A DNA stretch of 64,000 bases, taken from Paracoccaceae bacterium (lineage in GTDB: Bacteria; Pseudomonadota; Alphaproteobacteria; Rhodobacterales; Rhodobacteraceae). Below are positions 1 through 64,000 of the stretch, piece by piece (position 1 is the first letter of the stretch; the number at the start of each line of letters is the position of its first letter). The stretch lies in assembly GCA_026419405.1 (NCBI GenBank), contig JANZZL010000095.1:1-64000 (forward strand). The letters are read 5' to 3'. The notes beneath the pieces were generated by a model. The model worked only from the letters and a program-made list of their open reading frames with translations. It did no database searches and was not told the DNA's origin. A program made the translations under genes and the position numbers.

Positions 1-19
1 AGATGTGTATAAGAGACAG
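1..19 (+). other. Tn5 mosaic-end (tagmentation adapter) remnant
   Basis: The contig opens with AGATGTGTATAAGAGACAG, which is exactly the 19-bp Tn5 mosaic end used in tagmentation libraries. It is fused in frame to a truncated gene, so a naive translation begins with the adapter-derived residues MCIRDS. This is library sequence left by incomplete trimming and is not part of the organism's genome. Confidence 0.97.
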
Positions 20-716
20 CTTCGCGAAGGTGCAGAAGGTGCTGGACCGGATGGCCGAGATCGGCCTTGTCCTGTGCGTCCACGGCGAGGCGAGCGACCC
101 CTCGGTGGACATCTTCGACCGCGAGGCGGTCTTCATCGACCGGGTGCTGGAACCGCTGCGCCGGCGGACGCCGGGGCTGAGGGTCGTCCTTGAACATGTC
201 ACGACGCGCGAGGGGGTGGCCTATGTGCAGGACGGGGGCCGCGACATCGCCGCGACGATCACCGCGCATCACCTGGTGATCAACCGCAACCACATCCTCG
301 CCGGCGGGATCCGGCCGCACTACTACTGCCTGCCCGTCGCCAAGCGCGAGGTGCATCGCCTGGCGCTGGTCGGGGCTGCGACAGCAGGGACGCCGAAGTT
401 CTTCCTCGGGACCGATTCGGCACCGCATCCCGACCGGCTGAAGGAACATCCCTGCGGCTGCGCGGGCTGCTTCACGGCGGCCAACGCGCTGTCCGTCGTC
501 GCCGGGGTCTTCGACCGGGCGGGCGCGCTCGACCGGCTGGAGCGCTTCGTCAGCCTGAACGGCGCGGCCTTCTACGGGCTTGCGCCCTCGCCGCGGCGGA
601 TCACGCTTGTCCGCCGCGACCGGGCGGAGTACCCCGCGCGCATCGACACGCCGGAAGGGCCGGTCACCGTGTTCGACCCCGGCTTTCCGCTCCACTGGGC
701 GGTGGCGGCGGACTGA
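20..716 (+). CDS. pyrC: Dihydroorotase, class II (5'-truncated)
   Basis: Zn-dependent amidohydrolase that cyclises N-carbamoyl-aspartate to dihydroorotate in pyrimidine synthesis. About 232 C-terminal residues are present out of the roughly 345 usual for the E. coli PyrC type, so the N-terminal metal-binding HxH and the carboxylated lysine are missing. Visible landmarks are LCVHGE (a metal histidine), EHVTT (second metal histidine), TITAHHL followed by NRNH, and GTDSAPH with the catalytic Asp. The CGCAGCF segment is also typical of this class. The gene is cut by the contig edge and runs directly out of the adapter, so its start is not in the window. It is followed by a small membrane protein gene and pyrE on the same strand. 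Confidence 0.95.
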
Positions 717-727
717 GGAGCGACGAG

Positions 728-1207
728 GTGGAGCAGGACCCCGGAACCGGACATGTGCCGCGGCTGCTGAAGGCGCTGGGCCTGTCGCTCCTGAATGCGA
801 CGCTGCTGCTGTTCCTGCTTCTGGTCCTGTCCTCGATCTGGCTTGTCGAGCGGTTTCACGACCTGACCCAGGCGACGGCGGAGGCGGCGGCCGAGGTCCT
901 GGGGCCCGACCCGGCCGTCCGGCTGGCCGCCGACATCGCGGCCCTCGATGCGGCGGTGGCCGATCTGTCGGCCCTCGAGGCGCGCATCGCCGCATGGCAG
1001 GCGGCGGGCGGCGACCCCGCGGGGATCGCGGCGCTGCGCCAGGACATGCAGGCCCTGGGCGGAAAGGTGGACGCGCTCAGGGCCTCGCTTGCGGCGATGG
1101 GCACGGTCGGGGCCGGATCGGCGCGCGCCGTCATCGCCGCCATCGCGCGGGACATCGCGCAGATCGCATCGGAGCCCGCGGCCGGGCAAGGCGGAGCGGA
1201 CCCATGA
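728..1207 (+). CDS. Small membrane-anchored protein between pyrC and pyrE, function unknown
   Basis: Unrecognised 159-residue protein. It has one hydrophobic segment (about residues 17-41, rich in Leu with SSIWLVE at its end) and then a long alanine-rich, probably coiled-coil helix (about 45-135). This suggests an N-terminally anchored protein with a soluble helical tail. The GTG start is chosen because a GAGGA ribosome site lies 7-10 bases upstream, overlapping the pyrC stop region. The stop overlaps the pyrE start as ATGA, so the three genes look translationally coupled. No catalytic motif is visible. The reading frame has typical high-GC codon use and is believable as a real gene. Confidence 0.72.
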
Positions 1208-1881
1208 TCCCGAGCGGATTCCCCCCGAAGGACGAGATGGCGCGGCTTGCCGCGCGGATGCTGATCGAGGTCGGGGCCGTGCACTTCAACACGGCCGAGC
1301 CCTTCACCCTGGCCTCGGGCCTGCCCTCGCCCACCTACATCGACTGCCGCAGGCTGATCGGCTTTCCCCGCATCCGCGCGGTGCTGATGGACCACCTGGC
1401 CGCGACGGTGATGCGCGAGGCGGGGTTCGAGGCCTTCGACAACGTGGCCGGGGGCGAGACGGCCGGCATCCCCTTCGCCGCGCTGATGGCCGAAAGGCTT
1501 GCCCTGCCCATGTCCTATGTCCGCAAGAAGCCCAAGGGCTATGGCCGCAATGCCCGGATCGAGGGCGTCATGCGCGAGGGCGACCGCGTCCTGCTGGTCG
1601 AGGACCTGGCGACCGACGGGGGATCGAAGCTGAGCTTCGTCGAGGCGATCCGCGAGACCGGCGCGACCTGCGGCCACGCGGCCGTGATCTTCTTCTACGG
1701 GATCTTTCCCGAGGCCCTGCCGGCCCTGAAGGCGAAGGGCATCGAATTGCACTTTCTATGCACGTGGTGGGACGTGGTCGACGAGGCGCGGCGAAGCGGC
1801 GCCTTCGATTCCGCGACCCTCGAGGGGGTCGAGGCCTTTCTGCGCGATCCCCGCACCTGGCAGAAGGCGCGGTCCGGCTAG
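1204..1881 (+). CDS. pyrE: Orotate phosphoribosyltransferase
   Basis: Transfers orotate to PRPP to form orotidine 5'-monophosphate, the step after dihydroorotate oxidation in UMP synthesis. The 225-residue protein has the type I PRTase PRPP loop [14 protein letters not shown] near residues 128-141 and the [11 protein letters not shown] catalytic loop near 100-110. The substrate-binding [13 protein letters not shown] lies near residues 36-48. The Thr-Asp-Gly-Gly order in the PRPP loop is the form common in alphaproteobacteria. The ATG overlaps the previous stop (ATGA). No terminator is obvious after the stop. Confidence 0.95.
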
Positions 1882-2190
1882 GGCCGGTGGCGGAGGCCGG
1901 CCCGGCTGCGCGGATGCGCGCGCGGGGCGGGCCGGGGCGTCGGGGCGCGGGCTGCTGCGGTCAACATTCCTGTGCATGCCGCTGGGGACGGCTGGGGAAA
2001 AGCCGGCGGCGGCGAATCGCGCCGGAGGGCAAGCAATTGCGTCCGATGCGCCCGGGGCACCAATATGCTGCTGGATGCGACGGCGGCCTCCATGCTATTG
2101 ATGCAGGTCCACAGGCATATCCACAGACTTGTGCCCCCTCGCCGAATCCGCGGCCAGGTGTAGGGTGGCGCCCGAGGACAGGGGACAGGC
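1882..2190. other. Intergenic region upstream of dnaB
   Basis: A 309-base stretch with no credible gene. It is GC-rich at the pyrE end and becomes more mixed toward dnaB. Near the right end TCCACAG occurs twice, 12 bases apart (2108-2114 and 2120-2126). The second copy lies in ATATCCACA (2117-2125), one mismatch from the DnaA box TTATCCACA. A convincing -35/-10 pair for dnaB was not found. Confidence 0.5.
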
Positions 2191-3696
2191 ATGACAGACG
2201 TGGTGACGATTCGCCCGGTACGCGAAGTACTGGCGCAGGCTTCTGCGGCAGAGGTCCTGCCGCACAGCGTGGAGGCCGAACAGCAGCTTCTCGGCGCCAT
2301 CCTGACCAACAACGACGTCTACGACCGCATCGCCGCCCTTGTACGGGCCGAACATTTCTTCGATCCGGTCCATCGCCGGATCTTCGAGGTCTCGGTCGCC
2401 CGGATCCAGAAGAACGCACTGGTCTCGCCGGTCACGCTGAAGGCCTATTTCGAGGACGACGAGGGCCTGAAGGCCGTGGGCGGCCCGGCCTATCTGGCCA
2501 AGCTTGCGGGCGCGGCGATCTCGGCCGTGGCGGCGCGCGACTATGCGCAGATGATCTACGACCTCGCGGTGCGGCGCGAACTGATCCGCCTGGGGCGCGA
2601 CATCACCGCGCGGGCGCAGACGGTGACGGTGGACAACGAGCCGAAGGACCAGATCGTCCAGGCCGAACAGGAACTCTATACCCTGGCCGAGCAGGGCCAT
2701 GCCGAGCGCGGCTTCGTCTCGTTCCTCAAGGCGGTGACCGAGGCGGTCAACGTCGCCAATGCGGCCTACCAGCGCGACGGCGGCCTGGCGGGAATCGCGA
2801 CCGGCCTGGCGGACCTCGACAGGCGCCTCGGCGGGCTTCACAAGTCGGACCTCCTGATCCTTGCCGGGCGGCCCTCCATGGGCAAGACGGCGCTGGCCAC
2901 CAACATCGCCTTCAACATCGCCAGGGCCTACCGCCGCGGCCGCCTGCCCGATGGCAGCGAGGGAACGGTCAACGGCGGCGTCGTCGGCTTCTTCAGCCTC
3001 GAGATGTCGGCCGAGCAGCTGGCCGCACGGATCCTGTCGGAGGCCGCAGAAGTGCCGTCGGACCAGATCCGCCGCGGTGACATGACCGAGGGCGAGTTCC
3101 GCCGCTTCGTCGAGGCGGCCAAGGCGCTGGAGGCCGCGCCCCTGTTCATCGACGACACGCCGGCCCTGCCGATCAGCCAGCTTGCGGCCCGCGCCCGGCG
3201 GCTGAAGCGGACGCAGGGGCTCGACCTGCTTGTCGTCGACTACCTGCAGCTTGTCCGTCCGGCCGCGGCCAAGGACAGCCGCGTGAACGAGGTGAGCGAG
3301 ATCACTCAGGGCCTGAAGGCGATCGCCAAGGAACTGGACATCCCGGTCCTTGCGCTGTCGCAGCTCTCGCGCCAGGTCGAGAACCGCGAGGACAAGCGGC
3401 CGCAGCTGAGCGACCTGCGGGAATCGGGATCGATCGAGCAGGACGCCGACGTGGTGATGTTCGTCTTCCGCGAGGAGTACTATCGCGAGCGGGAGAAGCC
3501 CGGGGACCACGATCTGGAGGCGATGGCGAAGTGGCAGCAGGTCATGGAGCAGGTGCACGGCAAGGCCGAGGTCATCATCGGCAAGCAGCGCCACGGGCCC
3601 ATCGGCACGGTCGAGCTGTCCTTCGAGGGCCGGTTCACGCGCTTCGGCAACCTTGCGCGGCCATGGCAGGCCGAGGAGGACGAGGGCTTCCGGTGA
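2191..3696 (+). CDS. dnaB: Replicative DNA helicase
   Basis: Hexameric 5'-3' helicase that unwinds DNA at the replication fork and interacts with DnaG primase. The 501-residue protein has the N-terminal DnaB domain (PHSVEAEQQLLGAIL near residue 24) and a RecA-like ATPase domain. That domain carries Walker A GRPSMGKT near residues 226-233 and Walker B LLVVDYLQLV near 344-353, followed by the conserved LSQLSRQVE and DLRESGSIEQDAD segments. Length is normal for the family. No intein is present in the P-loop, a site where DnaB inteins are often found. The gene has its own upstream intergenic region, so it is probably transcribed separately from pyrE. Confidence 0.97.
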   Translation: MTDVVTIRPVREVLAQASAAEVLPHSVEAEQQLLGAILTNNDVYDRIAALVRAEHFFDPVHRRIFEVSVARIQKNALVSPVTLKAYFEDDEGLKAVGGPAYLAKLAGAAISAVAARDYAQMIYDLAVRRELIRLGRDITARAQTVTVDNEPKDQIVQAEQELYTLAEQGHAERGFVSFLKAVTEAVNVANAAYQRDGGLAGIATGLADLDRRLGGLHKSDLLILAGRPSMGKTALATNIAFNIARAYRRGRLPDGSEGTVNGGVVGFFSLEMSAEQLAARILSEAAEVPSDQIRRGDMTEGEFRRFVEAAKALEAAPLFIDDTPALPISQLAARARRLKRTQGLDLLVVDYLQLVRPAAAKDSRVNEVSEITQGLKAIAKELDIPVLALSQLSRQVENREDKRPQLSDLRESGSIEQDADVVMFVFREEYYREREKPGDHDLEAMAKWQQVMEQVHGKAEVIIGKQRHGPIGTVELSFEGRFTRFGNLARPWQAEEDEGFR

Positions 3697-3725
3697 GGCG
3701 CCGGCGGACCGGCGCGGCCTGACCC

Positions 3726-5417
3726 ATGGCAGGCGGGGCGCGCCCCGGACCGGAGGCCTCGGGCACCGACCCGGAAGAGGCCGCGCTGGCCGGGATTCCC
3801 GGCCCGCTCGACGAGCTTCGCGATGCCCTGCGTCCCTTCGTGCCGCCGGTCCTGGCCGCGCTGGTCTTCCTCAGCGGTGCGGTCCTGCTCTTGTCGAGCG
3901 CCCTGCCCGAAGAGGGCGGCCGGCTGGCGCTGCTGCGCCGGCTCCTGCCCCTGCCCTTCGCCGAGGCATCGCACCTGTTCGCCTCGCTGGCCGGGCTGGC
4001 GCTGATCGTCCTGGCGCGCGGTCTGGCGCTGCGCATGGCGCAGGCGCGGATCGCGGCGCAGGTCTTCCTGATCGCCGGCGCGGGCTTCGCCCTGGCCAAG
4101 GGCCTGGCATGGGAGGATGCGATCCTCCTCGTGGCGGCGGCCTTCGGCCTGTGGCTGGCCCGCGGGGCCTTCTACCGCCGGGGCGACTGGCGGCGCTTCC
4201 GCCCCGGGGCCCTCTGGCTTGGCGCCCTGGCGCTGGTGGTGGCCGCCGTCGGCGTCGTCGCGCTGATCGCCCATTCCAACGTCGATTACCGCAACGAGCT
4301 GTGGTGGCGATTCGCCTGGTCGGGGGACGCCCCGCGGGCGCTGAGGGCGCTGCTTGCGGCGGCGGTGGCGCTTGGCGTTCTGGCGCTGGACCTGATCGTC
4401 AACCGCGCCCCGCCGACCCGGGCCCGGCGCCGGCCGGTGCCCGATGCCGTCCGCCGGCTTGTCGCCGACTGCCCGGTGAGTGCCCGCCACCTCGCCCTTC
4501 TGGGCGACAAGGAGTTCATCCTGTCCGAGGCAGGCGACGCCTTCCTGATGTACGGCGTGCAGGGGCGGAGCTGGATCTGCCTCGGCGGCCCCGTCGGCGC
4601 GCCGGACGCCTGCGACGCGCTGGTCTGGGACTTCCTCGACCGCGCCGACCGCGCCGCTGCGCGGCCGGTCTTCCTTTCCGTCCAGCCGGACGGGATCATG
4701 CGGCTTCTCGACATCGGCCATGCGATCGTGAAGCTTGGCGAGCTGGCCCGGATCGATCTGGCCGCCTTCGACCTGGCCGGGCCGGGGCGCAAGGACCTGC
4801 GCTATGCCCGCAGCCGCGCGGTGCGCGACGGGCTTGCCTTCTCGGTCCTGCCGCGCGCCGATGTCCCGGCGGCGGCAGGCGAGCTGAAGGCGGTTTCCGA
4901 CGCCTGGCTGGCCACCCGCAGGGGGCGCGAGAAGGGATTCGCGCTGGGCTTCTTCGATCCGGAATACCTTGCCGAATTCGATCTCGCCGTGATGCGGAAG
5001 GAGGGCCGGATCGTCGCCTTCGCGAACCTGATGCGGGGGGCGGGGGTCGAGATGTCGATCGACCTGATGCGCCATCTTCCGGGCCAGTCGCCGGTGCTGA
5101 TGGAGGCGATGATGACCGAGACCATCCTGTTGGCCAGGGCAGAGGGTTACCAGTGGTTCTCGCTGGGGGGGGCGCCGCTGTCGGGCCTGCCGGCGCACAG
5201 GATGGCGCCGCTTTCGGCCAGGATCGGACGGATGATCTATCAGCGGGGCGACGACTTCTACAGCTTCGGCGGGCTGCGCGCCTTCAAGCAGAAGTTCGAT
5301 CCGGTCTGGACCTCGCTCTACCTGACCTGCCCGACCGGCCGGTCGATTCCGGCCGCGATGGTGGACTGCGCCCTGATCGTGTCGCGCGGGCGTGCCGGGC
5401 AGGACGATGCCGACTGA
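3726..5417 (+). CDS. MprF-like phosphatidylglycerol aminoacyltransferase domain protein (DUF2156)
   Basis: Probable membrane enzyme that transfers an amino acid from aminoacyl-tRNA to a phospholipid head group, as MprF does with lysine. About six hydrophobic segments fill residues 40-225. A soluble DUF2156/MprF synthase domain follows from about 240 to 550, with SWICLGGPVGAPDA, a GRKDLRYARSRA stretch near 355, EKGFALGFFDPEYLAEF and SLGGAPLSGLPAHR. At 563 residues it is much shorter than the full flippase-synthase MprF (about 840), so the separate N-terminal flippase module is largely absent. The stop is 30 bases from dnaB in the same direction. The amino acid used cannot be inferred from sequence alone. 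Confidence 0.8.
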   Translation: MAGGARPGPEASGTDPEEAALAGIPGPLDELRDALRPFVPPVLAALVFLSGAVLLLSSALPEEGGRLALLRRLLPLPFAEASHLFASLAGLALIVLARGLALRMAQARIAAQVFLIAGAGFALAKGLAWEDAILLVAAAFGLWLARGAFYRRGDWRRFRPGALWLGALALVVAAVGVVALIAHSNVDYRNELWWRFAWSGDAPRALRALLAAAVALGVLALDLIVNRAPPTRARRRPVPDAVRRLVADCPVSARHLALLGDKEFILSEAGDAFLMYGVQGRSWICLGGPVGAPDACDALVWDFLDRADRAAARPVFLSVQPDGIMRLLDIGHAIVKLGELARIDLAAFDLAGPGRKDLRYARSRAVRDGLAFSVLPRADVPAAAGELKAVSDAWLATRRGREKGFALGFFDPEYLAEFDLAVMRKEGRIVAFANLMRGAGVEMSIDLMRHLPGQSPVLMEAMMTETILLARAEGYQWFSLGGAPLSGLPAHRMAPLSARIGRMIYQRGDDFYSFGGLRAFKQKFDPVWTSLYLTCPTGRSIPAAMVDCALIVSRGRAGQDDAD

Positions 5418-5426
5418 AGGACGGCC

Positions 5427-6188
5427 TCAGAAGCGCCCGGTCAGCGACAGCCGGAGCAGGGCGGCGCGGCGGGCGATCTCGGGCAGGGCGAGCCGGCCCT
5501 CGGTGACGCGGGCGGGGTGGCGCGCGGCCTGCGCCAGCAGCGCGTCGGCCATCCACCCGGGATAGAGCGCGGGGCGGACCGGGGGCGGGATCAGCCGGCC
5601 TGCGGCACGCGCCCGCGCGATGGCCGCGCGGCCCTCGGCCGCAAGCTCGGGCACCGGGGCCGGCAGGGGCCGGCGGCCGCGGCTGGCAAGGGCGGCCGCT
5701 GCTGAGAGCCAGGCGGCAAGCCCCGCGCCCCTGGCGAAGTCGCGCACGGCCGGCTCGGCCGCCGGCGGCGCGCCGAGCGCGAGGGCCGCGGCCCACATCA
5801 GGTTGCCGGACGTCGCGTCGAGATGGGCGAGCAGCGCCCCGGCATCGGCGAAGGGCGCATCGTCGGTGTCCCGCAGGCGGGCCTCGGCCATCCCGGCAAG
5901 CAGGTCCGCCGGCAGCGCCCGGGCGGCCACCACGTCATGCAGGGGGCCCGCGACCTCGTGCGGCCGGCGCGCGGCACCGGGCATGGCCGAGACCGTGTCG
6001 ATCCACCATTGCAGGCGCATGCGGCATACGAGCGGCTCGGCCGAGGCCCAGGCGGCCCTGGCCAGTTCCAGGTTGTAGGCGTAGAGCGGCCAGAGCAGGG
6101 GGCGCGCCGCGGGGGGCGCGGCCATCGTCGCGCGGAACCTGTCGGGATCGCCGCGCCGGACGAGATCGGCGCAGGCCGCGGGCGTCAC
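5427..6188 (-). CDS. Squalene/phytoene synthase family protein, probably non-catalytic
   Basis: A 253-residue member of the trans-prenyltransferase (squalene/phytoene synthase) superfamily, shorter than the 280-340 residues of active enzymes. The segment LLWPLYAYNLELARAAWA and MRLQWWIDTV fit the family's first helices. The paired Asp-rich motifs that bind Mg-diphosphate (DxxxD) are not visible: the expected sites read LELARAAWA and GNLMWAAALALG. This matches the NDUFAF6-like branch associated with respiratory complex I assembly rather than terpene synthesis; that role is an inference from the family. Its ATG overlaps the cimA stop by four bases, so the two are translationally coupled. Confidence 0.72.
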   Translation of the reverse strand: MTPAACADLVRRGDPDRFRATMAAPPAARPLLWPLYAYNLELARAAWASAEPLVCRMRLQWWIDTVSAMPGAARRPHEVAGPLHDVVAARALPADLLAGMAEARLRDTDDAPFADAGALLAHLDATSGNLMWAAALALGAPPAAEPAVRDFARGAGLAAWLSAAAALASRGRRPLPAPVPELAAEGRAAIARARAAGRLIPPPVRPALYPGWMADALLAQAARHPARVTEGRLALPEIARRAALLRLSLTGRF

Positions 6189-7804
6189 CTTCCGGCCCCG
6201 TCGCGGACGAGCTTCCAGGTGATCGCGTCGGTCAGCGCCTGGAACGAGGCATCGACGATGTTGGGCGACACGCCGACGGTCGCCCAGCGGTGCCCGTCGC
6301 GGTCCTCGCTGTCGATGATGACGCGGGTCACGGCCTCCGTGCCGCCCTGGGTGATGCGGACCTTGAAGTCGACGAGCTTCATGTCGTCGATATAGGGCTG
6401 GAAGGGGCCGAGATCCTTGGCCAGGGCCTTGGCGAGGGCGTTCACGGGGCCGCGGTCCGATCCCGTCTCGTCGAGCGACTCGGAGGCCGAGATCACCGTC
6501 TCGCCGGCGATCCCGACGACGACGACGGCCTCGGAATGGCTGGCCATCCTGCCCCCGCCGTCCGGGCGGCGTTCGACCGTGACGCGGTAGCGCTTCACCT
6601 CGAAGAGCTTCGGCAGGAGCCCGAGTTCACGCCGCGCCAGGAGTTCGAACGAGGCCTGCGCCCCGTCATAGGCATAGCCCTGGTCCTCGCGTTCCTTCAC
6701 CACCTCGAGGATGCGCGCAAGCCGCGGATCGCCGGGTGCGACCTCGATCCCGGCGGCAGCGAGGCGGGCGCGCAGGTTCGCCTGGCCCGCCTGGTTCGAC
6801 ATCGGGATGACCCGCGCATTGCCGACGAGGGCGGGGTCGACATGTTCGTAGGTGGCGGGATCCTTGAGGATGGCACTGGCGTGAAGGCCTGCCTTGTGGG
6901 CGAAGGCGGAGGCGCCGACATAGGGCGCGCTGCGCAGGGGCACGCGGTTCAGGATGTCGTCGAGCAGGCGGCTTGCCCGGGTCAGTCCGCGCAGCGCCTC
7001 GGGCGTCACGCCGGTCCGGAACCGGCTGGCATAGGGTTCCTTGAGCAGCAGCGTGGGCAGGAGCGTCGTCAGGTTGGCGTTGCCGCAGCGCTCGCCGAGG
7101 CCGTTGAGCGTGCCCTGGATCTGGCGCGCGCCGGCGGTGACGGCGGCAAGGCTGTTGGCCGCGCCGAGGCCGGCATCGTCATGGGCGTGGATGCCGACAT
7201 GGCTGCCGGGGATCCCCGCCTCGATGACGGCGCGGACGCCGGCCTCGATGTCGGGCGGCAGGGTGCCGCCATTGGTGTCGCAGAGCACGATCCAGCGGGC
7301 CCCGGCGTCGAAGGCGGCGCGGCAGGCGGCGATGGCATAGGCGGGATCGGCCTTCCAGCCGTCGAAGAAGTGCTCGGCATCGAAGAGCGCCTCGCGGCCG
7401 CGCGAGACGACATGGGCGATGGAGGCGGCGATGTTGTCGATGTTCTCGTCAAGCGTCACCCCGAGGGCGGTGGTGACGTGGAAGTCGTGCGTCTTGCCGA
7501 CAAGGCAGACGGCAGGCGTGCCGGCATCGAGCACGGCGGCCAGCAGGTCGTCGTTGGCCGCCGAGCGGCCGGTGCGCTTGGTCATGCCGAAGGCGGTCAG
7601 CGTGGCCCGCGTCGCCGGCGGGGCGGCGAAGAAGTCGCTGTCGGTCGGGTTGGCGCCGGGCCAGCCGCCCTCGATGTAGTCGAGGCCGAGCGCATCGAGG
7701 GCATGGGCGATCTGCGTCTTGTCGGCGGCAGAGAACTGGACGCCCTGGGTCTGCTGGCCGTCGCGCAGGGTCGTGTCGAAGAGGTAGAGGCGTTCGCGGG
7801 TCAC
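6185..7804 (-). CDS. cimA: (R)-citramalate synthase
   Basis: Condenses pyruvate and acetyl-CoA to (R)-citramalate, the first step of the threonine-independent route to 2-oxobutyrate and isoleucine. The 539-residue protein starts with the DRE-TIM motif LFDTTLRDGQQ (about residues 8-18). The HIHAHDDAGLG-type metal motif appears as GIHAHDDAGLGAANS near residue 200. A C-terminal LeuA allosteric domain (about 410-530) suggests feedback control. The YIEGGWPGANPTD substrate segment fits CimA rather than isopropylmalate synthase. It lies 160 bases downstream of cysS on the same strand. Confidence 0.9.
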   Translation of the reverse strand: MTRERLYLFDTTLRDGQQTQGVQFSAADKTQIAHALDALGLDYIEGGWPGANPTDSDFFAAPPATRATLTAFGMTKRTGRSAANDDLLAAVLDAGTPAVCLVGKTHDFHVTTALGVTLDENIDNIAASIAHVVSRGREALFDAEHFFDGWKADPAYAIAACRAAFDAGARWIVLCDTNGGTLPPDIEAGVRAVIEAGIPGSHVGIHAHDDAGLGAANSLAAVTAGARQIQGTLNGLGERCGNANLTTLLPTLLLKEPYASRFRTGVTPEALRGLTRASRLLDDILNRVPLRSAPYVGASAFAHKAGLHASAILKDPATYEHVDPALVGNARVIPMSNQAGQANLRARLAAAGIEVAPGDPRLARILEVVKEREDQGYAYDGAQASFELLARRELGLLPKLFEVKRYRVTVERRPDGGGRMASHSEAVVVVGIAGETVISASESLDETGSDRGPVNALAKALAKDLGPFQPYIDDMKLVDFKVRITQGGTEAVTRVIIDSEDRDGHRWATVGVSPNIVDASFQALTDAITWKLVRDGAGR

Positions 7805-7841
7805 TGGTCCCGCTCCCGATCATGAGTGCACGCCACCACGT

Positions 7842-7886
7842 GGGCGCCCTCTTGCCGGTTCGCCTGTGAACCGGCTTGCGCCCGAC
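7842..7886 (-). promoter_or_regulatory. Inverted repeat between cysS and cimA
   Basis: GCCGGTTC (7854-7861) pairs perfectly with GAACCGGC (7868-7875) around a six-base loop. The flanks GGGCGC and GCGCCC can extend the stem past an internal loop. On the transcribed strand this could end cysS transcripts or form a leader structure before cimA. It has no strong U-tract, so an efficient intrinsic terminator is doubtful. Confidence 0.35.
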
Positions 7887-7964
7887 CCGCCCCCCCGAGG
7901 CGGGCGCAAGTGCGCCCACCCCGCGGGCCGGGCGCAGGCCTCTCTGGGATGCAGGGCAGCGGGG

Positions 7965-9377
7965 TCATTCGAGGGACTCCAGCCTGGCGGGGTCGAAGTC
8001 GGCGGTCAACTCGGCGACGGCGCCCTGCCCCACGGCCTGTTTCGTGGCCCGCAGCTCGATTCCCGCCTCCAGGGCGCGGGCGCGCAAGGCATCCGCTTCG
8101 GAGAAGCGGCGGTCGGCGCGCAATTGCGCCCAGCGCCGGGCGATCGCATTGGTCTTCTCCTGGACCTCCGCGCCCACGCCCCAGCCCACCGTTCCGACGG
8201 AGGGCGCGAAGCGCAGCAGGCCCATCAGCCGCGCACTGGCCAGCAGCGCCGCGCCCGCCCCCTCGCGCCTGAGCGCATGCAGACGCGCCACCGCCGCAGG
8301 CGTGTTCAGGTCGTCGGCCAGGGCCGCGATGACCTCGGGGTCGGGTTCGGCCGGCTCCGCCCCGCGCACGACTGCCAGGACGTTCCACAGGGCCGCCTTC
8401 GCCTCGCGCACCTTCTCCTCCGTCCAGTCCATCGGGCTGCGGTAATGCGTGCCGAGCAGGACGAACCGGATCACGTCGCCGGGGATGCCGCGGTCGAGCA
8501 GGTCGCGCACGGTGAAGAAGTTGCCGAGGCTCTTCGACATCTTCTTCCCCTCGACCAGCAGCATCTCGTTGTGCAGCCAGACCTGCGCGAAGTCGCCCTC
8601 GGGATGGGCGCAGGCCGACTGGGCGATCTCGTTCTCGTGGTGGGGGAACATCAGGTCGATGCCGCCGGCATGGATGTCGAAGGTCACGCCGAGAAGCTCC
8701 TGCGCCATGGCCGAGCACTCGATGTGCCAGCCGGGGCGGCCCCGGCCCCAGGGGCTCTCCCAGCCCGGCAGGTCGGGGGTGGAGGGCTTCCAGAGCACGA
8801 AGTCCATCGGGTTGCGCTTGAACGGGGCCACCTCGACCCGGGCGCCGGCGATCATGTCCTCGACCGTGCGGCCCGAGAGCCGGCCGTAGGTGGAATAGCT
8901 CTCGACCGCGAAGAGCACGTGGCCCTCGGCCACATAGGCATGACCGCGCCCGATCAGCGCCTCGATCATCGCGATCATCGCGCCGATCCACGCGGTCGCC
9001 CGCGGCTCATGCGTGGGCCTGAGCGCGCCGAGCGCGTCCATGTCCTCGTGATACCAGGCGATCGTCGCGTCGGTGAGGGCACGGATGATCGCCTCGAGCG
9101 GCCGGTCGTCGCCCGCCGCCTTCAGCTCGGCGGCGCGGGCGTTGATCTTGTCGTCCACGTCGGTGAAGTTGCGCACGTAGGTGACGTGGTCCGCGCCGTA
9201 GACGTGGCGCAGCAGGCGGAAGAGCACGTCGAACACCACCACGGGGCGGGCATTGCCCAGATGCGCGCGGTCGTAGACGGTGGGCCCGCAGACATACATG
9301 CGCACGTTCGCCGGGTCGATCGGCCGGAACGGCTCCTTGCGGCGGGTGAGCGTGTTGTGCAGGCGGATCGTCGTCAT
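7965..9377 (-). CDS. cysS: Cysteinyl-tRNA synthetase
   Basis: Charges tRNA-Cys with cysteine. The 470-residue class I synthetase has the Zn-binding cysteine in [10 protein letters not shown] (near residue 30) followed by the HIGH-like [13 protein letters not shown] near residue 215 and HHENEIAQS. The KMSKS signature appears as KKMSKS near residue 278. The start is the ATG before TTIRLHNTL; an in-frame upstream extension has no family similarity. The length is close to the usual 460 residues. Divergent from the YjbR-like gene across about 190 bases. Confidence 0.95.
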
Positions 9378-9568
9378 CGGGCCCTCGCGCGGTGCCGCGG
9401 CGGGCTGCTCGTTCCGGTTCGCGTGGGAAACTGACTGAACGGCCCGCCGACGGTATGTCAGCCGGTAATGCAGCGGATGATGCGGCACGAACCGTCCATG
9501 CCGGCGCTTATACGCCCGCCGCGCGCGACTGCCAAGACATTCGCCGCCCGCCGTGGCAGGATGCAGCC

Positions 9569-9916
9569 ATGAGCCGGGATCTCGTCAACGCGATCTGCCG
9601 GCGCCTGCCCGGCGCCGAGGTGTCCGACCCCTGGGGCGGCGGGCACGACGCCTGGAAGGTGGGCGGACGGATGTTCGCCTGCATCGGCGCGGTGATGCCC
9701 GGCGTCAGCGTCAAGACCCAGGGCATCGAGATGGCCGAGATGCTGATCGCGGCCGGCATCGCCGTCCGGGCGCGCTACTTCCACCGCAGCTGGGTGACCC
9801 TGCCCTGGGGCACGCCCGAGGACGAGCTGCGCCACCGGATCGACGCCTCCTACCGCCTGGTGCGGGGCGGGCTGCCCAAGCGGGTTCAGGCCGCGCTCGG
9901 GCCCTGGCCGGACTGA
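9569..9916 (+). CDS. MmcQ/YjbR family DNA-binding-fold protein
   Basis: A 115-residue protein of the YjbR/CyaY-like fold (MmcQ family). Recognisable pieces are the N-terminal [31 protein letters not shown], then [36 protein letters not shown], where YxLVxxxLPK is the family's C-terminal hallmark. Function is not established for the family. The ATG start matches the family's usual length; an upstream in-frame extension is not conserved-looking. Its stop is 67 bases before the next aminotransferase gene. Confidence 0.8.
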
Positions 9917-9983
9917 CCGCCGCGGTTTGACAATCGCCCCGCGCCGTGGCCACGTCCGCCCCCTGAAGGCGGGAGGACACCAC

Positions 9984-11219
9984 ATGCGACTCGGGGCGCG
10001 GACCGCGCATATCCTCGGCGGCGGCGACGACGGGTGGGCGATCTACTACCGCACGCGCGAGATGGTCGAGGCCGGCGAAAGGGTGCTCAACCTCACGATC
10101 GGCGAGCCCGACATCCGCACCGATCCGGCGATCCTGCGGGCGATGCACGAAAGCGCGCTTGCCGGCAACACCGGCTACACCTTCGGCGCCGGCAAGCGCG
10201 CGCTGCGCGAGGCGGTGGCGGCGCGCGCCGAGGCGCGCACGGGCGTGCCCACCTCCTGGCGCGAGGTGGTGATCACCCCCGGCGGGCAGGCCGCGCTCTT
10301 CGCGGTGCACATGGTGCTCCTGTCGGAAGGCGACACGGGCCTCTACTGCGACCCCTACTACGCCACCTATCCCGGCACGATCCGGGCGACCGGCGCCGCG
10401 GCGCTGGCGGTGCCCACCCGGCCCGAGGACGACTTCGCCCCGACCGAGGCGGCGATCGCGGCGGCCGCGCGCGCGGCGGCGGGCCGGGCGCGGACGCTGC
10501 TGATCAACACGCCCAACAATCCCGCCGGCACGGTCTATTCCCGCGCGACGCTGGCGGGGATCGGGCGGGCGGCGGCGGCGCACGACCTCTGGATCGTCTC
10601 CGACGAGGTCTACGAGACCCAGGTCTGGGAGGGGACCCATGTCAGCCCGCGCGCGCTGCCCGGCCTCGCGCCGCGCACCGTCGTGGTCGGCTCGATGTCG
10701 AAGGGGCATGCGATGACCGGCTCCCGCCTCGGCTGGGTGATCGGACCGCAGGAGGTGGTCGAGGCGGTGACCACGCTGGCCACCAGCACCACCTACGGCG
10801 TCGTGCCCTTCATCCAGGACGGCGCGCTCTTCGCGCTGCGGCAGGGCGCGGCCTTCGAGGCGGCGGTGGCGGCCCCCTTCCGCCGCAGGCGCGACCTCGC
10901 CCTCGCCCTGCTCGCGGGGTCCGAGGCTGTCCGGCCGGTGCCCCCGCAGGGCGCGATGTATCTCATGCTCGACATCCGCGCGACGGGCCTGTCGGGGACC
11001 GCCTTCGCCGAGGCGCTCCTCGCCCGCGAGCGGATCGCGGTGATGCCCGGCGAGAGCTTCGGCGCGGCCGCGGCGGGGCATGTCCGCGTCGCCATGACGA
11101 TCGCCGACGATGCCTTCGCCGAGGCGATCCGGCGGCTGGAGCGCTTCGCGGCGGACCTGGCGCGCGGCGGCAGCGCGGACCCCCGCCCGCGCGCCGCGGT
11201 CAGTCGCCCAGACGGCTGA
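9984..11219 (+). CDS. Class I/II PLP-dependent aminotransferase
   Basis: A 411-residue fold-type I aminotransferase. GYTFGAGKRALREAVA, the INTPNNPAGTVYS segment, SDEVYETQVW (the Asp that binds the PLP nitrogen) and SMSKGHAMTGSRLGW, with the Schiff-base lysine near residue 240, are all present. Substrate specificity cannot be read from sequence; it resembles aspartate/arginine:pyruvate-type enzymes. The ATG before RLGARTAH is chosen because GGGAGGA sits six bases upstream; a longer in-frame start lacks a ribosome site. The 3' end overlaps the convergent lipoprotein gene by 20 bases. Confidence 0.88.
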   Translation: MRLGARTAHILGGGDDGWAIYYRTREMVEAGERVLNLTIGEPDIRTDPAILRAMHESALAGNTGYTFGAGKRALREAVAARAEARTGVPTSWREVVITPGGQAALFAVHMVLLSEGDTGLYCDPYYATYPGTIRATGAAALAVPTRPEDDFAPTEAAIAAAARAAAGRARTLLINTPNNPAGTVYSRATLAGIGRAAAAHDLWIVSDEVYETQVWEGTHVSPRALPGLAPRTVVVGSMSKGHAMTGSRLGWVIGPQEVVEAVTTLATSTTYGVVPFIQDGALFALRQGAAFEAAVAAPFRRRRDLALALLAGSEAVRPVPPQGAMYLMLDIRATGLSGTAFAEALLARERIAVMPGESFGAAAAGHVRVAMTIADDAFAEAIRRLERFAADLARGGSADPRPRAAVSRPDG

Positions 11220-11817
11220 AGCTGCCGCGCTGGTCGGGCCCGGTTCCGAGCCAGCCCGCGATGGTCGCCGCGACGTGGTTGGTGATGACCGACCGCTGGG
11301 TCTCGCCCGCGCTGCGGCGCCGCACCGCCTCGTAGCCCGAGAAGGCCGGCGTCTCGGCCTGGATCAGTTCGGGGCCGCGCAGGGTCTCGCCGGTGCGGGC
11401 ATCGACCACGGCGATGTCGAACTGGATGTTGTGCACGCCCGCGTCCGTCAGCCGCGCCTCGGCCTCGAAGGTGAGCGCGTGGAAGCGCCGCACGGTGACG
11501 AGGAAGCGCACCGGGCGCGGGCCCCTCAGGCCGGACGCGCCGCGGGTGATCGCATCGTCGAGGATGGCCGCGATCTGCGCCTTGCGGTCGCCCGGCGGAT
11601 CCTCGCGCCAGACGATGTCGGCGCGCGGCACGAGCGACTTCTCCTCCGACACGGTGAGCTGCTCGGGCACCCGCACCGCGACATCGACGACGCGCCAGCC
11701 GCGCGACACGGCCGGATCGACCGGCGCGGCGTAGTAGGTGCGATAGGTCGCGCCGCAGGCCGCGACGAGCAGGACGATGGAAAGCGCCGCCAGGGCCCTG
11801 AACCTTGCCACCATCAT
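11200..11817 (-). CDS. Predicted lipoprotein (DUF6778-like)
   Basis: A 205-residue predicted outer or inner membrane lipoprotein. The N-terminus is a signal peptide ending in the lipobox LVAAC, so Cys at about residue 21 should be lipidated. The rest is a small soluble domain with the segments RGWRVVDVAVRVPEQL, IAAILDDAITRGASGL and FDIAVVDARTGETL. It resembles uncharacterised alphaproteobacterial lipoproteins annotated DUF6778; this is recognition by eye. The first two codons are both ATG, so the start could be three bases shorter. Function unknown. Confidence 0.75.
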   Translation of the reverse strand: MMVARFRALAALSIVLLVAACGATYRTYYAAPVDPAVSRGWRVVDVAVRVPEQLTVSEEKSLVPRADIVWREDPPGDRKAQIAAILDDAITRGASGLRGPRPVRFLVTVRRFHALTFEAEARLTDAGVHNIQFDIAVVDARTGETLRGPELIQAETPAFSGYEAVRRRSAGETQRSVITNHVAATIAGWLGTGPDQRGSFSRLGD

Positions 11818-11996
11818 GAAAACTCCCTCTTCCTTCCCCGGTCCGGCGCGAACGGATCGCCGCCGGCCACCGGAATGCCAGTAACACGCACGGGTTAAGC
11901 GTGTCTTGGTGATTCTCCACGGCCGCCAGCGTCGCTGGACAATTCGGCAGCCTTCGGCCAGTTTCGTGGCCGCAATCGACGGAACCCGCGGGTGAC

Positions 11997-12938
11997 ATGG
12001 CCGGGCGCAGGATCATCATCGACACCGACCCCGGCCAGGACGACGCCGTCGCGATCCTGCTGGCGCTGGCCAGCCCCGAGGAGATCGAGGTTCTCGGCAT
12101 CACCGCCGTGGCCGGCAACGTGCCGCTGCGCCTTACCCAGCGGAATGCGCGGATCGTCTGCGAACTGGCCGGCCGGCGCGAGGTGAAGGTCTTCGCCGGC
12201 TGCGACGCGCCGCTCGCGCGGCCGCTGGTCACGGCCGAGCACGTGCACGGCAGGACCGGGCTCGACGGGCCGGTGCTGCCCGAGCCGACGATGCCGCTGC
12301 AGGAGGGCCACGCGGCCGACTTCATCGTGGAGACCCTGCGCCGCGAGCCCCCCGGCACCGTCACGCTCTGTCCGCTCGGGCCGCTCAGCAACATCGCCAC
12401 GGCCTTCCGGCGGGCGCCCGACATCGTCGGCCGGGTGCGCGAGATCGTGCTGATGGGTGGTGCCTACTTCGAGGTCGGCAACATCACCCCCTCGGCCGAG
12501 TTCAACATCTACGTCGATCCCGAGGCGGCCGACATCGTGTTCCGCGCGGGCGTGCCGCTCACGGTGATGCCGCTCGACCTCACGCACAAGGCGCTGACCT
12601 CGCGCGAGCGGGTGGAGGCCTTCCGCGCCCTGGGCACGCCGGTCGGGCGGGCGGTGGCCGAGTGGACCGAGTTCTTCGAGCGCTTCGACAAGGAGAAGTA
12701 CGGCTCGGCCGGCGCGCCGCTGCACGACCCCTGCGTGATCGCCTACCTGATCCGGCCCGAGCTGTTCGCGGGCCGCCACATCAACGTGGTGATCGAGACC
12801 GAGGGCCGCTACACCACCGGGATGACGGTCGCCGACTGGTGGCGCGTGTCGGGGCGCGAGCCCAACGCCCTGTTCATGCGCGACGTCGATGCCGAGGGCT
12901 TCTTCGCCCTGCTGACCGAGCGCCTCGGCAGGCTCTGA
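11997..12938 (+). CDS. Inosine-uridine preferring nucleoside hydrolase family protein
   Basis: Hydrolyses the N-glycosidic bond of ribonucleosides for purine/pyrimidine salvage. The 313-residue protein carries the family calcium-binding signature DTDPGQDDAVAILLAL near residues 10-25. It also has LGITAVAGNV, the LCPLGPLSNIA-type motif (TLCPLGPLSNIATAF), LMGGAYFEVGNITPSAEFNIYVDPEAA and a C-terminal HDPCVIAYL containing the catalytic-site His-Asp. Which nucleosides it prefers is not evident. It is followed 22 bases later by a YbaK-family gene in the same direction. Confidence 0.92.
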   Translation: MAGRRIIIDTDPGQDDAVAILLALASPEEIEVLGITAVAGNVPLRLTQRNARIVCELAGRREVKVFAGCDAPLARPLVTAEHVHGRTGLDGPVLPEPTMPLQEGHAADFIVETLRREPPGTVTLCPLGPLSNIATAFRRAPDIVGRVREIVLMGGAYFEVGNITPSAEFNIYVDPEAADIVFRAGVPLTVMPLDLTHKALTSRERVEAFRALGTPVGRAVAEWTEFFERFDKEKYGSAGAPLHDPCVIAYLIRPELFAGRHINVVIETEGRYTTGMTVADWWRVSGREPNALFMRDVDAEGFFALLTERLGRL

Positions 12939-12960
12939 CGGCGCCGGGGGTGGATCCGCC

Positions 12961-13431
12961 ATGAGCCGCAGCCTCGCCCGGGTCGAGCGCGCCCTTGCCG
13001 AGGCCGGGATCGCGGCGCGGATCCTCGAGGTGCCGGGCGAGACGCGCACCGCCGGTCAGGCGGCCGCGGCGGCCGGCTGCGCGCTCGACCAGATCGTGAA
13101 GTCGATCGTCTTCGCCGGCACCGAAGACGGCCATGTCCGGCTGTTCCTCACCGCCGGCGGCAACCGCGTCGATGCCGCGAAGGCCTCGGCGCTGGCGGGC
13201 ACGCCGCTCGGGCGGGCCGGCGCGGAGCTCGTGCGCCGCGAGACGGGCTTCGCGATCGGCGGGGTCTCGCCGCTGGGTCTGCTCGCTGCGGTGCCGACCT
13301 GGTTCGACCCCAGGCTGCTCGACTTCGACCTGGTCTGGGCGGCGGCCGGCACGCCGCGCCACATCTTCGCGGCCGACCCGCGCGCGCTGCTGCGGGCGAC
13401 CGGCGCGCGGCTGGCGGCATTCACCGGCTGA
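12961..13431 (+). CDS. YbaK/EbsC family aminoacyl-tRNA deacylase-like protein
   Basis: A 156-residue protein of the YbaK/ProX editing-domain fold, a family that clears misacylated tRNAs such as Cys-tRNA-Pro. Seen: the KSIVFAG segment with the conserved lysine near residue 47, then the FAIGGVSPLG motif near residue 100 that lines the active site, and RHIFAADP near the C-terminus. The specific substrate is not assignable. Probably co-transcribed with the nucleoside hydrolase upstream. Downstream of its stop begins a regulatory region with two palindromes. Confidence 0.85.
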   Translation: MSRSLARVERALAEAGIAARILEVPGETRTAGQAAAAAGCALDQIVKSIVFAGTEDGHVRLFLTAGGNRVDAAKASALAGTPLGRAGAELVRRETGFAIGGVSPLGLLAAVPTWFDPRLLDFDLVWAAAGTPRHIFAADPRALLRATGARLAAFTG

Positions 13432-13445
13432 GCCCTGGCGAGGCG

Positions 13446-13466
13446 GATGTGAAAAAGATTCACATC
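13446..13466. promoter_or_regulatory. Palindromic operator candidate 1 upstream of DUF2852 gene
   Basis: Perfect inverted repeat GATGTGAA, five-base spacer, TTCACATC. It matches the second palindrome 58 bases downstream in arm sequence and spacer length but not in spacer sequence, the behaviour expected of a dimeric regulator site. It lies just upstream of a possible -35 (TTGAAC, 13472-13477). Confidence 0.7.
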
Positions 13467-13502
13467 ACCCCTTGAACCCCCGGCCGCGGCCCCCATCTGC
13501 CC

Positions 13503-13525
13503 TGATGTGAAGCGATTTCACATCA
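13503..13525. promoter_or_regulatory. Palindromic operator candidate 2 upstream of DUF2852 gene
   Basis: Perfect inverted repeat TGATGTGAA, five-base spacer, TTCACATCA, 28 bases before the ATG of the DUF2852 gene. It would overlap the transcription start if the TTGAAC at 13472 is used as the -35. Two copies flanking the promoter suggest cooperative binding or looping. I cannot name the regulator; the spacing differs by one base from a Crp site. Confidence 0.72.
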
Positions 13526-13553
13526 ACCGCAACCGCGCAACGGGAGACTGCCG

Positions 13554-14012
13554 ATGACGATGATGCCCGAGACCGCGGCCGTGCCGCGCCACGCCTGGCT
13601 CGGCAGGGCCGAAGCCTGGCTCGACGAGCGGGGGAAGGGAGCCTGGATCGCCGCGATGGTCCTCGGCTTCATCCTCTTCTGGCCCCTCGGCCTTGCCCTT
13701 CTGGCCTACATGATCTGGAGCAAACGCATGTTCAACGGAAGCTGCGCCGCCCGCCGCTGGAACCATGCCGCGCACCGGCATTCCTTCAGGTCCTCGGGCA
13801 ACAGCGCCTTCGACGCCTACAAGGCCGAGACGCTGCGCCGGCTCGAGGAGGAGCAGGCCGCCTTCGAGGCCTTCCTGCAGCGGCTGCGCGAGGCCAAGGA
13901 CAAGGCGGAGTTCGACCAGTTCATGGCCGAGCGCGCCCGCGCCGCCCGCAGCGGCGAGCGCACCGGGACCGAGGGGCGCAGCGGACAGGGCGAGGGCCCG
14001 GTCGAGATCTGA
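13554..14012 (+). CDS. DUF2852 domain-containing membrane protein
   Basis: A 152-residue protein with one transmembrane segment near residues 33-55 (WIAAMVLGFILFWPLGLALLAYMIW). A charged helical C-terminus follows (LRRLEEEQAAFEAFLQRLREAKDKAEFDQFM), likely a coiled coil. This arrangement is that of alphaproteobacterial DUF2852 proteins, whose function is unknown. A GGGAG ribosome site lies ahead of the ATG. It sits alone behind two strongly matching palindromes, suggesting dedicated and probably stress- or signal-dependent control. The gene downstream (RDD protein) is in the same direction 68 bases away. Confidence 0.82.
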   Translation: MTMMPETAAVPRHAWLGRAEAWLDERGKGAWIAAMVLGFILFWPLGLALLAYMIWSKRMFNGSCAARRWNHAAHRHSFRSSGNSAFDAYKAETLRRLEEEQAAFEAFLQRLREAKDKAEFDQFMAERARAARSGERTGTEGRSGQGEGPVEI

Positions 14013-14080
14013 CCCCGCAGCCTCCGGGGGCGTGCCGCGGCGCGCCCCCTCCCCCTTCGCCTTGCCGCCCGAGGACCGTG

Positions 14081-14521
14081 ATGAGCCACGCCCTTCCCGA
14101 CCCCTACGCCCAGGCCGAGTTCTACGACGACATCCCCGCCAAGCGCTTCATCGCCTGGCTGGTCGATGCCGTCCTGATCCTCGGGCTCTGCCTGCTGGCG
14201 CTGCCCTTCACGTTCTTCCTCGGTCTCCTGTTCTTCCCGCTCCTGTGGCTGGTGCTGGGGTTCCTCTATCGCTGGGGCACGCTTGCGTCGGGCTCGGCGA
14301 CCTGGGGGATGCGGCTGGTGGCGATCGAGCTGCGGCGCGGCGACGGTGCGCGGCTCGATGCCGCGACCGCCTTCGCGCACACGCTCATCTACACCGTGGC
14401 CATGGGCACGCTCGTCCTCCAGGCGCTTTCGGTCGCGCTGATCCTGCTGTCGCCCCGGCGCCAGAGCCTCGCCGACCATCTGCTCGGCACCGCCGCGCTG
14501 AACCGCGCCGCCGCGCATTAG
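14081..14521 (+). CDS. RDD family membrane protein
   Basis: A 146-residue integral membrane protein of the RDD family, with three hydrophobic helices. The first (AKRFIAWLVDAVLILGLCLLALPF, near residue 22-45) contains the Arg and Asp that name the family. The third region has SPRRQSLADHLLGTAAL, the typical C-terminal end with QSLADHLxGT. The ATG is used as the start; a GTG immediately before it is in frame. GAGGA lies five to nine bases upstream. Function of RDD proteins is mostly unknown; some are linked to ion transport. Confidence 0.82.
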   Translation: MSHALPDPYAQAEFYDDIPAKRFIAWLVDAVLILGLCLLALPFTFFLGLLFFPLLWLVLGFLYRWGTLASGSATWGMRLVAIELRRGDGARLDAATAFAHTLIYTVAMGTLVLQALSVALILLSPRRQSLADHLLGTAALNRAAAH

Positions 14522-14608
14522 CCACGCCGCGGCAAGGGGCTTCACAGAGGGCGGGCGGCTTGCTAGCGTTCCGCTCAGTCGTCGCCCGCATTCCCGCGTC
14601 CGAGGCCC

Positions 14609-15448
14609 ATGCGCCACACGCTGCCCATTGCCCCGCAGTTCTACGTGACGGCGCCGCAGCCCTGTCCGTATCTGCCCGGCCGGATGGAGCGCAAGCTGTT
14701 CACGGCGCTGCAGGGCGACACTGCCGAGCGGCTGAACGACACGCTCTCCAAGCAGGGCTTCCGGCGGTCGCAGAACGTGCTCTACCGTCCCTCATGCGCC
14801 GATTGCCAGGCCTGCCTGTCGGCGCGCATCCGGGTGGCGGACTTCGTGCCCTCGCGCAGCCAGCGGCGCGCGATGCGCCGCAATGCCCATCTGCGCCGCG
14901 AGGCGACGAGCCCCTGGGCCACCGAGGAGCAGTATGCCCTGTTCCGCCGCTACCTCGACAGCCGTCATGCCGATGGCGGCATGGCCGACATGGACATCTT
15001 CGAGTTCGCGGCGATGATCGAGGAGACGCCGGTCAGGAGCCGGGTCGTGGAGTATTCGGCCGACCCGCCGCCCGGCGCCCGCCGCCGTCCGCTCGCCGCG
15101 GTCTGCCTGACCGACGTGCTCGACGACGGGGTGTCGATGGTCTACTCCTTCTACGACCCCGACCGCGAGCGGGACTCGCTCGGCACCTACATCATCCTCG
15201 ACCATATCGAGATCGCCCGGTCGGCGGGGCTGCCCTACGTCTATCTCGGCTACTGGGTGCCCGGATCGGCGAAGATGGGCTACAAGTCGCGCTTCTCCGC
15301 GCTCGAGATCTACAAGGGCGGCCAGTGGCAGGACATCGGCAACCCCGAGGACCACTCGGGCGCCACCCATCCGCTCTCGGTCGATCCGATCGCCGAGCAG
15401 GTCGCCAAGATCACGCTGCCCGACACCCGCCCCGTGGGCAAGGCCTGA
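14609..15448 (+). CDS. bpt: Aspartate/glutamate leucyltransferase (Bpt, arginyltransferase family)
   Basis: Transfers leucine from Leu-tRNA to N-terminal Asp/Glu of proteins, marking them for ClpAP degradation through the N-degron pathway. The 279-residue protein shows the N-terminal [34 protein letters not shown] with the paired cysteines, and RNAHLRR. The C-terminal acyltransferase-like domain includes [25 protein letters not shown] and [23 protein letters not shown]. Automatic annotation often calls this family arginyltransferase; the bacterial form is Bpt. It stands alone, with the convergent TRAP operon downstream. Confidence 0.9.
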
Positions 15449-15552
15449 CGGGCCGCGCCTGCGGCGCCCGGGGCGCGGGGGGCGCGCGGATCAGCGGGGC
15501 GCGCGCGGCAGGGGACGGCTGACCCGAGCCCCCGGCGCGTGCAGGGCGCGGG

Positions 15553-17910
15553 TCAGCGGCCCATCAGCTCGGGCAAGATCGTCACGATGCCGGGGAACAG
15601 CCACAGGATGCCCAGCGAGGCAAGCTGGATCAGCACGAAGGGCACGATGCCGCGGTAGATGTGGCCGGTCGTCACCTCGGGCGGCGCGACGCCGCGCAGG
15701 TAGAACAGGGCGAAGCCGAAGGGCGGCGTCAGGAAGCTGGTCTGGAGGTTCACGGCGATCATGATCGTCACCCACTTGGGGTCGAGCGTGCCGCCGTAGA
15801 TCACCGGCCCGACGATCGGGATCACGATGTAGACGATCTCGAGGAAGTCGAGCACGAAGCCGAGCAGGAACAGGATCAGCATCACGAGCAGGAACACCGT
15901 CCATTCCTGGTCGAACGAGCGCAGGAAGTCCTGGATGTAGTGCTCGCCTCCGAAGGAGATGATGACAAGGTTCAGCAGCTGCGAGCCGATCAGGATGGTG
16001 AAGACCATCGAGGTGATCTTGGCGGTCTCGCGCACGGCCGGCGTCAGCACGCCCGTCCGCCAGAGCACGACGGCCGCGTAGAGGATGCCGAACATCGCGA
16101 AGTGGTAGGCGGCCTGGGCGACGGCGAAGGCGATCCACTGCTCTGCCGTGGCCCCGCCGAGGCCGACGCGCAGGTCGAAGTTCACCCCGACGAGGATCAT
16201 GATGACAATCGCGAACGAGGCCCAGATCACGACCCGGCCCGACCGGTTCTCGGCCCTGAGCTTGCGGTAGGCGGCGAGCATCAGCGCCCCGCCCGCGCCG
16301 AGGGCGGCGGCGGGCGTGGGGTTGGTGATCCCGCCCAGGATCGAGCCGAGCACGGCCACGATCAGCACCAGCGGCGGGAACACGACCCGGATGAGGTCGT
16401 TCGCGCCGAGCTGGCGCACCGCCGCGCGCAGGCCGTATAGCACCGGCAGCGTCGGCAGGAGCAGGATCAGCGCCGTCCGCCCCTCGGTGGTCAGCGGCGT
16501 GATCAGGAACGCATCGGCCGCGAGCGCCGCCGCCACGCCGGCGAGCCCGATCCAGATCGGGCGCGCATCGGCCGAGGGCGCAACGCCCCTTGCCGTCGTC
16601 AGCACCAGCGCGAGCAGCAGGTAGAAGGCCGCGATCCCGGTTCCGACCGGCGCGGCGGCGGCGAGACGTTCGGCGCGTGCCGCCTCGAGCTCCTCGGCCG
16701 AGCGCCGGTGCGCCTCCTGCACGCCGCCGGCGGCGTCGATCGCGGCCTGCTGGGCCACGGCGGCGTCCCACCGCTCCTGCCCGTGGAGCGCGATCATCGA
16801 CTCGCGGCACTGGGGCGAGACATTGGTGCGCAGCGTCGCGGTCGCCCCGGCCTCGGTGAAGGCCCCGACGGTCAGGTCCTGGCTGCCGACAAGGCCGAGC
16901 TGCGCGGCAAGGAGCGTGCCGCCGATCAGCGCGCCGGGCGCGCCGAGGAACCAGGTCAGCGCCTCGGCGCGCGTGATCACCTCGCCGCTGACCCGCCCCT
17001 GGCCGCGGACCGGCGGCGCCTTCGACGGGTTGAGCAGCGCGAAGCCGAGCGCATAGGCGCCGTAGAGGGCCGCGAGCAGGATCCCCGGCAGGAGCGCGGC
17101 CTGGAACAGGGTTCCGACCGAGACGACTGCCGCCTCGCCGAGGTAGGTGAGCGCGTCGGAACAGCCCGCCTCGAGCGCCCGACGCTCCTGCGCGGCCGAG
17201 TAGATGTCGCCCGCCAGCGTGCCGAGCAGCACGATGACGATCGAGGGCGGGATGATCTGCCCGAGCGTGCCCGAGGCGGCGATCACCCCGGTCGCCAGTT
17301 CCCTCGAGTAACCTGCCCTGAGCATGGTGGGCAGGGCGAGAAGGCCCATCGTCACCACGGTTGCGCCGACGATCCCGGTCGAGGCCGCGAGGAAGGCGCC
17401 CACCACCACGATCGAGACGGCAAGGCCCCCCGGCAGCGGGCCGAAGACGCGGGCCATCGTGGTCAGCAGGTCGTTGGCGATGCGGCTGCGCTCGAGCACG
17501 ATGCCCATCAGCACGAACATCAGCACCGCCAGCAGCGTCTCGATCGAGGGGCCGGCGATCACCTTCTCGTTCATCCGGTTGACGATGAAGGCGAGGTTGC
17601 GGTCGAGCGCGAGCTGCCAGCCGCCCTCGAACAGCGGCTGCTCGACGCGCGGCAGTTCGGGGTAGCGGAACACCGAGATGTTGAGCGGGTTCACCCCCTC
17701 GGCGACGAGCTGCCGGTACTCGGGGGCGTTGGTGTCCACCGCCTGGTGGATCAGCAGCCCCGCGCTGTCGAGCGCGGCGATGATCGCGAAGGAGATGATC
17801 GCCGCGCCGCCGATCGCGAAGGCGACCGGAAAGCCGGTGAGGATCCCCGCGAACAGGCAGAGGAACACGATGATGAGGCCGATCTCGATGCCGTCGAGTC
17901 CGAAGGGCAT
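15553..17910 (-). CDS. dctM: TRAP transporter large permease subunit, extended DctM
   Basis: Twelve-or-more-helix Na+-driven permease of a tripartite TRAP transporter in the inner membrane. Canonical DctM pieces are at both ends: FPVAFAIGG near residue 30, GAFLAASTGIVGATVVTMGLLALPTMLRAGY, GTLGQIIPPSIVIVLLG, then NLQTSFLTPPFGFALFYLRGV. At 785 residues it is far longer than the usual 430. Extra material occupies roughly residues 55-110 and 290-540, including a charged soluble stretch (PQCRESMIALHGQERWDAAV) and additional hydrophobic helices. It lies in an operon after dctQ and dctP. Similar elongated DctM proteins accompany TakP-like binding proteins; this link is recall, not tested. Confidence 0.88.
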   Translation of the reverse strand: MPFGLDGIEIGLIIVFLCLFAGILTGFPVAFAIGGAAIISFAIIAALDSAGLLIHQAVDTNAPEYRQLVAEGVNPLNISVFRYPELPRVEQPLFEGGWQLALDRNLAFIVNRMNEKVIAGPSIETLLAVLMFVLMGIVLERSRIANDLLTTMARVFGPLPGGLAVSIVVVGAFLAASTGIVGATVVTMGLLALPTMLRAGYSRELATGVIAASGTLGQIIPPSIVIVLLGTLAGDIYSAAQERRALEAGCSDALTYLGEAAVVSVGTLFQAALLPGILLAALYGAYALGFALLNPSKAPPVRGQGRVSGEVITRAEALTWFLGAPGALIGGTLLAAQLGLVGSQDLTVGAFTEAGATATLRTNVSPQCRESMIALHGQERWDAAVAQQAAIDAAGGVQEAHRRSAEELEAARAERLAAAAPVGTGIAAFYLLLALVLTTARGVAPSADARPIWIGLAGVAAALAADAFLITPLTTEGRTALILLLPTLPVLYGLRAAVRQLGANDLIRVVFPPLVLIVAVLGSILGGITNPTPAAALGAGGALMLAAYRKLRAENRSGRVVIWASFAIVIMILVGVNFDLRVGLGGATAEQWIAFAVAQAAYHFAMFGILYAAVVLWRTGVLTPAVRETAKITSMVFTILIGSQLLNLVIISFGGEHYIQDFLRSFDQEWTVFLLVMLILFLLGFVLDFLEIVYIVIPIVGPVIYGGTLDPKWVTIMIAVNLQTSFLTPPFGFALFYLRGVAPPEVTTGHIYRGIVPFVLIQLASLGILWLFPGIVTILPELMGR

Positions 17911-17925
17911 GTCCGCTCCCGCCGT

Positions 17926-18819
17926 TCAGTGCACGCCTTCGTAGGCTTCCTCGCCCTCGCCGAGGCTGTCCCTGTCGAGGTGGCGCGTATCCGCCTCGGG
18001 GCCTTCGACGAGGCCGAGGTAGGCGCGGTAGAAGACCGCGACGGCGTGCAGGAACACCAGCCCCGCGAAGGCGACCATGAGCACCTTGAACAGGAAGTAG
18101 GCGTCGAAGCCGTTCGGCGAGAAGCTCGTCGTCTCGACGTTCCAGCGCATCGCGCGGGCCTGCATCGTCAGCCGCTCCAGCGTGGAGCTCGCCGAGGGGT
18201 TCGGCACCACCAGGTGCCGCCACATGAAGAACCAGGCGTAGAGCCAGATCAGCACCGCCATCGGCATCATGAAGACGAGCGCGCCGAACATGTCGATCAG
18301 CTTGCGGGCACGGTGGCCGACCTGCGCATAGATCAGGTCCACCCGCACGTGCCCGCCCTGCACGAAGGTGTAGCTGACGGCCAGGCAGATGATCGCCGCG
18401 TTGTAGAGCTTGAGTTCCTCCGACCACCAGGAGAGGTCGCGCGCGAAGCCCTGGCCGAGCGGCGCGAGCTCGATCGTCGAGACCCGGAAGATCCGCTGCA
18501 GGAACACGATCATGATCTGCTGGAGCACCATGATCAGCCCGGCCCAGGCGACGGCCCGGCCGAGCGCGTTGGCGAGCGCCTCGAGCATGCGGACCGCGCC
18601 CCACATCACCGGCCGCCTCCAGAGCCCGACCGCGGTAAGCACCAGGAAGGCCGTGAACACGACGAAGAAGAACTCGACCGAGGCGCCGTAGTAGATGAAC
18701 CGGGCGAGGTTCTCCTTGTCGCGCCAGTCGAGCCAGCTGGCCGGGTGGGTCAGGGCGTGGACGACATTGACGAACGCCTGCCCGATGTTGACGAAGACCC
18801 AGACGATCCCGTCCAGCAT
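17926..18819 (-). CDS. dctQ: TRAP transporter small permease subunit (DctQ)
   Basis: Small membrane subunit of the TRAP transporter. The 297-residue protein is longer than the usual 160-220, with additional N-terminal hydrophobic segments (NLARFIYYGASVEFFFVVFTAFLVL). The conserved core includes AIICLAVSYTFVQGGHVRVDLIYAQVGHRARKLIDMFGALVFMMPMA, where HVRVDLxY is the DctQ hallmark. Its stop is 15 bases before the dctM ATG. The expanded size matches the expanded DctM, implying a specialised transporter subfamily. Confidence 0.88.
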   Translation of the reverse strand: MLDGIVWVFVNIGQAFVNVVHALTHPASWLDWRDKENLARFIYYGASVEFFFVVFTAFLVLTAVGLWRRPVMWGAVRMLEALANALGRAVAWAGLIMVLQQIMIVFLQRIFRVSTIELAPLGQGFARDLSWWSEELKLYNAAIICLAVSYTFVQGGHVRVDLIYAQVGHRARKLIDMFGALVFMMPMAVLIWLYAWFFMWRHLVVPNPSASSTLERLTMQARAMRWNVETTSFSPNGFDAYFLFKVLMVAFAGLVFLHAVAVFYRAYLGLVEGPEADTRHLDRDSLGEGEEAYEGVH

Positions 18820-18914
18820 GCCTCACCCCCCGACTGCCGCCGCCCCCGGCGCGCCCCCGCCCGGCGGTGGCGGAGGGCCCCGGCGGCCGGGGCCCCCGCC
18901 CTGCTCCGCGCGCC

Positions 18915-20000
18915 TCAGCCCAGCACGCGGTCGCGCTGCGCCCGGTAGGTCCCCTCCGACCGGGTGATCCAGGCCGAGGACGAGCGCATCGAGGCCATCG
19001 CGCTGTCGTAGATCTTCTTGTAGAGCTCGTCGCCCATGTTCTCCTGATGCACCTCGTTCGAGGCGCGGCCGAAGGCGTCCCAGACGCTGTCGGGGAACTC
19101 CATGAGCTGCACCCCCGCCGCCTGGAGGCGCTGGAGCGCGGCCGAGTTCTGGCTGAGGAACTGCGCGAGGTTCCACTGGTGGCACTCGGCCGCGGCGATC
19201 TCGATGATCTTCTGCTGCGCCGGGGTCAGGCTCTCGAACACCTCGCGGTTGGTCGCCACCGAGAGGCCCGCGCCGGGCTCGTGGAAGCCGGCGGTGTAGT
19301 AGATCTTGGTGATCTCCTGGAAGCCCGCCTTCTCGTCGGCCCAGGGGCCGATCCACTCGGTCCCGTCGATGGCGCCGGAGGAGAGCGCCTGGTAGACCTC
19401 GCCGCCGGGCAGGTTCTGCACCGAGGCGCCGAGCTTGCCGAGCGCCTTGCCGCCGAGTCCGGGCATGCGGAACTTGAGGCCGTTGAAATCCTCCGGGCCC
19501 TTGATCTCGGTGCGGAACCAGCCACCCGACTGGGCCCCGGTGTTGCCGCCGAGGAAGGACTTCAGCCCGAAGATCTGGCCCAGCTCGTCGTGCAGCTGCA
19601 TGCCGCCCTCGTGGTAGTACCAGTTGGCGAGCTCCTGCGCCGTCATGCCGAAGGGCACGGCGGTGAAGAAGGCATAGCCCGGATGCTGGCCGACGAAGTA
19701 GTAGTCGGCGCCGTGATACATGTCGGCCTGGCCCGAGACGACCGCATCGAAGACCTCGAAGGCGCCCACGAGTTCGCCCGCGGCCTTGAGGTCCACCGTG
19801 AGCTGTCCGTCCGAGAGGGCGCCGATCGTGTCGGCCACCCGCTGCGCGCTGTCGTGCACGCCGGCCAGACCGCGCGTCCAGGTGGTCACCATCGTCAGCG
19901 TCCGGTTGCCCTGCGCGTAGAGCGGCGCGGCGAGGGTCGAGGCGGCGGCCGCCGCGGCGCTTCCGACCGTTGCCTGCCTGATGAACGAACGACGATCCAT
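18915..20000 (-). CDS. dctP: TRAP transporter substrate-binding protein (DctP, TakP-like)
   Basis: Periplasmic binding protein that delivers the substrate to DctQM. The 361-residue protein has a twin-arginine-type signal (RRSFIRQA, residues 3-10, then an alanine-rich stretch to about residue 30). The mature part has LTMVTTWTRGLAGVHDSAQRVADTI, the conserved arginine segment LKFRMPGLGGKAL and GAIDGTEWIGPWADEKAG. These match TakP of Rhodobacter, which binds 2-oxoacids such as pyruvate. Substrate is therefore probably a 2-oxo acid, an inference from family resemblance. First gene of the operon, divergent from the sensor kinase. Confidence 0.87.
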   Translation of the reverse strand: MDRRSFIRQATVGSAAAAAASTLAAPLYAQGNRTLTMVTTWTRGLAGVHDSAQRVADTIGALSDGQLTVDLKAAGELVGAFEVFDAVVSGQADMYHGADYYFVGQHPGYAFFTAVPFGMTAQELANWYYHEGGMQLHDELGQIFGLKSFLGGNTGAQSGGWFRTEIKGPEDFNGLKFRMPGLGGKALGKLGASVQNLPGGEVYQALSSGAIDGTEWIGPWADEKAGFQEITKIYYTAGFHEPGAGLSVATNREVFESLTPAQQKIIEIAAAECHQWNLAQFLSQNSAALQRLQAAGVQLMEFPDSVWDAFGRASNEVHQENMGDELYKKIYDSAMASMRSSSAWITRSEGTYRAQRDRVLG

Positions 20001-20119
20001 CGGATGCGGTCCTCCCCATGTGGCGCCCGGCCATCGACCGGGCGGATCGCTTCGGTGCGCGGACCCTAGCGGCCCCCCCCGCGCAGGGAAATACCCACGA
20101 CTGCGTAGACGCGCGGCGG

Positions 20120-20148
20120 TTGACCCGCGCAGGGGCCGGACGCATGCT
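20120..20148 (+). promoter_or_regulatory. Candidate sigma-70 promoter for the sensor kinase
   Basis: TTGACC (20120-20125) is followed after 17 bases by CATGCT (20143-20148). The -35 is a good match and the -10 moderate. It sits 26 bases before the preferred GTG start in the 173-base divergent region shared with dctP. Confidence 0.35.
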
Positions 20149-20173
20149 TTGCCCCGCCACGGGGAGGAGGCGC

Positions 20174-21607
20174 GTGCCGCAGGGAATGCAGCAGCCGGTG
20201 CGGGTCGGGGGGGGCAGCGCGCGTCCCGGCCTGCGGCTGCTGTTCATGGCCGCGCTGCCCATGCTGCTTGCCGTCGCCGCCATCGTGGCCGTGGTGACGG
20301 TGCAGTCGCGCGCCGCCGCCGAGCGCGAGATCGCCGCGCTCGAGGAACGGCTTCTGGCCGCCAAGAAGGAGGAGCTCAGGAACTACATCTCGATCGCGCG
20401 CACCGCCTTCGGGGCGATCTACGGCAACGCCCTGCCCGACGACGCGCGGGCCAAGCGCGAGGTCATGCAGCTTCTGGCCGCAATGCTCTACGGGCAGGAC
20501 GGCTACTTCTTCGTCTTCGACTACGACGGCTGGAACCTCGTCGCGCCGCGGCAGACGCAGCTCATCAACCGGAACTGGCTCGGCCTGACCGACAGCGAGG
20601 GAACCCCGATCACCGCCCGCTTCATCGAGATCGCCCGCCAGGGCGGGGGCTACCACACCCACCTGTGGTGGAAGCCGACCACCGGGGAGGAGGCCGAGAT
20701 GGTGACCTACGTCATCGGCCTGCAGGACTGGCGCTGGGCGGTGGGGACGGGCATCTTCATCGACGACGTGCGCGAGACCGTCGCCGCCGCGCGGGCCGAG
20801 ACCGAGGCGCGCGTGCGCCGCTCGTTCCTCTACTTCGGGGCGATCACGCTCTCGGGGCTCCTGCTTGTCTTCCTCTCCGGCCTCACCCTGAACCTGCGCG
20901 AGCGGCGGCTTGCCGACGCCCGGCTCAAGGCGCTGACCCAGCGCGTGTTCGACACCCAGGAGGAGGAGCGCGGCCGGGTCGCGCGCGAACTCCACGATTC
21001 GGTCAGCCAGATGCTCGTCGGCGTCCGCTACGCGCTCGAGCTCGCCCGGCGGCGGCTCCGGGCGGGGGACGCGCGCGCCGCGGAGAGCCTCGAGAAGGGG
21101 ATCGACACGCTGTCAGGCACCATCCAGGAGGTGCGGCGCATCAGCCGCGACCTGCGGCCCGGCGTGCTCGACGACCTGGGCCTCGGCCCGGCGCTGAAGG
21201 CGCTGGTCGAGGAGTTCGGCCGGCGCACCGGGATCGAGACCGAATTCCAGACCGTGGTGTTCCGCAACCGGCTGGACCAGGAGGCCAAGATCGCGCTCTA
21301 CCGGATCGCGCAGGAGGCGCTCACCAATATCGAGCGGCATTCCGGCGCGACCCGGGTCTCGGTGATGGTGCGCGGCCACAAGCAGGGGGCGATCCTGCGC
21401 ATCCAGGACAACGGCCACGGCTTCGCACCCCAGGCCGGGGCACGCGCCGACGGCGCCGGGCTTGGCCTGCGCAACATGCAGGAGCGCATCGAGAAGCTTG
21501 ACGGAACGCTCCGCATCCTGTCCTCGCGGTCGGGCACGCTGATCGAGGCCGAGGTGCCGCTGACCCACATGCTCCCGCCATCGTCCAAGTCGCAGGAAAG
21601 CGCATGA
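20174..21607 (+). CDS. Sensor histidine kinase with Cache domain (NarL-type HisKA_3)
   Basis: Inner-membrane sensor kinase of 477 residues. A first transmembrane helix (about 21-43) leads to a periplasmic Cache-type domain (about 55-210, with GYFFVFDYDGWNLVAPRQ and WRWAVGTGIFIDDV). A second helix (about 217-240) is followed by the HisKA_3 dimerisation helix with the phospho-acceptor His in RELHDSVSQ near residue 273. The ATPase boxes are LYRIAQEALTNIERHS, RIQDNGHGF and GLGLRNMQERI. GTG 20174 is preferred because GGGGAGGAGG lies just upstream; an ATG at 20186 is possible. It ends overlapping its response regulator and faces the TRAP operon. Confidence 0.9.
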   Translation: MPQGMQQPVRVGGGSARPGLRLLFMAALPMLLAVAAIVAVVTVQSRAAAEREIAALEERLLAAKKEELRNYISIARTAFGAIYGNALPDDARAKREVMQLLAAMLYGQDGYFFVFDYDGWNLVAPRQTQLINRNWLGLTDSEGTPITARFIEIARQGGGYHTHLWWKPTTGEEAEMVTYVIGLQDWRWAVGTGIFIDDVRETVAAARAETEARVRRSFLYFGAITLSGLLLVFLSGLTLNLRERRLADARLKALTQRVFDTQEEERGRVARELHDSVSQMLVGVRYALELARRRLRAGDARAAESLEKGIDTLSGTIQEVRRISRDLRPGVLDDLGLGPALKALVEEFGRRTGIETEFQTVVFRNRLDQEAKIALYRIAQEALTNIERHSGATRVSVMVRGHKQGAILRIQDNGHGFAPQAGARADGAGLGLRNMQERIEKLDGTLRILSSRSGTLIEAEVPLTHMLPPSSKSQESA

Positions 21608-22263
21608 CGCATCTCCGCGCCCTTCCCCCCCGCCCCGTCCGCGTCGTCATCGTGGACGACCATCCGCTCGTCGCCGAAGGGATCGAGGCCCTGCTCGAGA
21701 CCTACGAGGACATCGAGGTCGTGGGCACGCTGAGGAACGGCGCCGAGGCGGTGAGCGAGGTCGAGCGCCTTGCCCCCGACGTGATGCTGCTTGACCTCAA
21801 CATGCCGAAGGTGGGCGGGATCGCCGCGACCGAGATGATCCTCGAACGCCGCCCCGGAACCCGCATCCTGATCCTGTCGATGCACGACAGCCCCGAATAC
21901 ATCTCGGCCGCGCTGGCGCACGGCGCCATGGGCTACGTGCTCAAGGACGTGCCGACCGAGGAGATCAGGGTGGCGATCGATGCCGTCATGCGGGGCGAGC
22001 GCTACCTCTGCACCGGCGCCGAGGCCGCGCTGGCCCCGGCCACCGCCGACGGGCGCGAGCCGCTCACCTCGCGGGAGCAGACGATCCTTCTGCTGCTTGC
22101 CGAGGGCCGCTCCAACAAGCAGGTCGCGCTGGCGCTCGACATCTCGGTGCGCACGGTCGAGACCCACCGCAAGAACATCAAGCGCAAGCTCGGCATCGCC
22201 TCCACCGCCGGACTGACGCGCTATGCCCTCGAGCACGGCGTGCTCCAGGGAACCGGCCGCTAG
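21604..22263 (+). CDS. LuxR/NarL-family response regulator
   Basis: A 219-residue two-component regulator. The receiver domain (about 12-130) contains the acidic pair VDDHPLV, the phospho-acceptor in VMLLDLNMPKVGG near residue 62, and LSMHDSPEYISAALAHGAMGYVLKDV with the switch Thr/Ser and Lys. The C-terminal helix-turn-helix (about 150-215) reads LTSREQTILLLLAEGRSNKQVALALDISVRTVETHRKNIKRKL. It is partnered with the overlapping Cache-kinase (ATGA). The gene arrangement suggests it controls the divergent TRAP transporter genes. Confidence 0.93.
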   Translation: MTHLRALPPRPVRVVIVDDHPLVAEGIEALLETYEDIEVVGTLRNGAEAVSEVERLAPDVMLLDLNMPKVGGIAATEMILERRPGTRILILSMHDSPEYISAALAHGAMGYVLKDVPTEEIRVAIDAVMRGERYLCTGAEAALAPATADGREPLTSREQTILLLLAEGRSNKQVALALDISVRTVETHRKNIKRKLGIASTAGLTRYALEHGVLQGTGR

Positions 22264-22351
22264 AGCAGCGAAGTTGCGCGCTGGCGGCGCGCCGGGCAAG
22301 ATCGGCAAAGCCGCGGGGCGCCCTGCGACAGATCATTCCGCCGATTGCCGG

Positions 22352-22380
22352 TTGACCTCCCCCGCGGCCGAACCTACTCT
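22352..22380 (+). promoter_or_regulatory. Candidate promoter of the ilvB leader
   Basis: TTGACC (22352-22357) and TACTCT (22375-22380) are separated by 17 bases. A start about seven bases on would give a leader RNA of roughly 120 bases that carries the leader peptide and terminator described next. Confidence 0.5.
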
Positions 22381-22409
22381 CCGCCCACCCTGGGAGAGGA
22401 CCGCTGCGG

Positions 22410-22457
22410 ATGGCCGGCATTCTCGTAATCGTGAGGACATGGCGCATGGGCCGCTGA
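22410..22457 (+). CDS. ilv leader peptide
   Basis: A 15-codon reading frame MAGILVIVRTWRMGR with five consecutive Ile, Leu and Val codons (ATT CTC GTA ATC GTG, 22419-22433). A GGGAGAGGA ribosome site (22392-22400) lies nine bases before the ATG. Clustered branched-chain codons just before a terminator and ilvB are the classic signature of transcription attenuation: slow translation when these charged tRNAs are scarce should allow readthrough. Too short to be found by length-based gene calling. Confidence 0.88.
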   Translation: MAGILVIVRTWRMGR

Positions 22458-22510
22458 CCCGGACCCCGAGGAGATCCCATGCGCCCCCGACCGACCCTCG
22501 GGGGCTTTTT
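22441..22510 (+). terminator. ilvB attenuator: terminator with competing hairpin
   Basis: The terminator stem GCCCCCGA (22483-22490) and TCGGGGGC (22498-22505) closes a seven-base loop and is followed by five T (22506-22510). A competing perfect 10-bp pairing joins GGCGCATGGG (22441-22450), inside the leader peptide, with CCCATGCGCC (22476-22485), overlapping the terminator's left arm. CCCCGAGG (22464-22471) can also pair with CCTCGGGG (22496-22503), consuming the right arm. A ribosome finishing the leader peptide would cover the first segment and allow the terminator to form. Confidence 0.88.
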
Positions 22511-22538
22511 GCTGCGTGACGTGCGGAACGGAGAACGG

Positions 22539-24287
22539 ATGATGTCGCGGGAGATGACCGGCGCGAAGATGGTGGTCCAGGCGCTGAAGGATCAGGGCGT
22601 CGAGGTCGTGTTCGGCTATCCCGGCGGCGCGGTGCTGCCGATCTACGACGAGCTTTTCCAGCAGGACGGGATCCGCCACATCCTTGTCCGTCACGAGCAG
22701 GGCGCGGTGCACATGGCCGAGGGCTACGCCCGGTCCACCGGCAGGCCCGGCGTCGTGCTGGTCACCTCCGGCCCCGGCGCGACCAACGCGGTGACCGGCA
22801 TGGTCGATGCGCTGATGGATTCGATCCCGATCGTCGTCCTGACCGGACAGGTGCCGACCTTCATGATCGGCTCCGACGCCTTCCAGGAGGCCGACACGGT
22901 GGGCATCACCCGCCCTGCCACCAAGCACAACTGGCTGGTGAAGGAGACCGACCGGCTGGCCGAGACCATCCACCGCGCCTTCCACGTGGCCACCCACGGC
23001 CGGCCCGGCCCGGTGCTGATCGACATCCCCAAGGACGTGCAGTTCGCCACCGGCACCTACGTGCCGCCGCAGAAGGCGGCCACCGGCTACTACCAGCCGC
23101 AGGTCAAGGGCGACATCGAAGTCATCACCAGGCTGGTCGAGGCCATGGAGAAGGCCGAACGGCCGGTGTTCTACACCGGGGGCGGCGTCATCAACTCCGG
23201 CCCCGCCGCCTCGCAGCTGCTGCGCGAGCTGGTCGATGCGACCGGCTTCCCGATCACCTCCACGCTGATGGGCCTCGGCGCCTACCCGGCCAGCGGGAAG
23301 AACTGGCTCGGCATGCTCGGGATGCACGGGCTCTACGAGGCCAACCTCGCGATGCACGGCTGCGACCTGATGATCAACGTCGGCGCCCGCTTCGACGACC
23401 GCATCACCGGGCGCATCGCCGACTTCAGCCCGCGGTCGCGCAAGGCCCACATCGACATCGACCCCTCGTCGATCAACAAGGTGATCCATGCCGACTTCCC
23501 GATCCTGGGCGACGTGGCCCACGTGCTCGAGGACCTGCTGAAGGTCTGGAAGGCGCGCGGCCGCAAGACCAACCGCGAGGCGCTGGCCCGGTGGTGGGCG
23601 CAGATCGAGGAGTGGCGCAAGGTCGATTGCCTGCGCTACCGGCCGTCCGAGACGACGATCAAGCCGCAGTATGCGATCCAGCGCCTCGAGGCGCTGACCA
23701 GGGGCCGCGACCGCTACGTCTGCACCGAGGTGGGCCAGCACCAGATGTGGGCGGCGCAGTTCATGAAGTTCGAGGCGCCCAACCGCTGGATGACCTCCGG
23801 GGGCCTCGGCACCATGGGCTACGGCCTGCCCGCCTCGATCGGCGTGCAGATCGCCCATCCCGAAGCGCTGGTCATCAACGTCGCCGGCGAGGCGAGCTGG
23901 CTGATGAACATGCAGGAGATGGGCACCGCCGTGCAGTTCCGCGCCCCCGTCAAGCAGTTCATCCTGAACAACGAACGCCTCGGCATGGTGCGCCAGTGGC
24001 AGGAGCTCCTGCACGGCGAGCGCTATTCGCATTCCTGGTCCGAGGCGCTGCCCGACTTCGTGAAGCTGGCCGAGGCCTTCGGCTGCAAGGGCATCCATTG
24101 CCGCGACCCCAAGGAGCTCGACGACGCGATCATGGAGATGATCGACCACGACGGGCCGGTGATCTTCGACTGCCTGGTGGAGAAGCACGAGAACTGCTTC
24201 CCGATGATCCCCTCGGGCAAGCCGCACAACGAGATGCTGCTTTCCGCCGATGCCGAGGCATTCCGCTCGGGGGCGGTGCTGGTGTGA
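22539..24287 (+). CDS. ilvB: Acetolactate synthase, large (catalytic) subunit
   Basis: TPP- and FAD-dependent enzyme that makes 2-acetolactate or 2-aceto-2-hydroxybutyrate for valine, leucine and isoleucine. The 582-residue protein has the catalytic Glu region LVRHEQGAVHMAEGYAR, TSGPGATNAVTGMVDALMDSIPIVVLTGQ, the FAD domain SFPITSTLMGLGAYPA-like segment, and the TPP motif VINVAGEASWLMNMQEMGT with NNERLGMVRQWQELLH. The ATG at 22539 is favoured because GGAG lies six bases upstream; an earlier in-frame ATG at 22479 lies inside the attenuator terminator. Expression is expected to depend on the upstream attenuator. Confidence 0.96.
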   Translation: MMSREMTGAKMVVQALKDQGVEVVFGYPGGAVLPIYDELFQQDGIRHILVRHEQGAVHMAEGYARSTGRPGVVLVTSGPGATNAVTGMVDALMDSIPIVVLTGQVPTFMIGSDAFQEADTVGITRPATKHNWLVKETDRLAETIHRAFHVATHGRPGPVLIDIPKDVQFATGTYVPPQKAATGYYQPQVKGDIEVITRLVEAMEKAERPVFYTGGGVINSGPAASQLLRELVDATGFPITSTLMGLGAYPASGKNWLGMLGMHGLYEANLAMHGCDLMINVGARFDDRITGRIADFSPRSRKAHIDIDPSSINKVIHADFPILGDVAHVLEDLLKVWKARGRKTNREALARWWAQIEEWRKVDCLRYRPSETTIKPQYAIQRLEALTRGRDRYVCTEVGQHQMWAAQFMKFEAPNRWMTSGGLGTMGYGLPASIGVQIAHPEALVINVAGEASWLMNMQEMGTAVQFRAPVKQFILNNERLGMVRQWQELLHGERYSHSWSEALPDFVKLAEAFGCKGIHCRDPKELDDAIMEMIDHDGPVIFDCLVEKHENCFPMIPSGKPHNEMLLSADAEAFRSGAVLV

Positions 24288-24347
24288 TGCGCCCGGACCC
24301 CGGGGAACCTTCCGGGGGCCGGCCAGCCAGCCGAAGGCTGATCACGG

Positions 24348-25349
24348 ATGACCCTTCCCGCCGAGTCCAGCGTCAAGGCCCGCGACCTGTCGCTGGATGT
24401 TGCCAAGGGCGTCGGCATCCTTCTGGTCATGATCGGCCATGCCTGGCGCGGCCTCGACTCGGCCGGCATGATCGCAAACCCCGACCTGTTCCGCCTGATC
24501 GACCGGCTGATCTGCAACTTCCACATGCCGATGTTCTTCATCCTCTCCGGCATGACCTTCCAGGCTGGGGCGCTCCGCCGCCCGCTGGCCGAGGCGGCGA
24601 GCAGCCGCCTGACCCGGCTGATCTGGCCGCTGGTCCTCTGGACCTACCTCTTCGCCGCCGCGCGCCTCGCCGCCGGGGACGCGGCCAGCACCCGGATGGA
24701 TGGCTGGCAAGGCCTGGCCTTCTGGCCCCTGCCGCCGCGCGACCATTTCCGGTTTCTCTGGGCGCTGTTCCTCCAGCACCTCGCCGTGCTTGGCCTGATC
24801 CGGCTCGTCACCGGCCCTCTGCCCGCGCCGGCCTGGGCGATGCTGGCTGCGCTCATCGTGCTGGGCTCCAGCTTCACCCCTTACGGCCTGACCCCCTGGA
24901 CCTTCGGCGCGCTGACCTATGCCGGCGCCTTCCTGACCGGCCTCGCGCTTGGCCAGACGCGCGTCCGGCCGGAAGGCCTGACGGCCCTGGTCATCGCGGC
25001 CCTCGCCTTCATCGGGTTGCAGGTGCTCGGCTTCCGCCTGCCCGAGACGCTGCTTGCCACCCAACTCCTCGGCATCGCGCTCTCGCTTTCCGCGCTGGCG
25101 GTGATCCATGCGCTCAGCGCGGGGCGCAGCGGGCGCCTCTTGCGCCTTTTCGCCTGGCTCGGCATCTCCTCCATGGGGATCTACCTCGCCCATACCGTCC
25201 TTTTCGCCGGCACCCGCGCGGTGCTCTCGCGCCTGATGCCGGACCTCTCCCTGCACATGGTCGCCGGGACGCTGGCCGGGATCATCGGCCTGCTTGCGAT
25301 CCACGCCGTCATCCGCCGTATCGGCCGTCCGACCTGGATCGGCCTCTAG
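24348..25349 (+). CDS. Acyltransferase 3 family membrane protein
   Basis: A 333-residue, roughly ten-helix membrane acyltransferase (OafA/WecH type) that O-acylates sugars or other surface molecules. The family opening is SLDVAKGVGILLVMIGHAWRGL with the catalytic-site His near residue 36, then FHMPMFFILSGMTFQAG near residue 60. The rest is a run of hydrophobic helices to SMGIYLAHTVLFAGTRAVL. It is inserted between ilvB and ilvN with 60-base and 34-base gaps, so it is probably transcribed with them and under the same attenuator. Its substrate is unknown. Confidence 0.87.
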   Translation: MTLPAESSVKARDLSLDVAKGVGILLVMIGHAWRGLDSAGMIANPDLFRLIDRLICNFHMPMFFILSGMTFQAGALRRPLAEAASSRLTRLIWPLVLWTYLFAAARLAAGDAASTRMDGWQGLAFWPLPPRDHFRFLWALFLQHLAVLGLIRLVTGPLPAPAWAMLAALIVLGSSFTPYGLTPWTFGALTYAGAFLTGLALGQTRVRPEGLTALVIAALAFIGLQVLGFRLPETLLATQLLGIALSLSALAVIHALSAGRSGRLLRLFAWLGISSMGIYLAHTVLFAGTRAVLSRLMPDLSLHMVAGTLAGIIGLLAIHAVIRRIGRPTWIGL

Positions 25350-25383
25350 ACCCCATGCCACCCCTCAACGGAAGGTGATTCCC

Positions 25384-25956
25384 GTGTCCGCGCTGAACAT
25401 CAAGAAGGGCTCCTCCAGCCATTCCGCCTACGATCTGCGATCCAGCTACGCCGACGTCGCGGAAACCCATACGCTCGCCGTGGTCGTGGACAACGAGGCC
25501 GGGGTGCTGGCGCGCGTCATCGGCCTGTTCTCGGGGCGCGGCTACAACATCGACAGCCTGACCGTGGCCGAGGTGGACCACACCGGGCATCGCAGCCGGA
25601 TCACGCTGGTCACCACCGGCACGCCGCAGGTGATCGAGCAGATCAAGGCCCAGCTCGGGCGGCTGGTGCCGGTGCACGAGGTGCACGACCTCACGGTCGA
25701 GGGGCCGGCCGTCCAGAGGGAGCTTGCGCTCTTCAAGGTGGCGGGCACGGGCGAGAAGCGGGTCGAGGCGCTGCGCCTGGCCGACATCTTCCGGGCGAGC
25801 GTCGTCGACTCCACGCTGGAGAGCTTCATCTTCGAGATCACCGGCACCTCCGAGAAGATCGACGCCTTCGCCGATCTGATGCGGCCGCTCGGCCTCGTCG
25901 AGATGGCCCGGACCGGCATCGCCGCCCTCTCGCGCGGCTCCTCGCGCAGGAACTGA
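25384..25956 (+). CDS. ilvN: Acetolactate synthase, small (regulatory) subunit
   Basis: Regulatory partner of IlvB that confers valine feedback inhibition. The 190-residue protein has an N-terminal ACT domain (about residues 25-100: THTLAVVVDNEAGVLARVIGLFSGRGYNIDSLTVAEVDHTGHRSRITLV) and the C-terminal ALS_ss domain (VHEVHDLTVEGPAVQRELALFKV). The GTG at 25384 is preferred: family members begin SALNIKKGSSSHSAYDLRSSYAD and GGAAGG lies about eight bases upstream. An earlier GTG (25375) is in frame but falls within the ribosome site. Confidence 0.92.
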   Translation: MSALNIKKGSSSHSAYDLRSSYADVAETHTLAVVVDNEAGVLARVIGLFSGRGYNIDSLTVAEVDHTGHRSRITLVTTGTPQVIEQIKAQLGRLVPVHEVHDLTVEGPAVQRELALFKVAGTGEKRVEALRLADIFRASVVDSTLESFIFEITGTSEKIDAFADLMRPLGLVEMARTGIAALSRGSSRRN

Positions 25957-26004
25957 GCCGCGCGCGCGAGAGCGGACGGGCCGCGCTGGGCCGCGCGCGC
26001 GGAC

Positions 26005-26042
26005 GGGGCACCCCGGCGCTGGGGAGACGCCGGGGGCCCCTT
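26005..26042. terminator. Terminator after ilvN, shared with convergent EF-hand gene
   Basis: GGGGC, one-base bulge, CCCCGGCG (26005-26018) pairs with CGCCGGGG-GCCCC (26028-26040) across a nine-base loop, a 13-bp stem. It lies between two convergent genes. The U-tract is weak, so this may be a bidirectional or Rho-assisted terminator. Confidence 0.55.
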
Positions 26043-26058
26043 CGTCGGCCGGCGGGCG

Positions 26059-26292
26059 TCAGTTGGCCAGCGTGCCGGCGTCCTGGGCGGCCTTCAGTTC
26101 GTCGGGATCGACCGCGCCGTCGCCGTTCGCGTCGATCGTCGCGAAGGTCTCGGCCGTCAGGTCGGGATAGGCCGCCATCAGCTCCTCCAGCGAGTAGGTG
26201 CCGTTGCCGTCGGCATCGGTGACCTCCTGCGCGACGGCTGCCGCGGCGAGGCCGGCCAGCGACGCGGCGGCGGCGATCAGGATCTTCTTCAT
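26059..26292 (-). CDS. Secreted small EF-hand protein
   Basis: A 77-residue exported protein. Residues 1-21 (MKKILIAAAASLAGLAAAAVA) are a signal peptide. The mature part has one canonical EF-hand loop, DANGDGAVDPDE, near residues 54-65, and a degenerate first one, DADGNGTYSLEE, near 25-36. It probably binds calcium in the periplasm; role unknown. The ATG is supported by AAGGAG upstream. It is similar to the neighbouring gene at 26461-26736, with the shared pattern YSLEEL, YP-LT--TFA-ID-NGDG, consistent with a tandem duplication. Confidence 0.85.
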   Translation of the reverse strand: MKKILIAAAASLAGLAAAAVAQEVTDADGNGTYSLEELMAAYPDLTAETFATIDANGDGAVDPDELKAAQDAGTLAN

Positions 26293-26460
26293 GACGGTCT
26301 CCTTGCTGTTTGCTGTCGTCAGATGATCGAGGGTCTTGCCTGCCCTCACCCCTCATGACGCAGCGGGCGGCCCGCCCTTCCCTGCCCGGGTCGCGGCCGC
26401 CTCCGCCCGGCAGCGGCCCGCCGGAACCGCGCCGGACCGGCGGCGGGGGACCGCCGAGGC

Positions 26461-26736
26461 TCAGCCTTCCCGGGCAACCGCCTCGACGAGATGCCCGTTG
26501 TCCTGCCCGCGCCGGAACTCCGAGGGCGAGACGAGCCCGTCGCCGTTGGTGTCGATCAGGGCGAAGGTCGCCGGCGTGAGGCCGGGATAGAAGACCTGCA
26601 GTTCCTCGAGCGAGTAGCGGCCGTCTCCGTCGTTGTCGATCGCCGAGCCGCCGGCATGCGCGGACCCCGCCGCCACCGACAGCGACAGCGACAGAAGCAG
26701 CGCGCCCATCTGCACCCCCGAACCGCCGGTACCCAT
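26461..26736 (-). CDS. Second secreted EF-hand protein, paralogue of its neighbour
   Basis: A 91-residue exported protein with signal peptide (QMGALLLSLSLSVAAGSAHA). It has one good EF-hand loop, DTNGDGLVSPSE, near residues 62-73, and a degenerate one, DNDGDGRYSLEE, near 34-45. Spacing and the shared YSLEEL/FALIDTNGDG core match the upstream-facing EF-hand gene at 26059-26292, suggesting duplication. The start is uncertain: an internal ATG (26709) has a better-placed GGGGG and would remove the first nine residues. It is divergent from the sigma-factor gene. Confidence 0.72.
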   Translation of the reverse strand: MGTGGSGVQMGALLLSLSLSVAAGSAHAGGSAIDNDGDGRYSLEELQVFYPGLTPATFALIDTNGDGLVSPSEFRRGQDNGHLVEAVAREG

Positions 26737-26962
26737 GCCTGCCCTCACGCCCCGCCGGGGGCGCATGACCGCCCCCGTCCCGTCGAGGCTACCTATAATC
26801 CGGGCGGAAATCGCACGGAACCGGGGCAGACGGCGGCAGCTCGGGGCTGCGGCCGGTCGGTGGCCTTCCGCCGGGCCGCGCAGCTCCGACGCGCAGGATT
26901 CGGCCCAGCAAGGCCGCCACGGCAGCCCCGGCGGAAATCCGCGCTCTGGCATCGGCGCGCTG

Positions 26963-26980
26963 TCAACCTCAGGTTGCAAC
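26963..26980. promoter_or_regulatory. Palindromic operator candidate upstream of sigma factor
   Basis: CAACCT, C, AGGTTG (26963-26975) is immediately followed by CAACC, so GGTTGCAACC (26971-26980) is a second perfect palindrome sharing an arm. Three half-sites of GGTTG/CAACC are thus packed 36-53 bases upstream of the sigma-factor ATG. A perfect TATAAT at 26794-26799 in the same intergenic stretch has no clear -35. The binding protein is unknown. Confidence 0.45.
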
Positions 26981-27015
26981 CCACGCAGGGTCGATCGACG
27001 CGTGCCGGGGGTGCC

Positions 27016-27549
27016 ATGACGCGGAAGCCGGAAGCCGAGACAGGGGGCGGGGAGGCCGGGGCGGTGGACCCGGCGGAGCTGACCGCGCTCATCCCCGACC
27101 TGGAGCGGGCCGCGCGCGCCATCAGCCGCCGGGGCGGCGAGGCCGAGGACCTGGCGCAGGAGGCGCTGCTGCGCGTCTGGGCGCGGCTCGCCTCGGGCGC
27201 GGCGGTCGAGGACCTGCGCCCCTACCTGCTCACCACGCTGCGCAACCTCGCCCGGCGGCCGCCGCGCCTGCCCCCGGCCGAGGCCGCCCCGCCCGAGGCG
27301 ACTCCACCCGAGGCGGCGGGGCGCATCGCCGTGCGCGAGGTCGCCGAGGCGCTCCGGTCGCTGCCGGCGGAACAGGCCCGGCTGCTCGTCGCCGCCGCGG
27401 CGGGCACGCGCACGCTCGCCGAACTCGCCGAGGAGACGGGCGTGCCGCCCGGCACGGTCGCAAGCCGCGTCGCGCGCGCCCGCGCGCGTCTGCGCGCGGC
27501 GGTGGACCTGCCCGAGCACGCGCCGGTCTCCGCCCTGCTCGACCCCTGA
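27016..27549 (+). CDS. ECF-like RNA polymerase sigma factor
   Basis: A 177-residue sigma-70 family protein of ECF size. Region 2 lies near residues 15-75: IPDLERAARAISRRGGEAEDLAQEALLRVWARLASGAAVEDLRPYLLTTLRNLARR, with the DLxQExLLRVW core. A Pro-rich linker follows, then region 4 near 112-165 (ALRSLPAEQARLLVAAAAGTRTLAELAEETGVPPGTVASRVARARARLR). No anti-sigma gene adjoins it. The neighbouring divergent EF-hand gene may be its target, an inference from position only. ATG chosen at the point where homology begins; upstream extension is not sigma-like. Confidence 0.8.
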   Translation: MTRKPEAETGGGEAGAVDPAELTALIPDLERAARAISRRGGEAEDLAQEALLRVWARLASGAAVEDLRPYLLTTLRNLARRPPRLPPAEAAPPEATPPEAAGRIAVREVAEALRSLPAEQARLLVAAAAGTRTLAELAEETGVPPGTVASRVARARARLRAAVDLPEHAPVSALLDP

Positions 27550-27589
27550 GGCGCGCGCCGTCCGGCCGGGTGGCCGGCGGCAAAGGAAA

Positions 27590-27607
27590 GGGGGCCCTCA
27601 GGCCCCC
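27590..27607. terminator. Bidirectional terminator between sigma factor and nrdJ unit
   Basis: GGGGGCC (27590-27596) and GGCCCCC (27601-27607) around the loop CTCA. On the minus strand the stem is followed by TTTCCTTT, so it best terminates the leftward nrdJ and small-protein unit. On the plus strand only GTTT follows. Confidence 0.6.
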
Positions 27608-27734
27608 CAGTTTCGCTTATCGGGCTCGGTCGTTACCGCTCGTGTCGTCTCTCGCCTGCGTCCCGATCCGCGTCAGGGGCGAGCGCACCCGCCCCGGGAC
27701 CCTGCCCCCGCGTCGGCTGCGGGGGCTGGATTCG

Positions 27735-27923
27735 TCAGGCGCCGTCCGTGTCGCGGCCATCGGGCTCGATGGCGACGCCCTTGAACTTGCCGGCGGTCTG
27801 TTTGACCTCCATGAACTCGCCGGTCCGCTCATTGCGCTTCTGGTAGAGCCCGTCGGGACGCTCGAACTGCGTCCGGCCCGTCACTGCGCCGCGCCGATAA
27901 CCGTTCCCAGTGTTCTTCGCCAT
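27735..27923 (-). CDS. Small conserved basic protein downstream of nrdJ
   Basis: A 62-residue protein, MAKNTGNGYRRGAVTGRTQF at the start and then KRNERTGEFMEVKQTAGKFKGV. Similar short proteins starting MxKNTGxGxRxGxV occur in many bacteria as conserved hypotheticals. There is no transmembrane segment or known domain. AGGAG lies eight bases before the ATG, and the start is 11 bases after the nrdJ stop, so it is probably the last gene of that transcript. Function unknown. Confidence 0.78.
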   Translation of the reverse strand: MAKNTGNGYRRGAVTGRTQFERPDGLYQKRNERTGEFMEVKQTAGKFKGVAIEPDGRDTDGA

Positions 27924-27934
27924 TCAAATGCTCC

Positions 27935-30900
27935 TCAGCTGCACCCGCTCGTGGCGCCGCAGGTGTTGCACTTCATGCAGGTGCCGTTGCGCACCAGCGT
28001 GTAGTTGCCGCATTCGCCGCAGGCCTCGCCCTCGTAGCCCTGCATCTTCGCCCGGGTGCGGGCGTCGATCGCCACCGTGCCGGTGGCGAGGGCGGTCGCG
28101 CCCTCCGTCGCCGGCATCAGGGTGGCAACGGCGGCGAGCGGATCGGCCGCCCCCGGCAGCGCGGTCGCGCCGGCGACCGCCGCCCCGCCCTGGAGCACGA
28201 CCAGCTCCTGCGGCAGGCGCTTCCTCAGATACCCGGTGGAGCTGATCTGCTTGAGCACCTCGAGCGACTTCGACGCCGCCCGGTCGGACAGCTCGGCCAG
28301 GTTGCCGGCGCGCTCGCCCTCGCCGAGGTCGTCGAAGCTCGCCCCGGCCGGCTTGACATGGGCGAGGTCGGTCCGGTCGAGGTAGCTGATCGCGAGCTCC
28401 CGGAAGATGTAGTCGAGGATCGAGGTCGCGTTCTTGATCGAGTCGTTGCCCTGCACCATGCCGGCGGGCTCGAACTTGGTGAAGGTGAAGGCGTCGACGA
28501 ACTCCTCGAGCGGCACGCCGTATTGCAGGCCGACGCTGACCGCGATGGCGAAGTTGTTCATCATCGCCCGGAAGCCGGCCCCCTCCTTGTGCATGTCGAT
28601 GAAGATTTCGCCAAGCCTTCCATCGGCATACTCGCCGGTCCTGAGGTAGACCTTGTGGCCGCCGACGATCGCCTTCTGGGTGTAGCCCTTGCGCCGCTCG
28701 GGCAGGCGCTGGCGGTGGCTGCGCACCACCTCCTTCACGATCACCTTCTCGACGATCTTCTCGGCGACGACCTGCGCCTTCTCGGCCGGCGTGCCGGCGG
28801 CGAGCACCTCCTCGGCCTCCTCGTCGTCCTCGACGAGCGCCGCGGCGAGCGGCTGCGAGAGCTTGGAGCCGTCGCGGTAGATCGCGTTGGCCTTCACCCC
28901 GAGCTTCCAGGAGAGCTCGTAGGCCGAAAGCACGTCCTCGATCGTCGCGGCGTTCGGCATGTTGATCGTCTTGGAGATCGCGCCCGAGATGAAGCTCTGC
29001 GCGGCCGCCATCATGCGGATGTGGCTCTCGACCGAAAGGAACCGCCGGCCCTTCTTGCCGCAGGGGTTGGCGCAGTCGAACACCGGGTAGTGCTCTTCCC
29101 GCAGATGCGGCGCGCCCTCCAGCGTCATCGTCCCGCAGACGTGGTCGTTGGCCGCCTCGATCTGCGCCCGGGTGAAGCCGAGGTGCCTGAGCAGGTCGAA
29201 GCTCGGGTCGGCGAGCTTCTCGGCCGGGATGCCGAGGGTGCCGGTGCAGAACGCCTCGCCCAGCGTCCACTGGTTGAACACGAAGCGGATGTCGAAGGCC
29301 GAGGGCAGCGCGCGCTCGATCCTCTCGATCTCCTCCGGCCCGAAGCCGTGCCCGATCAGCGCGGTGTGGTTGATCCCCGGCGCCTGGCCCAGCGAACCAT
29401 GACCCACCGCATAGGCCACGATCTCGGCGATCTCGGCCGGGCGGTAGCCGAGCGCCTCGAGCGCGGCGGGCACCGAACGGTTGATGATCTTGAAGTAGCC
29501 GCCGCCGGCGAGCTTCTTGAACTTCACCAGCGCGAAGTCGGGCTCGATGCCGGTGGTGTCGCAGTCCATCACGAGGCCGATCGTTCCGGTGGGCGCGATC
29601 ACGGTGGCCTGCGCGTTGCGGTAGCCGTTCCGCTCGCCCAGGCGCAGCGCCTCGTCCCAGGCGGATTTCGCAAGCGCCACAAGGCTCTGGTCGGGGCAGT
29701 TCGCATGGTCGAGCGGCACGGGCGCGACGTTCACGCCCTCGTAGCCCGCGGTCTCGCCATGCGCCGCGCGGCGGTGGTTGCGGATCACGCGGAGCATGTG
29801 TTCGCGGTTGCGCGCGAAGCCCGCGAAGGGCCCGAGCTCGCCCGCCATCTCGGCCGAGGTGGCATAGGCGACGCCGGTCATGATCGCGGTCAGAGCGCCG
29901 GCCATCGCCCGGCCCGCGTCGCTGTCGTAGCCGAGGCCCATGTTCATCAGCAGCCCGCCGATGTTGGCATAACCCAGGCCCAGCGTGCGGAAGTCGTGCG
30001 AAAGCTGCGCGATCTCCCGCGAGGGGAACTGCGCCATCAGCACGCTGATTTCCAGCGTGATGGTCCACAGCCGCGTGGCATGGACATAGGCCGCGGCATC
30101 GAACCGGCCGCCCCGGTAGAAGGTCAGCAGGTTCATCGACGCAAGGTTGCAGGCCGTGTCGTCGAGGAACATGTATTCCGAGCAGGGGTTCGAGCCGCGG
30201 ATCGGCCCGTCCTCGGGGCAGGTGTGCCAGGCGTTGATCGTGTCGTGGAACTGGATGCCGGGGTCGGCGCAGGCCCAGGCCGCCTGCCCCACCTGCGCCC
30301 AGAGGTCGCGCGCCTTCACGGTCTTGGCCACCTTGCCGTCGGTGCGGCGGATGAGCGCCCAGTCCTCGTCGTTCCACACCGCCCTGAGGAAGGCATCCGT
30401 CACCCGGACGGAGTTGTTCGAGTTCTGCCCCGAGACCGTGGCATAGGCCTCGCTGTCCCAGTCGGTGTCGTAGGTCGGGAACTCGATCGAGGTGTAGCCC
30501 TGCCGCGCGTACTGCAGCACCCGGTTGATGTAGACCTCGGGGATCGCCGACTTCTTGGCCGCGCGGATCGCCGCCTTCAGCCCCTCGTTCCGGGCCGGGT
30601 CGGTGGCATCCTCCATGCTGCCGTCCCAGGCGCGGATCGCGGCGAAGATCGCGTTCAGGTGCCGCTCGTGCATCTTCGAGCCGGCGACCAGGCTGGCGAC
30701 CTTCTGCTCCTCGATCACCTTCCAGTTGATGAACTGCTCGATGTCGGGGTGATCCATGTCGCAGATCACCATCTTGGCCGCGCGCCGGGTCGTGCCGCCC
30801 GACTTGATCGCGCCGGCGGCGCGGTCGCCGATCTTGAGGAAGCCCATCAGGCCCGAGGACCTGCCGCCGCCCGAGAGCCTCTCGCCCTCACCGCGCAGCG

Positions 30901-31609
30901 CCGAGAAGTTGGTGCCCGTGCCCGAACCGTACTTGAACAGCCGCGCCTCGCGCACCCAGAGGTCCATGATGCCGCCCTCGTTCACGAGGTCGTCGGCCAC
31001 CGACTGGATGAAGCAGGCATGCGGCTGCGGGTGCTCGTAGGCGGAGTCGGACTTCACGAGCTTGCCGGTGCGGAAGTCCACGTAGTAGTGGCCCTGGCTC
31101 GGCCCGTCGATGCCGTAGGCCCAGTGCAGGCCGGTGTTGAACCACTGCGGGCTGTTCGGCGCCCCCATCTGCGCCGCCAGCATGTAGCGCATCTCGTCGT
31201 AGTAGGCGCGGGCATCCGCCTCGGAGGAGAAGTAGCCGCCCTTCCAGCCCCAGTAGGCCCAGGCGCCGGCGAGCCGGTCGAAGACCTGCCTGGCCGAGGT
31301 CTCGCCGCCGAAGCGTTCGGCCTCGGGAAGCGCCGCGAGCGCCTCCTCGTCGGGCACCGAGCGCCAGAGGAACTCCGGCACGCCCTTCTCCCGCACCCGC
31401 TTCAGCCGCGCCGCCACGCCGGCCTTGCGGAAATACTTCTGCGCGATCACGTCCGAGGCGACCTGGCTCCAGCCGGCCGGCACCTCGAGCCCCTCGAGAC
31501 GGAACACGACCTTGCCGTCGGGGTTGCGGATCTCGGAGGTCGTCCTGGTGAACTCGATGCCCGCATAGGCGTCCTGCCCGGCCTCGGTGAACAAGCGTTC
31601 GATCTTCAT
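27935..31609 (-). CDS. nrdJ: Adenosylcobalamin-dependent (class II) ribonucleotide reductase
   Basis: Makes deoxyribonucleotides using coenzyme B12 and no oxygen, so DNA precursors can be made aerobically or anaerobically. The 1224-residue protein has [32 protein letters not shown] with an active-site Cys, [23 protein letters not shown], the NPCSEY motif and [15 protein letters not shown]. The C-terminus ends with a Cys-rich redox/zinc tail ([22 protein letters not shown]). ATG before [10 protein letters not shown] is the conserved start. No class I nrdAB is in the window. A NrdR box lies in the promoter region. A B12 riboswitch is not seen. Confidence 0.95.
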
Positions 31610-31766
31610 GCCCCGTCTCTGCTTCTCAGTGCCCCGAAGGGCGCCCCTCGTTGTCCGCCGCCGGAGACAGGAGGAACCATCGCGCCCGCCCCCCCACGGC
31701 AGGCGCCGCCCGGCGGGCGCTGGCAGGCGCCCCGATGTTCGGCGGACTCTCCCCCTGTCGCGCTCG

Positions 31767-31782
31767 ACACCATATGTAGTGT
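31767..31782 (-). promoter_or_regulatory. NrdR box
   Basis: ACACCATATGTAGTGT matches the NrdR-box consensus (ACACwATATwTwGTGT) at nearly all positions. NrdR represses ribonucleotide reductase genes when dATP is abundant. Boxes usually come in pairs about 31 bases apart; here a partner at 31799 is only half conserved (CACAA). Confidence 0.75.
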
Positions 31783-31987
31783 TTCGCCCGACAGCCAGCA
31801 CAACCTGCCGTAGGCGCGGCCGAGGCGTCAACGGAAAATTCATCGCTGCCGCGAGAAATATGGCTTGACCGGATCCGGCCTCGCGCGGCCCTCCGGGCCG
31901 ACGATTCGAGTCGCCGCGGAGACCGCCCGGCGCGGTGCCGGCCCGGCGCATGGACTTGCGCGCGGCTGCTGAGGCGGCACGCGAGAA

Positions 31988-32009
31988 CGCCCCGGCGGCG
32001 GCCGGGGCG
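31988..32009 (-). terminator. Candidate terminator of the sugar dehydrogenase gene
   Basis: CGCCCCGG and CCGGGGCG form a perfect 8-bp stem with a six-base loop, followed on the minus strand by TTCTC. It lies 57-78 bases after the stop of the PQQ-dependent dehydrogenase gene. The U-tract is weak. Confidence 0.4.
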
Positions 32010-32065
32010 CGCGGAGCGTGTGGCGGGCTCGCGGAGCGCTGCCGCGGCGTTGCGCGGCGGCAACG

Positions 32066-33268
32066 TCAGCCGTCGGCGTCGGCCGGCACCAGCCGGATCA
32101 GCGGCGCCTCGGGCCCGTCGGCGATGACGTAGACGAAGCCGTCGGCCGGGCCGACCGCCACGTCGCGGATCCGCCAGCCCTGCCCCTCGAGCAGCCGCTC
32201 GGGCGGCGAGACCGACTCGCCCGCCACCTCGAAGAGGCCCAGATACCGGTGCGCGAGGTTGCCGATCAGCAGCCGGCCCTGCCATTCGGGAAAGGCCTCG
32301 CCCCGGTAGAAGACCATGCCCGAGGGCGGGAAGTTGTCGGCGCGCCCCGGCCCCCAGTGGAAGACGGGCGCAGTCACGCCCGGGATCTCGTCATGCCCGG
32401 ACGAGATCTGCCGGCCGGTCCGGTAGTCCACCCCGTAGCCGGCGAGCGGCCAGCCGTAATTGGCGCCCCGCTCGATGATGTTGATCTCGTCGCCGCCCGC
32501 CTCGCCGTGCTCGGCGACCCAGAGCGCGCCGGTCTCGGGATGCACCGCCATCGCCTGGACGTTGCGGTGGCCGTAGGACCAGATGGCGGGCTCGGCGCCC
32601 GCGGTCCCGACGAAGGGATTGTCCGGGGGAACCGCGCCCTCGGGCGTCAGCCGGATCACCGCGCCGTTCGCGCTGGAGAGATCCTGCGCGATGTGGTCGG
32701 GCCCGAAGTCCTTGAACTGCCGGTCGCCGAAACCCACGAACAGCAAGCCGTCGGCGAAGGCGATGCGCGAGCCGAAGTGCCCGCGGCTCTCGCTGCTCGG
32801 GAAGGCCGGGAGGGCGACGAAGAGCACCTCCGTCGGGCCGAGGCGCATCGCCTCGAGGTCGAGCGGGGCGCGCCCGACATGGGTCGCCGTGCGGCCCTCG
32901 GCGTCGGCGCCGGTCCAGGTGAGGTAGAGGTAGGGCTCGGCCGGGAAGTCGGGGTGCAGCGCGATGTCGAGCAGCCCGCCCTGGCCGTCGGCCACGACCT
33001 CGGGCACCCCGGCGATCTCGGCCACCGCGCCGCTGTCGAGGGTGACGAGCCGGAGCGACCCCGTGCGCTCGGTGACGAGCAGCCGGTCGCCCTCGGGCAG
33101 GAAGGCGATCGCCCAGGGCGAGCGCAGCGCATCGACGACGGTCTCGACCGCGAACCGCGTCTCGGCCAGCGCCGGTGCCGCGGCGAGGCCGAGCGCGATG
33201 CCGAGCGCGACCGCGGACGGGCCTGCGCGGCGCCGCGCGGCGGGTCGGGGGGAGCGGCAGACTGGCAT
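32066..33268 (-). CDS. PQQ-dependent sugar dehydrogenase (soluble aldose dehydrogenase type)
   Basis: Probable periplasmic six-bladed beta-propeller enzyme oxidising aldoses with PQQ, family of Acinetobacter sGDH and E. coli YliI. The 400-residue protein has a signal peptide (about residues 14-36, ending ALA), SPWAIAFLPEGDRLLVTER, GLLDIALHPDFPAEPYLYLTWT, the HFGSRIAF catalytic-His segment, AIWSYGHRNVQAMAVHPETGALWVAEHG, GDEINIIERGANYGWP and FPEWQGRLLIGNLAHRYL. ATG chosen for its GGAGGA box and signal peptide. Substrate unknown; YliI-type members act broadly on aldoses. Confidence 0.88.
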   Translation of the reverse strand: MPVCRSPRPAARRRAGPSAVALGIALGLAAAPALAETRFAVETVVDALRSPWAIAFLPEGDRLLVTERTGSLRLVTLDSGAVAEIAGVPEVVADGQGGLLDIALHPDFPAEPYLYLTWTGADAEGRTATHVGRAPLDLEAMRLGPTEVLFVALPAFPSSESRGHFGSRIAFADGLLFVGFGDRQFKDFGPDHIAQDLSSANGAVIRLTPEGAVPPDNPFVGTAGAEPAIWSYGHRNVQAMAVHPETGALWVAEHGEAGGDEINIIERGANYGWPLAGYGVDYRTGRQISSGHDEIPGVTAPVFHWGPGRADNFPPSGMVFYRGEAFPEWQGRLLIGNLAHRYLGLFEVAGESVSPPERLLEGQGWRIRDVAVGPADGFVYVIADGPEAPLIRLVPADADG

Positions 33269-33618
33269 GGGCAAGGATCCTCCTCTGAACTGGCGCGACA
33301 GACCGGCGCGACGCCCTGTCTGCCGCTGGGGCTGGCCGCCGGGGCCGGCGCACGGCGGATTGCGGCGGATCAACGCCCGACCCGCGCCGCGGTTTCCGCC
33401 GCGCCGGCCGCCTGCGGTCACGAGCGCGCGAGGCGGCCGCGCGCCCGGCCGGCGGTCCTCGCCGCGCCCCGGTCGCCGAGGGCCGGGCGCGGCATCGGCG
33501 ATCACCGCCCGACGCGCGCCGACCGCGCGGGCCGCGCGGCGGCGGCCGCAGCGCGACGCGTGACGGTCCGCGTGCGGTTTCGGCCGGAACAGGGCGCACA
33601 CCCGGAAAACCGGCAATC
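33269..33618. other. Non-coding GC-rich stretch before the repeat array
   Basis: About 350 bases with no credible gene; open frames here are shadows. It would be the leader side if the array is read on the plus strand, although it is not AT-rich as leaders often are. CCGGCCGGCGG-type fragments matching part of the repeat in reverse occur at 33446-33455. A low-similarity block at 33558-33586 is exactly 61 bases before the first repeat and shares its CGGCCG end. Confidence 0.4.
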
Positions 33619-33890
33619 CCGCCGGCCGCGCGCGTGGGGGGCGGCCGTTCTCGGGCGGGCCATAAACCGGCGGGAACACCCGCCGGCCGCGCGCGCGGGG
33701 GGCGGCCGGCCGCTGACGAGGCCCGGTCCAAATACTGGTCCCCGCCGGCCGCGCGCGGGGGGCGCCCGCAGTCCGCGGGCGACGGGCTCGTCACCCGCTT
33801 CCGCCGGCCGCGCACGCGGGGGGCGGCCGGGTGCCAGTGCTTCCACCGGCCCCCGGCGGAACCGCCGGCACCGGGAACGCGCCCGGTCGC
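33619..33890 (+). CRISPR. CRISPR-like array, four repeats plus a degenerate terminal repeat
   Basis: Four near-identical repeats start at 33619, 33680, 33742 and 33801. All begin CCGCCGGCCGCGC and most end GGGGGGCGGCCG; they are 29 bp except the third (27 bp, lacking two internal bases, 33742-33768). Spacers at 33648-33679, 33709-33741, 33769-33800 and 33830-33861 are 32, 33, 32 and 32 bp and show no similarity to each other. At 33862, exactly one period later, CCGCCGGC recurs but the rest has decayed, as leader-distal repeats often do. The repeat is partly palindromic and its core CCGC-N4-GCGG aligns with the stem of type I-E repeats. No cas genes are in the window. The alternative is a GC-rich palindromic intergenic repeat that is spaced regularly by chance. 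Confidence 0.55.
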
Positions 33891-33949
33891 CGCGCCGGGC
33901 GGCAGGAAGTGGCCGATCCGCACGGCCCGCCGCGGCGAAACCGGGGGGA

Positions 33950-34026
33950 TGGTCGGGGCGGCGAGATTCGAACTCACGACCTTCTGTACCCAAAACAGAC
34001 GCGCTACCAGGCTGCGCTACGCCCCG
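33950..34026 (-). tRNA. tRNA-Pro (anticodon TGG)
   Basis: Read on the minus strand, the acceptor stem CGGGGCG pairs with CGCCCCG, discriminator A and an encoded CCA follow. The anticodon stem TCTGT/ACAGA holds the loop TTTGGGT, giving anticodon TGG. The T-loop TTCGAAT is canonical. It decodes CCA and wobble proline codons. Confidence 0.95.
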
Positions 34027-34068
34027 ACGCGCGGCTTCTACCCCGGCAGGCCCGCCCGAGGAAAGGGC

Positions 34069-34542
34069 TCAGTCGGCGCAGGGCCAGGCCGCGGTCTCCT
34101 GCGGGATCGCGGGGTGGCGCAGTTCGGCGCCCGCGGCGATGCCGATCGCGCGGGCGAGCCCGCCGTTGATCTCGAGCACCACCAGCACCTCGCCCTCGCC
34201 GGGAATCGGGGTGCGGTCGCGCGGGACGGCGTTCTCGTGCACCTTGGTCACCCGGCCGGCGGCGTCGGCGAAGATCATGTCGAGCGGGATCAGCGTGTTC
34301 TCCATCCAGAACGCCACCGGCTGCGGCCGCTCGTAGACGAAGAGCATTCCGGCCGAGGCCGGCAGCCGCTCGCGGAACATCAGCCCGCGCGCGCGTTCGG
34401 CGGCATCGTCGGCAACCTCGACGGTGAAGGCGGCAGTGCCGAACGGCCCGCGCAGCTCCACCCGATCGCTCCGGCAGCCCGCGGCGGCGGCCGACGCAGC
34501 GGTGGCCGCGAGAGCGGCGGCAAGAAGGATGTCGCGGGGCAT
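34069..34542 (-). CDS. DUF192 family exported protein
   Basis: A 157-residue protein with an N-terminal signal peptide (about residues 1-22) and a DUF192 domain (about 27-150). The recognisable parts are FTVEVADDAAERARGLMFRERLPASAGMLFVYERPQPVAFWMENTLIPLDMIFADAAGRVTKVHENAVP, with the RGLMFR and FWMxNTxIPLDxxF family signatures. Function is unknown. It starts seven bases after the stop of the double cold-shock gene and is almost certainly co-transcribed with it, a pairing often seen in alphaproteobacteria. Confidence 0.88.
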   Translation of the reverse strand: MPRDILLAAALAATAASAAAAGCRSDRVELRGPFGTAAFTVEVADDAAERARGLMFRERLPASAGMLFVYERPQPVAFWMENTLIPLDMIFADAAGRVTKVHENAVPRDRTPIPGEGEVLVVLEINGGLARAIGIAAGAELRHPAIPQETAAWPCAD

Positions 34543-34549
34543 CAGGGGC

Positions 34550-35092
34550 TCAGTCCGGCTGCACGCGCGGGGCAGCATCCCACGGGGCGACCAGCGTCGC
34601 AAGGCGGCCGCGCCTGCCCTCGATGACCTTGATGCTGACCGCCTCGCCCGGCTGGAGATCGGCGAAGCCCGACCGGCGCAGCACCTCGATGTGGATGAAC
34701 ACGTCCTCGGGCCGGCCGAAGACGTTGGCGAAGCCGAACCCCTTGGCCTTGTCGAACCACTTGATCCGCGCCGGCAGGAGCGGGATCGCGGCGAGCGTCT
34801 CGGGGTCGAGCTCGGCGATGTCGTTCAGCCCCGAATGCGGCGGGACCGCCGGCGGCACGATCGAGATCACCGCCACCGCCTGGCGGCCGCGCGGCGTCTG
34901 CTGCACCTCGACCTCCACGGTCGCCTCCTCGGCAACCGAGCTCTGGCCGAAGTTCCTCAGCACGTTGGCATGCAGCAGGATGTCCGGCCCCCCGGCGTCG
35001 GCCACGATGAAGCCGAAGCCCTTCGCCGGGTCGAACCACTTCACCTTTCCCCGGATTCGGGTGTTCCCGGACTCGTTCTCCGTGTCGGCCAA
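34550..35092 (-). CDS. Double cold-shock-domain protein
   Basis: A 180-residue protein containing two cold-shock domains, rather than the single 67-residue CspA form. The first is at about residues 13-80 (RGKVKWFDPAKGFGFIVADAGGPDILLHANVL) and the second at about 108-170 (ARIKWFDKAKGFGFANVFGRPEDVFIHIEVLRRSG). Each retains the RNP1 KGFGF and an RNP2-like VFIH/ILLH strand that bind single-stranded RNA or DNA. It probably acts as an RNA chaperone. A structured stretch upstream (35139-35203) may be its 5' leader. Confidence 0.92.
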   Translation of the reverse strand: MADTENESGNTRIRGKVKWFDPAKGFGFIVADAGGPDILLHANVLRNFGQSSVAEEATVEVEVQQTPRGRQAVAVISIVPPAVPPHSGLNDIAELDPETLAAIPLLPARIKWFDKAKGFGFANVFGRPEDVFIHIEVLRRSGFADLQPGEAVSIKVIEGRRGRLATLVAPWDAAPRVQPD

Positions 35093-35138
35093 AGCGGCAC
35101 CGTCTCCCCTTCTTGCGCCCTACATCTCCGCCGAACCC

Positions 35139-35166
35139 AAGGGGAATGCAAGGAGATTTTCCCCTT
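35139..35166 (-). promoter_or_regulatory. Hairpin in the cold-shock gene leader region
   Basis: AAGGGGAA (35139-35146) and TTCCCCTT (35159-35166) form a perfect 8-bp stem with a 12-base loop. It lies 47-74 bases upstream of the cold-shock ATG, in an AT-rich patch. Cold-shock mRNAs often have temperature-sensitive leaders; that role is inferred here. It could alternatively be the pdxH terminator, but no U-tract follows. Confidence 0.4.
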
Positions 35167-35201
35167 AAGGACAGACATTTGCATTTCGCGAAGCGTGAAT
35201 G

Positions 35202-35825
35202 TCATGGGTAGAGGCGGGTCACTTCCCAGCTTGCATCGAGCGACTCGCGCCGCCATCTGAACCGGTCGTGCAGGCGGAAGGCGCCGTCGGCCCAGAACTC
35301 GATCTCCAGCGGATCGATGCGGAATCCGCCCCAGAACTCGGGCCGCCGCGGCGCGGTTCCGTGCAGCGCCGTCATGCGGGCGACCTCGGCCATGAGCGCG
35401 GCGCGGGACTCGAGCGGCTGCGACTGCCGGGAGGCCCAGGCGCCGAGGCGGCTCTTCAGCGATCGCGAGGCGAAATACGCATCTGCCCGTGGCCCATCCT
35501 CCCTCTCCACGAGCCCCCGGACCCTCACCTGCCGGCGGATCGTCTTCCAGTGTAGCACGAAGGCGGCCTTCCCGCTCGCACCGATTTCGCGCGCCTTGGC
35601 CGAGCCGTAGTTGGTGTAGAAGAAGAAGCCGCCGCGCCCGCCGCCCGAGGTGTCCTCGATCTCGCGCAGCAGAACCATGCGCACGTTCGGCATGCCCTCG
35701 GCATCGACGGTGGCGAGCGCGATCGCATCGGGGTCGTTCGGCTCCGTCCTGGCCGCCTCGGCCATCCACGCCTTCACCAGCGCGAACGGGTCGTCGCCCG
35801 CGAATATGCCGTCCCTGTCGCTCAT
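35202..35825 (-). CDS. pdxH: Pyridoxamine/pyridoxine 5'-phosphate oxidase
   Basis: FMN enzyme that oxidises PNP or PMP to pyridoxal phosphate, the last step of vitamin B6 synthesis and salvage. The 207-residue protein has [64 protein letters not shown] and the signature [32 protein letters not shown]. It ends WEVTRLYP, the usual PdxH C-terminus. ATG at 35825 has GGGAGGGAGC upstream; a longer frame to 36095 overlaps the promoter of fabI and is not family-like. Confidence 0.95.
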
Positions 35826-35879
35826 CCCCTGCTCCCTCCCGCATTCCTTGGCCGGCGGCCGGAGCGGCCGCAACCTGAC

Positions 35880-35908
35880 GTTTTGGAGATGTCCGTTCGG
35901 CAGGTCAA
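35880..35908 (-). promoter_or_regulatory. Candidate pdxH promoter
   Basis: On the minus strand TTGACC (35903-35908) is followed after 17 bases by CAAAAC (35880-35885). The -35 is near consensus and the -10 moderate. It lies 55 bases before the pdxH start in the divergent pdxH-fabI region. Confidence 0.4.
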
Positions 35909-35946
35909 ACGCGGCCGGGCCCGGCCGCAGGGCGGAGGCGGCCGTC

Positions 35947-35975
35947 TTGAAGCACTCCGCGCAATCGCCTAAACG
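35947..35975 (+). promoter_or_regulatory. Candidate fabI promoter
   Basis: TTGAAG (35947-35952) and TAAACG (35970-35975) with a 17-base spacer, 44 bases before the fabI ATG. A reasonable but not strong sigma-70 match. Confidence 0.4.
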
Positions 35976-36018
35976 GGCGGGGGCGCTTGGGCGATCGGCG
36001 TCACAGGGGAACTCTGCC

Positions 36019-36852
36019 ATGAGCACGGGACTGATGGCCGGCAAGCGCGGCCTGATCATGGGTCTGGCGAACGACAAGTCGATCGCCTGGGGCATCGCCA
36101 GGGCGCTGCACGACGCGGGCGCCGAGCTGGCGCTCTCCTACCAGGGCGATGCCTTCCGCAAGCGCGCCGAACCGCTCGCCGCGCAGCTCGGCGTGCGCCA
36201 TCTCATCGACTGCGACGTGACCGACGAGGGTTCGCTCGACCGTGCCTTCGCGCATCTCGCCGGCGCCTGGGGCAGCCTCGACTTCGTGGTCCACGCCATT
36301 GCCTTCTCCGACAAGGAGGAGCTGCGCCACCGCTACGTCGACACCACGCCGGCGAACTTCCGCATGACGATGGACGTCTCGGTCTATTCCTTCACCGCCG
36401 TCGCGCAGCGGGCCGAGAAGCTGATGCCGAACGGCGGCGGGCTGCTGACGCTGACCTACTACGGCGCCGAGAAGGTGATGCCGCACTACAACGTCATGGG
36501 GGTCGCCAAGGCCGCGCTCGAGGCGAGCGTGCGCTATCTCGCCGAGGATCTCGGCAAGCAGGGCATCCGCGTGAACGCGATCTCGGCCGGGCCGATCAAG
36601 ACGCTGGCCGCCTCGGGAATCGGCGACTTCCGCTACATCCTGAAGTGGAACGAGCTGAACTCGCCGCTGCGCCGGAACGTGACGCAGGAAGAGGTCGGCA
36701 AGTCCGCGCTCTACCTGCTCTCCGACCTCGGGTCGGGGGTGACGGGCGAGGTGCTGCACGTCGATGCCGGATACCACGCCGTGGGCATGAAGGCGGTGGA
36801 CGCGCCCGACATCGCCGTCGTGACGCGCAACGCACGGGAGGCCGCGCAGTGA
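36019..36852 (+). CDS. fabI: Enoyl-[acyl-carrier-protein] reductase (FabI)
   Basis: NADH-dependent last reduction step of each fatty-acid elongation cycle. The 277-residue short-chain dehydrogenase-like protein has the FabI-type nucleotide site [17 protein letters not shown] near residues 11-27. The catalytic pair Tyr157 and Lys164 sits in YNVMGVAK, preceded by [30 protein letters not shown] and [18 protein letters not shown] complete the family pattern. Lengths and motifs are normal. The stop overlaps the GTG of gpt by three bases. Confidence 0.96.
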
Positions 36853-37355
36853 CCGACCGCCTGCCCCACGAGAAGGGGTTCCACGTCAGCTGGGACCAGA
36901 TCCACCGCGATGCCCGCGCGCTCGCCTGGCGGCTGGACAAGCAGGGGCCGGGGCCGGACGGGTCGTGGAGGGCGGTCGTGGCGATCACCCGCGGCGGCAT
37001 GGCGCCCGCGATGATCGTGAGCCGCGAGCTCGGCATCCGCACCGTCGACACGATCAGCGTCAAGAGCTACAGCCACCAGGACCAGGGCGAGGTCAAGGTG
37101 CTGAAGGCGCCGCAGGCCGAGCTGATGGGCGACGGGACCGGCATCCTCGTGGTCGACGACCTCGTCGACTCGGGCAAGACGCTCGAGGTCGTGCGCCGGC
37201 TCTACCCAAAGGCGCATTTCGCCACCGTCTACGCCAAGCCCAAGGGCAAGCCGATGGTCGATACCTATGTCACCGAGGTGAGCCAGGACACCTGGATCTT
37301 CTTCCCCTGGGACATGGCGCTGCAATACGTCGAACCCTACCGCGGGCGGGACTGA
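36849..37355 (+). CDS. gpt: Xanthine(-guanine) phosphoribosyltransferase
   Basis: Salvages xanthine and guanine with PRPP to form the nucleotide. The 168-residue protein shows the opening [23 protein letters not shown] and IARGGMAP-like [18 protein letters not shown]. The PRPP loop is [22 protein letters not shown] near residues 98-119, and [17 protein letters not shown] is the typical end. The start is GTG overlapping fabI (GTGA), so the two are coupled. This pairing of salvage and fatty-acid genes has no known functional basis. Confidence 0.93.
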
Positions 37356-37374
37356 GCCGCGGATGGCGGCGGCC

Positions 37375-37428
37375 GGGGGGCTGTCTGCCCCCCGGGCCCC
37401 CCGAGGATACTTCGAAAAGGGGAAGAAG
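37375..37428 (+). repeat. GC-rich palindromic intergenic repeat, copy 1
   Basis: GGGGGG, CTGTCTG, CCCCCC hairpin, then GGG and a second C-run, then GAGGATACTTCGAAAAGGGGAAG. Its order matches the copy at 44542-44590. It lies between gpt and an aminotransferase gene and could serve as a terminator or a mobile palindromic (REP-like) unit. Confidence 0.65.
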
Positions 37429-37439
37429 GCGCGGCGGCA

Positions 37440-38618
37440 ATGGCAATCATCCTCAACCCGCGCATGGCCGCGACCGAGCCGCCGCCGGTGATGGAGGCGC
37501 GGCGCTGGATCGCGGGGCGGAGCTTCCCCCCCGACCGCCCGCTGCTGAACCTCAGCCAGGCCGCCCCGGTCGAGCCGCCGCCCGAGCCGCTGCGGCAGGC
37601 CATGGCCGACGCCGTGCTCCGCGACCCCCAGGCGCATCTCTACGGGCCGGTGCTCGGTCTGCCGGAGCTGCGGGCGCAGGTCGCGGCGGACTGGAGCGCG
37701 GCCTATGGCGGCGAGATCCGCGAGGCGCAGGTGGCGATCACCTCCGGCTGCAACGAGGCCTTCGCGGCCGCCGTCGCGACGCTCGCCGGCGAGGGCGACG
37801 AGGTGATCCTGCCAACGCCCTGGTATTTCAATCACAAGATGTGGCTCGACATGGCGGGCATCCGCGCCCTGCCGCTGCCCGCCGGGCCGGGCCTGATCCC
37901 CGAGCCGGGGCGGGCGGCCGGGCTGATCGGGCCGCGGACGCGGGCGCTGGTCCTCGTCAGCCCGAACAATCCCGGCGGCGTCGAATATCCCGCGGAGGTG
38001 CTGCGCGCCTTCCTCGAGCTCGCCCGCGCGCGGGGCATCGCGCTGATCCTCGACGAGACCTACCGCGACTTCCACAGCCGCGCGGGGGCGCCGCATGACC
38101 TCTTCGGTGACCCCGACTGGTCGGACACGCTGATCCAGCTCTATTCCTTCTCGAAGGCCTACCGGCTCACCGGCCACCGGGTCGGCGCCATCGTCGCCGC
38201 CGAGGCGCGGCTTGCCGAGGTCGAGAAGTTCCTCGACACCGTGACCATCTGCCCCGCCCAGCTCGGCCAGATCGCGGCGCTCTGGGGGATGCGGCACCTC
38301 GGCAGCTGGCTTGCCGGCGAGCGGGCCGAGATCCTTGCCCGGCGCGCGGCGATCGAGGCGGGGTTCCCGGCGCTGGAGCACTGGCGACTGCTGGGCTGCG
38401 GGGCCTACTTCGCCTATGCCGCGCACGACTATTCCCTGCGGTCGGACGTGCTCGCCCGCCGGCTGGTCGAGGAGCAGAGCCTGCTGCTGCTGCCCGGAAC
38501 GATGTTCCGCCCCGCGGACGACCCCGCCGGCGCGCGCGAGGTCAGGATCGCCTTTGCCAACGCCGACCGCGCGGGGCTGGCCACGCTGTTCCGGCGGCTG
38601 GCTGCGTTCGCGCCCTGA
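37440..38618 (+). CDS. Class I/II PLP-dependent aminotransferase
   Basis: A 392-residue fold-type I aminotransferase. Visible are PPPEPLRQAMADAVLRDPQAHLYGPVLGLPELR, VAITSGCNEAFAAAVATLAGEGDEVILPTPWYFNHKMWLDMAG and LVSPNNPGGVEYP. ILDETYRDFHSR supplies the Asp that binds the PLP ring, and the Schiff-base lysine is in SFSKAYRLTGHRVGA. Substrate not assignable; it resembles aspartate-type or kynurenine-type enzymes. It begins right after the palindromic repeat. It is distinct from the other aminotransferase at 9984-11219. Confidence 0.87.
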   Translation: MAIILNPRMAATEPPPVMEARRWIAGRSFPPDRPLLNLSQAAPVEPPPEPLRQAMADAVLRDPQAHLYGPVLGLPELRAQVAADWSAAYGGEIREAQVAITSGCNEAFAAAVATLAGEGDEVILPTPWYFNHKMWLDMAGIRALPLPAGPGLIPEPGRAAGLIGPRTRALVLVSPNNPGGVEYPAEVLRAFLELARARGIALILDETYRDFHSRAGAPHDLFGDPDWSDTLIQLYSFSKAYRLTGHRVGAIVAAEARLAEVEKFLDTVTICPAQLGQIAALWGMRHLGSWLAGERAEILARRAAIEAGFPALEHWRLLGCGAYFAYAAHDYSLRSDVLARRLVEEQSLLLLPGTMFRPADDPAGAREVRIAFANADRAGLATLFRRLAAFAP

Positions 38619-38692
38619 AGGCTTGCCCCCTCCCGGCTTCCGCCGTAGAGGATGGGCCCGCGCGGAACCGGGCGGATCCCGGGGAGGACCAC

Positions 38693-40543
38693 ATGGCGGA
38701 TCGGCCGAAGAAGAAAGCGAACCTCGTCGTCTGGCTGGTGCTCGGCCTGCTCGTGTTCGCCCTCGGCGGCTTCGGGATCGGCAACTTCGGCGGCACGGTC
38801 CGCGCGATCGGTTCGGTCGGCAGCACCGAGATTCCGGTGCAGGAATACATGCTTGCGCTGCAGGGGGAGCTGCGCGCGCGGCAGGCGCAGAGCGGGCGGC
38901 CGATCCCGCTGGCCTCGCCCGAGGGCGCGGCCGTCGCCCAGGAGGTGCAGCGCCAGCTCGTCGGAGCCGCCGCGCTCGAGAACGAGACCGCGCGGCTGGG
39001 CCTGTCGGTCGGCGACGAGGCGGTGCGGGCCGAGGTGATCGCCACCCCGGCCTTCCAGGGCCTCGACGGCAAGTTCGACCGGGCAGCCTATGCCGACGTG
39101 ATCCGGCGCAGCGGCCTCTCGGAGGCGGATTTCGAGGAGAACATCCGCACCGATGCGGCCACCGGCCTCGTGCGCGCGGCGGTCGTCGCCGGCATCGAGC
39201 CCCCCGTCACGCTGGTCGAGCGTTCGGCGGCCTTCGCCGGCGAGCGGCGCGACATCCTCTGGCTGCGGCTCGACGCCGCCGCCCTGCCCGAGCCGCTTGC
39301 CGCCCCGACCGAGGCGGAGCTCGAGGCGACCTACGAAGCCGATCCCGCCGCCTACACCCTGCCCGAGCGCAAGCGCATCACCTATGTCGCGCTGACGCCC
39401 GAGTCGCTCGTGGACGAGGTGACGGTGGACGAGGCCGAGGTGCGCCGGCTCTACGAGGAGCGCTCGGCCGACTTCAACGTGCCCGAGCGCCGCCTCGTCG
39501 AGCGGCTGGTCTTCCCCGACGCCGCCGCGGCCGAGGCGGCGCGGGCGCGGCTCGACAAGGGCGAGGCCAGTTTCGACGACCTGGTGGCGGAACGCGGGCT
39601 CGCGCTCATCGACGTCGATCTCGGCGACGTCAGCGAGGAGGACCTGGGCGCGGCCGGCCCGCCGGTGTTCGCGCTCGAGGCCGCGGGCGTCGCCGGCCCG
39701 ATCGAGACGCCGCTCGGCCCGGCGCTGTTCCGGGTGAACGCGGTGCTGCCGGCGCAGGTGACGCCGTTCGAGGAGGTGCGCGACGATCTTGCCGGCGAGA
39801 TCGCGGTGGACCGCGCGCGGCGGCAGATCGACTCGCTGCGCGAGGGGATCGAGGATCTTCTCGCCGCCGGCAACACGCTCGAGACCGTGGCGGAGCAGAC
39901 CGCCATGGAGCTCGGCACGATCGAGTTCGGGCCAGACACGGCCGACGGCATCGCCGGTTACGAGGCCTTCCGCGAGAAGGCGGCCGCCGCCACCGCCGAG
40001 ACGCTGCCCGAACTCTTCCAGCTCGAGGACGGCGGCGTGGCCGCGCTCAGGGTGGATGCGGTGCTGCCGCCGGCGCTCCAGCCGCTCGAGGACGTGCGCG
40101 AGCGGGTGATCGCCGACTGGCAGCGCGCCGAGACCGAAGCCCGGCTGACCGCGCTGGCCGAGGAGCTGAAGGCCGCGCGCGGCCAGGGGCGCAGCTGGGA
40201 GGAGCTCGGCCGCCAGCCCGAGGCCCGGACCGGGCTCGCCCGCGACAGCTTCCTCGAGGGCGCGCCCGAAGGGCTCGTCGCCGACGCCTTCGGCCTGCCG
40301 CAGGGCGGTATCGCCATCCGCGCCGGAGAGGACGGCTCGGTGCACCTCGTCGAGGTGACCGCGATCATCCCGCAGGATCCCGAAAGCGAGGAGGCGGCGA
40401 CGCTGCGCGAGTCGATCGGCACGGCTGCGGCGCAGGGCATCGCGCAGGATGCGCTGAACCGGTTCATCGCCGCGCTCGAGGCGGAGGCGGGGATCTCGCT
40501 CAACCAGTCCGCGATCAACGCGGCGCACGCGCAGTTCCCGTGA
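38693..40543 (+). CDS. PpiD-like membrane-anchored peptidyl-prolyl isomerase
   Basis: Periplasmic folding factor of the PpiD/SurA type, 616 residues. One N-terminal transmembrane helix (about 10-32, LVVWLVLGLLVFALGGFGIGNFGG) leaves a long periplasmic part. The SurA-N-like domain (about 40-200) includes EVQRQLVGAAALENETARLGL and FDRAAYADVIRRSGLSEADFEENIR. A parvulin-like rotamase region around residues 260-360 is weakly conserved (RKRITYVALTPESLVDEVTVDEAEVRRLYEE, RRLVERLVFPDAAAAEAARARLDKGEASFDDL) and may be inactive, as in E. coli PpiD. It precedes trpE by seven bases. Confidence 0.87.
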   Translation: MADRPKKKANLVVWLVLGLLVFALGGFGIGNFGGTVRAIGSVGSTEIPVQEYMLALQGELRARQAQSGRPIPLASPEGAAVAQEVQRQLVGAAALENETARLGLSVGDEAVRAEVIATPAFQGLDGKFDRAAYADVIRRSGLSEADFEENIRTDAATGLVRAAVVAGIEPPVTLVERSAAFAGERRDILWLRLDAAALPEPLAAPTEAELEATYEADPAAYTLPERKRITYVALTPESLVDEVTVDEAEVRRLYEERSADFNVPERRLVERLVFPDAAAAEAARARLDKGEASFDDLVAERGLALIDVDLGDVSEEDLGAAGPPVFALEAAGVAGPIETPLGPALFRVNAVLPAQVTPFEEVRDDLAGEIAVDRARRQIDSLREGIEDLLAAGNTLETVAEQTAMELGTIEFGPDTADGIAGYEAFREKAAAATAETLPELFQLEDGGVAALRVDAVLPPALQPLEDVRERVIADWQRAETEARLTALAEELKAARGQGRSWEELGRQPEARTGLARDSFLEGAPEGLVADAFGLPQGGIAIRAGEDGSVHLVEVTAIIPQDPESEEAATLRESIGTAAAQGIAQDALNRFIAALEAEAGISLNQSAINAAHAQFP

Positions 40544-40550
40544 GGTCCGC

Positions 40551-42065
40551 GTGGCGCTGAGCCCGAGCTACGAGGCCTTCGAGGCCGGCTACTGCGCGGG
40601 GCGGAACCAGGTGGTCTGGACCCGGCTTGCCGCGGATCTCGACACGCCGGTATCGCTCATGCTGAAGCTCGCGGGCGCGCGGGCCGACAGCTTCATGCTG
40701 GAAAGCGTGACCGGCGGCGAGGTGCGCGGGCGCTACTCGGTCGTGGGGCTGAAGCCCGACGTGATCTGGCAGTGCCACGGCGAGCGCAGCCGGATCAACC
40801 GGCAGGCGCGCTTCGACGCCGCCGCCTTCGAGGAGCTTCCCGGACATCCGCTCGACACGCTCCGCGGGCTGATCGCCGAGAGCCGGATCGAGATGCCCGA
40901 GGGACTGCCGGCCATCGCCGCCGGGCTGTTCGGCTATCTCGGCTACGACATGATCCGCCTCGTGGAGCGGCTGCCGCAGCCGAACCCCGACCCGCTGGGC
41001 CTGCCCGATGCGGTGCTGATGCGGCCCTCGGTGGTCGCGGTGCTCGACGGGGTGAAGGGCGAGGTCACGGTCGTCTCGCCGGCCTGGGCGGGTTCGGGCC
41101 TCTCTCCGCGGGCGGCCTATGCGCAGGCCGCCGAACGGGTGATGGACGCGGTGCGCGACCTCGAGCGCAGCGCCGCGGGCGAGAGCCGGAGCCTTGCCGA
41201 CGCACCCGCCCCGCTGGGCGAGGCGGTGTCGAACTTCACCAAGGAAGGCTACAAGGCCGCGGTCGAGAAGGCGAAGGACTACATCCGCGCGGGCGACATC
41301 TTCCAGGTGGTGCCGAGCCAGCGCTGGACGCTGGACTTCCCCCTGCCCCCGTTCGCGCTTTACCGTTCGCTCAGAAGGACGAACCCCTCGCCCTTCATGT
41401 TCTACTTCAACTTCGGCTGCTTCCAGATCGTGGGCGCGAGCCCGGAGATCCTGGTGCGGCTGCGCGACGGCGAGGTGACGATCCGCCCGATCGCGGGCAC
41501 CCGCCCGCGCGGGCGCACGCCCGAGGAGGACCGCGCGCTGGAGGCCGAGCTTCTGGCCGACCCCAAGGAAAGGGCCGAGCACCTGATGCTGCTCGACCTG
41601 GGGCGCAACGACGTGGGCCGGGTGGCGCGGATCGGCACGGTGCGCCCGACGGAGCAGTTCGTCATCGAACGCTACAGCCACGTGATGCACATCGTCTCGA
41701 ACGTGGTGGGCGAACTCAAGGAGGGAGAGGACGCCCTTTCCGCCCTGCTCGCCGGCCTGCCGGCCGGCACCGTCTCGGGCGCGCCGAAGGTGCGGGCGAT
41801 GGAGATCATCGACGAGCTCGAGCCCGAGAAGCGCGGCGTCTACGGCGGCGGCGTGGGCTACTTCGCCGCCAACGGCGAGATGGACATGTGCATCGCGCTG
41901 CGCACGGCGGTCGTGAAGGACGGCAGGCTCTACATCCAGGCCGGCGGCGGGGTGGTCTACGACAGCGACCCCGAGGCCGAGTGGCAGGAGACCGTCAACA
42001 AGGCCCGGGCGATCCGCGCGGCGGCGGAAGAGGCGGGGCGTTTCGCGGGCGGCGGCAACGGCTGA
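40551..42065 (+). CDS. trpE: Anthranilate synthase component I
   Basis: Converts chorismate to anthranilate using ammonia from the glutamine amidotransferase partner. The 504-residue protein has the N-terminal domain with LLKLAGARADSFMLESV-like feedback site and the chorismate-utilising domain (about 225-490). Motifs are IAGTRPRGRTPEEDRALEAELLADPKERAEHLMLLDLGRNDVGRV, SHVMHIVSNVVG, GTVSGAPKVRAMEIIDELEP and the final VYDSDPEAEWQETVNKARAI. GTG start. No trpG follows in this window; a convergent bacterioferritin gene does. It shares a transcript with ppiD. Confidence 0.95.
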   Translation: MALSPSYEAFEAGYCAGRNQVVWTRLAADLDTPVSLMLKLAGARADSFMLESVTGGEVRGRYSVVGLKPDVIWQCHGERSRINRQARFDAAAFEELPGHPLDTLRGLIAESRIEMPEGLPAIAAGLFGYLGYDMIRLVERLPQPNPDPLGLPDAVLMRPSVVAVLDGVKGEVTVVSPAWAGSGLSPRAAYAQAAERVMDAVRDLERSAAGESRSLADAPAPLGEAVSNFTKEGYKAAVEKAKDYIRAGDIFQVVPSQRWTLDFPLPPFALYRSLRRTNPSPFMFYFNFGCFQIVGASPEILVRLRDGEVTIRPIAGTRPRGRTPEEDRALEAELLADPKERAEHLMLLDLGRNDVGRVARIGTVRPTEQFVIERYSHVMHIVSNVVGELKEGEDALSALLAGLPAGTVSGAPKVRAMEIIDELEPEKRGVYGGGVGYFAANGEMDMCIALRTAVVKDGRLYIQAGGGVVYDSDPEAEWQETVNKARAIRAAAEEAGRFAGGGNG

Positions 42066-42090
42066 CGCCACCGCCCCTGTCACGCCCCTG

Positions 42091-42573
42091 TCACGCCTTG
42101 TCGGCGGGCCTGGCGTTGAGCTGGCCGTAGCCCGCCTCGCCAAGCCTGTCGTAGAGCGCGATCTGCGTCTCGAGGAAGTCGATGTGGCCTTCCTCGTCGG
42201 AGATGAGTTCCTCGAAGAGGTTCTTCGAGACGTAGTCGCCCACCTTCTCGCAATGGTCGCGCGCCTCGACATAGAGCTTGCGCGCGTCGTATTCGGCGGC
42301 AAGGTCGCAGTCGAGCGTCTCGCGCACCGTCTGGCCGATGCGGAGTGGATCGAGCTTCTGCAGGTTCGGGTGCCCCTCGAGGAAGATGATCCGCGCGATC
42401 AGCTTGTCGGCGTGGTGCATTTCCTCGATCGATTCGGCGCGGGACTTGGCGGCGAGGTGGCCGAAGCCCCAGTCTTCCTGCAGGCGGTAGTGCAGCCAGT
42501 ACTGGCTGACGGCCGTCAGCTCACTTCTGAGCGCGGCGTTGAGGTAGTCGATGACCTTCTTGTCGCCCTTCAT
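42091..42573 (-). CDS. bfr: Bacterioferritin
   Basis: 24-subunit iron-storage protein with a heme between subunits. The 160-residue protein has ferroxidase ligands Glu18, Glu51 and His54 ([15 protein letters not shown] and [13 protein letters not shown]) and the heme ligand Met52. [23 protein letters not shown] and [16 protein letters not shown] hold the second ferroxidase half. Length and motifs are standard. It follows bfd, whose 3' end overlaps the bfr start by 53 bases in another frame. Confidence 0.95.
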
Positions 42574-42823
42574 GCGTGCTTCCCCGTCCGGTGGCTTCGG
42601 GCGCGCGGCCGCAGCCGCGCAGGTTCGGTGGAACCTTCAGGTTATCGCAGCTGAGCATTGTGTCCAGAACCAGCGGCAGGCAGCCGCCGCATTGCGCCCG
42701 CTTGCCCAGGGCACGCCACACCTTGCCGGGGGTGATGATCGTGTGCGGATCGGCCGCGCGCATCCAGTCCACCGCGGCGCGGATGTCGTGGTCGGTGATC
42801 CGGGTGCAGTGGCAGACGATCAT
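42521..42823 (-). CDS. bfd: Bacterioferritin-associated ferredoxin (Bfd)
   Basis: [2Fe-2S] protein that releases iron from bacterioferritin by electron transfer. The first 65 or so residues match Bfd, with cysteines in VCHCTR (positions 4 and 6) and CGGC (near 45-48). The frame continues to 100 residues and overlaps bfr by 53 bases; the tail is probably a by-product of where the stop lies, though it is translated if this start is used. Its promoter region (42824 onward) has an excellent -35 TTGACA on the minus strand and a 13-bp palindrome at the -10. Confidence 0.85.
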
Positions 42824-42839
42824 CGGGCACCTCCGCAGT

Positions 42840-42869
42840 TTTTCTGAGAAAAGAAGTCGGAAATGTCAA
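42840..42869 (-). promoter_or_regulatory. bfd-bfr promoter with palindrome over the -10
   Basis: On the minus strand TTGACA (42864-42869) is followed after 17 bases by CAGAAA (42841-42846). The palindrome TTTTCT-G-AGAAAA (42840-42852) covers the -10 hexamer. It may be a site for an iron-responsive repressor. The arms are TTCT...AGAA, the reverse order of the ICE box AGAA...TTCT, so Irr is not the obvious choice. Confidence 0.5.
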
Positions 42870-42965
42870 ACCCGATTCCGCAACCGCGATCTTCCGCCGC
42901 AAGCGTGGCGCCGGAATGACAAGGGCCGCCCGAAGGCGGCCCCGACGACAGCCGATCCTGCCGGT

Positions 42966-44297
42966 TCAGAGCTCGTCGAGCTTCTCGACGGCCTTCTTCA
43001 GCTCCTCCTTCGTGGCCTTCTTCTCGGTGACCTTCGCGACCGAGAAGATGTGGTCCACCACCTTGTCCTCGAACACCGGCGCGTGGATCGCCTGGCGCGC
43101 CCGGGCGTTCTTCTGCACGAACTCGAAGAAGGCGCGTTCCTGGCCCGGATACTGCCGCGCCTGCGACATCACCGCCTGCGCCATCTCGGCGTCGGTCACC
43201 TTCACCTCGGCGCGGTTGCCGATCTCGGCCAGCAGCAGGCCGAGCCGCACCCGGCGTTCGGCGAGCCTGACATGCTCCTCGGTCGGCTCGATGTGGCCGT
43301 GCGCATGGCCCTGCTCCTCGGGGTGTTCCTCGTGCCAGAGCTGGTGCGCGATCTGGTTCGCCTCGGCTTCGACGAGGCTCGGCGGCAGGTCGAAGCGGAC
43401 CTCGCTGTCGAGCGCGTCGAGCAGCGCGCGCTTCATCACCGCGCGCGCCGCGCCCTCGTATTCGGCCTTCAGGCGCTCGCGGATCTGGCCCTTGAGCGCC
43501 TCGAGGTTCTCGGCGCCGAACCTGGCCGCAAGCGCGTCGTCGAGCGCGGCCTTGACCGGTTCCTTCACCGCCTTCACGGTCACCTCGAAGACGGCGGCCT
43601 TGCCCGCCAGCTCGCGGTTGCCGTAGCTCTCGGGGAAGGTGACCTCCACCGTCTTCTGCTCGCCCGCCTTGACGCCCAGGAGCTGGTCCTCGAAGCCGGG
43701 AATGAACGAGCCCGAGCCGAGCACCAGCGCGAAATCCTCGGCCGCGCCGCCCTGGAAGGCCTCGCCCCCGATCCGGCCGACGAAGTCGATCACGACCTGA
43801 TCGCCCTCCTTCGCCTTGCTGCCCTTCTTGCGGTCGGCGAAGCTGCCGGCGTTCTGCGCAAGCTTGTCGAGCGCCTCGTCCACCGCCTCGTCGTCGGGCT
43901 CGACCACGAGCTTCTCGAGGCTGATCTTGCCGAGATCGGCCTCGGGAATGGCGGGCAGCGCCTCGTAGGCGAGCGAGACGACGACATCGTCGCCCTCCTT
44001 CCAGCCCTCGGTCTTCATGCTCACGTCGGGCTGCAGCGCCGGGCGGTCACCGGTGGCATCGAAGTGGCGCTTCATCGCCGCGTCGACCGCTTCCTGCATG
44101 GCCTCGCCGAGCAGCTGGCGGCCATACTGCTTGCGCAGCAGCGCGATCGGAACATGGCCCTTGCGGAAGCCCTTCATCGCGATGTTGGGCTGCGCCTCGG
44201 CGAGCTTGGCCTGCACCTTGGCGTCGAGCTCCTGCGCGGTCACGGTGATCTCGTAGCCGCGCTTCAGCCCGTCCTTCAGGGTCTCGATAACCTGCAT
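42966..44297 (-). CDS. tig: Trigger factor
   Basis: Ribosome-associated chaperone and prolyl isomerase that meets nascent chains. The 443-residue protein has the ribosome-binding N-terminal domain with the signature [19 protein letters not shown] near residues 41-59, the FKBP-like domain ([44 protein letters not shown]), and a C-terminal SurA-like chaperone domain. A His-rich insert ([21 protein letters not shown]) interrupts the C-terminal domain. The ATG in front of QVIETLKDG is chosen: GAGAGG is six bases upstream. Located just left of tRNA-Leu. Confidence 0.95.
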
Positions 44298-44330
44298 CGT
44301 CATCCTCTCGTGTCTTCCTCCGGCGGGGTC

Positions 44331-44415
44331 TGGTGCGGGTGGAGGGACTTGAACCCCCACGCCTTGCGGCGCCAGAACCTAAATCTGGTGCGTCTGCCAG
44401 TTCCGCCACACCCGC
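44331..44415 (-). tRNA. tRNA-Leu (anticodon TAG)
   Basis: Minus-strand class II tRNA with a long variable arm (CGCCGCAAGGCG). The acceptor stem is GCGGGTG/CACCCGC with discriminator A and encoded CCA. The anticodon loop TTTAGGT lies between CCAGA and TCTGG, so the anticodon is TAG. It decodes CTA and CTG leucine codons. Confidence 0.95.
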
Positions 44416-44541
44416 GCGCTGCCCGAAATCCAAGGAGGCAGCCTTCGTCGCCGAGAGGCCGCCTCCGAAATCGCGGACCTTCTAGCAAAGCCGGCAGGGG
44501 GATGTAAGGGGAAAACGGCGGCCACGCGGACCCGGGGAAGC

Positions 44542-44590
44542 GGGGGGCGCTGCCCCCCGGGCCCCCCGGCGTATTTGGGACAAGAGGAAG
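44542..44590 (+). repeat. GC-rich palindromic intergenic repeat, copy 2
   Basis: GGGGGG, CGCTG, CCCCCC, GGG, CCCCCC, then GGCGTATTTGGGACAAGAGGAAG. It shares order and most of its sequence with copy 1 at 37375-37428. It sits between tRNA-Leu and the nnr gene and could act as a terminator for the convergent-side transcripts. Confidence 0.65.
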
Positions 44591-44591
44591 A

Positions 44592-46169
44592 TCAGGCGCC
44601 GAGCCGGCGCAGGACCTTCGGCAGCTCTTCGGGGAGGTCCTCGGCGATCAGGCCGGGGCCGAAGGAGAGCGCGCATTCCACGTGCAGCCAGGCGGCGGCC
44701 TCGGCGGCCTCGAAGGGCGCGAAGCCGCGGGCGAGGAGGCCCGCGACGAAGCCCGCGAGCACGTCGCCCGACCCGGCCGTGGCGAGCCAGGGCGCGGCGC
44801 GGTCCTGGTGGGCGGCGCTGACCGCGCAGCGCCCCGAGGGATCGGCGATGACGGTGTCGGCGCCCTTGAGGAGCACCGTGCAGCCGGCGCGCGCGGCGGC
44901 CGCGCGGGTGGCGTCAACCTTGCTGAAGGCGGGTCCCGTCGTTGCGGGCGCGGCAAGCTTCGCCGCGATGTCGGGAAACAGGCGGGCGAATTCGCCGGCA
45001 TGCGGTGTGAGCAGGCAGGCGCCGTGCAGGCGGGCGAAGAGGTCGGGATGCCGGGAGAGGAGGGTGAGGGCATCGGCGTCGAGCACGGTGGGCCGCGCCG
45101 CGCCGAGGGCCGCCGCGAGAAGTCCCGCCTCGCGCGCGCCGGTTCCGAGCCCCGGGCCGAGGCAGAGGGTGCCGATGCGCGGATCCTCCAGAGCCAGCGC
45201 CAGCGCGTCGGCGTCGGCGAGGGGGCGCAGCATGACCGCGTCGAGCCGCGCCGCGTTCTCGGGCAGCGCCTCGGGCGGGCAGCCCACCGTCGCCAGCCCC
45301 GCCCCGATCCGGAGCGCCGCCCGGGCGGCGAGCCGGGCGGCGCCCCCGCGGCCGGGGCCGCCTGCCAGGATCAGAGCATGGCCGTGGGCATACTTGTGCG
45401 CGCCCTGCCCGTCTGGCCCGCCCTTGCCGAGCGGCAGGCGCGGCGCGGCGAGCCGGACCGGGGACCCGGTTCCCGCCGGAGGCGCCGCCGCGCCGCCGCG
45501 GGGCAGGCCGATGTCGGCCACGACGACCCGGCCGCAGAGGGCCGGGCCGCGGGCGAGGACATGGCCGAGCTTGCGCGCATGGAAGGTGACCGTCAGGTCC
45601 GCCCGCACGGCGACGCCGCCATCCAGCACGTGCCCGCTGTCGGAACAGAGCCCGCTCGGCAGGTCCACCGCGACGACGGGCGGCCGGCCGGAGCCGGTGC
45701 CGGCGCCGGAGTGCGGGGCGTGCAGCCATTCGGGGAGGACTCCCCCGGGTCGCAGCGGCCGGGCGAGTCCGGTGCCGAAGAGCGCATCCACCACGAGGTC
45801 GCAGTCCGCCGCGCGGCAGGCCGTGTCGGCCGCGAGCGGCCGGATGGCGCCCTGCGCCGCCCAGCGGTCGCGGTTGGCGCGGGCATCGGGGGGCAGGCGC
45901 TCCGGGTCGCCGAGCAGGAGGACCTCGACCGCCCAGCCCCAGTCCCTCAGGAGCCGGGCGATGACGAAGCCGTCGCCGCCGTTGTTGCCGGGGCCGCAGA
46001 GGACCGCGGCGCGCCGCCAGGTTGCGGCGAGCTCCGGCCATTGCGCCAGGACCGCCTCGACGACCCCCCTGCCCGCCCGCTCCATGAGCTCGAGCCCGGT
46101 GACCGCGCCCGAGGCAATCGCGGCCTGCTCGATGGCGCGCATTTGGGCAGATGTCAGGAGTTCGTCCAT
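44592..46169 (-). CDS. nnr: Bifunctional NAD(P)HX epimerase/dehydratase (Nnr)
   Basis: Repairs damaged hydrated NAD(P)H. The 525-residue protein fuses an N-terminal YjeF-N epimerase domain (about 1-215: VLCGPGNNGGDGFVIARLLRDWGW, VVDALFGTGLARPL, DLPSGLCSDSGHV) to a C-terminal ADP-dependent dehydratase with a ribokinase-like fold (about 235-520). The latter has HALILAGGPGRGGAARLAARAALRIGAG, TLCLGPGLGTG, LDADALTLL, LLTPHAGEFARLFP, TVLLKGADTVIADP and the catalytic GSGDVLAGFVAGLLARG. The start is the ATG before DELLTSAQM; an upstream in-frame extension is non-homologous. It is divergent from glnB. Confidence 0.92.
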   Translation of the reverse strand: MDELLTSAQMRAIEQAAIASGAVTGLELMERAGRGVVEAVLAQWPELAATWRRAAVLCGPGNNGGDGFVIARLLRDWGWAVEVLLLGDPERLPPDARANRDRWAAQGAIRPLAADTACRAADCDLVVDALFGTGLARPLRPGGVLPEWLHAPHSGAGTGSGRPPVVAVDLPSGLCSDSGHVLDGGVAVRADLTVTFHARKLGHVLARGPALCGRVVVADIGLPRGGAAAPPAGTGSPVRLAAPRLPLGKGGPDGQGAHKYAHGHALILAGGPGRGGAARLAARAALRIGAGLATVGCPPEALPENAARLDAVMLRPLADADALALALEDPRIGTLCLGPGLGTGAREAGLLAAALGAARPTVLDADALTLLSRHPDLFARLHGACLLTPHAGEFARLFPDIAAKLAAPATTGPAFSKVDATRAAAARAGCTVLLKGADTVIADPSGRCAVSAAHQDRAAPWLATAGSGDVLAGFVAGLLARGFAPFEAAEAAAWLHVECALSFGPGLIAEDLPEELPKVLRRLGA

Positions 46170-46306
46170 CCGGCCGCGGCTCCGCGTTCTCACGCCGCCC
46201 ATCCGGGCGGCGACTTGCACAACAAACAGGCAGAGCGTCGGAATTCGCCCGGCGCCCCCGCAGGCCTCCAGCCTAGCGAATTGTGGCCGCCGGGCGAAAG
46301 TGGTGA

Positions 46307-46684
<378 letters not shown>

Positions 46685-46765
46685 CCCCCGACCGCCCGAT
46701 ACCGCGCGCAGGGCCGCCGGGCCCGGGGCGCCCCGCAACGCTCGCTACCACGAAGGGAAGAAGGC

Positions 46766-48172
46766 ATGAGCAAGAAGGACGTTCTGAAGACGATCAAGGA
46801 CGAGGAGGTCGAGTACGTCGACATCCGCTTCACCGATCCGCGCGGCAAGCTGCAGCACGTCACCGTGATGAGCGACCTCGTCGACGAGGACTTCCTGGAG
46901 GAAGGCTTCATGTTCGACGGCTCGTCGATCGCCGGCTGGAAGTCGATCGACCAGTCCGACATGAAGCTGATGCCGGACCCCGCCACGGCCTATCTCGACC
47001 CGTTCTACGCCGAGAAGACGCTCTGCCTGCACTGCAACGTGGTCGAGCCCGACACCGGCGAGCCCTACAGCCGCGACCCGCGCTCGACCGCGGTGAAGGC
47101 CGAGGCCTACCTGAAGTCGACCGGAATCGGCGATGCGGCCTACTTCGGGCCGGAGGCCGAGTTCTTCATCTTCGACGACGTGCGCTATTCGGTGACGCCG
47201 TCGAAGGTGGCCTACCAGATCGATGCCGACCAGGCCGCCTGGAACACCGACAGCGAATACGAGACGGGCAACCTCGCCCACCGGCCGGGCCACAAGGGCG
47301 GCTACTTCCCGGTCAACCCGATGGACGAGGGCCAGGACATCCGCTCGGAGATGCTCTCCACGATGAAGCGGATGGGGATGAAGGTCGACAAGCACCATCA
47401 CGAGGTCGCGACCTGCCAGCATGAGCTGGGTCTGGTCTTCGACACGCTCACGACCCAGGCCGACAACATCCAGAAGTACAAGTACGTCATCCACAACGTG
47501 GCGCATGCCTACGGCAAGACGGTGACCTTCATGCCCAAGCCGATGAAGGGCGACAACGGCTCGGGCATGCATGTCAACATGTCGATCTGGAAGGACGGCA
47601 AGCCGCTCTTCGCGGGCGACAAGTATGCCGACCTCAGCCAGGAGGCGCTGTGGTACATCGGCGGCATCCTGAAGCACGCCAAGGCGCTCAATGCGCTGAC
47701 CAACCCCGGCACCAACAGCTACAAGCGGCTGATCCCGGGCTTCGAGGCGCCGGTGCTGCGCGCCTATTCGGCGCGCAACCGCTCGGGCTGCATCCGCATC
47801 CCGTGGACCGAGAGCCCGAAGGCCAAGCGCGTCGAGGCCCGCTTCCCCGATCCCTCGGCCAACCCCTATCTCGCCTTCGCCGCGCTGCTGATGGCGGGGC
47901 TCGACGGGATCAGGAACAAGATCGACCCCGGCCCGTCGTCCGACAAGGACCTCTACGACCTGCCGCCCGAGGAGCTGGCGCAGATCCCTACCGTCTGCGG
48001 CAGCCTCCGCGAGGCGCTCGAGAGCCTCGAGGCCGACCACGAGTTCCTGCTCGCCGGCGACGTCTTCAACAAGGACCAGCTCGAGGGCTACATGGCGCTC
48101 AAGTGGGAAGAGGTCTACGAGTACGAGCACACGCCGCACCCGGTCGAATACAAGCTCTACTACAGCTGCTGA
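46766..48172 (+). CDS. glnA: Glutamine synthetase, type I
   Basis: Forms glutamine from glutamate, ammonia and ATP; a dodecamer at the centre of nitrogen assimilation. The 468-residue protein has the N-terminal [16 protein letters not shown], the [10 protein letters not shown] metal site, [13 protein letters not shown] and [18 protein letters not shown] with the flap and substrate residues. The adenylylation site is Tyr397 in [11 protein letters not shown]. Length matches the type I form subject to adenylylation. It lies directly behind glnB, the standard proteobacterial arrangement. A strong hairpin ends the transcript at 48195-48220. Confidence 0.97.
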
Positions 48173-48194
48173 GACGGCCGCAGGCAGCGTCGCG

Positions 48195-48224
48195 CGCCGC
48201 GCCGGGGAACCGGCGCGGCGTTCT
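48195..48224 (+). terminator. glnA terminator
   Basis: CGCCGCGCCGG (48195-48205), loop GGAA, CCGGCGCGGCG (48210-48220) is a perfect 11-bp stem, 23 bases after the glnA stop, followed by TTCT. A clear intrinsic terminator shape although the U-tract is short. Confidence 0.7.
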
Positions 48225-48280
48225 GCTGCCACGAGGCCCCAGGATCGCCGTTCGGCCCGGGCGGGCCGGAGCGACGCGCG

Positions 48281-48727
48281 ATGACCGACGACCCGCTTGC
48301 GCCGCGCCTCCGCTTCCGGCTCCTGCTCGACCGGCCGGTCGCCATCGGGCCGGGCAAGGCGGATCTGCTGGCGGCCATCGCCCGGACCGGCTCGATCGCC
48401 GCGGCCGGCCGCGCGACGGGCATGAGCCACGGCAAGGCCTGGGCCCTGATCACCGCGACGAACGGCCGGTTCCGCGAGGCGCTGGTCGTCTCGTGCCGCG
48501 GCGGGCACGCGCACGGCGGCGCCGAACTGACCCCGATGGGCGAGACCGTCCTTGCGCTCTGCAGGGCGATCGAGCGCCGGGCGTCGCAGGCGGTCGCCGC
48601 GGATCTGGACTGCTGCGCGCAGCTTCCGGCACGAAACCCCCCGGGCGCCGAGCCGTTCCGGCTCGGCCGTGGAAACGGCGCCGATCCGCCGATATCTTCC
48701 GACAGACATGTCGACAGGAGACGATGA
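48281..48727 (+). CDS. ModE N-terminal-type winged-helix regulator
   Basis: A 148-residue protein with a LysR-type winged helix (about 20-90: KADLLAAIARTGSIAAAGRATGMSHGKAWALITATNGRFREALVVSCRGGHAHGGAELTPMGETVLALCRAIE) like the DNA-binding part of ModE. The molybdate-binding (Mop) domains of full-length ModE are absent, so it is a short form; molybdate sensing is not explained by its sequence. It is the first gene of a modABC unit and overlaps modA (ATGA), so it is probably the local regulator of molybdate uptake. Confidence 0.82.
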   Translation: MTDDPLAPRLRFRLLLDRPVAIGPGKADLLAAIARTGSIAAAGRATGMSHGKAWALITATNGRFREALVVSCRGGHAHGGAELTPMGETVLALCRAIERRASQAVAADLDCCAQLPARNPPGAEPFRLGRGNGADPPISSDRHVDRRR

Positions 48728-49560
48728 TGCCGGCCAGTCCCGGACGGACCCCCCTTCTGCCGCGCCGCGCCGTCCTGCGGGCAAGCGCGGCCTTCGCCTT
48801 CGCGACGGCCGCCGTGCGCGTCGGGCCGGCGGCGGCGCAGGATGACGGGGCCGCGGCGCCGGTGATCGCGGCCGCGTCGGATCTGCAGTATGCCGTGACC
48901 GAGATCGCCGCCGCCTTCGCCGCCGAGACGGGCCGGCAGGTGAGGCTCTCCTTCGGCTCGACCGGAACCTTCGCCGCCCAGATCCGGCAGGGCGCGCCGT
49001 TCGAGATGTTCATGGCCGCCGACCAGAGTTTCATCGCCGAGCTCCACGCCGAGGGTCTGACCCGCGACGAAGGCGTGCTCTATGCCGAGGGCCGCATCGT
49101 GCTGATCGCCCCGCACGGCTCGGCGCTGAAACCCGATGCGCGGCTCGACGGGCTGGCGGCCTTGATCGACGCCGGCAGGCTGAGCCGCTTCGCCATCGCC
49201 AACCCCGAACACGCGCCCTACGGCCTGCGGGCGATGGAGGCCCTGCGGCACCGGGGCCTCTGGGAGAGGATCCGGCCGTTCCTCGTCCTCGGCGAGAACG
49301 TCAGCCAGGCGGCGCAGTTCGCGCTGTCGGGCAATGCCGAGGGCGGCATCATCGCCCTCTCGCTGGCGCTGGCGCCCGAGGTCGCGGCGCGGGGCGCATA
49401 CGCGCCGATCCCGCGCGACTGGCACGAGCCGCTGCTGCAGCGCATGGCGCTGCTGAAGCACGCCGGCCCGGTGGCCGGGGAATTCTACGCCTACCTCCAG
49501 TCGCCGAAGGCGCGCGCGATCATGGCGCGATACGGCTTCGTGCTGCCCGACGGGGGCTGA
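48724..49560 (+). CDS. modA: Molybdate ABC transporter substrate-binding protein
   Basis: Periplasmic oxyanion-binding protein that captures molybdate. The 278-residue protein has a signal peptide (about residues 1-38, RRAVLRASAAFAFATAAVRVGPAAAQ; the RR is twin-arginine-like). The mature part has IAAASDLQYAVTEIAAAFAAETGRQVRLSFGSTGTFAAQIRQGAPFEMFMAADQSF, typical of the ModA subgroup. GRIVLIAPHGSAL and ALSGNAEGGIIALSLAL also fit. The start is the ATG overlapping the regulator's stop; AGGAGA lies upstream. Confidence 0.9.
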   Translation: MMPASPGRTPLLPRRAVLRASAAFAFATAAVRVGPAAAQDDGAAAPVIAAASDLQYAVTEIAAAFAAETGRQVRLSFGSTGTFAAQIRQGAPFEMFMAADQSFIAELHAEGLTRDEGVLYAEGRIVLIAPHGSALKPDARLDGLAALIDAGRLSRFAIANPEHAPYGLRAMEALRHRGLWERIRPFLVLGENVSQAAQFALSGNAEGGIIALSLALAPEVAARGAYAPIPRDWHEPLLQRMALLKHAGPVAGEFYAYLQSPKARAIMARYGFVLPDGG

Positions 49561-49562
49561 CC

Positions 49563-50231
49563 TTGGACTGGATGGCGCTGACGCTTTCGCTGGAACTCGC
49601 CGCCTGGACGGTGGCCATCCTGCTGCCGGTCTCGGTGTTCGCCGGGCGATGGCTGGCCTACGGGCGGTTCCGCGGCAAGGGCGCGGTCGAGGCGCTGGTC
49701 ATGCTGCCGCTGGTCCTGCCGCCCACGGTCTTCGGCTTCTACCTGCTTCTGGCCTTCGGGAGGACCTCGCCGGTCGGGGCCGTCTGGCAGCAGGCCTTCG
49801 GGCATCAGCTCGTCTTCACCTTCGAGGGGCTGGTGGTCGCCTCGGTCATCTTCAACCTGCCCTTCGCGATCCAGCCCGCGCAGCGCGGCTTCGAGGCGGT
49901 CGCGGCCGAGCTGCGCGAGGCGGCGGCCACCTGCGGCATGTCGCCCCTGCGCAGCCTCTGGCAGGTGGAGCTGCCGCTGGCCTGGCCGGGCATCCTGACC
50001 GCGATGGTCCTGACCTTCGCGCACACGCTGGGGGAATTCGGCATCGTGCTCATGGTCGGCGGCTCGATCCCGGGCGAGACCAGGACCATCGCGATCGCCA
50101 TCTACGACCGGGTGCAGGCCTTCGACATGGCCGGTGCGGGGGTCATGTCGGCGACCCTGGTCGCGATCTCGCTCGTCACCATCCTGACGACGTTCCTGCT
50201 GTCGCGGCGGATCGGGCGGAGGCTCTCCTGA
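49563..50231 (+). CDS. modB: Molybdate ABC transporter permease
   Basis: Five-helix permease of the molybdate ABC importer. The 222-residue protein has LVLPPTVFGFYLLLAFGRTSP and the EAA loop GFEAVAAELREAAATCGMSPLRSLWQVELPLAWPGILTAMVLTFAHTLGEFGIVLMVGGSIPG, followed by the C-terminal TISIAIYDRVQAFD-like end. The start is TTG two bases after the modA stop; an ATG nine bases further in is the alternative. It overlaps modC by one base (TGATG). Confidence 0.93.
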   Translation: MDWMALTLSLELAAWTVAILLPVSVFAGRWLAYGRFRGKGAVEALVMLPLVLPPTVFGFYLLLAFGRTSPVGAVWQQAFGHQLVFTFEGLVVASVIFNLPFAIQPAQRGFEAVAAELREAAATCGMSPLRSLWQVELPLAWPGILTAMVLTFAHTLGEFGIVLMVGGSIPGETRTIAIAIYDRVQAFDMAGAGVMSATLVAISLVTILTTFLLSRRIGRRLS

Positions 50232-51328
50232 TGGGGCTCGACGTCGCGGTGCGCGCCGCCGGACCGATCCCGCTCGACGCGGCGTTCCGCGTGGAGGAAG
50301 GCGAGCTGATGGCCCTCGTCGGCCATTCGGGATCGGGCAAGACGACGCTCCTGCGCACCATCGCCGGGCTCTGGCGGCCGACCTCGGCGCGCGTCCGCGT
50401 GGCCGGCGAGGTCTGGCTCGACACCGGGCGGGGCATCGATCTGCCGCCGCATCGGCGGCATGCCGGGGTGGTGTTCCAGAGCTATGCGCTCTTCCCGCAC
50501 ATGAGCGCGGCCGCAAACGTCATGGCGGCGATGGACCGGGGCCTGCCCGACCGCCGCGCCGAGGCCGAGCGGCTGCTCGGGCTCGTGGGCCTCAGCGGCC
50601 TGGCCGACCGGCGGCCGGCCGAGCTTTCCGGCGGCCAGCAGCAGCGCGTCGCCCTGGCCCGCGCCCTGGCCAGGCGGCCGCGGGTGCTGCTGCTCGACGA
50701 GCCCTTCTCGGCGGTGGACCGGGCCACGCGCGAGAGCCTCCATGCCGGGATCCTGGCCCTGCGCGCCCATCTCGCGATGCCCGTCGTCCTTGTCACCCAC
50801 GACATGAACGAGGCGCAGCTTCTCGCCGACCGCATGGCGGTGATCGAGAAGGGCCGGATCCTGCGGGACGGCAGCACGGCCGAGGTCATGGCCGATCCCG
50901 AGGCGCTCAGGGCGCTCGGCGTGCGCGAGATCGCCGCGATGCTGTCGGCGCGCGTCGTCGGGCACGGCGACGACGGGCTCACCGAGCTCGAGACCGCCGC
51001 CGGGCCGATGGTCCTGCCGCGGATCGACGCCGCCCCCGGAACGCGGATCCGCCTGCGGATCATGGCGCACGACGTGATCCTCGCGCGGGGACGGCCCGAG
51101 GGGCTGTCGGCGCAGAACATCCTGCCGGGGCGGGTCGCGGCCATCGTGCCCGGCGCCGGGCCGGGGGCGATCGTTCATCTGCGCGTCGGCACGGAGGAAC
51201 TGCTCGCGCGGGTCACCCGCCGCGCCGTCGAGCAGCTTGCGCTGGCACCGGGCGCGCCGGTGCACGCGGTGATCAAGGCGATGTCGGTCGCCCGCGACCA
51301 CATCGCCCGCCCGCGCCCCGCCGGCTGA
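50231..51328 (+). CDS. modC: Molybdate ABC transporter ATP-binding protein
   Basis: ATPase that powers molybdate import. The 365-residue protein has Walker A ALVGHSGSGKTTLL near residues 33-46, Q-loop FQSYALFPHM, the ABC signature LSGGQQQRVALARAL, Walker B VLLLDEPFSAVD and the switch His in LVTHDMNEA. Residues from about 290 form a Mop/TOBE-type molybdate-binding domain (LPGRVAAIVPGAGPGAIVHLRVGTEELLARVT). Its start overlaps the modB stop. With modA and modB it is a complete molybdate importer. Confidence 0.94.
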   Translation: MGLDVAVRAAGPIPLDAAFRVEEGELMALVGHSGSGKTTLLRTIAGLWRPTSARVRVAGEVWLDTGRGIDLPPHRRHAGVVFQSYALFPHMSAAANVMAAMDRGLPDRRAEAERLLGLVGLSGLADRRPAELSGGQQQRVALARALARRPRVLLLDEPFSAVDRATRESLHAGILALRAHLAMPVVLVTHDMNEAQLLADRMAVIEKGRILRDGSTAEVMADPEALRALGVREIAAMLSARVVGHGDDGLTELETAAGPMVLPRIDAAPGTRIRLRIMAHDVILARGRPEGLSAQNILPGRVAAIVPGAGPGAIVHLRVGTEELLARVTRRAVEQLALAPGAPVHAVIKAMSVARDHIARPRPAG

Positions 51329-51641
51329 GGCCGGGCCGGGCCGCCGTCAGGCCGCCCGCGCCTGCCGGTGCCGCGCCCGGCCGGCGGAGCTGCCCGACGC
51401 CGAGGCCGGGGCGAGCCTCTCCGGGCGGTGCGCGCGGTGGGGCCGCGCGGGGTTTATCGTCGCCTCCTGTCCCCGCACCGAGGCGTCACCGGCAGGACCT
51501 CGCGGCGCCGGCGGGGCGGCCGGACCCGGCATGGCCGATCCCGGCCCGGGCAAGCCGGAGCGCGCGAAAGTCGGGAAGACCCTGCCCCGCTCCCGCGGGA
51601 GAGGGCCGGCGCCGGCGCCGCGGCGGATCCTCGAGGGGAGC
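51329..51641. other. Non-coding stretch between modC and tRNA-Arg
   Basis: About 310 bases of very GC-rich sequence. No reading frame here looks real and no strong terminator was found after modC. Nothing further is recognisable. Confidence 0.4.
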
Positions 51642-51718
51642 TGGCGCACCCGCCAGGATTCGAACCTGTGACCTCTGCCTTCGGAGGGCAGCACTCTATC
51701 CAGCTGAGCTACGGGTGC
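51642..51718 (-). tRNA. tRNA-Arg (anticodon CCG)
   Basis: Minus-strand tRNA with acceptor GCACCCG/CGGGTGC, discriminator G and encoded CCA. The anticodon loop CTCCGAA lies between CTGCC and GGCAG, so the anticodon is CCG. The T-loop TTCGAAT is canonical. It decodes CGG arginine codons. Confidence 0.95.
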
Positions 51719-51773
51719 TCCGGCGGTCGTATAGCGGCTGCGCCGGCGGGCCGCAACGTCGAATGCGGTGCGG

Positions 51774-52994
51774 TCAGGCGAAGAGCTCGTGGGCGAGTTC
51801 CAGCGCCTCGACCAGGGCATCGACCTCGGCCCGCGTGTTGTAGAGCCCGAACGAGGCGCGGCATGTGGCCGGAACGCCGAGGAAGTCCATCAGCGGCTGG
51901 GCGCAGTGGTGACCGGCCCGCACGGCCACGCCCCTGCGGTCGAGGATCGTGGAGATGTCATGCGCATGGGCCGCCCCGGCCAGCGTGAAGGAGAAGATCG
52001 CCCCCTTCCCGGCCGAGGTGCCCTGCTGGATCAGCCAGTTGAGCCCCGAGAGCCGCTCGCGCGCATAGTCGCGCAGCGTCCGCTCGTGCGCCGCCACGTT
52101 CGCCATGCCGAGCGCGGTCAGATAGTCGAGCGCGACGCCGAGCCCGATCTGCGGCACGATTCCGGGCGTGCCCGCCTCGAACCGCATCGGCGGATCGGCA
52201 TAGGCGATGCGGTCGCGGTGCACCTCGCGGATCATGTCGCCGCCGCCCAGGAAGGGGCGCATCTCGGCCAGCCGCTCGGCCCGGATGAAGATCGCCCCGG
52301 AACCGCTTGGTCCGTAAAGCTTGTGCCCGGTCACGGGGTAGAAGTCGCAGCCGATGTCGGCGACGTTCACCGGCATGTGCACCGCCGCCTGGCTGCCATC
52401 GACCAGCACCGGCACGCCGCGCGCCCGGGCGCCGGCGCAGATCGCCTTCACATCGACGACGGTGCCGAGCACGTTCGACATGTGCGTCACCGCCACGAGC
52501 TTCGTGCGCGGGCCGATGGCGTCGAGCACCTTCTCGGGGTCGAGGTCGCCGGCGGCATCGGGTTCCACCCATTTCAGCACCACGCCCTGGCGTTCGCGCA
52601 GGAAGTGCCAGGGGACGATGTTGGCGTGATGCTCCATCACCGTCAGCACGATCTCGTCGCCGGCCTGCATCCGCGGCATGGCCCAGCCGTAGGCGACGAG
52701 GTTGATGCCCATCGTGGTGCCGGTGGTGAAGACGATCTCCTGCTCCGACGGCGCGCCGAGGAAGCGGGCGATCTTGCCGCGCACGGCCTCGTAGTTTTCG
52801 GTAGCGAGGTTCGACAGGTAGTGCAGCCCGCGGTGGACGTTGGCGTATTCCATCGAATAGGCGCGCGTCACCGCGTCGATGACCGCCTGCGGCTTCTGCG
52901 CCGAGGCGCCGTTGTCGAGGTAGACCAGCGGCCGGCCGTTCACCTCGCGCGACAGGATCGGAAAGTCGGCCCGGATCTTCTCGACGTCGTACAT
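51774..52994 (-). CDS. sufS: Cysteine desulfurase SufS (type II)
   Basis: PLP enzyme that extracts sulfur from cysteine and passes it on for SufBCD cluster assembly. The 406-residue protein has [18 protein letters not shown], the PLP lysine in [13 protein letters not shown], and the catalytic Cys in [15 protein letters not shown] near residue 360. EHHANIVPW and [13 protein letters not shown] are further family marks. It is the last gene of the suf operon before tRNA-Arg. A separate type I cysteine desulfurase is encoded earlier in the same operon. Confidence 0.94.
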
Positions 52995-53002
52995 GGAGCC
53001 TC

Positions 53003-53599
53003 CTAGGCCGCGCCCGGCAGGACGAGGGCCATCACCACCGAAAGCGTGACGTAGATCACCGCGAAGGTCACGATCATCATCACGATGACCGGCAGGCGGC
53101 TTGAGAAGCCATGCAGCCCGCGGATCATCCCCGAGACCAGCCAGAGCGCATAGACCACCCCGCCGACGAGAACCGGCAGGACGAGGGGCGGCAGCACCAG
53201 CGCGGCAAGGAGCAGCGACGCGAGGTAGGCGATGTTGACCGCCTGGCAGGCAACACCGACATGCAGCGCATCGTCGAAGTCGCCCGTGCCGCCGAAGGCG
53301 GCGCCGACCCGGTGCAGCGCATGGATCACGATGAACCAGTAGGCCGCCTGCGCGGGCACGTTGAGGAACGGGCTCGCCGCCGTCCGCGCCATCGACTCGG
53401 CGATGTCGGGCGGCAGTTCCGAGCCCGCGATCGCAAGGAACCGCGTCATCCAGAGCGTGGCGAGCACGGTATCGATCAGCACGGCCGCCCAGAAGGCGGT
53501 CCACAGCGCCCGGCGCGGCAGCCGCTCGGCCACCAGCGCCCGGGCGCCGGCGACGGGATCGCGCAGCATCTGCCGGGCGATGGCGGTCAGGGCGGTCAT
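53003..53599 (-). CDS. YIP1 family membrane protein (suf operon accessory)
   Basis: A 198-residue integral membrane protein with about five hydrophobic helices (for example ALWTAFWAAVLIDTVLATLWM, QAAYWFIVIHALHRVGAAF, VNIAYLASLLLAALVLPPLVLPVLVGGVVYALWLVSGMI). The pattern is that of YIP1-domain proteins. It lies eight bases before sufS and after a similar membrane protein. Its role is unknown; membrane proteins at this position recur in rhodobacterial suf operons by my recall. Confidence 0.72.
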   Translation of the reverse strand: MTALTAIARQMLRDPVAGARALVAERLPRRALWTAFWAAVLIDTVLATLWMTRFLAIAGSELPPDIAESMARTAASPFLNVPAQAAYWFIVIHALHRVGAAFGGTGDFDDALHVGVACQAVNIAYLASLLLAALVLPPLVLPVLVGGVVYALWLVSGMIRGLHGFSSRLPVIVMMIVTFAVIYVTLSVVMALVLPGAA

Positions 53600-53629
53600 C
53601 TCGTCTCGCTCCTCGGATCGCGCGTCAGC

Positions 53630-54145
53630 CTAGGCCCGCCCGGCGCCGTCCTCAAGCCGCCGCCCCGCGCCCTCGGCCTCGGCGAGCGCCAGGGCCCAGT
53701 GGCCGAGGAAGCCGGCGGCGAGCAGCGCCCCGGCGAGCGCGCGTTCCGGGCCGGGGCCGAAGAAGCCCGCGACCAGCCCGCTCAGAAGCCACAGCGGCAC
53801 CGAGACGAGCAGCGACCAGAACAGCGCAAGGCGGGCGCCGAACCAGGTGCCGCGGCCGCCGAGGGCCCGCGCCGCCAGATGCGACAGGGCCGCCAGCCCG
53901 TAGAAGAGGAGCGGCGCGAGGAACAGCCAGCCGAGCAGCGCGGCCCCGAGCCGCGCCTCGAGCGGCACCGAGGGGTCGAGCTCCGCCTCCCGTGCGAGGC
54001 GCGGCCACTGCGCCACGAAGATCAGCGCACAGGCGGCCATGAGATAGGCCAGCGCCCGCGGCTCTCCCGCCCCGCCGGCGAGCTGCCGCCGCAGCGCCAG
54101 CCTGGGCGCGCGCCAGCTCCGCACCATCTCGGTGGTGATCGCCAT
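53630..54145 (-). CDS. YIP1-like membrane protein (suf operon accessory)
   Basis: A 171-residue membrane protein with four or so hydrophobic helices (RALAYLMAACALIFVAQW, LLGWLFLAPLLFYGLAALSHLAA, LALFWSLLVSVPLWLLSGLVAGFFG, ALAGALLAAGFLGHWALALAEA). It starts one base after the sufD stop. Together with the next gene it looks like a pair of YIP1-type proteins, possibly from duplication. Function unknown. Confidence 0.68.
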   Translation of the reverse strand: MAITTEMVRSWRAPRLALRRQLAGGAGEPRALAYLMAACALIFVAQWPRLAREAELDPSVPLEARLGAALLGWLFLAPLLFYGLAALSHLAARALGGRGTWFGARLALFWSLLVSVPLWLLSGLVAGFFGPGPERALAGALLAAGFLGHWALALAEAEGAGRRLEDGAGRA

Positions 54146-54146
54146 G

Positions 54147-55432
54147 CTATCTCCTGTGCCGCGCGAGCCAGCCCTCGAGGCGCACGCGGATCTCCTCGCG
54201 CAGCCCCTCGTCCTCGATCTCGTCCAGCGCCTCGGCGACGAAGGCCAGCACGAGCAGGTCGGTCGCCTCGGCCCGCGGCAGCCCCCGTGCCCTGAGGTAG
54301 AACAGCGCGGTCTCGTCGATCGCCCCCGAGGTGGAGCCGTGGCTGCACTTCACGTCGTCGGCGTAGATCTCGAGCTCGGGCTTGGCGAGGAACTGGCTCG
54401 CCTCGTCGAGCAGGAGCGCCTGGCTGATCTGGTAGCCGTCGGTCTGCTGCGCGCCGGGCCGGACCAGGATCTTGCCCTGGAAGACGCCGGTCGCCCCGTT
54501 GCGCAGCACCTTCTTGAACACCTGCCGGCTCTCGCAGCCGACCGCGCCGTGGGTGATGAAGACCGTGTCGTCGTGGTGGAAGGTCCCGTCGCCCAGCGAG
54601 GCGCCGGCCACATGCGCCACCGCCCCGTCGCCGGCGAGCTCGATCACCGCCTCGTTGCGGGTGAGCACGCCGTTCTTGGTCAGCGTGAAGCTCTTGAGGC
54701 GCGCCCCCCGGCCGAGCCGCGCGAAGATGTGCGTGGCCGCCCGCCGCTCGTGGTCGCGGCCCTGGACGCGGACGTGGTGGAAGACGCCGCCGTCGGCCAC
54801 CTCGACCTCCATCCCCATGTTGCAGCGCGCCGCCGCCGGTCCGCTCTCGAGCACGGTCAGCTCGGCGCCGGGCTCGACCCGGATGACATGGTGCAGCACC
54901 GCATCGGAGGTCTCGGAGCGGTGGAGGTAGGCCAGCGCCACCGGCTTCGCCACCCGGCCGGTCGCACGGATCAGGATGCCGTCGGCGGCCGTGGCCGTGT
55001 TGAGCGCGGCGAGCGGTCGGGGAACCGGGGTCTGACCCGCCGCCTCGAGCCGGCCGTAGAGATCGCGCGCCCAGTGGATGTCGCGCGCCGCCGCCTCGGC
55101 CAGGCGCTCGATCTCCACGCCCGCGGCGGCGGGCGCGCCCGAGGCCGCGGCGTCGAACACGCCGTCCGCGAAGACGAGCTTCACCCGGTCGACCGCCTCG
55201 AAGGGCATCGGCTCGCGCGGGTCGAAGGTGGCCGCGCGCGGCGGCTCGGCGGCGGTCAGGGTCGAAGGATCCGTCCAGCGCCAGTATTCGTCACGCCGGC
55301 CGGGCAGCCCCATCTCCAGCAGGCGCTGGCGCGCGGCCCGGCGCGCCTCGGTCGCCCAGGCGCCGCCCGCGGGCAGGGCGAGCGAGGCAAGCCGGTCTGC
55401 GGCGGCGCCGGGCCTTGCTGCCGGCGCGGCCA

Positions 55433-55433
<1 letters not shown>
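54147..55433 (-). CDS. sufD: Fe-S cluster assembly protein SufD
   Basis: Scaffold subunit that forms SufBC2D with SufB and SufC for Fe-S assembly. The 428-residue protein has the N-terminal GLPGRRDEYWRWTDP. The beta-helix core includes NTATAADGILIRATG, VEVADGGVFHHVRVQGRDHERRAATHIFA, and the C-terminal signature ADDVKCSHGSTSGAIDETALFYLRARGLPRAEATDLLVLAFVAE. The start ATG overlaps the sufC stop (ATGA). Confidence 0.93.
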
Positions 55434-56188
<755 letters not shown>

Positions 56189-56329
56189 GGCGTCGTCTCC
56201 CGGAATCGCGTGTGGGCGGGTGCGCCGCCGCGCCCCGCAAGATGAGGTGGATCGTGGGCGGCCGCGGGCAAGGCGCCCGCGTCCGCGGCATCGGGGAACC
56301 TGCCGGCGTGCCGCTCCCGGCGGCGTCGC

Positions 56330-56863
56330 CTAGCCGAGGGGCGCGATCACCTGCCCGACGTGCTCGGGCGAATAGATCAGCGCGAAGAGTCCGGGCACCC
56401 GGACCATGGCAAGCTCCTCGAAGAGCGCCGTCGCGAGCAGCCCGGCGAGCGCCGCCTTGCCCCGCGCCCCGCCCCTGAGGTTGAACAGCAGCCGCAGCAG
56501 CACGAAGAGCAGCAGCGCCATGCCGGCCGCGGCGATCGTCGTCAGGGCGACGCCCCGGAAGGCGCCCTGGAGCGGTTCCAGCGCGCCGAGGTAGTGGAAG
56601 AAGGCCACCCTCGTGGCGATGACCGAGGCGGCCCCGGCCAGAAGCGCGAAGGGCACCATGAAGAGTTCGGTCAACAGCCGGCGGCGCGGCCCGGTCGCGC
56701 GGATGGTCCTGACGCGCTGCACCTTGCGTGGCCGGGCACCCACCGCCTCGTCCACCGGGCCCACGTAGACATGCCGCGTGGTGTTCTCGCCGCCCTGCTC
56801 GATTCGCGTCAGCCGGTCCCTGAAGCTGCGCTTCTGCGCCTCTGTTCCGATCATCGCGTTCAC
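56330..56863 (-). CDS. Unknown two- to three-helix membrane protein within the suf operon
   Basis: A 177-residue protein with a basic N-terminal stretch (RDRLTRIEQGGENTTRHVYVGPVDE) and about three hydrophobic helices (LLTELFMVPFALLAGAASVIATRVAFFHYLG, FRGVALTTIAAAGMALLLFVLLRLLFNL, ALAGLLATALFEEL). The GTG at 56863 is chosen because GGAGGG lies seven bases upstream; the frame extends 15 codons further to another GTG with no ribosome site. It lies between the YbjQ-like gene and sufC. I do not recognise the family. Confidence 0.62.
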   Translation of the reverse strand: MNAMIGTEAQKRSFRDRLTRIEQGGENTTRHVYVGPVDEAVGARPRKVQRVRTIRATGPRRRLLTELFMVPFALLAGAASVIATRVAFFHYLGALEPLQGAFRGVALTTIAAAGMALLLFVLLRLLFNLRGGARGKAALAGLLATALFEELAMVRVPGLFALIYSPEHVGQVIAPLG

Positions 56864-56959
56864 GGGCGGCCCCTCCGAAGCTCCTTCGGCCCGGGGATAG
56901 GTCGCCACCTTGGCGAAAAAGGGGCGGCGGCAAGGAAACTGTGGGCATGGCCGGCACGG

Positions 56960-57274
56960 TCATTCCGCCAGCGTCACGGAAGTGCCCGGGGCCGGGACCA
57001 TCGGCATGCCGTTGCCGAGCTCGTCGTCGAGACCGACCCCCGCGACGGCATCCGCCCCCGGGGCGCGGGCGCGTCGCCGCATCTCGCCCGGCGCCGCGGC
57101 GCGCGCCGTGGCCCATTCCTCCCCAAAGGTGCCCGAGCGGCCGCCGAAGGCGCCGGCGGCCCCGGCGAAGAGGCCGCGCATGATGTGCGCCGCCCGGATC
57201 GCCGCGCCGACGACGATCCCCTGGCGGGCCGCGGTCCTGCGTCCCCCGGCCGAGGGCGTGGTGGTGACGATCAT
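56960..57274 (-). CDS. YbjQ family (heavy-metal-binding-domain, DUF74) protein
   Basis: A 104-residue protein of the YbjQ fold. It opens MIVTTTPSAGGRRTAARQGIVVGAAIRAAHIMRGLFAGAAGAFGGRSG, closely following the family pattern, and ends with ADAVAGVGLDDELGNGMPMV, where the family has NAVVGVDLDYE. Function unresolved. It begins nine bases after the sufB stop and is clearly part of the suf transcript, where a possible metal role would fit; that is an inference. Confidence 0.8.
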   Translation of the reverse strand: MIVTTTPSAGGRRTAARQGIVVGAAIRAAHIMRGLFAGAAGAFGGRSGTFGEEWATARAAAPGEMRRRARAPGADAVAGVGLDDELGNGMPMVPAPGTSVTLAE

Positions 57275-57283
57275 GGCCCCGCC

Positions 57284-58801
<1,518 letters not shown>

Positions 58802-58844
58802 CGCTGCTACCCCGTCTCGTTCGCCCAAGGCCCCGTGTCCCCGT

Positions 58845-59927
58845 TCAGGCGGCCCGCGAGCCGCGTTTGCGCCAGGCTGCAAGCCAGGCCTCGGCAAAGC
58901 GGAGGATCTCCGCCTCGCCCGTCGTCGCGCCGATCGAGACGCGGACCGCCGCGCCCGCCACCTCGGCCGGATGGCCCATCGCCCGCAGCACCCGGCTCTC
59001 GCGCACCCTGCCCGAGGAACAGGCCGACCCCGCCGAGATCGCGAAGCCCGCAAGGTCCATCTGCATCACCTGCGTCTCGCCCTTCCATCCCGGACTGGCG
59101 AAGCAGCTGGTGTTCGGCAGGCGCGCGCCGCCTTTCCCGACAAAAATAGTTCCGCCCGCTTCGGCTTCCAGAGCGTTCTCTAGAATATTTCTAAGTTCTG
59201 CAACCCTGTCCATCGCGCCGTCGGCGAGATCGCGGACCGCCGCCTCGGCCGCGGCGCCGAAGCCGGCGATCCCGGCGACATTCTCGGTGCCCGACCGCCG
59301 GCCGCGCTCCTGCCCGCCGCCGGGGGCGAGGCTTCCGATGTCGAGCCCGTCGCGCACGATCAGCGCGCCCACGCCCTTGGGCCCGCCGAGCTTGTGCGCC
59401 GAGAGGATGGCAAGATCCGCCCCGCTCCAGCCGAAGGCGAAGGGGACGCGGCCCACCGCCTGGGTGACGTCGAGCAGCAGCAGGCTGCAGCGCACCCCTT
59501 CCCAGATCCAGCCCCCCTCCGTCCGGGGCGGCGGCTCGGTCAGCAGCCCGGTCTCGGAATTCGCAAGCCCCATCGCCAGGACATGCCCCGGCCCCGCCGG
59601 ATCGCGCTCGGCCGGACCGGGGTCGCGCTGCGCCCAGAGCGCGTCATGCGCCGTCTCCTGCACGCAGACGGCGCCGCGGCCGGGCAGCCGCGACAGCACG
59701 GTCGCCGCCTCGGTGGCGCCCGAGGTGAACACCACCTCCGCCGGCCGGCAGCCGACCGCCGCCGCCACCTGCTCGCGCGCGCGCTCGACGATCGCCCGCG
59801 CCGCCCGCCCCTCGGCATGCACCGAGGAGGGGTTGCCCACCGCGTCGAGCGCGGCCAGCATCGCCGCGCGGGCCTCGGGCCGCAGCGGGGCGGTGGCGTT
59901 CCAGTCGAGGTAGACCCGCCCGCTCAT
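58845..59927 (-). CDS. Cysteine desulfurase, type I (NifS/IscS-like)
   Basis: A second cysteine desulfurase of 360 residues between iscR and sufB. It has [36 protein letters not shown], the PLP lysine in [14 protein letters not shown] and the catalytic Cys in [21 protein letters not shown]. It is thus the type I (IscS) kind, unlike the SufS at the far end. A short AT-richer patch (59140-59215) encodes [22 protein letters not shown] with codons rare for this genome (AGA, AAT, ATT, CTA, ACT, TTT). This patch contains an ICE-like palindrome. Confidence 0.93.
59179..59195. promoter_or_regulatory. ICE-like palindrome inside the cysteine desulfurase gene
   Basis: TCTAGAA, TAT, TTCTAAG has 12 of 14 arm bases of the TTTAGAA-N3-TTCTAAA box found in the iscR promoter, with the same three-base spacer. 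It lies within coding sequence, 378 bases upstream of the sufB start. It could be an intragenic Irr site or the remnant of an older promoter. Confidence 0.45.
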
Positions 59928-59957
59928 CGCCCCGCCCCCGCGCCGCCCTCACTTTCG

Positions 59958-60020
59958 GCCCGGAAATCCTCCCGGGGGGAGTCCTCGCCCCGGCGGGGAC
60001 GGGGGGCAGGCAGCCCCCCG
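59958..60020 (-). repeat. Related GC-rich palindromic repeat between iscR and cysteine desulfurase
   Basis: On the minus strand GGGGGG-CTGCCTG-CCCCCC (60001-60019) precedes CCCC, GGGGCGAGGACT and a GGGAGGATTTCC stretch. The hairpin closely matches copy 1 at 37375-37428; the tail diverges. It lies between two genes of the same operon, so it may partly terminate or process the iscR-suf transcript. Confidence 0.45.
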
Positions 60021-60045
60021 CGCCCGGCTGGCCGCGCGCGCGCGC

Positions 60046-60507
60046 TCACGGCTCGTCCACCACGGTGAACAGCGTCGGCACCGCCGGGCAGGGCGTCAGG
60101 TCGTTGCGCACCACGTCGCTCAGGCGGGTCTGGTGCAGGAACACGTAGACATGCGCCGAAAGGCTCTCCCAGAGGCGGTTGGTCATGCTCTGCGCCCGGG
60201 TGCCCGAATGGGCGCCCGAGGCGCCCGCGCCCTCGTGCAGCGCGCTCACCGTCTCCTCCACGGCGGCCAGGATCTCGCTGATGCGGATCGCCTCGGCGGG
60301 GCGCGCCAGCCGGTAGCCGCCGCCCGGCCCGCGGACCGACTCGACAAGGCCCGCGCGGCGCAGCTTGACGAAGAGCTGCTCCAGATAGGGCAGCGAGATG
60401 TCCTGCCGGCGTGAGATCTCGGCCAGCGAGACGAGCGCGTCGGGCGGCTGCGACGCAAGGTCCGTCAGCGCCACCATCGCGTAACGACCCTTGGTGCTGA
60501 GCTTCAT
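60046..60507 (-). CDS. iscR: Rrf2-family Fe-S regulator IscR (cysteine-poor type)
   Basis: Represses or activates Fe-S biogenesis genes according to cluster status. The 153-residue protein has the Rrf2 opening MKLSTKGRYAMVALTDLASQ, the winged helix with LPYLEQLFVKLRRAGLVESVRGPGGGYRLARP and AEAIRISEILAAVEE. The segment where E. coli IscR has Cys92, Cys98, Cys104 and His107 reads LHEGAGASGAHSGTRAQSMTN and contains no cysteine; the only Cys is near the C-terminus (TPCPAV). Similar single-Cys IscR proteins are known in Rhodobacter. First gene of the suf operon. Confidence 0.92.
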   Translation of the reverse strand: MKLSTKGRYAMVALTDLASQPPDALVSLAEISRRQDISLPYLEQLFVKLRRAGLVESVRGPGGGYRLARPAEAIRISEILAAVEETVSALHEGAGASGAHSGTRAQSMTNRLWESLSAHVYVFLHQTRLSDVVRNDLTPCPAVPTLFTVVDEP

Positions 60508-60647
60508 CCCGCCTCTCCCGTCTGCAGGCCCCGCCGACCGTCCCGAACCTGCGGGAACGGAACGACACACGCAAGCCACCCGAATCCGTTGACGTCGGGC
60601 GACGATGCGCTTACCTCCCTCCCACCCGGCGGGTCCGCCCGGCGGCG

Positions 60648-60664
60648 TTTAGAAGAATTCTAAA
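60648..60664. promoter_or_regulatory. ICE box (Irr-type) at the iscR-suf promoter
   Basis: TTTAGAAGAATTCTAAA is a perfect 17-base palindrome with arms TTTAGAA and TTCTAAA. This is the iron-control-element pattern bound by Irr in alphaproteobacteria. It overlaps the predicted -10 of the leftward iscR promoter and lies 141 bases before the iscR start, and 53 bases before the divergent hydrolase gene. Confidence 0.75.
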
Positions 60665-60685
60665 TTGCCCGAGCGAATTCGTCAA
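60657..60685 (-). promoter_or_regulatory. Promoter of the iscR-suf operon
   Basis: On the minus strand TTGACG (60680-60685), 17-base spacer, TAGAAT (60657-60662), five of six bases of the consensus -10. It is the best sigma-70 match in the window. The ICE palindrome lies on its -10, which fits repression when bound. Confidence 0.7.
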
Positions 60686-60716
60686 GAAACCGCCGGCACA
60701 CAGCGAACGAGGCCGT

Positions 60717-61376
60717 ATGCCTGAAGTGATCTTCCCCGGCCCGGAAGGGCGGCTCGAAGGACGCTATCATCCGCAACGGGATCGGGACGCCCCCATCGCC
60801 ATCGTCCTGCACCCGCATCCGCAGTTCGGCGGCACGATGAACAATCGCGTCGTCTACAACCTGCATTACGCCTTCTACAACATCGGCTTCACGGTGCTCA
60901 GGTTCAACTTCCGCGGCGTCGGACGCAGCCAGGGAGAATACGACCAGGGCATCGGCGAGCTGAGCGACGCCGCTTCGGCGCTCGACTACCTGCAGTCGCT
61001 CAACCAGAACGCCAAGCACTGCTGGGTCGCGGGCTTCTCGTTCGGCGCCTGGATCGGGATGCAGCTCCTGATGCGCCGGCCCGAGATCACGGGCTTCATC
61101 TCGGTCGCGCCGCCCGCCAACCTCTACGACTTCTCCTTCCTCGCCCCCTGCCCCTCCTCGGGCCTCATCGTCAACGGCACGGCCGACCGCGTCGCCCCGC
61201 CCAAGGACACGAAGGCCCTGGTGGCCAAGCTGCGCGAGCAGAAGGGCATCACCATCAGCCATCTCGAGATCGAGGGCGCGGGCCATTTCTTCGAGGACGA
61301 CGAGGCGCACATGTCGCCGATGATCGCCGCGGTGCAGGATTACGTGCGCCGCCGCCTCGGCGAGGCGACGAGGTAG
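60717..61376 (+). CDS. Alpha/beta hydrolase family protein
   Basis: A 219-residue cytoplasmic alpha/beta hydrolase. It has VLHPHPQFGGTMNNRVVYNLHYAF, VLRFNFRGVGRSQGEYDQGIGEL, the nucleophile elbow GFSFGAW near residue 107 and a C-terminal GAGHFFEDDEAHMSPM holding the catalytic His. Such HPHPxxGGxMxNxV hydrolases are widespread, with no assigned substrate. The divergent position next to the ICE box might place it under iron control; this is an inference. It is followed by two small genes in the same direction. Confidence 0.87.
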   Translation: MPEVIFPGPEGRLEGRYHPQRDRDAPIAIVLHPHPQFGGTMNNRVVYNLHYAFYNIGFTVLRFNFRGVGRSQGEYDQGIGELSDAASALDYLQSLNQNAKHCWVAGFSFGAWIGMQLLMRRPEITGFISVAPPANLYDFSFLAPCPSSGLIVNGTADRVAPPKDTKALVAKLREQKGITISHLEIEGAGHFFEDDEAHMSPMIAAVQDYVRRRLGEATR

Positions 61377-61379
61377 CCG

Positions 61380-61655
61380 ATGGGCGTCGTCGACGATCTG
61401 GGCGACGATCTGGCGCGCCGCACCATCGAGGCCATGGACGAGACCGGCAACGACCGCTTCTACATGGAGGTCGCGCGCGTCATCGCCGCCTCCTCGCCCA
61501 CCCTGCAGGAGGCCTTCATGACCTCGATCCGGGTGCGCCTCGCCGCCCAGCGCGCCGCCCGCTTCATCGACGGCACGCTCAGGGCCCGGCGCGAGGGCGG
61601 CGCCGCGCCCGAGGCCCCGAAGGATCTCGCCCCGCCGGGGGCAAGCGGGCATTGA
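61380..61655 (+). CDS. Small helical protein of unknown function
   Basis: A 91-residue protein, largely alpha-helical (DDLARRTIEAMDETGNDRFYMEVARVIAASSPTLQEAFMTSIRVRLAAQRAARFIDGTL), with a Pro/Ala-rich C-terminus. Several Rhodobacterales genomes carry similar short proteins at this position, by my recall. It lies three bases after the hydrolase stop and its stop overlaps the TTG start of the HD gene. Function unknown. Confidence 0.72.
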   Translation: MGVVDDLGDDLARRTIEAMDETGNDRFYMEVARVIAASSPTLQEAFMTSIRVRLAAQRAARFIDGTLRARREGGAAPEAPKDLAPPGASGH

Positions 61656-62242
61656 CCGACCGGCTCGCGCGCCAGCTGGCCTTCCTCGCCGAGGCCGACC
61701 GCCTGAAGCAGGTGATCCGCGCCACGCCCCTTTGCGACGGCTCGCGGCGCGAGAACACGGGCGAGCATTCCTGGCACATCGCGCTCTATGCGCTGGTCCT
61801 CGCCGACCAGGCCGGGCCGGGGGTGAACATCGACCGCGTCATCCGCATGCTCCTCCTGCACGATCTCGTCGAGATCGACACCGGCGACGTGCCGATCCAT
61901 TCGGCGAACGGCGCGGCGCACGGATCGGCCGCGGTGCAGGCCGCCGAGGCGCGCGCGGCCGAACGCATCTTCGGGCTTCTGCCCGATGACCTGCGCGACG
62001 GTCTGCGCGCCCTCTGGGCCGAGTTCGAGGCCGCCGAGACGCCCGATGCCGTCTTCGCGAAGTCGCTCGACCGGGTGCAGCCGGTGATGCAGAACCTCGC
62101 CGCCGGCGGCGGGTCGTGGCGGGACTACGCCGTCACCTTGGCCGAGCTCGAGGCGCGCGTCGGCGCCCGGGTCGCGCGCGGCGCGCCCGGCCTGTGGGAT
62201 CACGTCCGCGCCCTGGCCGCGGACTGGTTCGCCCGCGGCTGA
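61652..62242 (+). CDS. HD-domain phosphohydrolase (YfbR-like)
   Basis: A 196-residue HD-domain protein. RENTGEHSWHIALYALVLAD (the first metal His) and RMLLLHDLVEIDTGDVPIHS (HD and Glu) near residues 30-75 are the metal-binding motif. AFAKSLDRVQPVMQNL-like segment near 125-145 completes it. The layout fits the YfbR/HDDC2 5'-nucleotidase group. The start is TTG overlapping the previous stop (TTGA). Substrate, probably a (deoxy)nucleotide, is by family inference. Confidence 0.83.
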   Translation: MTDRLARQLAFLAEADRLKQVIRATPLCDGSRRENTGEHSWHIALYALVLADQAGPGVNIDRVIRMLLLHDLVEIDTGDVPIHSANGAAHGSAAVQAAEARAAERIFGLLPDDLRDGLRALWAEFEAAETPDAVFAKSLDRVQPVMQNLAAGGGSWRDYAVTLAELEARVGARVARGAPGLWDHVRALAADWFARG

Positions 62243-62341
62243 ACGGGGCGCGTCCCCGGTCGGGGAATTGCACGCGGCCGCTGCCTTCCGGCCGTCTTTC
62301 CGCCGCAATCGGGCGCCACAAGCGGCTGGCATGCCTGCAGC

Positions 62342-63841
62342 ATGCCGGAACAGGCCGGACGGTCCCAGGTGGTCGACCTCGCTGCATATCTCACTGCGCC
62401 GGGCCGCCCGGTCGCGCGCCCGCGGGCGGGGACCGCGGACGCTGTCGTCATCGGTCTCATCCTCGGCTACTTCGCCCTGCGCGTGGCCACCCGCGTCGCC
62501 TTCGGGCCTGGCCTCGAACCCGACGAGGCCGAGGCCTTCCTCTTCGCCCGCCGGCTCGAGGTCGGCTATCCCGCGCAGCCGCCGCTCTACTTCTGGGTCC
62601 AGCACGCCGCCTTCGCGGCCCTCGGCCCCTCGGTCCTTGCCCTGTCGGCGGTCAAGAACGCCATCCTCGCGGCCACCTTCGCCGCGCTCTACCTGTTCCT
62701 GCGCCGCGGGGCGGCCCCGCTCGGGGCGGCGGCCGCGGCCTTCAGCCTGTTCCTCGTCTACGACTTCTCGTGGGAGGCGCTGCGCGGCCTCACCCATACC
62801 TACCTCGTCATCCTGCTCACCGTCCTGACGCTCGCCTGCGTCTGGCGCCTCTCGCAGGGGGGGCGGCTGCGCGACTACGCGCTGCTCGGGCTGATCGCCG
62901 GGCTCGGCCTCCTGTCGAAGTACAACTACGTCTTCGTCCCCCTCGCGGCCGTCGTCGCGCTGGGCGCCGTGCCGGGGCGCTGGTCGCGCCTCGACGCCGG
63001 CGGGCTTCTCCTCGCCACCCTGATCGCCCTGGCCATGGCCGCGCCGACCATGCTGTGGATGAATGCCAATCCGGGCGTCGCGACCAGTTCGGTCTGGAAG
63101 CTCGGCGTCCGGCCCGATCACGCCCTGCCCACGCTCGCCGCCGGGACGGCCGCCTTCCTGCGGGCGGGGATGCAGTTCTTCCTGACCGCCGCGGCCACCT
63201 TCGTCGTCCTGCTCGCCATCGGCCGCCGTGCCGGGGCAGACCGCGCACCCGTCCCCGCCCTCGCGCGCTACCTCATGGCGGCCAGCGCCGCGATGCTGTT
63301 GCTCTTCTGGCTCTCGGTCCTGTCGATGGGCGCGACCGATGTCTACCGCCGCTGGCTCCTGCCCGCCGGCCTGCCCTTCGTGGCCGGGGCCGCCCTGGCC
63401 GTTCAGGCCCGCCTGCGCCCCGCCGCGGGCGCCGCGCTCGCCGCCGCCGGCGCGCTGTCGGCCCTGGCCTCGCTGGCGGCGCTGCCCTGGTTCTCGCTCG
63501 TCGATCCGGGCTACCGGGGCGGCGACTACGCCGCCCTCGACCGCGCCATCCGCGCCGTCGATCCCGCGCCGCGCACCATCTTCTCCGACGGCTTCCTCGC
63601 CCTCGGCAACCTCGCGCTCCTCGGCCAGGGCGCCGACCTGCGCTGGTGGCTCGACGGTCCGCCCGGCCCCTGCGGGGGCGTGGCCGTCCTCTTCCGGCCG
63701 CCCGCCGACGCGCTCGCCGTCGCCGGGCTCGAGGGGCGCGCCGGCACGCCCGTCCCCTTCGCCATCGCCCTGCCCACCGGGCCGCTGCCGGTGACGCTCG
63801 TCCCCATCGCCGACGCGCCGTCGGGCTGCCCGGCCCGCTGA
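62342..63841 (+). CDS. GT-C glycosyltransferase, family 39/ArnT-like
   Basis: A 499-residue membrane glycosyltransferase with about ten hydrophobic helices. The N-terminal catalytic loop GLEPDEAEAFLFARRLEVGYPAQPPLYFWVQHAAF holds the acidic DE pair typical of GT39/GT83 enzymes, and LGLLSKYNYVFVPLAAVVAL is the next family landmark. It transfers a sugar from a polyprenyl-phosphate donor to an unknown acceptor, probably a lipid or glycan. It stands 99 bases after the HD gene and is followed by a clear terminator. Confidence 0.86.
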   Translation: MPEQAGRSQVVDLAAYLTAPGRPVARPRAGTADAVVIGLILGYFALRVATRVAFGPGLEPDEAEAFLFARRLEVGYPAQPPLYFWVQHAAFAALGPSVLALSAVKNAILAATFAALYLFLRRGAAPLGAAAAAFSLFLVYDFSWEALRGLTHTYLVILLTVLTLACVWRLSQGGRLRDYALLGLIAGLGLLSKYNYVFVPLAAVVALGAVPGRWSRLDAGGLLLATLIALAMAAPTMLWMNANPGVATSSVWKLGVRPDHALPTLAAGTAAFLRAGMQFFLTAAATFVVLLAIGRRAGADRAPVPALARYLMAASAAMLLLFWLSVLSMGATDVYRRWLLPAGLPFVAGAALAVQARLRPAAGAALAAAGALSALASLAALPWFSLVDPGYRGGDYAALDRAIRAVDPAPRTIFSDGFLALGNLALLGQGADLRWWLDGPPGPCGGVAVLFRPPADALAVAGLEGRAGTPVPFAIALPTGPLPVTLVPIADAPSGCPAR

Positions 63842-63868
63842 GCGGTATACATCCGCATACCGCCTTTT
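63842..63868 (+). terminator. Terminator of the glycosyltransferase gene
   Basis: GCGGTAT (63842-63848) and ATACCGC (63857-63863) form a perfect 7-bp stem with an eight-base loop, immediately after the stop codon, followed by CTTTT. Confidence 0.7.
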
Positions 63869-63922
63869 CCCCGTGCCCGTTTTCGGCTATCTGCGCCCTG
63901 ACGCCAGAACGGAGGCAGGCCG

Positions 63923-64000
63923 ATGTCGAAGATCAAGGTCGCAAACCCCGTCGTCGAGCTCGACGGCGACGAGATGACCCGGATCATCTGGGACTTCATC
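63923..64000 (+). CDS. icd: NADP-dependent isocitrate dehydrogenase (3'-truncated)
   Basis: Oxidatively decarboxylates isocitrate to 2-oxoglutarate in the TCA cycle. Only the first 26 codons are inside the window: [20 protein letters not shown] and IIWDFI, which is the conserved opening of the eukaryote-like NADP-IDH found in alphaproteobacteria. GGAGG lies about 8 bases before the ATG. The remainder lies beyond the window. Confidence 0.9.

Follow-up and report, generated by a model that had tools for sequence, protein, structure and literature searches.

Spacer acquisition by type I-E Cas1-Cas2 duplicates 28 bp of the target and adds a 33-bp spacer, which sets successive repeats 61 bp apart. 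For E. coli, the insertion of a 33-bp spacer in the I-E reaction has been described (PMC9699676), and integration outside arrays upon Cas1-Cas2 overexpression is attributed to Nivala et al. 2018 (as cited in PMC11788318). IHF-like motifs have been found to promote non-canonical integration in vivo (PMC9456107). A further group of described loci, the isolated or orphan CRISPRs, lack cas genes nearby or genome-wide, and arrays at a distance from cas tend toward diverse repeats (PMC5294841; PMC12814883). The array reported here is located in a stretch of 64,000 nucleotides (the window) and has the type I-E geometry first noticed in it, with 28-29 bp repeats and 31-33 bp spacers. With a probability of about 0.66, we consider it to be an old, decaying neo-CRISPR array, one of many founded by off-target I-E spacer integration.

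Structure and surroundings of the window array

The four repeats and the decayed fifth one reported by the initial annotation are real and were segmented by repeat/spacer analysis (Table 1). The initial copies (33618-33647, 33679-33708, 33741-33770 and 33800-33829) start 61, 62 and 59 bp apart; when anchored on the common core of the window repeats these steps become 61, 60 and 61 bp, since a base is missing from copy 3. A chain of four copies arose once among 500 random sequences at Markov order 4 and in none of 500 at orders 1-3, all modelled on the intergenic region that carries the array, which has 83% GC against 71% for the window. The spacers had been described as unlike one another, and five of the six pairs are indeed no more alike than shuffled sequences, the pair formed by spacers 1 and 4 giving a p of 0.04 in the same comparison. 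The proposed search of the full window repeat against the rest of the genome returned no other copy anywhere. In the I-E register, this repeat agrees at 16 of 29 positions with the E. coli repeat, a score reached by 0.2% of the 29-mers of the window, in line with the resemblance first seen by eye; the centre of its palindrome lies 2 bp off the repeat centre.

Table 1. Segmentation of the window array and position of its flanking genes
Feature	Position	Strand	Description
Glucose/sorbosone dehydrogenase family gene (PF07995)	32066..33271	-	Other flank of the array
Repeat 1	33619..33647	+	CCGCCGGCCGCGCGCGTGGGGGGCGGCCG, 29 bp
Spacer 1	33648..33679	+	32 bp; ends in CCGGCGGGAACAC, which together with the first bases of repeat 2 makes up an 8-bp inverted repeat
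Repeat 2	33680..33708	+	29 bp; 28/29 identity to repeat 1
Spacer 2	33709..33741	+	33 bp
Repeat 3	33742..33769	+	28 bp; core minus one base, right end diverged
Spacer 3	33770..33800	+	31 bp
Repeat 4	33801..33829	+	29 bp
Spacer 4	33830..33861	+	32 bp
Degenerate fifth repeat	33862..33890	+	First 8 bases retained, remainder decayed
tRNA-Pro(TGG)	33950..34026	-	Array starts 60 bp downstream of the tRNA 3' end

At 33666-33690, spacer 1 ends in a complement of the first bases of repeat 2, giving a perfect short hairpin (CCGGCGGG-AACA-CCCGCCGG); another one is found at 33852-33870, where the end of spacer 4 pairs with the start of the next repeat (CCGGCGG-AA-CCGCCGG). Such complementarity to the next repeat at the ends of spacers 1 and 4 is unexpected for random spacers and counts against the neo-CRISPR reading.

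The array sits between a gene of the PF07995 glucose/sorbosone dehydrogenase family and the tRNA-Pro gene, and the nearest relatives, judged by protein, belong to the Rhodobacteraceae. In relatives, tRNA-Pro also adjoins a DUF192 gene; a sequence search of the available relative loci detected no match to the array region at tRNA-Pro/DUF192, and an element conserved at the tRNA-Pro locus was ruled out, no comparable repeat being present among the downstream sequences inspected in relatives. The compared loci of family relatives, none of the same genus, contain no syntenic array and, as far as can be seen from them, the window array is special to its lineage. A tRNA-linked element was also dismissed, as a tRNA occurs nearby at only 1 of 17 loci, that of the window. 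Rfam models matched only tRNAs in the window, the terminator search gave no match, by which intrinsic terminators were ruled out, and a folded-RNA region was rejected since the fold of the whole array region is only slightly better than that of shuffles (minus strand, z -2.4).

The repeats might have no relation to CRISPR and correspond to GC-rich hairpins, for instance terminator-like or REP-like, that slippage or recombination has multiplied within intergenic regions. They are palindromic, intergenic and located downstream of a tRNA gene, the minus-strand fold is somewhat better than that of shuffles and two spacer ends form hairpins with the following repeat, all of which speak for this explanation. 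Slippage or tandem duplication would however copy the spacer, and the spacers are unlike yet fixed in length at 31-33 bp; moreover, the 61-bp step recurs at loci with unrelated repeats (see below) and no terminator-like site was found, so that we regard hairpin multiplication as improbable.

A common 61-bp step at loci with different repeats

Distances between direct repeats were scanned over 2.26 Mb of this genome. Exact direct repeats of 20-40 bp occur at lag 61 in 10 independent loci, whereas the other lags average 0.44 such loci (locus-level Poisson p about 5e-11), and no other lag in the sequence scanned behaves in this way. When pairs are counted, lag 61 reaches 49, with nearly all lags except its neighbours and its double in single digits, and the count is still 17 without the four biggest arrays. 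Of the arrays that have at least three repeats and dissimilar spacers, 17 fall at lag 58-64, the distance being mostly 61 bp, and 1 falls in the remaining bands between 44 and 78. No lag-61 repeat was found in the control, composed of 0.62 Mb from other genomes, and the signal is not accounted for by coding repeats, as 61 cannot be divided by three. A set of 81-bp coding repeats (ATCGTGTCGTTGCCG; L195:10498-10845 and L221:118-546), which are probably RTX-type calcium-binding repeats, bears no relation to the arrays. Across the whole genome, the paired-core pattern has 63 forward and 12 reverse matches versus 3 and 1 for the control (75 vs 4).

Overall, at least 14 loci have the 61-bp step in common, with a repeat of its own at each. 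Repeats are mostly 90-100% alike within an array and are unrelated between loci outside the core, a GCGCGC core being common to most of them. In 7 of 17 repeats the palindrome falls within 3 bp of the repeat centre (16% expected), a moderately positive trend for a central GC palindrome. The inspected loci are flanked by housekeeping genes (glmS, moaA, purD, a radical-SAM/SPASM gene, nuoA, a response regulator), and among the flanking proteins of the loci tested none is defence-like, save for a cold-shock domain match beside the window array.

The smallest loci are two-copy units, in which the duplication is exact at C52 (28/28), at C94 (29/29) and in two units of C117 (29/29 and 31/31), and amounts to 27/29 at C63. 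Each of these units encloses one unique insert of 30-33 bp, their flanks are unlike and their duplicated sequences are mutually unrelated. They are located at C52:10205, C94:13150, C117:147, C117:7247 and C63:15354. A repeat-spacer-repeat unit whose 28-31 bp repeat is present in two exact copies points to an insertion accompanied by a long target duplication, since tandem duplication would have copied the spacer as well. Duplication of a 28-bp target around an insert of ca. 33 bp at unrelated sites is seen at the two-copy units and not at the window array, which has passed this stage and belongs, with those of C6, C7, C90, C94, C101 and C109, to a class of short arrays, in which three to five repeats are present. 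Longer arrays are found in C126, with 14 repeats whose core (TTCCCCGCGC..GCGGGG) is very similar to that of I-E repeats; in C78, with two different repeat families and an overlap with the end of C129; and in C63, at the end of the contig, with 20 repeats and spacers mostly of 32-33 bp. The C63 array, the repeat of which is also found at the end of C120, has three spacers present twice and a degenerate last repeat, two features that liken it to true arrays.

C129 and C78 appear to overlap within one array (L201:1-141 and G000:C129 end), and C120 and C63 end in one repeat family (L186:1 and G000:C120 end); in both cases arrays appear to break the assembly and their true length to exceed that seen. 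Partly doubled or scrambled repeats (CGCGCGCGGGGGATCCGCGCGCGCGGGGG) occur inside long arrays (L201:610-760 and L186:751-800), which suggests recombination between repeats. At L218:8851-8996, a 61-bp unit is present three times, two of them with a near-identical spacer (97%), so that one repeat-spacer unit has been copied in tandem.

The window array had initially been read as a possible orphan or divergent type I-E array, or else a new GC-rich regularly spaced element. Its I-E geometry stands, and a single orphan array does not, since at least 14 loci share the 61-bp step with different repeats; these loci, together with the exact two-copy duplications, lead us to prefer repeated off-target founding of arrays. 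A lack of cas genes combined with a lack of spacer matches had been named as evidence against CRISPR; it literally applies to the window array taken alone and is outweighed by the genome-wide pattern. In a related explanation, one or a few true I-E arrays would have been copied or moved, their cas genes lost and their repeats diverged. The common geometry, the GCGCGC core of most repeats, the I-E-like core of C126 and the failure to find cas genes (Cas1, Cse2, Cas7e) in the assembly agree with it. Ordinary orphan arrays nevertheless seem rather unlikely to us, given that repeats alike within arrays are unrelated between loci outside the core and that exact duplications of unrelated sequence look young, hence not like long-diverged copies.

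Spacer matches and cas genes

Exact 17-18-mer scans of low sensitivity revealed no convincing protospacer for the window spacers in phages, plasmids or IMG/VR, and the comparison with phages and plasmids advised by the initial annotation thus brought no support. Matches of spacers 3 and 4 in IMG/VR were rejected because they reach no more than 24 of 32-34 bases, and for the spacers tried from other loci no phage, plasmid or IMG/VR match spanned a spacer. Low spacer match rates are usual in unsampled lineages. DNA of the genome itself was discarded as the chief source, spacers having only a slight edge over reversed ones (29.8 vs 28.6 bits), with one clear exception: a C63 spacer (L186:229-261) that matches the host genome at window positions 42676-42708 (27/28 by BLAST, about 31/33 by eye), apparently within the frame of a bacterioferritin-associated ferredoxin, read by eye. 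It is a self or near-self spacer. A motif search found no IHF-like site near the arrays and no enrichment, on which ground IHF-guided insertion was rejected.

Profile searches for Cas1 (PF01867, TIGR03638), Cse2 and Cas7e gave no match in the assembly (3.5 Mb in 132 contigs, 95.6% complete, which leaves absence unproven), and the search covered these three families. For these families, the description of the array as devoid of cas genes is borne out and the suggestion to look for them elsewhere in the genome came to nothing.

The paired-core pattern is present in 52 of 394 other genomes of the family, mostly as lone, chance-like matches, and at least three consecutive repeats occur in G114, G289, G221, G136 and G174. 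I-E Cas1 and Cas7e were detected above curated cut-offs in G114, G289 and G174, and as two sets in G394, which has single pairs only; in G289 and G114, the arrays and the cas genes are on different contigs. No I-E Cas1 or Cas7e was detected in G221 (98% complete) or G136 (83%). Some of these genomes thus have both the integrase and the arrays. As a rough indication of the base rate in the family, any Cas1 was found in 4 of 18 family relatives; G001, the one among these 4 checked with the I-E model, is I-E. In another relative (G239:C92:31520-31592), two such repeats are separated by 31 bases given as N.

That no Cas1 was found in the genome and no IHF sites were seen would also suit an integrase other than Cas1-Cas2, inserting fragments of ca. 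33 bp with a 28-bp target duplication. We hold such an enzyme to be very improbable, as 28 and 33 bp add up to exactly the 61 bp of the I-E product and several array-bearing relatives carry I-E Cas1 and Cas7e.

Proposed founding of arrays and comparison with described systems

According to the off-target integration that we favour, I-E Cas1-Cas2 would have acted in the lineage formerly, or from a locus missing in the assembly, and would have inserted a fragment of ca. 33 bp at a GC-rich palindromic intergenic site resembling an I-E repeat. About 28 bp of the target site would have been duplicated by this insertion, and later insertions would have used this copied segment as a repeat. A dozen or more further intergenic sites may have gone through such a founding, each on its own, and this independence would be the reason why each locus has its own repeat yet shares the 61-bp step. 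The geometry, the genome-wide 61-bp signal, the locus-specific repeats, the exact two-copy duplications and the I-E cas genes of several array-bearing relatives are observed; the agency of Cas1-Cas2 and the off-target nature of the sites are what we infer, as is that the arrays now serve little or no interference.

We see an even chance that a relaxed-site I-E integrase in some high-GC Rhodobacteraceae keeps founding arrays at palindromic intergenic sites. If true, repeats would be born repeatedly from host sequence and the genome would preserve every stage, with single insertions first, then growth to as many as 20 repeats, and finally decay. A natural genome with many independent arrays at all stages, each having its own repeat, makes the origin of CRISPR repeats directly testable, as it does the target preference of Cas1-Cas2, the growth of a single insertion and the expression or use of such arrays. 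Array finders that assume one repeat per genome would miss these loci or label them orphan or false. Laboratory work has documented off-target founding; what appears to be new, within the open-licence literature searched, is a genome full of its products, priority being provisional.

With type I-E CRISPR arrays, the loci described here share a 28-29 bp repeat with a central palindrome in register, unlike spacers of 32-33 bp and a degenerate end repeat, and they differ in that the repeat changes from locus to locus, in an assembly where no cas genes and no protospacers were found. With isolated or orphan CRISPRs they share the absence of cas genes nearby or genome-wide, whereas the 61-bp ruler common to many loci and the many exact two-copy duplications are not described in the passages concerned (PMC5294841; PMC12814883). 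In the work of Nivala, Shipman and Church 2018 on E. coli I-E, as cited in later papers, a spacer is likewise inserted outside the array and the target is duplicated as the first repeat pair. Their events were seen upon Cas1-Cas2 overexpression, whereas here, with no IHF-like sites nearby, at least 14 loci occur in one natural genome and some have grown to 14-20 repeats.
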